This document shows, piece by piece, positions 1 through 35,861 of a stretch of 35,861 nucleotides of DNA. The notes beneath the pieces were generated by a model. That model saw nothing but the letters and a program-made list of their open reading frames with translations, ran no database searches and was not told where the DNA came from. Source of the DNA: Kiritimatiellia bacterium (lineage in GTDB: Bacteria > Verrucomicrobiota > Kiritimatiellia > SLAD01); contig SLGY01000200.1 of assembly GCA_007136425.1 (NCBI GenBank), positions 1 through 35,861 on the forward strand, in the 5' to 3' direction. A program made the position numbers and the translations under genes. The number at the start of each line of letters is the position of its first letter. Position 1 is the stretch's first letter.

Positions 1-306
1 AACCCCCCTCCCGCAATCAAAGCCAGTTTCGATTCGGACTATCCTGCGATGGGATGGCTGAACGACGACTTGGCGGCAATTCAGGAAAGTGGATTCGACC
101 TCGTGGATCACTTTACTTTGCTTGATGAAGCCTGGTGGGTTGATTCCTATACTCCCATGGAGGCCCGCATTGCCGAATTGCGCGGCAAATATGCCGAGGA
201 TCCCGAAGCCTTGGCCGTGCTGGATCAACTCGCGGAAGAGCCCGAGATGCACCGCCGCTATTCAGACTGTTACGCCTATGAGTTCTTTGTGGCGCGTCGC
301 GGATAG
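1..306 (+). CDS. C-terminal fragment of a probable SAM-dependent methyltransferase (5' end outside window)
   Basis: Frame is open from base 1; ends ...EMHRRYSDCYAYEFFVARRG*, typical of the end of class I methyltransferases. Confidence 0.6.
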   Translation, partial: NPPPAIKASFDSDYPAMGWLNDDLAAIQESGFDLVDHFTLLDEAWWVDSYTPMEARIAELRGKYAEDPEALAVLDQLAEEPEMHRRYSDCYAYEFFVARRG

Positions 307-401
307 TGTGCAGGGATCAACACAAAGCGCTCGAACATACCTTACGAGGATTCGAACAATCCAATAGGTATCAGGCGTCTTGAAAGTTGCAGATCTGTCG
401 C

Positions 402-3209
402 TCAGTGATTTCGCATACTGCGAACTCGGACAAAGACAACTCGATCGTGCTCCGTCGTAATGGGGAAAAGCATCTGCGTCCCCGACCCGGCAACATTCGT
501 GAATTCAGGAATCGGAAACCATTCATCAAGATCAGAAGACACCTCGATGGTATATAAGTATCCAATCTTTCCATCCCATCTGAGTACCAACCCCTTACTT
601 TCAGAGCCAAAGGTTGATTGACCATCATCCGTGGCCATCATCATGTAGCCACCTCGATCATATCCATGCAGTGTAACTTCCTGCAAAGACAGCACGACCG
701 ACTCGTCCTCCGGCAATTCATACGCGCCCATGTCCACCGAGGCGCCCACGATCCGCGGCTGGTTGTCCAAGTCCACCGGCGTCGTCACATACGCGTTCAA
801 ACCCGCATCCACACCCGGCGAATCCGGTGACAACCGATAGTCTTCGTCCGCAAAGACCGGCGCCGACGATATGTTGCCCTCACCCGAAGGCAACGGCGTC
901 GTCAACGTATGCCGATACGTGCCCCCCGACCAGTTCCCGTTCGCATTCCCCCAAATGATCGAGTTGCGCACCGAACCGCCCGTGATGATGTAATGCAACC
1001 CGCCGTGTGAAGGCGCGCTGTTGTCCACAATCGTGCAGTTCTCTATATGCGCTCCGCTCCCCCACGTCCCCCAATCGACATACACCCCGCCCGCCGTCAA
1101 AGACGCCTTGTTACCTGCGATCAAGCTCGAACGCACGCGGCCCATATGATAAATATGCACCCCGCCGCCATGGCCCGACGTCGTGTTTTCCACAATGCGA
1201 CACTGCTCAACAACCGCTAAAGCCGCATCACTGAAACGAACACCGCCGCCGCTGTGATGCGCATGATTCGAGCGGATCGTGCTGAAACTCACCAATCCAT
1301 CGCCTACAATGTAAACGCCACCGCCCTCCTGGGCCTCATTGAACTCAATCACACAGTTGCTCACCGAACCGCCGTACGACAAATACACGCCGCCGCCATT
1401 CTGCTCATAGGGAAAGACCCCGGTGCCATAAAGTGTGGAGGCCCCTCGTATCGTAAAGCCCGACAAGCTCGAGCCCGCCGTCATGAACACCCCGCGTACC
1501 GGCGAGTCACCCGACGCGCCCTCAATAATCGTGACCTCCGGACCGTCCACGCTCCGCACCGACACGCCGTCGGTCAGTAATACCCGATTAAGCAGACCAT
1601 GGCCCGGCGTAGGCGCTCCGCCCTCGTCATATACCCCCGCCGCCACCAACACCACACTGCCCGACGACGCTACCGACACCGCGTCCTGGATGGTTAACGC
1701 CGCCGTCGCCCAATTCGTATACGGCGGTATATTCCCGCCCTCCGGAGAAACATAATACGTGCCGACTTCAACCACGGGATCAACGACCGTAACGTCCAAG
1801 CCCGGTGACCACGCAGACATACTCCACGGCTGAAGCGAACTACGCGCCTGCGCACGAACCTGATATTCGCCGGGCTCTGACCATGCCTTCTCCGATACCC
1901 CTGAAACCGTCCACGAAGAATACGAGCCATCCCCCCAATCAAAACGATATTCCACCACCGACTCATCACTGCTCTCTGAACCGCCGGTCTCATACGTCGA
2001 CATCACACCGGTAAGCACGGTAGAAATCCCGGCAGGGACTAAAGGAACCGACACCACCGCCCCGGGGATTTCCGGCAGCTCATACGCGCCCATATCCACC
2101 GAGGCGCCCACGATCCGCGGCTGGTTGTCCAAGTCCACCGGCGTCGTCACATACGCGTTCGAACCCGCATCCACACCCGGCGAATCCGGTGACAACCGAT
2201 AATCCGAATCCGCAAAGACCGGCGCAGACGAAATATTGCCCTCGCCCGAAGGCAACGGCGTTGTCAACGTATGCTGATACGTGCCCCCCGACCAGTTCCC
2301 GTTCGCGTTCCCCCAAATGATCGAGTTGCGTACCGAACCGCCCGTGATGATGTAATGCAACCCGCCGTGTGAAGGCGCGCTGTTGTTCACAATCGTGCAG
2401 TTCTCTATGTGCGCTCCGCTCTCCCACGTCCCCCAGTCCACATACACACCGCCCGCCGCCTCACCCGCTTGATTGCCCGCGATCAAGCTCGAACGCACAC
2501 GGCCCATATGATATATATGCACCCCGCCGCCAAACTCAGAGGACGTATTATCCAGAATCCTGCACTGCTCAACCACCGCCGAAGCCGCATCGCTGAAACG
2601 CACTCCGCCGCCGCCGTGTATGGCCTGATTCGAACGAATCGTGCAGAAGCTCACCAATCCATCGCCTACAATGTAAACCCCGCCGCCCTCCTGGGCCTCA
2701 TTGAATTCTATCACACAGTTGCTTACCGAACCGCCGTGCGACAAATACACCCCGCCGCCATTCTGTTCGTAAGGGAAAACGCCACAAAGCAATGTGCGCC
2801 CACCGCGCACCGTGAATCCGACAAGTTCGGACCCCGCCGTCATAAAAACGCCCCGAGTTGCCGGACGTAGCGGCGATGAGCCGGATCCCTCAATAATCGT
2901 CAACTCGGGACCGTCCACACTGCGCAAAGAAATCCCGTTGGTCAGCACCACCCGATTCAGGAGACCGTAACCGGGCGTAGCCTTTACCCCCTCATCATAC
3001 ACCCCCGCCGCCACCAGAACTACACTGCCCGACGACGCCACCGATACCGCATCCTGAATCCGCAATGCCGCCGTCGCCCAGTTCGTATACGGCGGAATAT
3101 TGCCGCCGTCCGGGGATACATAGTGCGTATCAGTCGCCTGCACCCGTGGAATTCCAAGCAGTGTGATTGCGCACGAAACAAGAAGCATAACGCGGGCTTG
3201 AGTCGTCAT
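402..3209 (-). CDS. Secreted right-handed parallel beta-helix protein with two near-identical beta-helix modules separated by a PKD-like segment
   Basis: Signal peptide MTTQARVMLLVSCAITLLGIPRVQA; start at 3209 preceded by AAGGAGACGCACC; repeated YYVSPxGGNIPPYTNWATAALxIQDAVSVASSGSVVLVAAGVYDEG and GGGVYLS...NCVIEFNEAQEGGGVYI blocks; C-terminal YTIEVSSDLDEWFPI...FVRVR domain. Confidence 0.85.
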   Translation of the reverse strand: MTTQARVMLLVSCAITLLGIPRVQATDTHYVSPDGGNIPPYTNWATAALRIQDAVSVASSGSVVLVAAGVYDEGVKATPGYGLLNRVVLTNGISLRSVDGPELTIIEGSGSSPLRPATRGVFMTAGSELVGFTVRGGRTLLCGVFPYEQNGGGVYLSHGGSVSNCVIEFNEAQEGGGVYIVGDGLVSFCTIRSNQAIHGGGGVRFSDAASAVVEQCRILDNTSSEFGGGVHIYHMGRVRSSLIAGNQAGEAAGGVYVDWGTWESGAHIENCTIVNNSAPSHGGLHYIITGGSVRNSIIWGNANGNWSGGTYQHTLTTPLPSGEGNISSAPVFADSDYRLSPDSPGVDAGSNAYVTTPVDLDNQPRIVGASVDMGAYELPEIPGAVVSVPLVPAGISTVLTGVMSTYETGGSESSDESVVEYRFDWGDGSYSSWTVSGVSEKAWSEPGEYQVRAQARSSLQPWSMSAWSPGLDVTVVDPVVEVGTYYVSPEGGNIPPYTNWATAALTIQDAVSVASSGSVVLVAAGVYDEGGAPTPGHGLLNRVLLTDGVSVRSVDGPEVTIIEGASGDSPVRGVFMTAGSSLSGFTIRGASTLYGTGVFPYEQNGGGVYLSYGGSVSNCVIEFNEAQEGGGVYIVGDGLVSFSTIRSNHAHHSGGGVRFSDAALAVVEQCRIVENTTSGHGGGVHIYHMGRVRSSLIAGNKASLTAGGVYVDWGTWGSGAHIENCTIVDNSAPSHGGLHYIITGGSVRNSIIWGNANGNWSGGTYRHTLTTPLPSGEGNISSAPVFADEDYRLSPDSPGVDAGLNAYVTTPVDLDNQPRIVGASVDMGAYELPEDESVVLSLQEVTLHGYDRGGYMMMATDDGQSTFGSESKGLVLRWDGKIGYLYTIEVSSDLDEWFPIPEFTNVAGSGTQMLFPITTEHDRVVFVRVRSMRNH
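711..1750 (-). repeat. Intragenic beta-helix module copy 2 (C-proximal)
   Basis: Near-identical nucleotide sequence to 2073-3118, offset 1362-1368 bp. Confidence 0.85.
2073..3118 (-). repeat. Intragenic beta-helix module copy 1 (N-proximal)
   Basis: Near-identical nucleotide sequence to 711-1750. Confidence 0.85.
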
Positions 3210-3693
3210 GGTGCGTCTCCTTGATATATGATCCCACAAACATGCAGGAAAGCATGGCCTGTACTATTCGAGAAATATATGGAGTTCACCAACGCCCTGT
3301 GTTCACCCCAAAACGCGCCCTCGCCATACCCCCCTGATATACCTCTCACAATGCTATTGATATTCACATATTTTTTAAAGAAAGCAAGACAATAATCACT
3401 TCCACCGGCTTTATTTCGCATGCGCACTTACAGCCCGTTTGTTTCGACAACCTACTCCATGCCAAGATATTGCATCAATAGCATGTCGCGAACCGGGACT
3501 TCGCGATAGGGGCGGCACGTGGGCGAATCAGGAGCACCACACACTCCTCGTCACGACGTTCTTTGACTCGATCCAGAAGATCACGTCATGCCCGTCTTCT
3601 TCCTGTGCTTCGGTGATGGTGACATATCGGACGCCCCGATCCACTGCAGCGCGGTAAAAGGTCGCCCGAAAGGTGGACGTAAGACAGGATTGC

Positions 3694-3802
3694 TTCCAAC
3701 GATTGGAAGCTCAATGACCGCATTTTTCCAATCGTTGGAAGAATTTGCGCGTGTTTTTCCAATCGTTGGAACATTGCGGCCGGTTTTTTCCAATCGTTGG
3801 AA
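3694..3802. repeat. Four-copy array of TTCCAA-N3-TTGGAA inverted repeat, 31-32 bp period
   Basis: TTCCAACGATTGGAA at 3694-3708; TTCCAATCGTTGGAA at 3726-3740, 3757-3771 and 3788-3802; intervening sequences 17, 16 and 16 bp. Confidence 0.95.
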
Positions 3803-3803
3803 A

Positions 3804-3925
3804 GCACCCTGAAGGGGTGCAACAAATTCCTTGTGGCTCCCTTTCAGGGAGCACGGGTTTTGCCTCGCGCATTTCTCTTCCCCGGGTTTCACCCGGGGCT
3901 CATGAATGGCTCCCCTTCGGGGAGC
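3804..3925 (+). repeat. Four-hairpin dispersed element, copy A
   Basis: GCACCCTGAAGGGGTGC, GCTCCCTTTCAGGGAGC, CCCCGGGTTTCACCCGGGG and GCTCCCCTTCGGGGAGC in series; about 120 bp similar to 34866-34986. Confidence 0.9.
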
Positions 3926-4039
3926 ATGTTCCGCGAGATATCGGAAGGCGGGTAAGCGGGTCGGGTAAGAGTATCCGATTAAGGGTAGCGGTTAAGTGTA
4001 GGAAAGGAGTCGAGGAGGAAACAGACTCCGTACAATACC

Positions 4040-4065
4040 TGGGAGGGACACGCTCCTGCGTGTCC
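4040..4065 (+). repeat. TGGGAGGGAC hairpin family, copy A
   Basis: TGGGAGGGACACGCTCCTGCGTGTCC; stem GGACACG/CGTGTCC. Confidence 0.75.
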
Positions 4066-4173
4066 ATTTTCACCACCCGCTGCGCTGGAGGACACGAAGC
4101 CGGCGGAGGAAATATAATTCCATCTCATCTTCCCTCCGTGATCTCCTTATTACAATCCGTCATCCCATTTCAT

Positions 4174-4200
4174 ATCCGTGCAATCCGTGTAATCCGTGGT
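4174..4200 (+). repeat. 9-bp tandem repeat x3
   Basis: ATCCGTGCA ATCCGTGTA ATCCGTGGT. Confidence 0.8.
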
Positions 4201-4214
4201 TTCTTCTTCTTTGG

Positions 4215-5972
4215 TTAATGCATGGGCGCGTGTTCGGCGCCGTAGAGCACGGGCAGGTTATAGGTCGCGCCTATTCGCCGGATCTCGCGCAGCACGGCGG
4301 GGTCGCGCGTGCGTATATGTTCACCGACCAGATGATACATCCGTTGCCACGCCCATTCGGTGCGTATACCGGCGTCGCCCGCAGCGGCCTCATCGAAATC
4401 CAGACGGAAGAGCATGTCTTTCACTTCGGGGCCCGACCGGCCCACGATATGCAGCACAGGGCCACGTGTCTCGGCGGGTTTACGTCCATACACGATCAAC
4501 GGGCGATCCAGATAAAGGTGGGTCAGCATTTCGGGGTACATATCCACTTCCGGCGCGCCGGCCACGCGCAAACGTAAATTGGCCAGTACGGGACGACTGA
4601 CTTCTTGCGCCATCCGCGACATGGCAACGGGCAGCGCGGCGGCGTCGTCCGGCATGATGGCGTCCCCGCGATTCTTGTAGCTCAAGAAGTCGAGCAGGTA
4701 CTTGTTTATCCGGCGGCCCGCCCCCACGTTGAAGACGGATACGCGCCCGGCGTTGGCTTCGGAAAAACGCGATATGATCTCCGTGCTGTCCACTACGCCG
4801 ACGGTCGGCACCCCGTCACTGATCATAACGGCGATGACCGGGCGATCGGCGGCGGCATCCATATCCAATAAGGGTTGGAGCGAAGCGAATATATCCGTAC
4901 CGCCCCGGGCTCGCATGTTTTCGATGAAGAACGTCGCGCTGGACCGGGTAAAAGGAGTAATGAGTTTCGGTTCGCCGAACGCGCGATCGATGCTGTCGTT
5001 GAAGGCGATGATATCAAAGCGATCGCCTTCCCGCAGTGTTTCCAGCCAACGGTACATGCCCTGCTTGCTGCGGTCGACGGCTTCTTGCGTCATACTTGCG
5101 GAGGCGTCCTGAATCAGCAGCACATCCCGGGGCAACACCGGCAACGCCTCCGCGCCGCGACGCCGAATCTCGATCCGGAAGTAGACGTGTTCCGGATCGG
5201 CGGGATCAAGATAGGTCGCCAGGTCCAACGCCAGCAACTGTTCGATGGCCTCGACTTCCGTGACTACTTCCGGCTCTTCCTCGAAGGCGTCGGGCACACG
5301 TAAATCCCGTCGTTCGGGTTCGGGCTCTGGCTCATGATCCTCGTCCGGCTCGTCGTCGAATGAAACAACCCGTCCGCGACCATCGCCTGCGCGCCGCCAA
5401 CCTTCGCCGCGCGCGGCAAGCGCGTCGGCGGGCGACTCGGCGGGAAGCACGATATCCGCCGCTTGGGCGTGGCGATCCACGTCCGGCACGATGCGTCGCG
5501 GCAGAGCGGCGATTTCGTCGGGCACGATCCGTTCGCGAATGTGCATGAGTTCCTGGCGCGGTTCCCAGGCGGCGCGGTCGCGTTCCGGTTCCGGTTGCGC
5601 GAGGGCGCGGTCCTCGCCCGCCAACGCCACGTCGGGATCGACGGGATCCGGGGGGACCAGCGTATCCAGCAGCTCGCGTAACGCGCCCGCATCCGCGGTT
5701 TCAGAACCGATCAAACCCGGATCTCGCGCGTGAAAACGTTCCGGTCGCTCAAGGGGAGCGGGTTGCTCGGGCCGCACATCGCCGAGGACAAGCGGACGCA
5801 CGCGTTGTTCCATCTCCACGCGCGGCGGACTGCCGACGGGTAACGGCGGGAAGCGCGCGATCAACACGCCATGAAAGACAACGGACAACACCACTGCGCT
5901 GACCGCGGCGACGGCATGTCGCGCTCGCGGCTTATCCCACTCCAAGCCGGAGCTGTGCAGCGGTGTGTCCAT
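4215..5972 (-). CDS. VWA domain protein with single N-terminal transmembrane segment
   Basis: N-terminal hydrophobic helix AVAAVSAVVLSVVFHGVLIA; MIDAS-like DVLLIQDASASM...GDRFDIIAFND...RGGTDIFASL...VIAVMISDGVPTVG. Confidence 0.85.
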   Translation of the reverse strand: MDTPLHSSGLEWDKPRARHAVAAVSAVVLSVVFHGVLIARFPPLPVGSPPRVEMEQRVRPLVLGDVRPEQPAPLERPERFHARDPGLIGSETADAGALRELLDTLVPPDPVDPDVALAGEDRALAQPEPERDRAAWEPRQELMHIRERIVPDEIAALPRRIVPDVDRHAQAADIVLPAESPADALAARGEGWRRAGDGRGRVVSFDDEPDEDHEPEPEPERRDLRVPDAFEEEPEVVTEVEAIEQLLALDLATYLDPADPEHVYFRIEIRRRGAEALPVLPRDVLLIQDASASMTQEAVDRSKQGMYRWLETLREGDRFDIIAFNDSIDRAFGEPKLITPFTRSSATFFIENMRARGGTDIFASLQPLLDMDAAADRPVIAVMISDGVPTVGVVDSTEIISRFSEANAGRVSVFNVGAGRRINKYLLDFLSYKNRGDAIMPDDAAALPVAMSRMAQEVSRPVLANLRLRVAGAPEVDMYPEMLTHLYLDRPLIVYGRKPAETRGPVLHIVGRSGPEVKDMLFRLDFDEAAAGDAGIRTEWAWQRMYHLVGEHIRTRDPAVLREIRRIGATYNLPVLYGAEHAPMH

Positions 5973-5976
5973 GCGA

Positions 5977-7398
5977 TCAGCTGCCCTGCAAATTCATCAG
6001 GAATTCGGCGTTGCTCTTTGTCTTCTTGAGTCGGTTGATCAACAGTTCCATGGCCTCGACGGCCGGCACATCTTTCAACGCTTTGCGCAGGATCCAAATG
6101 CGGTTCAATTCGTCGGGATGCAGCAGGTTCTCTTCCTTGCGCGTACCCGATTTCTCTATATTGATGGCCGGGAAAATGCGCTTGTCAACGAGGTTTCGGT
6201 CCAAGCCCAGTTCCATGTTGCCGGTGCCCTTGAATTCCTCGAAGATGACCTCGTCCATGCGACTGCCCGTATCGACCAGCGCCGTCGCGATGATGGTCAG
6301 GCTCCCGCCGCCTTCGATATTGCGCGCGGCCCCGAAGAAGCGTTTGGGTTTATGCAGCGCGTTCGCATCCACACCACCCGACAGGATCTTCCCGCTATGG
6401 GGTTGGAGGGTGTTGTACGCCCTTGCAAGGCGCGTGATGCTGTCGAGCAGGATCACCACGTGTTTGCCGTTCTCGACCATGCGCTTGGACATTTCAATGA
6501 CGATCTCCGCCACCTGCACGTGGCGTTCCGGGGGCTCGTCGAACGTCGAGCTCAGGACTTCGGCCTGGGTGTTGCGCTCCATATCCGTTACCTCTTCCGG
6601 GCGTTCGTCGATGAGCAGCACCACCAGTTTGGCCTCCGGATTGTTGGCCGAAATGCTGTTGGCGATCTGCTGCATGAGCACCGTTTTACCCGTACGCGGC
6701 GGTGCAACAATCAAGCCGCGCTGACCGATGCCGATGGGCGTAAGCAGATCCATGACCCGCATGGAAATATTTTCCGCCTCGGTCTCCAACACGAACCGCT
6801 TATCCGGGAACAAGGGCGTGAGATGTTCGAACGGGATCAGGTTCTTGGCCGAATCGGGAGCCTTTTCATTGATCTTCTCCACCTTGAGCAGGGCGAAGAA
6901 GCGTTCCTTTTCCTTGGGCGGACGGATCTCACCTTCGATGAAATCGCCGGTGCGCAATCCGAAGCGCCGGATCTGCGAAGGCGATACATAAATGTCCTCG
7001 GGACACGGCAGGTAATTGTAGTACGGCGACCGCAGGAAACCGAATCCGTCCGGAAGGATCTCGAGGATGCCGTGTCCGAACATACGGCCGTTCTTGCGGG
7101 CGTTGGCCTTGAGGATATCGAAGATCAGCTCGTGTTTCATCAAGGCGCCGAGCTCGGATAAGCCGAGACTCTCACCGAACTTGACCAGATCGGGTACGGT
7201 CTGCACTTGCAATTCGTGCAGTTTCAATATGGGGCCGTCGGGTTTCTTTTCGCCGCCTTCCGTCTTATCGACCTGATCGTTGGCTTCCTCGACGGCCACG
7301 GGCCCGTTGCCCTGTCCGCGCGAGCGTTGTTTATGGTGGTGTCCCCGACCGGACCGGCCGGAACGTCCTCTGCGATGTTGTCTTTGTTCATCCGCCAT
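5977..7398 (-). CDS. rho: Transcription termination factor Rho
   Basis: [115 protein letters not shown]. Confidence 0.98.
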
Positions 7399-7404
7399 GT
7401 CTGT

Positions 7405-8040
7405 TTATCTCCTTCCTAAAACCGTTTCCAATAGCTTTTGTGTTTCTTCTTTCAGTGTTTTCCGTGTGTCATTGTTCTCCAGCACATAATCCGCTCTCCG
7501 CACCTTCTCCGCCAACGGCATCTGGGACGCAATCCGCGCGCGGGCCTGTTCCCGCGTCAAGCCGCGTTGCGCGAGCCGTTCATAGATCTGCTCTTCCGGA
7601 GCGGTCACGCACCACACCGTATCGACATCCTTTTCCGCTCCCACTTCGAACAGCAGCGGTATCAACAGCGCGCCGACCCGATTCCGCTCCCGCGTTCTCG
7701 CCACCCACGCGGTCCAGGCGCGCCGCACATGCGGGTGCACAATCCGATTCAATCGCTCGCGTTCGGTCGCATCACCGAACACGCGTTCCCCCAGTCGGCC
7801 GCGATCGATATGCCCGTCGCCCCCCACGATATCGCGGCCGAACTGCCTTATGACGTCGTCATACGCCGGCCCGCCCGGTTCAATCATCGCGTGCGCCACG
7901 GCGTCCGTGTCGCATACGTCCACTCCGTTGTCGGTCAGTATCCGGCCCACCTCGCTTTTCCCGGAGGCGATGCCGCCGGTTACGCCGATCACCAATCCGC
8001 CCGGCCATTCCCGGAACGATTTATTCAATACGCCTTTCAC
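7405..8040 (-). CDS. coaE: Dephospho-CoA kinase
   Basis: VIGVTGGIASGKSEVGRIL...DTDAVAHAMIEPGGPAYDDVIRQFG...HPHVRRAW...IPLLFEVG. Confidence 0.95.
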   Translation of the reverse strand: MKGVLNKSFREWPGGLVIGVTGGIASGKSEVGRILTDNGVDVCDTDAVAHAMIEPGGPAYDDVIRQFGRDIVGGDGHIDRGRLGERVFGDATERERLNRIVHPHVRRAWTAWVARTRERNRVGALLIPLLFEVGAEKDVDTVWCVTAPEEQIYERLAQRGLTREQARARIASQMPLAEKVRRADYVLENNDTRKTLKEETQKLLETVLGRR

Positions 8041-8095
8041 AAAAAAATTATCCGCACTCCCTTCGCGGCTCGCCGTTCACGCATCGCGTCCGCGC

Positions 8096-10120
8096 TCAGG
8101 GACGAACCTCCTCGGCGGGCTCATAATCGAATCCCTGCGCCTTCAGGGCCGCCGCATGGCGCAGCACCTCGCGGGCCCGGTATTGCGCGGGAAACAACGT
8201 CAGGGCCGCCCAGGCATATTCCTCGGCGCGCCGCAAGTCGCCGCGTTCCAGGGCGCGTTCCGAGAAGATGGTCAGTTGATCCGCCTGCCTCTCGTCCTCG
8301 CGCGTGATTACCCGAAACACGCGATATTTCCGATTGCCCCACAAATATTCAAAATAGACCGCCTCGTGCGGCGCGAATTCAAACACCCGGGCCGCCGCAT
8401 GATCCGGCGGCTCCAAGGCGTCCACGAAATAACGCATTTGCAGTTCGGGGCTCCGGGGCGCAAATTCGCCCAGCGCATACACGAAATATTCCGCCCCGTG
8501 CTCATCCGCCCAATCTCTGAACGTTTCTTCAGACTCCTTGAACAATGTTTCCCCATAAGAACGAACACGTTCCCGTATGGCGCGCGTCTCGAACTTCGGA
8601 TGCAAAATGATGGGACACCCCCCATAGGTCAGCACCGAGGCGCTCACCCCGAAATTTGCCAGCACCGGTTCCGGCGCGGCGTATTCGTTCAACCATTCCG
8701 TCAGTTCCCGGACTTCCCGGTAATAGACGTTCGGCCGCCCCCAGCGTCCCGGCTCCTCCAGGACCTGCGCCGCCTCAACAACCAGAGCAAAAAAGATCAA
8801 CGGACACACCAGCACCGGGGCCCATCCCCGCCGCCGCAATGACCAGGCCCACCACCATCCGATGCACGCCACGCCGAATACCGCCACATAAACATGGAAC
8901 CGGACAAACAGGACGTATGCAATTAACGAAGAACAAAAGAAGAAAATGTATTGAAGTAAATTGGCGTCATCGGATTCCGCCGGCTTCTTTCGGAAAAACG
9001 GGCCGACGAGGAGGGCGTTCGCTATTGCCGCTAAAACTAGATACAACATAGCCGGAAACAAGGTCCGTGTCAACGCCCATGATGCGGAATCCAGCGCCGG
9101 CACCCACATGATCCGCTGATTGAATGTCAGCAGCGACGGGTCCATCGGTTTACTGTTCAGGAAGCGGATTTTCGCGAACAACAATTCCGCAAAATGCCCA
9201 TAGCTTTCGCCGTACGCATGCGGCACCAACAGGTACAGCGCCAACGGAACCAGGGCGATCACCAGACGGGCGGGCCGTCGGATAGCGATTCGATGCGCGA
9301 TCGCCATTTGGAGCATTGCGCCGTACGCCAGCAATAGCGGCGGCGCAAGGAGCAGTCCATGTGCGCGATGGTACGGCGAAAGGAGTCCCACCAGGATCAG
9401 CGCACCCGCCTGCGCGCACCACCGGAACCGAGCCGACGGGTCCTGGTCCAGTTGCCCGCGGATGGCGCGCAGGAAGAAAACAATCGCCCAGAGGATGACA
9501 TAAAACTGTATCATATCCCATGCGGCCAGCGCCAAGCCGAGGCACAGCGCGGAGCCGAGCGCGGGCCCGGCATACGCGTGCGGACGCCGCATGGCCAAAA
9601 CGTCGAACGCAAAATGCGCCAACAGGAAAGGCAACGCAAAATTCTCGCGCGACATTTCCAATCCCGTTGAACGAATGACCGCCGCAAGGGCAACCGCATA
9701 CAGCAAACCGGCAACCGCCCCGGCTGACCGGGACCGCGTCCAAGCGGCGACCCAGACGGCCATGAACGGGATCGTCAGGCTGAACCAGGCCAGCATGATC
9801 CAGCGCACCCGGTCCGGCAACGGGATGGCGTCCGGCAGGAGTCGGGCCAAGCCCGCATACACGTACTCGGCCAGCACCGTATCCGTCCGGAACACTTCAA
9901 TGCCTTCCGGGTATTGGATCATCGGATCGCGCCCTGTCAGGCCTTCCCCCTCATAGATCAATTGCACGTTACGAAACTGAATGGCGCTTTCGAGGGTGAA
10001 GGGAACGTCACCATCGTACGCGTCCTGGTTGGCCTTCAGGATGGCGTAGCGGGTTCCAAGACCTGCGCCGAACAAGGCGATCAGGCCAAAACCAATCAAG
10101 ATGTATTTCCAACGCTGCAT
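8096..10120 (-). CDS. Polytopic membrane protein, STT3/oligosaccharyltransferase-like
   Basis: MQRWKYILIGFGLIALFGAG..., DGDVPFTLESAIQFRNV, GLEMSRENFALPFLLAHFAF, many TM segments then a soluble C-terminal domain. Start chosen at internal ATG 10120. Confidence 0.65.
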   Translation of the reverse strand: MQRWKYILIGFGLIALFGAGLGTRYAILKANQDAYDGDVPFTLESAIQFRNVQLIYEGEGLTGRDPMIQYPEGIEVFRTDTVLAEYVYAGLARLLPDAIPLPDRVRWIMLAWFSLTIPFMAVWVAAWTRSRSAGAVAGLLYAVALAAVIRSTGLEMSRENFALPFLLAHFAFDVLAMRRPHAYAGPALGSALCLGLALAAWDMIQFYVILWAIVFFLRAIRGQLDQDPSARFRWCAQAGALILVGLLSPYHRAHGLLLAPPLLLAYGAMLQMAIAHRIAIRRPARLVIALVPLALYLLVPHAYGESYGHFAELLFAKIRFLNSKPMDPSLLTFNQRIMWVPALDSASWALTRTLFPAMLYLVLAAIANALLVGPFFRKKPAESDDANLLQYIFFFCSSLIAYVLFVRFHVYVAVFGVACIGWWWAWSLRRRGWAPVLVCPLIFFALVVEAAQVLEEPGRWGRPNVYYREVRELTEWLNEYAAPEPVLANFGVSASVLTYGGCPIILHPKFETRAIRERVRSYGETLFKESEETFRDWADEHGAEYFVYALGEFAPRSPELQMRYFVDALEPPDHAAARVFEFAPHEAVYFEYLWGNRKYRVFRVITREDERQADQLTIFSERALERGDLRRAEEYAWAALTLFPAQYRAREVLRHAAALKAQGFDYEPAEEVRP

Positions 10121-10239
10121 AATATGAGGTTGATTTCGGAGCGATACGGCTTGCCTCCCCGTAGCGCAGCGAAGACGGGTTCGCCCCTCCATGAACTTGC
10201 CACAGTCTCAATGCGCTGATCGGATATCGGCGCTACGTT

Positions 10240-11100
10240 CTATTCGCCAAAGAGCGAAGGGTTTTCCAGATCCTTCGCCAGCGAGTTGAACTCCAGTCGC
10301 TTGTAGAAGGCGTGCAAACCATTCGGATCGCCACCGCCTACTTTCCAATCATCCCAATCCGAAGCGAGCGGGAGATCCGCACGCAATTTCATCATGCGCA
10401 TGTTCCGTTCCACGTCTTCGCGATGCGTCTCCAATGCCTTACGCAACTTTTCCTGACTGATCTCATCCAGATTCGAGTAGATCCCCTCCACCGAACCATG
10501 CGCATTGAGCAATTTTGCGGCGGTCTTCGCGCCGACCCCCGGCACGCCGGGGATGTTGTCCGACGTATCGCCAATCAAGGCAAGCCATTCAACAATGGAT
10601 GCCGGGTCCACGCCGGTCTTCTCCCGCACCTCGGCGATTCCCATCCGCGTATCCGATTTGGTGGGCGGGACGATGAATACCCGGTCATTGACCAGTTGAA
10701 ACATGTCCTTATCGCTGGTCGCCAACAACACCTCCGCTCCGCCATGAGCGGCCTTGACCGCCAACGCGGCCATGACGTCATCCGCCTCCTGTTTGTCTTC
10801 GCGCAAAACGGATATTCCGGACAACCGCAGATATTCTTCGATGAGCGGAAACTGTTCGTTCAGCTCGTCCGGCATCGCCGCCCGCTGCGCCTTGTAGGTC
10901 GCGAGCAATTTCATCCGCTCGTCCGGCACGCCTCCATCGAAAACCGCCACCTCATAGGTGGGCGTCCATTGCCGGTTCAACTGTTGCACCATGCGTATGA
11001 AGCCGTACACCGCATTGGTCGGACGCCCTTCTTTCGTCGTCAATTCGCGTATGGCGAAGAACGCCCGATAAGCCACTGCATGGCCGTCGATGAGGAGCAA
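10240..11100 (-). CDS. Stand-alone 5'-3' exonuclease (PolA N-terminal domain-like, H3TH)
   Basis: LLLIDGHAVAYRAFFA, DGGVPDERMKLLATYKAQR, QEADDVMAALA, LLATSDKDMFQLV, GDTSDNIPGVPGVGAKTAAKLL. TTG start; in-frame TGA 12-15 bp upstream. Confidence 0.9.
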   Translation of the reverse strand: MLLIDGHAVAYRAFFAIRELTTKEGRPTNAVYGFIRMVQQLNRQWTPTYEVAVFDGGVPDERMKLLATYKAQRAAMPDELNEQFPLIEEYLRLSGISVLREDKQEADDVMAALAVKAAHGGAEVLLATSDKDMFQLVNDRVFIVPPTKSDTRMGIAEVREKTGVDPASIVEWLALIGDTSDNIPGVPGVGAKTAAKLLNAHGSVEGIYSNLDEISQEKLRKALETHREDVERNMRMMKLRADLPLASDWDDWKVGGGDPNGLHAFYKRLEFNSLAKDLENPSLFGE

Positions 11101-11152
11101 ACGTGTTTCGGGTTCAGCATTCAGGGTTCGGGATCCGGTGTTTGTTGTTCAG

Positions 11153-11166
11153 TACGTCGCGACGTA
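11153..11166. repeat. Perfect 14-bp palindrome
   Basis: TACGTCGCGACGTA. Confidence 0.85.
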
Positions 11167-11255
11167 GTTCTCCGCAGAGCGAGGAGGTCAAGAACGGAAA
11201 GTGAACATTCAAGATTTACGTTGTATTCATCCGCGCCATGGGAAAAAGACATCGG

Positions 11256-11273
11256 GCTTGACGTAAGTCAAGC
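11256..11273 (-). terminator. Candidate intrinsic terminator downstream of secretin
   Basis: Minus strand GCTTGAC-TTAC-GTCAAGC followed after 7 nt by TTTTT. Confidence 0.35.
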
Positions 11274-11345
11274 TGCTCGATTCCAGTTCCATGCCTTCGC
11301 GACGCCCGTTGAAGAACAGGCGGGCGGCTCGAAAGTCGCCGTCGC

Positions 11346-14300
11346 CTACTCCATGCCGGGCGCGGGCATCGTCATCGCGTCCGCGCGATGAATCGGTTTG
11401 CCGGCCGGATCGACCAAGCGCGCCGTCACAAAGATCAACAGATTCTCCTTGCGACTCCGCGATCCTTCGGTTCGGAACAAGCGACCCAGCAGCGGAATAT
11501 CGCCCAGGATCGGAATCTTATCATCAATCGTAGTCAGGCGTTCGCGCATCAAACCGCCCATCACCACGGTCTGTCCGTCCCAGATCACGATACTGGTGGA
11601 GACATTACGACTGGCGAAAACCGGCTGCGGAATATTGAAAACAAACTCCTGGAAATCGCCGGGCGCATCCGGATTCGGTACGCGCATGCGCGAACCGTAC
11701 TGCAACCAATCAACCAACTCGGCCACCTCGGGCGAGAGGGCGAGGTCGATCGTATAGCCATCGGGCCCGACCGTGGGGGTGACATTCAGGATCACACCCG
11801 TACGACGCGTTTCAAAGTTATCCGGCGTTACGGTCGGAGGCGAAATGACGGCGCTACCGGTCGCGCCGGAGGCCGCAGTCACTGTCGGTTCCGTGACCCG
11901 AAACTCGGTCGGGTAGATGATTTCCTGAACCACCTCAATGGAGGCATTCACGCCGCTGCGTGTCGTCACGCGCGGTGCGGACAGCAGATCGACATTGCCG
12001 CTCTGCGACAGGGCGTGCAGCACCACGCGCATTTCCGGATTGGTCAATACGCTGGAGATGCTGAGAATGTCGCCGGCAAACGTCGGATCGACCGCGGTCG
12101 CCGTGGAAAGGGGCACGATCCCGCCGTCCGTGTCGCCGAAGAAACGCATGCCTCTGCTGACATTGCCCTGATCGATTTGGATGCGTTCGCGTCCGGCAAT
12201 AGGCCCATCGCCGCGACGCTGCAGGAACTCGTAATTATCGGTGAACAACCATTGCAGGCCCAGTTCCTGCATGTCCTCTTCGGCCACTTCCACAAAGCGC
12301 GCCTCGATTTCCACCTGATTCGGAACCACGTTGAGCTGTGCAAGAATCCGTTCGAATTTTTCGAGGTTCTCCGGCGTATTCGCGACGATCAACTGGCTGA
12401 TCGTGGGGTTATACGTAATGGACGTGCCGGCGGGGAACGGGACCCCGGCGCCTTCAAAGAAGGCTTTTACATCCGCTCCGCGGCCGGGCTGCGGTTGCCG
12501 CCGCGCACCGAATTCGCCAAACCCGGTGGGTTCCGGCGCGTCGTCCGCGCGCTCTTGGACAATATCAAGGAACGAAGGTTGCACGGGATAAAGACGGGTC
12601 TGCACCCGCCCGACATCCGCGATGCCGGCAGGCGTGATAACAACCACATTGTCCTCGATGCGATGACGAAGACCGGCCACCTCGGTGATATAACGGATGG
12701 CTTCCATCAGCGAGATGCGTCGCAGATTCAGCGTAATGGTCGGCACCCCCGACACATCGGCGGGCTGGGCGGCCGGTGCCGCCACCTCGCCCCACGGATC
12801 ATCGTCGTCCCACGGGTCGTCGAAGGCGGCGGGCGACGGCGCAGCGCCGCGTCGCGGGGCGGGCGTCGGCGCCGGCGCCCCGCCGGGCATGCTCATATTC
12901 AGGATGATATTCACCCCTTCGCCTTCCGGATCGGCCGCCTCGCTGGCGTCTCTCAGGAAGGAAATTACGTCGCGAATATTCGCCTGTCGGAATTCAATAC
13001 GGGGAATGATAATGTTCTCCATTCGTTCCCGCAATTGATCGGCGCGCGTCATCGGATCCACCGGGCCGGGGCCGATCATGTCTTCGGGCAGGACCACATC
13101 GTCGCGATGCGGCGGATTCCAGGCATCACGCACTTGTTGCATCATCTGTTCCGTGGTGGCTTCCCGTAACGTATCGCTGGCGCGCCGTTTATCTTCGGCG
13201 ATGCGCCGAAGATAGCGCATGGCTGTGATATTGTATTCGTCGCGCACCAGCACGCTTTCGAACAGCAACGAGGCCCGCTCCAATTCGCCCGCCTCGTAAT
13301 AGGCCCGCCCTTCCTGCTTCAGTTCCTCAATACTCTCCCGCTTTTCGGCGATCTCGGGCCGCTCTTCGACGGGCACGGGCCGCGCCTCTTCGGCCAGACG
13401 GCGCGCCTCTTCGCGCGCAATACGCCGTTGCAAGAAGGATACGCCGCGATGGCCGGGCGAGAGGCGCAACGCCTCTTCGGTGTTCTGCCGCGCCACGCGC
13501 ATGTCGCCGTCGTCGCGATAAATCTCCTGGGCTATGCGATAATGGGCTTCCGCCAACCCCCAACGGGCGCGCTCGCGCAATTCCCGTGTCGCCGGTCGAT
13601 CGGGAATCTTCTCCCGCGCCTCTTCAAACGCCGAACGGGCACGCTGGAACTCGTCCCGATCCAACGCCTGAAATCCGGCTTCCAGACTCTTCAAGCCTTC
13701 CACCTCCGCGGCTTGACGGCGAACCTCTTCCTGCGCCGCCACATCGCGGGCCACTTCGTCCGGTGCCTCTTCTTCCGGCACTTCCTCTTCCGGAACCTCT
13801 TCCACCTCGATATCCTCGTCCGGCACCTCTTCGACTTCCGGCTCCTCGACGGGTTCATCCACCGGCTCGTCAACAGGCTCATCCACCGGTTCGTCATCAA
13901 ACAGGAAGAAATCGTCTTCCAGAGGATCGTCTACCGGCTCGGGTTCAGGCTCAGGCTCGGGTTCCGGCGCCGGCTCGGGCTCCGGTTCCGGTACGGGTTC
14001 ATCTTCCCAGTCGTCTTCAAAATCAAACAGGTCGTCGGCAAAGGGGTCTTCGTCCGCAGGCATCGGTTCTTCGACCGGCTCTTCGGCGGGTTCATCCACC
14101 GGCTCGGGTTCCGGCGTCGGCTCGGGTTCATCATCCCAGTCGTCTTCGAAGTCGAAGAGGTCGTCGGCAAAGGGGTCCTCCTCCCGGGCCGGTTCCTCCA
14201 GCGGTTCGGGATCGGCGGGTACCGCCTCGGGTTCCTCTTCCGGAGCCACCTCTTCCACATCGTCCATGCCCTCAAAGAGCGCGTCCATATCGAAGTCGTC

Positions 14301-14375
14301 CTGGGCGCTGCTACTGCCCGGACACAACCACACATACGCCAAAATCAAAATTACAAGGTTGTTGACGACTCTCAT
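11346..14375 (-). CDS. Type II/IV secretin (Amuc_1098-like) with acidic Pro-rich N-terminal region and TPR-like helical region
   Basis: Signal peptide MRVVNNLVILILAYVWLCPGSSSAQ; secretin core QVEIEARFVEV...DLLSAPRVTTRSG...GVILNVTPTVGPDGYTIDLALSPEV...TSIVIWDGQTVVMGGLMRE...KIPILGDIPLLGRLFR. Start at 14375 with GGAGAA upstream. Confidence 0.93.
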   Translation of the reverse strand: MRVVNNLVILILAYVWLCPGSSSAQDDFDMDALFEGMDDVEEVAPEEEPEAVPADPEPLEEPAREEDPFADDLFDFEDDWDDEPEPTPEPEPVDEPAEEPVEEPMPADEDPFADDLFDFEDDWEDEPVPEPEPEPAPEPEPEPEPEPVDDPLEDDFFLFDDEPVDEPVDEPVDEPVEEPEVEEVPDEDIEVEEVPEEEVPEEEAPDEVARDVAAQEEVRRQAAEVEGLKSLEAGFQALDRDEFQRARSAFEEAREKIPDRPATRELRERARWGLAEAHYRIAQEIYRDDGDMRVARQNTEEALRLSPGHRGVSFLQRRIAREEARRLAEEARPVPVEERPEIAEKRESIEELKQEGRAYYEAGELERASLLFESVLVRDEYNITAMRYLRRIAEDKRRASDTLREATTEQMMQQVRDAWNPPHRDDVVLPEDMIGPGPVDPMTRADQLRERMENIIIPRIEFRQANIRDVISFLRDASEAADPEGEGVNIILNMSMPGGAPAPTPAPRRGAAPSPAAFDDPWDDDDPWGEVAAPAAQPADVSGVPTITLNLRRISLMEAIRYITEVAGLRHRIEDNVVVITPAGIADVGRVQTRLYPVQPSFLDIVQERADDAPEPTGFGEFGARRQPQPGRGADVKAFFEGAGVPFPAGTSITYNPTISQLIVANTPENLEKFERILAQLNVVPNQVEIEARFVEVAEEDMQELGLQWLFTDNYEFLQRRGDGPIAGRERIQIDQGNVSRGMRFFGDTDGGIVPLSTATAVDPTFAGDILSISSVLTNPEMRVVLHALSQSGNVDLLSAPRVTTRSGVNASIEVVQEIIYPTEFRVTEPTVTAASGATGSAVISPPTVTPDNFETRRTGVILNVTPTVGPDGYTIDLALSPEVAELVDWLQYGSRMRVPNPDAPGDFQEFVFNIPQPVFASRNVSTSIVIWDGQTVVMGGLMRERLTTIDDKIPILGDIPLLGRLFRTEGSRSRKENLLIFVTARLVDPAGKPIHRADAMTMPAPGME

Positions 14376-14467
14376 ACGGCTTCTCCTTCCGACGGTTGTG
14401 CCCTTGGCTACGCGTCCTATAAGCACCTGAATCCTCCGTTAATACATTCTATGTCGCTCGGCGCCCC

Positions 14468-15559
14468 TTATTCCGCCGACATACGCTCGAAAAGGGTATC
14501 AAAATCCGTTGCTTCCGTTGGCTCGGGCGCGGGGGCGCGATCTGCTTCCGTTTCTCTTTGCACGGTAACTTCCGTATCCATGGACTGGTCATGTATTAAT
14601 ACGGTATTGCGCCCGATGTCAACGACATTAAATTCATTGCCCATAAGTGTTAATGTGTCTCCCACGTTCACACGATGCGTGGAGCCGTCCACGAGAAACA
14701 CCAGCTCCGCGACCCGATCGTCGATGGTCACATCCGTATCAATGGCCAGCGGAACCTGTCGGCCGTCGCCTCGTTCCAAGGTCAGCACGGAAGCGTCAAT
14801 GGACCGACCGTGAGGGCCTTCGCGCGTGCGGCGCTCAAAGTCGACGAGCGTATAACCGCGGACGGTGTCGCCCATGCGCGCGAAGTAGCTGCGATCTTCG
14901 CCGCGCACGTTGAGCATGTAGCGGTGATCGTCTTCACTGATTTCCTGCACGCCCTGGAAGCGAAGATCGAACGGACGGGTCGCCACACGACGCACCCGCA
15001 TCTTATGCGCGTGCGACGGATGATCGTCAGGATCCACCGGATTGGTTTGCGCCTCGTACTCTTCGCGTACCGTGAAACCGTCCCCGTCAAGATCGCGGTC
15101 GGCCAAGGTGGCATCAAGGGGATCAAGACCGTACTCCACATACCAATGATCCGGAATACCGTCGCCGGTGGTGTCCCGCTCGCCGCGTTTGGGTTGTTCG
15201 TACTGTGTCCAGGGACAGACCTCGGCATCATACGGGATGGGCGTACGTACGTCGGGATTGACACTGACCACGCGCAAGTCGCTTACCAGCATCCGCGCGT
15301 CGTGCCTTCGAATTTGAAAAGGGGATTGCAGCCGTTCGACGTACGGCAGCAACTCGGCGACATCCAACGGATCGTATTGCCGATATTCCACGTCAAGCCG
15401 CTCCCAATCGGCGCGTGTCAGTGCTCGTTGCGCTTCGCCGATTCGTACGAGGAGAAAAAGGGCCGAGCCGAGGAGCGCCACCAGCGTTACGACCACAAGG
15501 ACCTTGTCGTATTGCTCTTTGTACCAGACCGAGGATTTTGTGCGGGGCGCGGGACTCAT
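14468..15559 (-). CDS. Inner-membrane pilus-locus protein (Amuc_1099 position) with EF-hand/TSP3-type repeat
   Basis: N-terminal TM segment VLVVVTLVALLGSALFLLVRI; DTTGDGIPDHWYVEYGLDPLDATLADRDLDGDGFTVREEYEAQTNPVD; lies between secretin and Amuc_1100-like gene. Confidence 0.7.
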   Translation of the reverse strand: MSPAPRTKSSVWYKEQYDKVLVVVTLVALLGSALFLLVRIGEAQRALTRADWERLDVEYRQYDPLDVAELLPYVERLQSPFQIRRHDARMLVSDLRVVSVNPDVRTPIPYDAEVCPWTQYEQPKRGERDTTGDGIPDHWYVEYGLDPLDATLADRDLDGDGFTVREEYEAQTNPVDPDDHPSHAHKMRVRRVATRPFDLRFQGVQEISEDDHRYMLNVRGEDRSYFARMGDTVRGYTLVDFERRTREGPHGRSIDASVLTLERGDGRQVPLAIDTDVTIDDRVAELVFLVDGSTHRVNVGDTLTLMGNEFNVVDIGRNTVLIHDQSMDTEVTVQRETEADRAPAPEPTEATDFDTLFERMSAE

Positions 15560-16542
15560 GAGTCGCCCTCCATCACACGGGGTTTAAAGCGGTAGACATC
15601 CAGCGTCATCCTGACGCGGACGCGTTCGCGGCCCGCCACGACGCGGTCCTCGTGCAGGAGCGGCTGCTCTCTCTCCTGAGGCTCTCCGCGCGCATCCGTG
15701 CGGGGTCTTCCGCGCTCGCGCAGGCGGGTCGACAGGCGCGAGGCGGGCGATGCGCCCTCGAACGCCAATTCATTGCGCATTTCAATGTTTCGGACCACCA
15801 TCAGCATCGGGTTCTGAATGATATTGTTGAGCACTTCGCGCACCGCCTCGTCCGTCCCCAGGAAGGTCAGCGTGTAGGATTCCTTTGTGTACAAGCCTTC
15901 CACGCCTTCCGGCTCAACCGGCGTCGTTGGGGCGGCCACTTCCTCCTCCGGCACGCGCGCCGCGCGGCGGGCTGCGACGTCCGTCACTTCCCGGTGTGTG
16001 CGCTCCACGTCGAACACTTCGCGTTCCACGCTGCTCAATCGGCTGATCCCAGACTCAAAGAGCAACGAGCACAAGCGCTCGATGGTACGCAATTGGACGA
16101 CCAGCCGAGACACATGCTCCTGCATAGGCAGATTGCCCGCTTCATAACGCTGAAACCCGAAGGCCATGCCTTCGGCCAACGTGACGTCTTGTTCCGAAGC
16201 CAGACTGCGCAAGCGACGGGCCGTGCGCTCAATCTCGGCCGGGAACGCCGCCCGTTCCATCTCTTCCGGCTCGACCTGTTCAGCGGATAACGCGCTCAGC
16301 ATCGTTTCAAGATACCCGTCCAACTCGGCCAGGTTGCTGCGGACCCGTTCCACGTTTTCCGAGGACGGAAACGGCTCGCGATGATGCAATTGTTCCATGG
16401 TGGACAGCGACGCGGACAGTTCCGACTGGACCCGCGCATATTCGGAACGGAATTTGAACAACAAGACCGCAACTATCACCATCAGCACCAAGGCGATGGA
16501 GCCGCCCACGACCAGGACCATGTATTTTCTGAAAAAGGTCAT
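15556..16542 (-). CDS. Amuc_1100-like pilus-associated protein
   Basis: N-terminal TM helix plus coiled region; segments GMAFGFQRYE, LRTIERLCSLLFESGISRL and LTFLGTDEAVREVLNNIIQNPMLMVVRNIEMRNE resemble the Amuc_1100 fold; ATGA-type overlaps with both neighbours. Confidence 0.78.
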   Translation of the reverse strand: MTFFRKYMVLVVGGSIALVLMVIVAVLLFKFRSEYARVQSELSASLSTMEQLHHREPFPSSENVERVRSNLAELDGYLETMLSALSAEQVEPEEMERAAFPAEIERTARRLRSLASEQDVTLAEGMAFGFQRYEAGNLPMQEHVSRLVVQLRTIERLCSLLFESGISRLSSVEREVFDVERTHREVTDVAARRAARVPEEEVAAPTTPVEPEGVEGLYTKESYTLTFLGTDEAVREVLNNIIQNPMLMVVRNIEMRNELAFEGASPASRLSTRLRERGRPRTDARGEPQEREQPLLHEDRVVAGRERVRVRMTLDVYRFKPRVMEGDS

Positions 16543-18251
16543 AACTTAATCGGGTCTTCCAGTTGCAGTACGATGCGAAATTCCCGGACATACGTGCCTT
16601 GCGGGACCGGCGAGAGACGATCAATCTCCGAGGTCTCCTTGAAGAAGTCCGACTCGCGCAAGGAGTCTCGAAACGCGTAAATCGGCTGGGCGTTGGGAAC
16701 CTTGTCCGTATAACCCAAACCCGAAATCTCCACCGCCGTAATATCGCCCGCCTCCGTCTGCGTTTCACGCGGCTGGGCGGTGCGCCGACGCCGCGTCTCT
16801 TCCTCGGCCTCGATTTCCAGTTGTTCGCGAATGGGACTGACCGACGTGAGCCAGACGCCTTCAGGCAACAGCTCGTTGATGCCGTCCATGATTTCGGCCC
16901 AGCGCGTTTTGTCTTCGATGAGCGAATGAATCTCGGCCAACTTCTCCTCGACCGACGCGATCTGTTGTTCCGGTTCGCGCAACTGCGCCTCGACCGCCTG
17001 CAAGGCGCTCACGCGCTCGCGCACCAGTTGCAAGCGTTCCTCGCCGAGTTGCGACAGGCGCAGGAAATAAACACACCAGACAATCAGCAACACGACGATC
17101 CCATATGCAGCGGCCAGCAACACGGGATGCTTCTTGCGAAACGCCTTGTCGGACACGACGCGCGGCGGCATCAGATTGATCTCAATGGGACACGTCAACA
17201 CCCGGCGCAAGGCCAGCCCGACCACTTCACCGAGCGTATGCGCGTCACGCCCAATCTCCTCGGCGGAGATCTCATCGGCCACCGCCACGTTCATGAACGG
17301 ATTGAGATATTCAACCTCCGCTTTGAGCTTGTCCTTGAAAAACACGTCCGTATAGGGAATGACCGAGGTCCCGCCCGTCAGAAGAATGCGCTTCGGCTGA
17401 CCGCCTTCCTGTTGGCCGCGATAAAAATTGATGCTGCGATTGATTTCGGCGTGCAGCCGCGTCATCACGCTGCGAACACTCTTGGAAACCTTGTCGGCCA
17501 CTTCGCCCGGAGGCGCTTCGTACGCGCCGCCCCACGCCACGAAGGCGTGCGCCTTCTTCATGTCTTCCGCGTCCGAAAAGTCCAACTCAAACTCGCGCAT
17601 GATCTGCTGGGTAATCGCATTTCCCGCCACGGGGATACTGCGACTGAACGCGCGATTGGCTTCCAGAAAGACGAGGTCCGTGGATCGGGCGCCCATATCG
17701 ATGATCAACGCGCATTCGTCCAAGTCGCTGTAATTGTAGCGCACCGCATTGTAGAGCGCCATCGGCGCAACATCGACCAGATCGGGCAGCAGCCCGGCTT
17801 GCTCCACGCAGTCGGTTACCCCGGCGATGATATCGCCTTTGATGGCCGCGAGCATGACGTCCAGATCGCCTTCCGTGCCGCCGATCAACTGGTAATCCCA
17901 TACCACTTCCTCGATGGGGAACGGTACGTTCTGCTGCGCCTCGTATGCGACGATCTGATAAACCTTGTCCTGATCCACGGGTGGCAGCTTGACGAACCGC
18001 GAGAAGACCGACTGGCCGGAGACGGAAATGAGGACGGGCCCCGGTTTGATCTGGTGCTCCGCCAAAATCTCTTCGATGGTGCTGATGATGTAGGACGGAC
18101 GCTCTGCATCCGCGTGCGGGTCGAGTCCCAGCGACTTGATGGAATGCTTGATCAGTTCAATGCCGCCCGACTTCAGCGGAATGAATTCCGCCAACTTCAA
18201 ACTGCTCGCCCCAATATCGAGCGCCAGAATTCGATCGGCCTTCAGCATCAT
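16539..18251 (-). CDS. pilM: PilM-like ATPase fused to a PilN-like domain (Amuc_1101 position)
   Basis: DRILALDIGASSLKLAEF, LISVSGQSVFSRFVKLP, QNVPFPIEEVVWDYQLI, RSINFYRGQQEGGQPKRILLTGG; then TM helix VLLAAAYGIVVLLIVWCVYFL, coiled coil and PilN-like ELLPEGVWLTSVS. Confidence 0.9.
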   Translation of the reverse strand: MMLKADRILALDIGASSLKLAEFIPLKSGGIELIKHSIKSLGLDPHADAERPSYIISTIEEILAEHQIKPGPVLISVSGQSVFSRFVKLPPVDQDKVYQIVAYEAQQNVPFPIEEVVWDYQLIGGTEGDLDVMLAAIKGDIIAGVTDCVEQAGLLPDLVDVAPMALYNAVRYNYSDLDECALIIDMGARSTDLVFLEANRAFSRSIPVAGNAITQQIMREFELDFSDAEDMKKAHAFVAWGGAYEAPPGEVADKVSKSVRSVMTRLHAEINRSINFYRGQQEGGQPKRILLTGGTSVIPYTDVFFKDKLKAEVEYLNPFMNVAVADEISAEEIGRDAHTLGEVVGLALRRVLTCPIEINLMPPRVVSDKAFRKKHPVLLAAAYGIVVLLIVWCVYFLRLSQLGEERLQLVRERVSALQAVEAQLREPEQQIASVEEKLAEIHSLIEDKTRWAEIMDGINELLPEGVWLTSVSPIREQLEIEAEEETRRRRTAQPRETQTEAGDITAVEISGLGYTDKVPNAQPIYAFRDSLRESDFFKETSEIDRLSPVPQGTYVREFRIVLQLEDPIKL

Positions 18252-18471
18252 CGTAACAAAGTAAAGCGATATTTCTTAAGGGCGGGAACGCGGCCCGGAA
18301 AGCGGCATTATTCCAGCACACCCACATCTATATAAACTATATCGGTTCGAGGACATCCCCGCAACCATCTTTTCTTACAGTCAATGATTTTGGTACACCG
18401 ATTGCCAGCCCGCTGGCAATCATATTCGGCATGACGCGGTTGGGGAGTTCGCTTGGAGACGCGCCCCTCGT

Positions 18472-19227
18472 TCACTCCTCTTCCGTTCCGGACACGGGCG
18501 GAGGCAGCGTTTCGAGCGGCTCGCTCATCGCACAGGCGTCGTCCATGCGTACAGGCGCCTTCGCCCAGCGAGCCGCGTTGGCGATCACGCGCAAGACGTC
18601 CCGATGATAATAGGTCGGATAGGTTTCATGGCCGGGCCGGAAATAGAAGATACGTCCGTGCCCCCGTTCCCAGACGCACCCGCTGCGAAAGACCTCGCCG
18701 CCCTGGAACCAGGAAACGAATATCAGCTGGTCGGGTTCCGGAACGTCAAATCGTTCCCCGTACATTTCCTCCTGGTCGATCTCGAAATAGTCGTCCACCC
18801 CCTGCGTGATCGGATGCGACGGCGCCAGATTCCAGATCCGTTCCCGTTCCCCGGCCTCGCGCCATCTCAATGAACAATGCGTACCCAACAAGGCTTTGAA
18901 CACCTTCGCCCAATGCCCCGAATGCAGCACGATCAATCCCATCCCGCTCAACACATGACGTTGAACGCGGGCCGTGGTTTCGTCGGTGACCGCCGCGTGC
19001 GCCTTGTGTCCCCACCAGATCAGGACGTCCGTGTCCTCGAGGACCGCGTCCGCCAACCCCTGGTCCGGATCGCCCAGGGTGGCCGTCCGGATCATGAAAC
19101 CCGGATAATCCCGCAACCCCTGCTCCAACGCTTTATGAATCCCTTCCGGATACACGCGGCGCACCGCTTCATCCTCGCGTTCCTGCAAAAACTCGTTCCA
19201 TATCGTTACACGCACCGCACTGCTCAT
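18472..19227 (-). CDS. ThuA-like (trehalose utilization) family protein
   Basis: VRVTIWNEFLQERED...VLIWWGHKAHAAV...GLIVLHSGHWAKVFKALLGT...GRIFYFRPGHETYPTYYHRDVLRVIANAARWA. Confidence 0.88.
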   Translation of the reverse strand: MSSAVRVTIWNEFLQEREDEAVRRVYPEGIHKALEQGLRDYPGFMIRTATLGDPDQGLADAVLEDTDVLIWWGHKAHAAVTDETTARVQRHVLSGMGLIVLHSGHWAKVFKALLGTHCSLRWREAGERERIWNLAPSHPITQGVDDYFEIDQEEMYGERFDVPEPDQLIFVSWFQGGEVFRSGCVWERGHGRIFYFRPGHETYPTYYHRDVLRVIANAARWAKAPVRMDDACAMSEPLETLPPPVSGTEEE

Positions 19228-19250
19228 AACTCCCTTTCCTCCCGACGGGC

Positions 19251-20357
19251 TCACTCTCCCACGCCTCGATCGTGCCGTCGATCCATCTCGTATTTCGGAT
19301 CATACTTGGAATTCGGGCCGAACCGCGAGTCGGTTTTATGCGCCCCTTCAAAGCGCCGCAGATCAGACGGCCACTCGGCCCGATATTCCATGATGTACCG
19401 GCGCCCTTCCCCGATGCGCTTGATGTAGCCGACCTTCGCGCCCAGCTCCTTATTGAGGGGATACCCCTTGATGTACCATAACAAATGCTTGCGCATCATG
19501 ATGGCGGCCAGCTCCGTGTCGCCGTAATGCGCCTCCTGATAGTCCAAATGCCGCAACACCACATCGCCCCATTCTTCCAACGTCGGATGCGCTGTTCGTT
19601 CCTCCAGCACCGAACGGAAGATCCACGGATTGCCCAGCGCGCCGCGACTGATCATGACCGCGTCGCAACCCGTTTCTTCGCGCATACGCCGCACGGAAGG
19701 CCAATCAAGCAAATCCCCGTTGCCCACCGTAACCAGCGGCCGGACCGCCGCCGCGCGCGCCGCCTCAATGCCGCGCCGGATGCCCTCCAAGTCCGCCGCT
19801 ACCCCGTATTTTTCGCAGCGCGTGCGACCGTGCACGGTGAACAGGTCCGCTCCCGCGCGCGCCACGCGACGCGCCGTGTCTTCGATCGATATCGCGCGCC
19901 GCGAAACGCCGAGCCGGGTCTTCACGGAAAGCGGACGCGCGGTTGCTTCACGCGCCGCGCCGACGGTGGCATCGATGCGTTCCGGTTCGCTCAAAATAGC
20001 GCTGCCGGACCCGCCCGAAACCACCTTCCGCACCGAGCACCCCATATTCAGGTCAATGGTATCGAACGGTAGACCGTCCAGAAAGCGTACCGCCTCCCGA
20101 ACCGATTCCGCCGACGGCCCCGTCACCTGTACCCCCAGCCGTTCCTCCGAAGAATGGCGTCGGCACATGTCAAGGGTACGCTTGTTCCGGTGGTGAATGC
20201 CCGCCGCCGACAGCATTTCCACATAGGTCAGGCCCGCTCCCAGCTCCTGGCAGATGCGACGGAATGGAACATCGCTCACACCGGCGAGGGGAGCGAGAAT
20301 CACACGGTTCGGGACCTTCAGCCCGCCGAACATGAATGGTTCTTGGAAAAAGTTCAT
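19251..20357 (-). CDS. dus: tRNA-dihydrouridine synthase
   Basis: PNRVILAPLAGVSDVPFRRICQELGAGLTYVEMLSA, DLNMGCSVRKVVSGGSGSAIL, VKTRLG, FTVHGRTRCEKYG, PLVTVGNGDL, DAVMISRGALGNPWIF. Confidence 0.95.
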   Translation of the reverse strand: MNFFQEPFMFGGLKVPNRVILAPLAGVSDVPFRRICQELGAGLTYVEMLSAAGIHHRNKRTLDMCRRHSSEERLGVQVTGPSAESVREAVRFLDGLPFDTIDLNMGCSVRKVVSGGSGSAILSEPERIDATVGAAREATARPLSVKTRLGVSRRAISIEDTARRVARAGADLFTVHGRTRCEKYGVAADLEGIRRGIEAARAAAVRPLVTVGNGDLLDWPSVRRMREETGCDAVMISRGALGNPWIFRSVLEERTAHPTLEEWGDVVLRHLDYQEAHYGDTELAAIMMRKHLLWYIKGYPLNKELGAKVGYIKRIGEGRRYIMEYRAEWPSDLRRFEGAHKTDSRFGPNSKYDPKYEMDRRHDRGVGE

Positions 20358-20436
20358 GAGTCTGCGTATCCTATGGCAAACGGTTAACGCGTGTTCAATG
20401 TTATTAGAACGGGCGGTGAACACGATAAAGACCGGC

Positions 20437-20488
20437 GGGACGGGCTTCCGCCTCCGCCCGGGCTGCGGCAGACAGGCTTGTCCCGTCC
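20437..20488. repeat. Hairpin-flanked cassette, copy 1
   Basis: Outer arms GGACGGG/CCCGTCC around CTTCCGCCTCCGCC..GGGCTGCGGCAGACAGG; core resembles 21940-21974. Confidence 0.55.
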
Positions 20489-20511
20489 GAAAAGGGGCTC
20501 GACGGCAAAGA

Positions 20512-20538
20512 GGACGACACGAAAGTCGTCCCTCCCAT
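20512..20538 (-). repeat. TGGGAGGGAC hairpin family, copy C (minus orientation)
   Basis: Minus strand ATGGGAGGGACGACTTTCGTGTCGTCC; stem GGACGAC/GTCGTCC. Confidence 0.75.
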
Positions 20539-20557
20539 ATATTGCGGGAAGGAGATT

Positions 20558-21073
20558 ATGATGCGCCATTCAGCAACTCGAATCCTACTTATCGCGCTGC
20601 TCTGCGCCCCGCCCGTAATGGCTCTAGCCGATCAACGTATCGGCGCCGGCCTTCATTACTGGCGGACCGTGGATTCCATAGACGACCGGTCTTTCGATCG
20701 GGACGGCGTTTCGTGGCTGATCACGTACCAGAACTCCTTGCTCCCCCTCCTCACGTATCAAGCGGACCTCGAGATCTTCCCCAGCACGTTTGCCGGATCG
20801 GAAAGGACGGTCTACGCGCCGCAACTGCTCGGAATTGTCGGCCATTGGCTGTACGCGGGGGCCGGGATCGGCATCCTTTACGCGGACAACCGCTTCGGCG
20901 ATCGCCCCTTCTACCTGCTGCGCGCCGGACTGGCCCTCCCCGTCCTTCCGCGTATGCGCCTCGACATCAATGCCAACTACCATTTCTCGGAATGGAAAGG
21001 CATCAATCGTATCGCGCGCGACATCGATAGCGACGTCATCACATTCGGGGCCGCACTGCGCCTGGCATTCTGA
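20558..21073 (+). CDS. Small outer-membrane beta-barrel-like protein
   Basis: Signal peptide MMRHSATRILLIALLCAPPVMALA; alternating hydrophobic pattern, terminal aromatic ...ITFGAALRLAF*. Confidence 0.65.
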   Translation: MMRHSATRILLIALLCAPPVMALADQRIGAGLHYWRTVDSIDDRSFDRDGVSWLITYQNSLLPLLTYQADLEIFPSTFAGSERTVYAPQLLGIVGHWLYAGAGIGILYADNRFGDRPFYLLRAGLALPVLPRMRLDINANYHFSEWKGINRIARDIDSDVITFGAALRLAF

Positions 21074-21077
21074 CACC

Positions 21078-21896
21078 ATGGGCGCCGCATCCGATCATCC
21101 CTGGTTCGACGGACTTCCCGAACGTTACGTGATCGGGCATCGCGGCGCGCCCGGACATCGTCCGGAGAACACGCTTCAATCCTTTCAACACGCCGTCGCG
21201 CTTGGCGCAGACGTACTGGAACTGGACGTGCACCTGACGGCGGACGGACAACTCGTCGTCATTCATGATCTGGTCGTCGGCCGGGTCAGCAACAGCGCCG
21301 GTCCGGTGATCAGCTTTACACTCGATGACCTGCGGCAATTGGACGTCGGCTACTGGTACACGCCCGATGGAGGCCGCACGTACCCTTGGCGCGGGAAAGG
21401 ATTAACCGTTCCCACCCTGGCCGAAGTGTTCGAAATGTTTCCCGACCGCAAGTTGGTCATCGAATTGAAAACGCGAACCTTCGCTGTCGTGCGCGCCCTC
21501 GCGAAAGAGTTGAACAAGAAGGACCGCCGCGGCCAGGTTCTCGTCGGCAGCTTTCGACACCCCTTGCTGGAAGAATTCAGACGGCTCGCGCCCGCATACG
21601 CGACGGGCGCGAGTATGCGCGAAACACGCCGCTTCGTTATCCGCACACTACGTGGTCGCCCCATTGAACAGCCGCTCCTGTATGAAGCGATCATCGCGCC
21701 TCCGCGCAGGCGCGGAATCATTCCCGTGCTCACACGCGGTGTGGTGGAAAACGCTCTGCAGATCGGCCTGCATGTGCAGGCTTGGACCGTCAACAAACCG
21801 CGCACCATGCATAGACTGTACGGCTACGGCGTGCACGCGATGACCACCGATTATCCGGACCGCGCACGCGCCGTACTGGATGAGCTTCGCTCCTAA
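21078..21896 (+). CDS. Glycerophosphodiester phosphodiesterase family protein
   Basis: YVIGHRGAPGHRPENTLQSFQHAVALGADVLELDVHLTADGQLVVIHDL...VPTLAEVFEMFP...VQAWTVNKPRTMHRLYGYGVHAMTTDYPD. Confidence 0.95.
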   Translation: MGAASDHPWFDGLPERYVIGHRGAPGHRPENTLQSFQHAVALGADVLELDVHLTADGQLVVIHDLVVGRVSNSAGPVISFTLDDLRQLDVGYWYTPDGGRTYPWRGKGLTVPTLAEVFEMFPDRKLVIELKTRTFAVVRALAKELNKKDRRGQVLVGSFRHPLLEEFRRLAPAYATGASMRETRRFVIRTLRGRPIEQPLLYEAIIAPPRRRGIIPVLTRGVVENALQIGLHVQAWTVNKPRTMHRLYGYGVHAMTTDYPDRARAVLDELRS

Positions 21897-21925
21897 AGAA
21901 CTGTCGGTGACTGGCGCAGATGGAG

Positions 21926-21990
21926 ATGTCTCGACTTCGCTTCCTCCTTCGCCGAAGCGGCTACGGCGGACAGGTCGCTACGCTCGACAT
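21926..21990. repeat. Hairpin-flanked cassette, copy 2
   Basis: CTTCCTCCTTCGCCGAAGCGGCTACGGCGGACAGG (21940-21974) flanked by ATGTC/GACAT; similar core to 20445-20476. Confidence 0.45.
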
Positions 21991-22139
21991 GACAACATCT
22001 TACATTTATCCAGTTCTTGTCCACGAGCCAATCGGCGCCGCGCCGTTAAAGGTCCTCGACATGACCGGATGCCTTATCAGCGTCCCGGTCTCCACCATTC
22101 TTGTCTCCGCGACCGGCTGTTCAACTCTCACCGCCCGCG

Positions 22140-23354
22140 TCACAGCGCGCGTTGCAGCACGTCGGCCAATTCCTCGTCCGTCAGTTTGACCGGGTTCCCT
22201 TTCATGCTGCTGGCATTGCGCGATTTCGCGATGATGTCCGGGAAATCATCGGACTGCACACCGTACGCGCCGAGCCCCCGCACGGAAAGCGTATCGCACA
22301 GCGCCTGCACCCAATCCATCCCGTCCTGCGCGACGGCATCCGGGCGACCAGTCAGAATGCGCGCAATCTCATCGTAGCGCGCCACGGACCGATTCCCGGA
22401 ATCGCGCTCGCTCAAGGCCTTGAGATTGGCCTCCATCACAAACGGCAAGAGCCGCGCGCACACCGCGCCGTGCGGCGCGGGATACATCCCGCCCAACGGC
22501 CCGGCCAACCCGTGCACCGCGCCCAACCGCGCATTGGCCAGCGCCAACCCGCTGCACAACGCCGCCAGACACAGATCCGCCCGAGCGCGGCGGAATGACA
22601 CACCCTCTTCATCTTTTTCATGGAGGGACGGGCTCCGTCCCGTCCGACCATGGTCGCGAGTGCACCCTTCCCATGCCGTCCGCAGATGGCGCGCACGACT
22701 TAACCCCTCGCGACATACCGCGTCGGTCAACGGACTCGAATTGTCGCTCACAAAGACTTCCATCAACTGCGTCAACGCGTCCAGACCGGACGCCGCGGTA
22801 ACGTCCGGAGGCAAGTCGTATGTGAGTTCCGGATCGACGAGCGCCACATGCGGCAACATCAATTCGTTCCGCATACTTACCTTCACCCGATGTTCCGGCG
22901 CGCCGACCACCGCATTGCGCGTCACTTCCGCGCCCGTCCCCGCTGTGGTGGGCACGGCAATATACGGCGCGGAACGATGCGCCAGCGGCCGGCCAGCCCC
23001 GATCACTTCAAGGTATTCCATCAACTCACCCTGGTTCGTCATCAGGGCCGAAACAACCTTGGCGGCGTCAATCACGCTGCCGCCGCCGATGCCTATGACC
23101 ATGTCGCACCCCGCCGCGCGCGCCGCGTGCAGCCCTTCTTCGATGACGTCAGTCGTCGGCTCGCCTTCCACGGAGTACGGCGTCGTGCGCACACCGTGTT
23201 GTTCCAGCAAGTCGACCAGAAACGCTGCGCGTTCGCGCGAGCGACCGGAAACAAGGAGTGCGTGTTTCCCGACACGCTCAGCCAACTCGGGTACGGTTTG
23301 CACCGTGCCTTCGCCGAAAATGATTTGCCCCGCTGTGGCGAATTGAAAATTCAT
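22140..23354 (-). CDS. Iron-containing alcohol dehydrogenase with an apparent in-frame insertion
   Basis: MVIGIGGGSVIDAAKVVSAL, PLAHRSAPYIAVPTTAGTGAEVTRNAV, ALVDPELTYDLPP, SGLDALTQLMEVFVS, LALANARLGAVHGLAGPLGGMYPAPHGAVCA. Confidence 0.93.
   Translation of the reverse strand: MNFQFATAGQIIFGEGTVQTVPELAERVGKHALLVSGRSRERAAFLVDLLEQHGVRTTPYSVEGEPTTDVIEEGLHAARAAGCDMVIGIGGGSVIDAAKVVSALMTNQGELMEYLEVIGAGRPLAHRSAPYIAVPTTAGTGAEVTRNAVVGAPEHRVKVSMRNELMLPHVALVDPELTYDLPPDVTAASGLDALTQLMEVFVSDNSSPLTDAVCREGLSRARHLRTAWEGCTRDHGRTGRSPSLHEKDEEGVSFRRARADLCLAALCSGLALANARLGAVHGLAGPLGGMYPAPHGAVCARLLPFVMEANLKALSERDSGNRSVARYDEIARILTGRPDAVAQDGMDWVQALCDTLSVRGLGAYGVQSDDFPDIIAKSRNASSMKGNPVKLTDEELADVLQRAL
22621..22645 (+). 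repeat. TGGGAGGGAC hairpin family, copy B (inside the ADH gene)
   Basis: TGGAGGGACGGGCTCCGTCCCGTCC; stem GGACGGG/CCCGTCC. Confidence 0.75.
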
Positions 23355-23509
23355 GCTTCGGTCATATTAACGGAAAGAGCCTACACAGGCAATGCACCCA
23401 CGCGCGATCAGTGCATTGAAAAACTCATCGTCACGCATTTCCACGCCCTTACGGGCGCGGCTACAAAAGCGGTTCCGTATTCGGCGGGAAGCCGGGCTGC
23501 TCCGCCGGA

Positions 23510-23866
23510 TCATTCCCAGATGCTGTTCGGATCGAACGATGAAGCCTCGGCCGGCGCAGGCGCAGGTTCTTCCGTTGACACCGCGCGCGACGCCGCTTTC
23601 CCCTTCGGCGGCGACTCGCTGCGAGGCGTTCGCTCTTTTCGCGCCTCTCGCGGAACCAACTCGTAGGCCAAATCGGTATCCAAAGCTTTCGCCGCGCGAC
23701 GCAACGAGGCCAATGTGATCGCCCCGCTTCGTTCGCGCCGCTCCCAATTCACAACGGTGGGCTGCGAAACACCCGCCCGGCGCGCCAGCTCATAGGACGA
23801 GATCCCGGCCGCATCGCGCGCAGCGCGAATCCAACCCGCTTCAGGAACATCAGGCGATACACTCAT
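23510..23866 (-). CDS. XRE-type HTH protein resembling 'mobile mystery protein A', with low-complexity C-terminal tail
   Basis: GWIRAARDAAGISSYELARRAGVSQPTVVNWERRERSGAITLASLRRAAKALDTDLAYELVPREA then Ser/Pro/Ala-rich tail. Confidence 0.78.
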   Translation of the reverse strand: MSVSPDVPEAGWIRAARDAAGISSYELARRAGVSQPTVVNWERRERSGAITLASLRRAAKALDTDLAYELVPREARKERTPRSESPPKGKAASRAVSTEEPAPAPAEASSFDPNSIWE

Positions 23867-23886
23867 AATGATAGCTTTTACATTAT
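23865..23886. promoter_or_regulatory. Candidate operator overlapping the HTH gene start
   Basis: Inverted repeat ATAATG-N10-CATTAT spanning the start codon. Confidence 0.35.
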
Positions 23887-24002
23887 TAACGTATACGCGT
23901 CAATAGCATTTAGATTATTATTTGGAATCTTGTTCCGCCTGTCCCCTGATGCCAACCGCCGATTCATTTCGGTATTAACCCGACGGTCGACTGCAGATCT
24001 CC

Positions 24003-24053
24003 GGGAGGGCCCACAGCGCGCGGGCTTGGAACGGCGAGGCCGCCGGCCCTCCC
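24003..24053. repeat. Long-loop inverted repeat
   Basis: GGGAGGGCC (24003-24011) pairs perfectly with GGCCCTCCC (24045-24053). Confidence 0.6.
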
Positions 24054-24113
24054 CTTGTGGACCTCATGTCCCGAGTCATTGATTTCCTGGAGAGATGCGG
24101 TTCGGGAGCACCC

Positions 24114-24425
24114 CTACCAGTCCGAATCGGCGGGGAACACGTTGGCGTACTTCACGCTTGAGCGCGGTTCGGCCATCATGTCCGCAACGGTGTCGCGCCA
24201 TTTGGTGTAGTGAGCCGTTTCCTTGTGCGCCGCGGGCGCGTCGGGCGACTTGTACACTTCCACCAGCACAAAGCGCGTAGGATCGTCCTGCTGCTGCACC
24301 ACGTCAAAACGCGCAACACCCGGCTCCTGCACGCTGTTTCGCGCATTCTCCAAGGTCGCTTCCTTGAACGCTTCGACCTGATCGGCCTTCACATGTACAT
24401 GTACGTGTACCACCAACAGGGACAT
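24114..24425 (-). CDS. Antibiotic biosynthesis monooxygenase (ABM) domain protein
   Basis: [96 protein letters not shown]. Confidence 0.92.
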
Positions 24426-24528
24426 GACAAACCTCCGTTTATGCTTTCAACCACTCACCCAAACATCGCGAAATCGATGTCGCCGCCGCACAGTCGGGCG
24501 ATATGAATATTACACTGGATGCAAGGCG

Positions 24529-27500
24529 CTAGTCTACCGGCGCGGCCCGGGTACGCAGAAAAAGGTTCGGAACGGTATTGGTCAGATAAATATCCACCGG
24601 AGGTCCGCTGCCAAGCAGATCAAACCCGTACGGCTCCCAATCACCCGCTACAAGGTTCGTGCTCCATAGCACATCGTAGGTCCAACCCGCCTCCGTCACC
24701 GGGAACCGGATGCGTATTTCATCCTCCATCTCGGTGGATGACACATCAAAGTGCGGGCCGTACCGGCGATTGATGGTACGCGACGCGCTGTGTTGGACAC
24801 TTTCCAGCGGATCGCCGTCGATGGCGAGATCGGATACATAGACGTTGCGTTCCCAACCGCCGCCGGCATTGGAATTGAATACGCGAAACCGATCAATCAG
24901 CATTTCCGATGTGGTCGCCAGCGTCCCGGTAAACGACGTCCCGTTGGCCGAAAATACGTAGGTGTCAGAACCAATCAGTTCAAACACCAAGTCCAATCCG
25001 CCATCCGTCCAACCCATGCCCGTATCACGCGCCCCTCCAGCATCATTGATCGTGTAATTCGTAGCCAGCCCGATGAAGAAGAACTCAAACAGATCCTGAC
25101 CGAACCGATTCTGCATGCTGATGCCTACGGTACCACCTTCCTCAATCCAATTATTCTCAAAGCGAACGCGGAATTCATCGCCGACATGAAGGTGATCGGC
25201 AAACGGGCGCACGGCTTCGCTCAGCCCTCCGTCTTCGGCCCATAAGCCCCAAGCATACGGCAGTGTCACCTGATTCGTTTCACCGGACGCCAGGAAATGC
25301 CCCGCATTCTCGCTAGTCGCCGAAAGTTCCCAACCTCCGCCCCAGCCTTGCCCCCCGTTCTGGCCGTCCTGCCAACTGTCGCTGCCGACATACGTCTGGT
25401 TCGTCGCGCTGTCCCGCGCGCCGGCGTTCGGGTTCTCGGCAACGTTGGTGCCCGTGACGCGAAACAGGTTCGCGCCCACATCCAGCGGTAACGACGAAAC
25501 ATGCCAGTTGGTCGCTACCGGCATCACCCCGCTCGCTCCGGTCTTCTGGTTTTCCCAGTATAGTTCGCCTTCGAGACGCGACGCTTCTCCGGACACGTCA
25601 AAGACTGCTTGCGTGTAAGAAACCAGGATGTCCGATGTCGGATTGGTTATCTTTACACCGGTAAAGTCGGCGGCGACACATCCGGTGACGTACACCTGCC
25701 AGTCGTCATAGTCATTGTTGTCCCACACCCGTTCCGACAGATCGGGATTCCCGTCATGGAATACAAAGTCCAATTGCCAGGTCCCTGCCGGGATGGCATA
25801 GGACACGCTCCACACATCGTTCGTGACATGGGTCATGGGCAGGGTCTGAACATTGAGCCAATCGTTCCGACCGATCTGCAGGTTTATCGACGAAGCGTTG
25901 GTCAAGACGCCGTCGCGGACGTTGTATTGGATCGTGACAGGCTCGCATCCCTGGGGATAAGCCGGCGATACGGTGGCAAGCCCGGGCAGCCCCGCACAAT
26001 TACTGATCGCAAGGAGCCAGTTGCGCCCCTCGTTGGTGTCCCACACCGGATCCTCGTCCGCGCCGTCGAAGAAAGCCATGTTCAACTCATACGTGCCTTC
26101 AGGGACCTGGTAGGTCGTCGTCCATTCTCCGTTCCCCTGCTCGTTCATAGGAATGTCCAGCTCATCGAGCCAATCGTTATGTCCGAGATGCAGAACCACA
26201 TTGGTCGCTCCCGCCAAGGGCCCTTCCGCCGGATCGAAGATGATGCTGACCTCCACACAACCACTCGGCGCGGGCGGATCGGTCGACACCAGCCCCGTTC
26301 CCTGCGGCGGCGTGCGCGAGAATACTTGAAGGCTATAGCTGCCCATATTCACCGCACCTTCCCCCTGCGAGACCGTTACTTGATCCGATCCGACGCCGCC
26401 GAAATCGCTTCCGTACACCTGCGCGTCGCTATTGAAATGACTGTACCAGATCCCGTCCTCCGGGAATGCGATCATGTAATTATCGTTGGTCCATTCGGTA
26501 TGGGCAAAATTCGCCACCACCACCACGCCGTCTTCACCCGGCCCGTCGTACCAACGTTGATAGGCGATGACCTTATCCGCATTATTGACGTGATGCACGT
26601 CCACGCCGGCGCCCTGCAAACCGCGCGCCCCGCCGCGCAGATTGCGGCGCGTATGTATCAGGTCGGTATAGGCTTGAACGATCTCCGAAAAATCGTCCGC
26701 ACGTTCCCAGCGCAGCGGCGTGTCGTCATGAAAAGCCTGCGTTTCGAGCATCTCCTGCCCCTGGAAAATCATCGGGATGCCGGGCGTCGTCATAACGATG
26801 CCCGCCGCCAGCAGCGAGCGTTTACGCGCAAAGATATTCGTCCCGCCGCCGCCATCAATAACCGACGGGATACGCGTCCGTTCGTGATTGGCAGCAATGT
26901 AATCGTGCGCCTCGGAGAATACGACACGGTAATGCCCGAATCGACCGGGCCAGTGATTCACAAGCGACGCAACAAGGTTCATGTCCCGGTCAGCATCCGA
27001 CCCGGCCATGACAAGCCAGCGCAGATCCCAGAAGTAATCGACCGCCCATTGATTCTCGAAATTCATCAAGCCGTCGAAGGCATGATCCTCGGCGCCGCGC
27101 ACCACATAAGGGTACGTGTTGGCCAGCTCCGTATTGATGTCATCCAACATCTGTCGGGCTGTATCGTTGAATCCCCAATCCGAGTTGATGGTGTGGTAGA
27201 CGGAATCCCAGCGAAACCCGCCCACGCGATATTCTTCAACCCACATGAACATCTGGTCGCGGATAAAGTCCCGCACTTCGCTGCGCCCGTAATCGGGACG
27301 CGTGGAACCCCACGGCGTATGCGCGCGCTCGTCGTTATAGAAATAGATGCCGCCCAGATTATTCTGATACCATCCGTCAAAGCGCCAGAGGTCCAGATCG
27401 GTTGGCCCATAATGATTGTGTACCACGTCCATGAATACCGCGATATTGCGTTCGTGCGCCGCGTCCACGAATCGCTTCAAGGCATTGGGTCCGCCGTAAT

Positions 27501-28131
27501 CGCTTTCGATGGCGAACAGGTCGGACGGGTTATAGCCCCAACTGCGACCGCCGGCAAACTCGTTGACCGGCATGAGCTTGATGACGTTGATTCCCAGATC
27601 GCGGACGTGGTCCAGTCTTTCAATGGCATGGTCAAACGTGCTGGGCGGGTTCTGGCCTCCGAAAGTACCCAGATGCATCTGATAAATCACCAGATCTTCG
27701 CGCGCCGGTTTGGGAACATCTTCAAAGGGCATGCTCCAGTCAAAAGCGGCCGGATCATAGATGATCGAGTTCCCGACGGAATCGACCACCCGTCGCGCGC
27801 GCGGATCCCGGCGATCGAACGCGTCGTTGATCCGGTATTTATATTCCTGTCCGGGCGCAGCCCCGTTCACATCCACCGACCAGATGCCCCCGCCTTCGTC
27901 CACCATCGGGGTGGTCGCCCACCCGTTGAACTGGCCTTTCACACCGACCTCCGTCGCGTTCGGCGCCCATACGCGGAAGGTTACACGGTTGGCATTGGTA
28001 TCGACCATGGACCCGAGCTGACCGGGAAAGTTGGTCGACTGGGCCACGGCGGGTAGTGCAAAGAACAACGCCATGAAAAAAACGGCGCTCTTTAATACGG
28101 CTCGATGGTTCCAATCCGTTGTCATCGTCAT
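24529..28131 (-). CDS. Secreted multi-domain GH13 alpha-amylase/branching-enzyme-like protein: CBM48-like, GH13, two CBM-like modules, C-terminal domains
   Basis: FRVWAPNATEVGVKGQFNGW; YQMHLGTF; INVIKLMPVNEFAGGRSWGYNPSDLFAIESDYG; FMDVVHNHYG; YRVGGFRWDSV; duplicated GATNVVLHLGHNDWLDELDIPM / NASSINLQIGRNDWLNVQTLPM modules. Confidence 0.93.
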   Translation of the reverse strand: MTMTTDWNHRAVLKSAVFFMALFFALPAVAQSTNFPGQLGSMVDTNANRVTFRVWAPNATEVGVKGQFNGWATTPMVDEGGGIWSVDVNGAAPGQEYKYRINDAFDRRDPRARRVVDSVGNSIIYDPAAFDWSMPFEDVPKPAREDLVIYQMHLGTFGGQNPPSTFDHAIERLDHVRDLGINVIKLMPVNEFAGGRSWGYNPSDLFAIESDYGGPNALKRFVDAAHERNIAVFMDVVHNHYGPTDLDLWRFDGWYQNNLGGIYFYNDERAHTPWGSTRPDYGRSEVRDFIRDQMFMWVEEYRVGGFRWDSVYHTINSDWGFNDTARQMLDDINTELANTYPYVVRGAEDHAFDGLMNFENQWAVDYFWDLRWLVMAGSDADRDMNLVASLVNHWPGRFGHYRVVFSEAHDYIAANHERTRIPSVIDGGGGTNIFARKRSLLAAGIVMTTPGIPMIFQGQEMLETQAFHDDTPLRWERADDFSEIVQAYTDLIHTRRNLRGGARGLQGAGVDVHHVNNADKVIAYQRWYDGPGEDGVVVVANFAHTEWTNDNYMIAFPEDGIWYSHFNSDAQVYGSDFGGVGSDQVTVSQGEGAVNMGSYSLQVFSRTPPQGTGLVSTDPPAPSGCVEVSIIFDPAEGPLAGATNVVLHLGHNDWLDELDIPMNEQGNGEWTTTYQVPEGTYELNMAFFDGADEDPVWDTNEGRNWLLAISNCAGLPGLATVSPAYPQGCEPVTIQYNVRDGVLTNASSINLQIGRNDWLNVQTLPMTHVTNDVWSVSYAIPAGTWQLDFVFHDGNPDLSERVWDNNDYDDWQVYVTGCVAADFTGVKITNPTSDILVSYTQAVFDVSGEASRLEGELYWENQKTGASGVMPVATNWHVSSLPLDVGANLFRVTGTNVAENPNAGARDSATNQTYVGSDSWQDGQNGGQGWGGGWELSATSENAGHFLASGETNQVTLPYAWGLWAEDGGLSEAVRPFADHLHVGDEFRVRFENNWIEEGGTVGISMQNRFGQDLFEFFFIGLATNYTINDAGGARDTGMGWTDGGLDLVFELIGSDTYVFSANGTSFTGTLATTSEMLIDRFRVFNSNAGGGWERNVYVSDLAIDGDPLESVQHSASRTINRRYGPHFDVSSTEMEDEIRIRFPVTEAGWTYDVLWSTNLVAGDWEPYGFDLLGSGPPVDIYLTNTVPNLFLRTRAAPVD

Positions 28132-28382
28132 CTTCAGTATTACTCCTTGCGGCCGGCATCCCGTTGAAAGACGGATCCCCGCATAAATTCTCCACGCCCT
28201 CAGGGCGTGTTGATTTCGTCAGGCGGAGGAAAAATGTCTATCGGCTTCTCAACAAGCTTAAGGGAGATAGGATAACCCATCGCCGCCCGAATGTAAAACG
28301 CTTAACTTTGGGAGGCTCTATACGCCATTTCAGCGCTCGCCGCAATGACATACGCGCACAAAAAGTCGGCATGAGCGAACCC

Positions 28383-29549
28383 TTACTCCTCCACGCGCTC
28401 GATCCGGAAGATGCCGCCGTCGCGCGCGTCCGTCGTGAACCAGATGTTTCCGTCCGGCCCCTGCGCCACCTCGCGAATCCGGCCCAGTTCATCACGCAAG
28501 AGCGCCTCCTGATGAACGACCTCTTCCCCGTCCAGCACAACCCGCCGAATATGTTGTTGCACCAGCGCACCGATAAACAGGTTCCCCTCCCATTCGGGGA
28601 ACTGGCCGTCCCGATGTTGCGCCATGCCGCACGGCGCAATCGAGGGCGTCCAATGTACCACCGGATCCACGATATCATCCCGTTCATCGGGGAATACACC
28701 GATCCGGCCGCCACGATACTCTTCCCCGTACGTTGCCAGCGGCCAGCCATAGTTCAGGCCGGGCCGAATCACATGCAACGCGTCGCCCCCACGCGGCCCG
28801 TGTTCGTGTGTCCACAGGAGGCCCGTGGTCGAATCGAAAATCATGCCCTGCTGATTACGATGCCCATACGAATAGATCTCCGGATGAGCGCCGGGCTCAT
28901 CGACAAACGGATTATCTTCAGGCACACGCCCGTCGTCATAAAGCCGGACGACCTTGCCGTGGTGTGTGTCCAGCTGCTGGACCCGATCTCTTTGACCGCG
29001 GTCACCGAGCGTCACATAAAGGTAACCCTCATCATCAAATGCAAATCGGCTGCCGAAATGCGCGCCGCTCCGCGGCGTCGCCGATTCCATCTCGAAGATG
29101 ACTTCCACATCGTGCAACGCCTCACCTTCAAGTCGCGCACGCGCCACGCGCATACCGATCCCGCCGTCATAGTCGGCGGCATAACTGAAATAGATCCATC
29201 CATTGTCAGAGAAATCCGGGTGCTGCATCACATCCAGCAAGCCGCCCTGGCCGAAGGACAGGACGGTCGGCACGCCGCCGACCGAAATCATGCGGTCGCC
29301 CTCAAGCACCCACATTCGACCGGGGCGCTCCGTCACGAGGATGCGTCCGTCCGGCAAGAATTCCAACGCCCACGGATGTGCCAAGCCGCTAACGACTTCT
29401 ACCACGCGAAACACGACTTCTTCGGATTCAACGCGGTCAATGACCACACGTTCGTCCACAACCGGCCCGGCAGCCGCGACGCAACCGGCAAAAAGCAAGA
29501 TAATGACCATTGGCAACTTCTTCACGGGGGTACACTCGCCTCGACGCAT
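28383..29549 (-). CDS. PQQ-dependent sugar dehydrogenase (glucose/sorbosone dehydrogenase family), exported
   Basis: VEVVSGLAHPWALEFLPDGRILVTERPGRMWVLEGD...GQGGLLDVMQHPDFSDNGWIYFSYA...YVTLGDRGQRDRVQQLDTHHGKVVRLYDDGRVPEDNPFV...YSYGHRNQQGMIFD...WTHEHGPRGGDALHVIRPGLNYGWP. Start set at 29549. Confidence 0.94.
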   Translation of the reverse strand: MRRGECTPVKKLPMVIILLFAGCVAAAGPVVDERVVIDRVESEEVVFRVVEVVSGLAHPWALEFLPDGRILVTERPGRMWVLEGDRMISVGGVPTVLSFGQGGLLDVMQHPDFSDNGWIYFSYAADYDGGIGMRVARARLEGEALHDVEVIFEMESATPRSGAHFGSRFAFDDEGYLYVTLGDRGQRDRVQQLDTHHGKVVRLYDDGRVPEDNPFVDEPGAHPEIYSYGHRNQQGMIFDSTTGLLWTHEHGPRGGDALHVIRPGLNYGWPLATYGEEYRGGRIGVFPDERDDIVDPVVHWTPSIAPCGMAQHRDGQFPEWEGNLFIGALVQQHIRRVVLDGEEVVHQEALLRDELGRIREVAQGPDGNIWFTTDARDGGIFRIERVEE

Positions 29550-29591
29550 CCGTTCGTCAACCCCATACCCCCCCGCAGTCCCGCCCCCGTC

Positions 29592-29623
29592 GCTATCCCA
29601 CACTTTGCAAAGTGTGGGATAGC
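29592..29623. repeat. Perfect 32-bp palindrome
   Basis: GCTATCCCACACTTTGCAAAGTGTGGGATAGC. Confidence 0.95.
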
Positions 29624-29720
29624 CATAGAGTCGAGGCAAGCGGCGGACGTGACCGAAAAGCCTATGAAAAATAGGAGCGATTGGGGTTGACGCACCAACT
29701 GAGCAGCTTAAACTGGCGTA

Positions 29721-30476
29721 ATGAATCGCCTGACCCTTATATCAGGGATGCTTTTGGTTGTGGCACTGTGGGCCGGACCGGCGCATGGCACGCTCAGTTA
29801 CGGGCTCGTGGTTGACGACGAGGATATCGCCTTCCATACGGAGGTCGTCGATATCGGGGGCGATTTCTACTATGAATCGTTTCACGTCTTCGCCGGCACG
29901 GGGATAGTTGCATTCGATCCCCCCGAGTTCATCTCCGGGGCCGAGCTGCCCCCGGTCACGGCGGACCTCGACGATTTTTTTGAGATCGAGTTCACCTTGA
30001 GTGCCCCTCCCGGCGAGTATTTTGAGATCAATACACCGGCTACGGCAGAGGACGTGATTTTCGAAGTCGACATGTGGTACGGGGACGGGAGCATCACGCT
30101 CCTGCAGGATGAAGATAAAGACATCCTCCTCGACGGCGCTCCGTACGAAGACTTCTCATTCGGGCCTAGCGGCGTGGATCCCGGCGGAGAGGACTGGTTC
30201 TTCAACGGCGAAGCCGAATTGCTTGGCGGCCAACAACTGACATTCGAAACGCTGACCCTGACCCTCGATTACAGCTCCTTGAATATGACCAATACCGACA
30301 CCGTTACCATCGAACCACGCGACAGCGCCAGCATCTCAATCTCCAGCCTGCACCCGGTTGCGGAAGGCGAACCGGACCCCTTCGTCCAGGTCGTTCCCGA
30401 ACCCGGCACACTCGCCCTCCTCGCGCTGGCCGGCGCGCTCCTCCTCGGCATACGCGCCCACGCTCCACGCAGGTAA
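29721..30476 (+). CDS. PEP-CTERM sorting-domain protein
   Basis: Signal peptide MNRLTLISGMLLVVALWAGPAHG; C-terminus VVPEPGTLALLALAGALLLGIRAHAPRR. Confidence 0.92.
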   Translation: MNRLTLISGMLLVVALWAGPAHGTLSYGLVVDDEDIAFHTEVVDIGGDFYYESFHVFAGTGIVAFDPPEFISGAELPPVTADLDDFFEIEFTLSAPPGEYFEINTPATAEDVIFEVDMWYGDGSITLLQDEDKDILLDGAPYEDFSFGPSGVDPGGEDWFFNGEAELLGGQQLTFETLTLTLDYSSLNMTNTDTVTIEPRDSASISISSLHPVAEGEPDPFVQVVPEPGTLALLALAGALLLGIRAHAPRR

Positions 30477-30518
30477 GGATTGCTCCCGGCCGCCCGGACC
30501 GCGTATAAGACGCGTGCC

Positions 30519-31112
30519 ATGAATTCTCCATCCATCCAGATGGTGCAGGGGCCCGATGTCCTGCCTTTCGTCGATGATCTCGCCCGCCTGCGTATCGAGG
30601 TTTTCCGCGAGTTCCCCTACCTCTACGACGGAGATATGGACTACGAGCAAAGGTATCTGCGAAATTACTGCCGGTCCCCTGAAAGCATCTTTGTCATCGC
30701 GCGCGCGGATGATCAGGTCATCGGTGTTGCCACCGGCGTCCCATTGCGGGACGAAACGGACGAATTCAAGCAACCGTTCATCACATCAGGACTTGATCCC
30801 GAAACGATCTTCTATTTCGGGGAGTCCGTGTTGCAGCGCCATTATCGTGGACAAGGCTTGGGCGTCCGCTTCATCGAAGCACGGGAAAACTATGCCCGAT
30901 CGCTCAGCCGTTTTACGCATACCGCGTTCTGTGCCGTGGACCGGCCCGCCGATCATCAGCGGCGTCCGCCGGACTTCGTCCCGCTCGACGCCTTCTGGCG
31001 CAAACGCGGTTACGAGAAACAACCGCATCTGCGCACAACCTTCGCCTGGCGCGATCTGGATGAGAAAACGGAATCGCCGAAACCGATGACGTTCTGGCTC
31101 AAGCGACTGTAG
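30519..31112 (+). CDS. GNAT-family acetyltransferase
   Basis: DLARLRIEVFREFPYLYDGDMDYEQRYLRNYCRSPESIFVIARADDQVIGVATGVPL...RGQGLGVRFIEARENYAR. Confidence 0.82.
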   Translation: MNSPSIQMVQGPDVLPFVDDLARLRIEVFREFPYLYDGDMDYEQRYLRNYCRSPESIFVIARADDQVIGVATGVPLRDETDEFKQPFITSGLDPETIFYFGESVLQRHYRGQGLGVRFIEARENYARSLSRFTHTAFCAVDRPADHQRRPPDFVPLDAFWRKRGYEKQPHLRTTFAWRDLDEKTESPKPMTFWLKRL

Positions 31113-31133
31113 GGAAGGATCGCTGATTCACCA

Positions 31134-31169
31134 CCTTCGGCCACCGCGTTACCGCGGCAGCTACAGTTA
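31134..31169. repeat. 36-bp hairpin repeat, copy 1
   Basis: CCTTCGGCCACCGCGTTACCGCGGCAGCTACAGTTA, identical to 33505-33540. Confidence 0.95.
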
Positions 31170-31179
31170 ATCGAACTTT

Positions 31180-31218
31180 GAACGTTCAATGTTGAGCGTT
31201 GGATGTTGGACGTTCAGT
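31180..31218. repeat. Degenerate heptamer (TTSRRYG) repeat, copy 1
   Basis: GAACGTTCAATGTTGAGCGTTGGATGTTGGACGTTCAGT; one mismatch over the shared 38 bp with 35024-35061. Confidence 0.85.
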
Positions 31219-31440
31219 CTTCCTGTCCCCGTTAGGGGTCGCGCCTTGTGCGTTGAAGGAGTCCGGATGCGTACCGGCTTTGATTCGTGAACGGCTGATG
31301 CGATCGTGACAGGGGCGGGGCCGGCATCTTTCCAGTCGAAAACATTTCAGAAGCGCTGCCTCCAGAGCTTGACGGCCACCCACGGATGTTGGCACCCTCG
31401 TACCATGAAAAGAACACGATCAACCATCTTGGAGGAACAA

Positions 31441-32724
31441 ATGCGATCCCTCACCGATAAACGCCCCGGAAGTAATTTCTTATCAGGTCTTTTATTCCGC
31501 CCTGTCCTGGCACTGGCGCTGCTGCTGACCATCGGTTGCGGTGACCGGCGCGAGCCGGACGATGCCTATCAGGCGCCCGCGCCGGAGGTCGAGGAGGAGC
31601 CGCCGGTTGCCGATCCGCAGCCGGAGACCATGCCAGAGCTGCCGGGCGAAGGGGAAGGGCTCTACGTCGGCGCCGTGTATAACGATCAGGAAATGGAATT
31701 ACGTCTCCGTTTTCCCACCGACCAGCCGATCTGGTATCACCAGTATCTGGTTTATCGGGACGGCGAATGGGTACGGTACGGCTCGGGCAGCGACGGGCCG
31801 GACGAGCACGGACTGTACGAAGATCGCATCTCGGTGATGTGGGACGATGGTTCGGTGGCCGGATTCGATCAACTGGGCGGCTTCGCGACCGTGCACCAAG
31901 GCATGCGCAGTACGCGCAGTGCCGTCGACGCGGACGCGGTGCGCGAACACCCGTATCTGGGGGAAGAACTGGGTCGCAGCGATGTGCGCAAATTCATTGC
32001 CGAATCACGCGATGATGCGGACCCGAACGAGCTGTGGCGCGCGGTTCGACCCGAGGAGGAGCTACAGGCGTTGCGCGAGGCCGGCACCTTCCTCGATCTA
32101 TGGCAATGGCGCGCGCACCGTTCCCATCCGGTCGGATACGCCGACAACGGCTATGTGCTCGACTACCGGCACAGCGCCGCCGGACGTTCGATGTATACCG
32201 ATAACGTGAATGCGGAAACCGGCGAGCCGCAATGGATGTATGACGTCGAGCAGGTCGGCCTGCACGCGTTGCGCTTTGATCAGTTGGTAGCGCGGGCGTA
32301 TGACCAGGATGATCCCTATTTCCTGAGCGAAACGATTGCTGTGCCCTTTGATCCTGATCATCCGTGGGAAGAGGGCGATGCGATACCGCACCGGCTCTTA
32401 CGGGAACCGGACGGCAGTCGCGGCGCGATCCGGGCACGGGGCGGCTATCAGGATGGCGCCTGGCAGATTGCGCTGACGCGCTCGCTGACCGCGCCGGACC
32501 CATTGGACAGCAAGCACTTTGTCGACGGAGAGCAATATCACGTCGCCTTTGCAGTGCATACCGGCGGGACCGGGGCCAAACATCATCTGGTCACCATGCC
32601 GGTAACGTTCGGTTTCGGCGTCGAGGCGGATATTACGGCGCAACGCGTCGAGGGGCCGCTGGACGAGGCGGAAGCGGAATGGCACAGCCTGCCCCTGTTC
32701 CATCCCGGCGACCCGACGCACTAA
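31441..32724 (+). CDS. Lipoprotein with ethylbenzene-dehydrogenase-type heme-binding domain
   Basis: Lipobox LLTIGCGDRR; YVGAVYNDQEMELRLRFPTDQPIWYHQYLVY...FLDLWQWRAHRSHPVGYADNGYVLDYRHSAAGRSMY...WQIALTRSL; TTGGAGGAACAA upstream of ATG. Confidence 0.7.
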   Translation: MRSLTDKRPGSNFLSGLLFRPVLALALLLTIGCGDRREPDDAYQAPAPEVEEEPPVADPQPETMPELPGEGEGLYVGAVYNDQEMELRLRFPTDQPIWYHQYLVYRDGEWVRYGSGSDGPDEHGLYEDRISVMWDDGSVAGFDQLGGFATVHQGMRSTRSAVDADAVREHPYLGEELGRSDVRKFIAESRDDADPNELWRAVRPEEELQALREAGTFLDLWQWRAHRSHPVGYADNGYVLDYRHSAAGRSMYTDNVNAETGEPQWMYDVEQVGLHALRFDQLVARAYDQDDPYFLSETIAVPFDPDHPWEEGDAIPHRLLREPDGSRGAIRARGGYQDGAWQIALTRSLTAPDPLDSKHFVDGEQYHVAFAVHTGGTGAKHHLVTMPVTFGFGVEADITAQRVEGPLDEAEAEWHSLPLFHPGDPTH

Positions 32725-32762
32725 GGGGCTCAACAAGACGATGGGATTCGTTTGTTCGCCAC

Positions 32763-33026
32763 CTACTCGTAATGTGTCCACATCCGGATCACTTTCACCG
32801 TCTTGATCTCCGGGATTACTTGGTACACCAATCGATGCTGTATGTTGATCCGCCGGGAACAGGCTCCTGACAAGTCCCCAACAAGCTTCTCATACGGAGG
32901 TGGATTCTGGTACGGATCCCTTTCCAACACGTTAAGCAGGTTCTGCGCCGCAGGCTTCAAACCCGAGCGTACGAGCTTCTTGGCATCGCGCTTTGCCTGC
33001 TTTGTGTAGACAAGCGTCCAGCTCAC
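32763..33026 (-). CDS. Txe/YoeB-family toxin
   Basis: WTLVYTKQAKRDAKKLVRSGLKPAAQNLLNVLERDPYQNPPPYEKLVGDLSGACSRRINIQHRLVYQVIPEIKTVKVIRMWTHYE. GTG start overlaps the antitoxin stop (TTG at 33029 also possible). Confidence 0.95.
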   Translation of the reverse strand: MSWTLVYTKQAKRDAKKLVRSGLKPAAQNLLNVLERDPYQNPPPYEKLVGDLSGACSRRINIQHRLVYQVIPEIKTVKVIRMWTHYE

Positions 33027-33265
33027 CAATCAAGGTCCTCGTCACACTTCTCTACGGGCGTGTCGAGTCCTTTTCGGATGGAGTCACGCATTCCCGGAAT
33101 CCCTGTAAGATACAGGGTTTCCTGGATGGACCTCCAGTCATCCTCTGCTATCAGAACAGCCGTATTTCGCTTTCCTGCTATTTGCACCGGCGCATGCGAT
33201 TCCGCGACGTCATCCAATAGAGTGTAGAGCTGTTTTCTGGCTTGTGTGGCAGTTATCGTCGTCAT
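33023..33265 (-). CDS. YefM/Phd-family antitoxin
   Basis: MTTITATQARKQLYTLLDDVAESHAPVQIAGKRNTAVLIAEDDWRSIQETLYLTGIPGMRDSIRKGLDTPVEKCDEDLDW; AAAGGG upstream of ATG. Confidence 0.94.
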   Translation of the reverse strand: MTTITATQARKQLYTLLDDVAESHAPVQIAGKRNTAVLIAEDDWRSIQETLYLTGIPGMRDSIRKGLDTPVEKCDEDLDW

Positions 33266-33275
33266 AGCAACCCTT

Positions 33276-33298
33276 TCGTACGACATATCGTACGACAT
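33276..33298. promoter_or_regulatory. Candidate antitoxin autoregulatory operator
   Basis: Two copies of TCGTACGACAT at 33276-33286 and 33288-33298, each containing the palindrome TCGTACGA, centres 12 bp apart. Confidence 0.5.
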
Positions 33299-33344
33299 GC
33301 CACACCGGTGTCAAATTCTTAATGAATCGCCGGCAGGTCTACAG

Positions 33345-33510
33345 GTCCTGCTGCTCTTCCCACTCGCGTGCTTTCTGCGAAAGATACGTTTCGCGATCAA
33401 GTTCGCGCAACTGTTCGGCATAGCGGTCGGTTAGTTCGAACCAACGTTTTCACCTGGAATCGGCGACCGCCGCGAACGGTTGATCAATCCTCGCCGCCAC
33501 TTCGCCTTCG
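33345..33510 (-). pseudogene. Coding remnant of an unidentified protein C-terminus
   Basis: One minus frame reads VAEGEVAARIDQPFAAVADSR*KRWFELTDRYAEQLRELDRETYLSQKAREWEEQQDL*, protein-like with one internal stop. Confidence 0.45.
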
Positions 33511-34261
33511 GCCACCGCGTTACCGCGGCAGCTACAGTTAGACGTGTACAAAAAGGGTCGTCCTCAGTAGATGTGCCAAGCGGTCTAGCGTTGCAATAAT
33601 GCGGAATATCCGAAAGCCTTAATACTGCGGTCGGTATGTGATCTTGGCCATAGACGTTGGATAGAAGAGCCCGGCTTCGGACGTCTTTCCAGCATTCCGC
33701 TTCAATTCCGGCAAAGAAAACGTATTCAGGTTTAATCACAAACTCGTAAAGAATGCCAAGCAGAACATCAAAGTAGTAGTCGAGAGGCTTGCCAGCAAGT
33801 TCAGCGGTCTGAGAGGGAATAGCTTTGCTGCCACGATGCATAAGGGCGATTAGTGGCCCCGGCATAGCCTCCGATAGGGTTTTCTCTCTCCAGAGAATGC
33901 TCTCCATCAGGAACTCAACACGCTCCGGAACAACGCCATCATAGGACGATATTACCTTGGCAAGCCAGTCCATTGCCGCATTACAGTCATCCTCGTGACG
34001 CAGTTCACTGGATAGACCACTGTGCAATGCAGTATGATCATAAAAGCATACAGTAACCTTGAATCCATGCCGCGTCAGTAGCGCGATTCTTTGTAGTAGA
34101 GAATAGTGAACAGCATTCAATACCGGATACGGACGTAGATTGATCAAGACGCCGGGTTCCTGCTTGCCCAGCAGTGCAACGGGCGAGATACCAGAGGGAA
34201 GAATGCATTTGACAGCGAGAAGGGCTTCGATCGACTCCAATGTCTGTAGATGGTTACTCAT
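33431..34261 (-). CDS. Hypothetical protein, possibly a HUP/class I aaRS-like nucleotide-binding fold
   Basis: GVLINLRPYPVLNAVHYSLLQRIALLTRHGFKVTVCFYDHTAL resembles the N-terminal Rossmann half of TyrRS-type proteins; start ATG at 34261 chosen to avoid overlap with the upstream ORF. Confidence 0.55.
   Translation of the reverse strand: MSNHLQTLESIEALLAVKCILPSGISPVALLGKQEPGVLINLRPYPVLNAVHYSLLQRIALLTRHGFKVTVCFYDHTALHSGLSSELRHEDDCNAAMDWLAKVISSYDGVVPERVEFLMESILWREKTLSEAMPGPLIALMHRGSKAIPSQTAELAGKPLDYYFDVLLGILYEFVIKPEYVFFAGIEAECWKDVRSRALLSNVYGQDHIPTAVLRLSDIPHYCNARPLGTSTEDDPFCTRLTVAAAVTRWPKAKWRRGLINRSRRSPIPGENVGSN
33505..33540. repeat. 36-bp hairpin repeat, copy 2
   Basis: Identical to 31134-31169; overlaps the 3' end of the ORF ending at 33431. 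Confidence 0.95.
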
Positions 34262-34268
34262 ATTATTG

Positions 34269-34550
34269 TCACTGTTGTAGGCCAAGGGCACCATGCCGAG
34301 ATCGGTGAATGGATGAGGCTTTCCGGGAAGCTGCAATAACCTCGCTCGGCTTACTTGCAGTAGTCGAGATGGTCGATTCGCGAATCCTTGGTTTGAGGCG
34401 GAGACCCAGAATTGAGCCCAATAGCAGACCCGCGCAGGCCAGAACACCTGCCGCGGCCTCGTATGAAGGTTCATGCCCAAAGTGCATTGAAGCGAGCATC
34501 AGCGCGACTGTTGCCCCCACGCGTGTAGATACTGCGACTAGTGTTTTCAT
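34269..34550 (-). CDS. Small putative membrane protein
   Basis: MKTLVAVSTRVGATVALMLASMHFGHEPSYEAAAGVLACAGLLLGSILGLRLKPRI; two hydrophobic segments; stops 8 bp before the next ORF start. Confidence 0.5.
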   Translation of the reverse strand: MKTLVAVSTRVGATVALMLASMHFGHEPSYEAAAGVLACAGLLLGSILGLRLKPRIRESTISTTASKPSEVIAASRKASSIHRSRHGALGLQQ

Positions 34551-34865
34551 AGTATTCTTGCCCCAACAAGTTATTGACTACTTTTCTTCCTATCCTTACG
34601 CCATCCTCAGCGGGCTTCGTAACCTGTTGAGCTTCACAGGATAGGATAGCGGGCTTTTCGCGGATCGCGCAAGCGCGAATCCTGTCGCCTATCTACGGGA
34701 TATCGACATTGTTTTGCGTAACCGATTGCTATTACGCGCAATATGCAGCGCGCTATCATTCGGAGCGTGAAAGGAAGTTTTTCGAGACGAATATGGGGAC
34801 TGGGAGCCTTTCAAGAAAACTGTGGCCGTCCGGTTTGCCCGAATGGTTCTTCCGGGCACAGTCCC

Positions 34866-34986
34866 GCACCCTGAAGGGATGCAACAAGCTTCTTGTGGCT
34901 CCCTTTCAGGGAGCATGGTTCTTGCACTGCGCATTTTCTTCCCCGGGTTTCACCCAGGGCTTATGAATAGCTCCCCTTCGGGGAGC
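34866..34986 (+). repeat. Four-hairpin dispersed element, copy B
   Basis: GCACCCTGAAGGGATGC, GCTCCCTTTCAGGGAGC, CCCCGGGTTTCACCCAGGG, GCTCCCCTTCGGGGAGC; aligns with 3804-3925. Confidence 0.9.
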
Positions 34987-35023
34987 AACGGAATTTCCTT
35001 AAATGCTCCAACATCGAACATTC

Positions 35024-35061
35024 AACGTTCAATGTTGAGCGTTCGATGTTGGACGTTCAGT
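35024..35061. repeat. Degenerate heptamer (TTSRRYG) repeat, copy 2
   Basis: AACGTTCAATGTTGAGCGTTCGATGTTGGACGTTCAGT; heptamers TTCAACG TTCAATG TTGAGCG TTCGATG TTGGACG TTCAGTG. Confidence 0.85.
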
Positions 35062-35172
35062 GTTGCCGTTCAGATGTTCCTATCCCTATTTTCCCCGATG
35101 CAGCGAGATCAACTTGAAGTCGTCCGGCAAAGGCGGTAGAGGTCACAATCCCCCTCCAGGTTCACCCGAAGG

Positions 35173-35861
35173 CTATTCTTGACCGGCTTGTATGCGAAAG
35201 AAGAAGCGGTCCTCCCCGATCGATATCTGCCGTGTTATGACTTCGAGCGGTTCCCAGTCGTGCAGGTCGAATGACTCCTCAATAGTGAACCCAATCTCAA
35301 CACTGTCCGCAGCGCCGACATTCAGCATGAGTCCGCCCATGCGTAGGTCATGGATGGAGTCCTCGGTGTACAGTTCAAAGCGGGACGAATCGGAGTGGAC
35401 GACATTCAGTACCCCGGAATAATCCGACAGCGGGTCCAGACCCGCAGCCACGGCTTCGCCGTCCATGATTCCGTCGCCCGAGGTATCGGGATTGTTGGGA
35501 TCCGTTCCGTAGATGACGATTTCCTCGTAGTTGGTCAGGCCGTCGCCGTCATCATCGGCCATGTCCGGCCCAAAGCTGGCGGTCACCGTAAGCTGGGTAT
35601 TCATGGTCAGGGTCAATTCCGGATCGATCGATTCCACGCCCCCGGTCCATCCCTCGAAGACGTAACCGGGAGAAGAGGTTGCCGTGACGGTGACTTCCGC
35701 GCCCTCGAGATAACGCTGAATTCCGGCGGGTGACGTGGTCCCACCGGTGGTGGCCTGGATGTCCAGCTCAACATGCGGGGGCGACGCGGAGACCGCGTAG
35801 GCGCTGAATTCGGTTACCATGAAACTGGCATGCTCCTCGTCCACTACCAGGGTGTCCGGTT
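35173..35861 (-). CDS. C-terminal part of a large secreted protein with InlB B-repeat-like and TSP3/EF-hand-type segments (5' end outside window)
   Basis: [88 protein letters not shown]; frame open to the window edge. Confidence 0.8.

Follow-up and report, generated by a model that had tools for sequence, protein, structure and literature searches.

The three GGAG-headed hairpins in this stretch of DNA are, judging from sequence, very probably REP elements, non-autonomous repeats that would be moved by a REP-associated tyrosine transposase (RAYT) and that mostly take the form of REPIN/BIME-type inverted pairs. We file them as REPs/REPINs because repeated GGAG hairpins flank RAYT genes in relatives. 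The window, by which we mean the whole 35,861-nucleotide stretch analysed, is one contig (G000:C59) of a 226-contig draft genome (G000; 2.6 Mb, 89% complete). Each window copy consists of GGAG followed by a 7-bp GC-rich stem and a 6-nt loop (n = 3). The features discussed below are as follows.

4042 to 4065, plus strand: probable REP copy A, GGAG-GGACACG-CTCCTG-CGTGTCC, leader GGAG at 4042-4045, covariance model E 4e-6.
22622 to 22645, plus strand: probable REP copy B, GGAG-GGACGGG-CTCCGT-CCCGTCC, leader at 22622-22625, covariance model E 8e-7.
20512 to 20535, minus strand: probable REP copy C, GGAG-GGACGAC-TTTCGT-GTCGTCC, leader at 20535-20532, covariance model E 5e-5.
20434 to 20488, plus strand: putative decayed inverted partner of copy C, read from the sequence as GGCG + GGACGGG...37-nt 'loop'...CCCGTCC.
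22140 to 23354, minus strand: iron-dependent alcohol dehydrogenase gene, 404 aa, Pfam PF00465.

The original prediction had placed three related hairpins in the window, and all three are found where it put them: the pattern GGAGGGAC-N(9-16)-GTCC matches three times, as against 0.02 matches expected from shuffles, and the fold z-scores are -3.5 for A, -2.0 for B and -3.2 for C. Its description of the motif holds with some refinements. Of the shared leader, given as TGG(G)AGGGAC, the GGAG is invariant, whereas the preceding T/G is a mere preference; the covarying inner stem stands, whereas the outer stem, thought to be conserved, has a third pair that varies genome-wide as A-T, G-C or T-A (GGAC, GGGC, GGTC). 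Copy A is single and intergenic, and its stem can alternatively be read as 8 bp closed by the 4-nt loop TCCT. Copy C, also intergenic, forms with its decayed partner a REPIN-like pair (20434-20535) between the divergent ORFs 19251-20423 (minus) and 20558-21073 (plus). This pair is of the GAC/GGG type, as in C169, C185 and L201.

Collecting matches across G000 by pattern, profile and covariance-model searches showed a family of more than three copies. With the leader and loop as the pattern and no demand for pairing (GGAGGGNNNNNCTYCNK), there were 55 matches in the genome compared with one for the reversed-pattern control, and the covariance model returned 46 copies at E<0.01 in the 2.6-Mb genome, which puts the copy number at at least 46. 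Neither of the outcomes named beforehand as contrary, that only three loosely similar sequences exist or that the copies lack complementary variation, occurred. The converse search, in which the stem ends and loop were fixed while the leader and inner pairing were left free, gave 60 genome matches against 26. When the matches of this leader-blind search were grouped by whether their four free positions paired, GGAG was present on 42 of the 43 that were fully paired and on 3 of the remaining 17, these three resembling decayed copies; conversely, 42 of its 45 GGAG matches have perfect stems. The GGAG leader and complementarity therefore co-occur, being linked in a search that demanded neither.

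Across 30 distinct copies, stem pairs 3, 5, 6 and 7 (of 7) vary on both sides, pair 3 as A-U, G-C or U-A, pair 5 as G-C, A-U or C-G, pair 6 as C-G, A-U or G-C, and pair 7 as G-C or C-G. The covariation score of these 30 copies, in an alignment that was itself selected for pairing, is 0.533, compared with 0.129 for shuffles and at most 0.242 for slid partners. A fairer test used 25 distinct copies picked by leader and loop only, and here 98 of 125 free cells were paired against a mean of 68.7 and a maximum of 83 after shuffling, although both tests are inflated by related copies, most of the nine GGACGCG/CTCCGT copies lying in one MITE-like element. The proposal of selection on the folded form is borne out, as four stem pairs covary with complementarity kept and GGAG and pairing travel together. 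Selection for folding of the hairpin stems is thus supported.

Copy B lies antisense inside the alcohol dehydrogenase gene, where alignment with orthologs reveals about 21 extra in-frame codons around it, at roughly 22590-22670. A presence/absence comparison of orthologous regions had been suggested as a check on mobility and, run at copy B, it found the site empty in G003, G004, G006 and G007 (in G004 the protein reads RTAWED-GRD-AKARSD). In the congener G001 this site holds a longer insert, also in frame, that contains two hairpins, one of the GAC type and an inverted one of the GGG type, and copy B is the counterpart of the GGG half of that pair. By this alignment, copy B is evidently an in-frame insertion into the alcohol dehydrogenase gene. 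The hairpin family is present in 66 of the 97 genomes searched, and the two congeners carry at least 76 copies and a single copy, respectively. Amplification of the family is patchy among relatives.

Copies of G000 that are less than 120 bp apart are inverted in 15 of 15 pairs, often with a gap of 0-2 bp, and this close inverted arrangement is the BIME/REPIN layout. Observed combinations are GGACGCG with GGTCACG or GGGCACG, and GGACGAC with GGACGGG or GGACCGC. The members always differ in stem (15/15), so that the idea of the stem as a subfamily tag is partly realized. Unlike stems would also avoid one long perfect palindrome. Elsewhere in G000, an inverted REP pair lies within a MITE-like element whose terminal inverted repeats (TIRs) are ~36 bp long (TAATACCA...TATTACTTCYCGGTACATTCTC); the element is seen at L006, L016, L025 and L026 and at the contig ends L001, L005, L011 and L012. 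TIRs are absent from the window copies, and only a subset of copies elsewhere is inside this element. Of the proposed REP/MITE-like mobile hairpin, the REP half is thus retained, given the multiplicity, inverted pairs, insertion and RAYT flanking, and the MITE half is not, given the lack of TIRs.

Searching ten copy-rich relatives with a Y1_Tnp profile pointed to a transposase in G009, which belongs to the same family as the window's genome, and there the 157-aa protein (L152/L155) is bracketed by the hairpins. The L155 RAYT passes NCBIfam NF047646 (REP-associated tyrosine transposase) with 87.7 bits at a cut-off of 80, has E. coli TnpA-REP 4er8 as its top PDB match, and carries an HUH motif (H66-x-H68) and a catalytic Y120 that are both invariant in alignment A2. 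Residues 80-131 have a weak local similarity to ribonuclease HI (E ~4e-4) that is probably due to chance. Homologs of this protein occur in 68 of 97 genomes, as well as across PVC genomes and in some other phyla. At 114 distinct RAYT loci, we tallied each tetranucleotide that stood 5′ of two or more GC-rich hairpins within 250 bp. GGAG ranks first, at 55 of these loci, and GTAG is present at 9; the next-ranked AGGG and GAGG mostly reflect the GGAG hairpins in a register shifted by one or two bases. GGAG hairpins stand on both flanks in 47 of the 114, and the GTAG loci cluster together on the tree. The median copy number is 14.5 where a genome has a close RAYT and 1 where it does not, kinship being uncorrected in this comparison.

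The proposed search for a REP-associated transposase was therefore successful in relatives, among them the congener G001, where an in-frame RAYT gene contains these hairpin types and also has them next to it. The window's own assembly, at 89% completeness, holds no close RAYT and only a 30% identical homolog. None of its RAYT candidates L031-L036 adjoins hairpins that match this model, and some copy-rich relatives (e.g. G068) gave no RAYT match with this query. Since only the 30% homolog is present, the copies here may be orphan, or their RAYT may fall in an assembly gap. We infer that they stem from a RAYT that is now lost or unassembled.

At 12 loci the RAYT gene itself also contains in-frame REPs, which lie between its HUH motif and its Tyr motif (L163, L172, L181, L185-L189, L234, L236, L248 and L250), and their stems often match the REPs flanking that same gene. 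We considered such in-gene REPs as a new feature and rejected this, as Quentin 2018 (PMC6006769) reports the same. At L189 and L232 the segment of the RAYT gene that holds the Tyr occurs twice next to REPs, a pattern that would fit shuffling of transposase modules by REPs. A second REP-like family at L033 (G000:C125) occurs around and inside another Y1_Tnp gene, where it is in frame as TGFQPV..GKMPVSP peptides.

From homology with E. coli TnpA-REP and IS200/IS605, we propose that the REP would fold as single-stranded DNA and that the RAYT, an HUH tyrosine transposase, would bind the hairpin, with the 5′ tetranucleotide (GGAG) and the fold counting for more than the sequence of the stem. The enzyme would then cut at a nearby dinucleotide by means of a transient phosphotyrosine link and rejoin the DNA elsewhere, so that copies spread. 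Both this action and the cut site are inferred by analogy; under the published model, in which tag bases 3 and 4 set CT, GGAG would be expected to still choose CT. Because a RAYT of this kind would attend to leader and shape more than to the stem, selection would act mainly on pairing and leader, and the stem bases would drift in complementary pairs.

Another explanation for stable, GC-rich hairpins, two of which (A and C) are intergenic, is that they are immobile intrinsic transcription terminators or mRNA-stability elements kept by selection, and for REPs elsewhere a secondary effect on mRNA has been reported (PMC3733652). However, most copies have no following T run, an invariant GGAG leader is unneeded for termination, and copy B is antisense in a gene and lacking in orthologs, while other copies flank transposase genes. 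The insertion and RAYT evidence largely refutes this explanation, which we consider highly improbable. We give similarly little credence to the view that the hairpins belong to, or remain from, a TIR-bearing MITE or insertion sequence that a different, DDE transposase would move. The element with ~36-bp TIRs does carry an inverted hairpin pair and includes most of the nine GGACGCG/CTCCGT copies, but most other copies, including A, B and C, have unrelated flanks and no terminal repeats. The RAYT link, moreover, recurs in many genomes, and the TIR element then merely carries REPs as passengers.

If the hairpins are REPs moved by a RAYT, as we favor, the family could still be orphan and inactive in this organism, the fossil of a lost RAYT. 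That no close RAYT is in the assembly, that the partner of copy C has decayed and that copy B is half of the G001 pair are all consistent with this. Against it are the perfect stems of 42 of 45 GGAG matches, the in-frame RAYT of the congener G001 with the same hairpin types adjoining, and an incomplete assembly in which repeats tend to break contigs. On balance, we regard a fossil family as possible but somewhat doubtful.

The family resembles the published REP/BIME/REPIN and RAYT (TnpA-REP) systems (PMC2817692, PMC3116915, PMC8266576) in having a GC-rich palindrome with a conserved 5′ tetranucleotide in many copies, inverted pairs whose two members differ, stem changes that preserve pairing, and the same hairpins on both sides of an HUH transposase gene. 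Among the features that define the REP class, the 20-50 nt GC-rich palindromic hairpin, 5′ tetranucleotide, high copy number and inverted pairs were all found here, and a RAYT flanked by the same repeats was found in relatives, including G001, and not in the own assembly. The differences are a GGAG tag instead of GTAG/GTGG, a Kiritimatiellae-type host instead of a proteobacterium, and the lack of a cognate RAYT in the assembly. Copy number is also lower, with 46 copies at E<0.01 compared with the hundreds usual for REP elements in proteobacteria. With GGAG as its tag, the family cannot be filed in the GTAG super-family, which is tagged GTAG/GTGG.

Much of this behavior is already published: stems that covary, pairing in inverted orientation, copies within genes and REPs located in the RAYT gene itself. 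RAYTs together with REPs headed by GT(A/G)G were defined by Nunvar 2010 (PMC2817692), where it was also noted that stem changes keep complementarity. Di Nocera 2013 (PMC3733652) described super-families tagged GTAG and CGTC, dimers, and REPs within genes, among them some of the verrucomicrobium O. terrae. REPs were predicted with GTAG/GTGG descriptors by Quentin 2018 (PMC6006769), who also found in-frame REPs between the HUH and Tyr motifs of subclass 2.4 transposase genes. The family shares with subclass 2.4 a stem foot of three G-C pairs and in-frame REPs between HUH and Tyr; subclass 2.4 is reported with GT[AG]G tags and mainly from Cyanobacteria and Bacteroidetes. Opitutus terrae REPs (PMC3733652) are likewise from the PVC superphylum, inside genes and in dimers, but are tagged GTAG rather than GGAG. 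As short palindromes in frame within genes, Rickettsia palindromic elements and CGTC-tagged repeats (PMC3733652) recall copy B, but unlike the GGAG REPs they have a CGTC tag and no transposase association. The word GGAG was not found in the main texts of PMC2817692, PMC3733652, PMC6006769 and PMC8266576. We take the GGAG tag as a variant of a known REP kind for which these main texts gave us no description, the surveys having described or sought GTAG/GTGG.

The transposase reads both tag and hairpin, the palindromes used by group 3 enzymes are perfect, and one system has its cut dinucleotide set by the tag (PMC8266576). At the residue aligned with H101 of E. coli TnpA-REP, in the guide-contact region, 10 of 10 GTAG loci have His and 53 of 53 scorable GGAG loci have Thr or Arg, although the tree gives one independent contrast for this link. 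Given that single contrast, and since published work reports Arg at the H101-equivalent site in GT[AG]G subclasses, we treat the apparent association as a lead, not a result. We tentatively speculate, at rather less than even odds, that GGAG marks a separate REP class that predominates with a group of RAYTs in the PVC phyla and was missed by surveys that sought GTAG/GTGG, guide base 2 having changed from T to G together with the H101-aligned residue. GGAG is the commonest class beside the RAYT genes sampled in Kiritimatiellae, Verrucomicrobia and Lentisphaerae genomes, and REP searches restricted to GTAG/GTGG would miss it. A natural change of guide tetranucleotide that comes with a transposase clade would permit a direct test of guide-reading residues and cut-site choice in TnpA-REP.

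Several other readings of the motif were rejected. Pairing of loop CTCC with the GGAG leader in a pseudoknot does not fit the loops TGCCAC, TTCCAC and CTTTGT of other GGAG loci, and the loop CTCTGT is shared by a GTAG locus and GGAG loci. With varied loops under GGAG and CTCTGT under both tags, leader and loop do not covary. GGAGG as a Shine-Dalgarno sequence is at odds with the antisense position of copies within a gene and with the inverted pairing. A tag of nTGG followed by a 2-nt spacer does not fit either, as no G is conserved two bases ahead of GGAG. Rfam gave no match at gathering score in the window, and for the L163 hairpin pair only below-threshold microRNA matches.

The window also contains other repeats. 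Two copies of a longer repeat, at 3804-3926 and 34866-34987, are 79-93% identical and include several small hairpins (CCCCGGGTTTCACCCGGGG, GGCTCCCCTTCGGGGAGC). Three 31-bp tandem units that start TTTTTCCAATCGTTGGAA lie at 3723-3815, and a further repeat at 31170-31226 and 35013-35069, 89% identical, is built around a TTGAACGTTCAATGTTGAGCGTT-like sequence (GAACGTTCAATGTTGAGCGTT).

Follow-up and report, generated by a model that had tools for sequence, protein, structure and literature searches.

A probable REPIN remnant carried in frame by an iron-containing alcohol dehydrogenase of Kiritimatiellae

Results

An alcohol dehydrogenase gene with an extended linker

The window (the whole stretch of 35,861 nucleotides that was analysed, from the Kiritimatiellae genome G000) carries a gene for an iron-containing alcohol dehydrogenase (Fe-ADH) whose reading frame runs through a palindromic hairpin. 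This gene, the parts of the hairpin and two further copies in the window are listed below, each with the evidence for it.

22140..23354, minus strand: Fe-ADH gene with insertion, 404 aa (open reading frame, Pfam and PDB matches)
22590..22664, minus strand: variable linker, residues 231-255 (CTRDHGRTGRSPSLHEKDEEGVSFR), about 21 codons longer than in insertion-free homologues (alignment with 30 homologues, structural model)
22621..22645, plus strand: REP unit TGGAGGGACGGGCTCCGTCCCGTCC within the ADH gene, comprising the tag TGGAG (22621-22625), stem GGACGGG (22626-22632), loop CTCCGT (22633-22638) and stem CCCGTCC (22639-22645) (identical copies in its own genome and in G001, stem covariation, DNA fold)
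22646..22655, no strand assigned: REPIN spacer remnant GACCATGGTC, the partner REP missing (exact matches to G001 doublet spacers)
20471..20538, minus strand: degenerate intergenic REPIN, 74% identical to the REPIN in the G001 ADH gene, with its hairpin at 20512-20536
4041..4065, plus strand: degenerate single REP GGGAGGGACACGCTCCTGCGTGTCC, with three mismatches when compared to the family pattern and pairing bases in its inner stem (ACG/CGT)

Two Pfam domains, PF00465 (6.3e-46) and PF25137 (1.5e-28), lie one on each side of the insert, and sequence and fold matches in the PDB were to FucO and to methanol and 1,3-propanediol dehydrogenases (target TM about 0.9). Domains and fold together place the protein among the Fe-ADHs. 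Residue 196, in the motif LDALTQ, is a Gln that is near-invariant across the aligned relatives, at the position of a metal-ligand His in Fe-ADHs such as FucO; metal binding may be different in this subfamily.

In the closest homologue without the insertion (G004, 383 aa, approximately 70% identity), 38 codons separate CREGL from the conserved AN; the window gene has 59, i.e. 21 extra codons, within the 20-25 extra residues that the initial annotation of this DNA had estimated. The linker after ..LRTAWE was short in all 30 aligned homologues from other genomes, which came mostly from the same class plus one spirochaete and one member of the Anaerolineaceae, and the extra sequence was restricted to G000 and the congener G001 among the 32 aligned ADHs. 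The alignments confirmed that a palindrome has been inserted in frame into this conserved ADH gene, and relatives with a loop of the same length made of unrelated DNA, named in the annotation as the evidence that would speak against an insertion, were looked for among them and not found.

The frame stays open across TGGAGGGACGGGCTCCGTCCCGTCC, and this unit folds as DNA with z = -2.8. The adjoining GACCATGGTC is the conserved spacer of the REPIN and matches the G001 copies in L089 and L104 with 0 mismatches; two G001 copies also contain the window stretch GACCATGGTCGGACGGGAC unchanged. The extra residues had been attributed to the hairpin plus GACCATGGTC; both are indeed REPIN sequence, but they account for no more than approximately two thirds of the added DNA, and the remainder is non-repeat linker. 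In the AlphaFold model (mean pLDDT 93.7), built as the annotation had proposed, the insert forms a low-confidence loop between helices 224-234 and 254-274, with the blocks covering residues 231-250 at 60-73. Its position and low confidence suggest that this loop is exposed.

Two states of the insert in related species

The ADH gene of G001 (L019:3001-4281; 83% identity to the window ADH) has 44 extra codons relative to G004, with a complete 73-bp doublet of inverted hairpins at their core, compared to one hairpin plus spacer in the window copy. The upstream gene ends in DPNSIWE in both genomes, which supports orthology of the two loci; the third congener, G002, yielded no ADH orthologue. Draft assemblies are often broken or misjoined at repeats, and a repeat could have been joined to the gene by faulty assembly or binning. 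The site recurs, together with homologous spacer and flanks, in a separately deposited congener genome and the open reading frame is intact in both, which makes such an artefact extremely improbable.

Of the net 132 nt inserted in G001, approximately 59 nt are non-repeat. Since 73 is 1 mod 3, the REPIN by itself would shift the ADH frame, and the non-repeat DNA needed to keep the G001 frame may stem either from an older, longer linker or from later adjustment. An alternative explanation is that a lineage-specific extended linker predated the REPIN and that the extra loop derives only in part from a mobile element. The non-repeat flanks of the REPIN (approximately 59 of 132 nt in G001, roughly one third in the window) are what such a history would leave, but no long REP-free linker was present among the homologues in the class sample, and we regard this origin as a possibility with the odds clearly against it.

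Purifying selection on both halves of the gene

Between G000 and G001, dN/dS was 0.10 before the insert and 0.095 after it, so both gene halves are under purifying selection; within the insert it was 0.31, on few sites. Although the annotation consists of open reading frames of draft metagenome assemblies, a decaying pseudogene in which a hairpin by chance added no stop is very unlikely: the open frame is common to two species, dN/dS is about 0.1 on both sides, the conserved residues are intact and the fold is confident. The gene probably yields an active protein, and the extra loop seems to be tolerated by the enzyme. Synonymous divergence in the same comparison differed across the insert (dS 1.41 before, 0.54 after; p = 3.7e-5), pointing to recombination or gene conversion close to the insert.

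A GGAG-tagged REP family in Kiritimatiellae

Within the window alone, the loose hairpin pattern of the initial annotation was found five times compared to 6.3 expected and was not above chance, so that genome-wide evidence was needed. A strict REP pattern (up to 3 mismatches) gave 18 matches in the window genome and 0 for the reversed control. With the inner stem left free and up to 1 mismatch, we counted 98 copies in G001, 56 in G009, 16 in G000 and 0 in six other members of the family; the REP was found in 90 of the 288 genomes of the class sample and was absent (0) from all controls listed. Both other copies that the initial annotation had named in the window (4040-4065 and 20512-20538) are real but degenerate, the second belonging to the doublet at 20471-20538.

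Inner stems were fully complementary in 110 of 112 REP copies compared to 43 expected from shuffles, in a search pattern that left the inner stem bases unconstrained. Copies often occurred as inverted pairs, outward doublets being mostly 73 bp and inward ones 69-70 bp, and the doublets folded with z of about -4. The length of outward doublets was 1 mod 3 in 11 of 12. A single REP is stop-free in all six frames, and outward doublets were open in 4.9 of six frames compared to 3.4 for shuffles. When the G001 ADH insert was used as a BLAST query against five genomes, dozens of dispersed copies were recovered with ends clustered at query positions ~40-112, and there were no matches in G002, G004 or G006. 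These ends coincide with those of the doublet, indicating that the mobile unit is the 73-bp doublet.

Overall, the family shows the dispersed palindrome copies, the stem-loop and the inverted doublets with spacer that define REPs and REPINs, and its paired hairpins match the published REPIN anatomy (PMC3116915). In place of the GT[AG]G foot tetranucleotide, nearly all copies carry GGAG, which we read as a variant tag because degenerate tags have been reported in some published families (PMC3733652). The element is of the REPIN type with a non-canonical tag. Elsewhere in the window genome, a Y1_Tnp gene (L052:900-2220) lies amid many copies of another hairpin (GCTCCCTTTCAGGGAGC type), which is probably a second REP-like family.

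RAYT-like genes bordered by the REPs in related genomes

In G001 (C46), G009 (C100) and G003 (C33), REPs lie immediately next to a RAYT-like gene and flank it, giving the linked HUH-Y1 transposase expected of a REP/REPIN system. All aligned proteins retain the HUH histidines and the tyrosine. Relatives without REPs also have RAYT-like genes, none of which has REPs nearby. The REP-flanked RAYT type was not found in the window genome, which is 89% complete; this fits the lower REP copy number there. Movement of the REPs by RAYT is most likely.

In-frame REPs in other conserved genes

The annotation had proposed a search of the genome for other coding sequences bearing the hairpin. Across the class, three further conserved genes have in-frame REPs, each checked against homologues: a Na/Ca exchanger, a pseudouridine synthase and RAYT itself. 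The exchanger of G000 and G001 carries an in-frame four-REP array in its central loop (L131:2294-3511 and L125:134-1264), and in the congener G002 the site is empty, with the flanking residues nearly adjacent. In G009, a REP doublet lies within an RluA-type pseudouridine synthase at a point where the relatives of this protein are continuous. RAYT genes of G001 and G015 carry in-frame REPs in the interval between HUH and tyrosine; in the model of the G001 protein the confidence of the REP-encoded stretch is very low, as expected of a disordered segment. The REP-bearing RAYT-like genes L085:1022-1747 and L202:1589-2494 belong to two families of the class. Most examined REP clusters lie outside recognisable conserved genes.

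Between the two species, the exchanger array differed at 3 of 48 synonymous sites compared to 68 of 247 in the remaining gene (p = 0.0008), which could be caused by gene conversion or by selection on the hairpin. The latter would suit the idea that the hairpins are retained for a role in mRNA or DNA (e.g. pausing or decay control) beyond mere tolerance. Gene conversion between copies would account for the exchanger equally well, however, and the ADH copy of the window species has lost half of the structure, so that we consider such a role unlikely for the ADH insert.

Discussion

The extra ADH segment is best explained, with a probability of about 0.88, as the remnant of a RAYT-copied, in-frame-tolerated 73-bp REPIN that inserted in the ancestor of G000 and G001. 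A doublet of two inverted GGAG-tagged REP hairpins would have entered the ADH gene of this common ancestor. Copying of such doublets most likely proceeds through folded single-stranded DNA and is carried out by RAYT (TnpA-REP), an HUH single-tyrosine transposase. G001 would then have kept the full doublet and the window lineage would have lost the left hairpin. Two features would have made the insertion tolerable: a REP unit is free of stop codons in all six frames, and the inter-helix linker in which it lies is not part of the conserved core.

Similar to known REP/REPIN-RAYT systems, the family has dispersed copies of a short palindrome with a tag, covarying stems, inverted doublets that include a spacer and measure approximately 70 bp, and an HUH-Y1 transposase flanked by hairpins. 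It differs in its tag (GGAG here, GTAG or GTGG there) and in its host, Kiritimatiellae. The initial annotation had drawn a parallel to Rickettsia palindromic elements, which is apt for the outcome: in both cases palindromic DNA lies in frame inside open reading frames of probably functional proteins (here ADH, the exchanger, RluA and RAYT). It does not extend to the type of element, since REP-type hairpins with a flanked RAYT are involved here.

The annotation's statement that no such case was known for this lineage is weakened by published work. In-frame GTAG/CGTC REPs and their dimers have been described inside conserved genes of many bacteria, including the verrucomicrobial PVC member Opitutus terrae (PMC3733652), and pseudouridine synthases are among the targets both there and here. 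In the present case the targets include ADH and the Na/Ca exchanger, and insert and empty states were compared between related genomes. Frame-preserving REPs have also been reported inside tnpA-REP genes of subclass 2.4 (PMC6006769), where the REPs occupy the interval from HUH to tyrosine motif that also holds them in G001 and G015. For Kiritimatiellae no earlier report was found: a literature search on GGAG-tagged RAYT systems and Kiritimatiellae palindromes found nothing relevant, and the RepRanger paper makes no mention of them. Within the literature searched, the new features are the GGAG tag, the occurrence in Kiritimatiellae, ADH and the exchanger as targets, and the comparison of congeners.

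The series of no insert, full doublet and half doublet captures a mobile hairpin turning into protein sequence in a gene that is still under selection. With copies in about one third of the class genomes sampled, the REP family provides many natural replicates for the question of which protein sites accept such insertions. A broader role, in which GGAG-tagged REPINs of Kiritimatiellae, being without stops in most frames, are a recurrent source of new protein loops captured in frame time and again by conserved genes, some arrays being then conserved at the level of DNA as functional hairpins, is doubtful on present evidence.

Additional candidate reading frames

Many long REP-spanning open reading frames of G001 appeared by eye to be antisense frames or to have their REPs upstream of the likely start, and a tRNA-synthetase-like (L112) and a RibD-like frame (L100) were set aside among these. 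Five others (L120, L123, L128, L106 and L222) had no Pfam support and were not counted, and an HlyD-like frame (L132) was counted as a C-terminal extension only. Candidate in-frame cases on the basis of Pfam are a peptidase U32 (L194), a GltD-like protein (L217) and an ABC ATPase-permease (L219). In the last of these (L219:347-2407), an ABC ATPase and an FtsX/MacB-like permease are joined across a REPIN in a single open reading frame, possibly a gene fusion at the REPIN.
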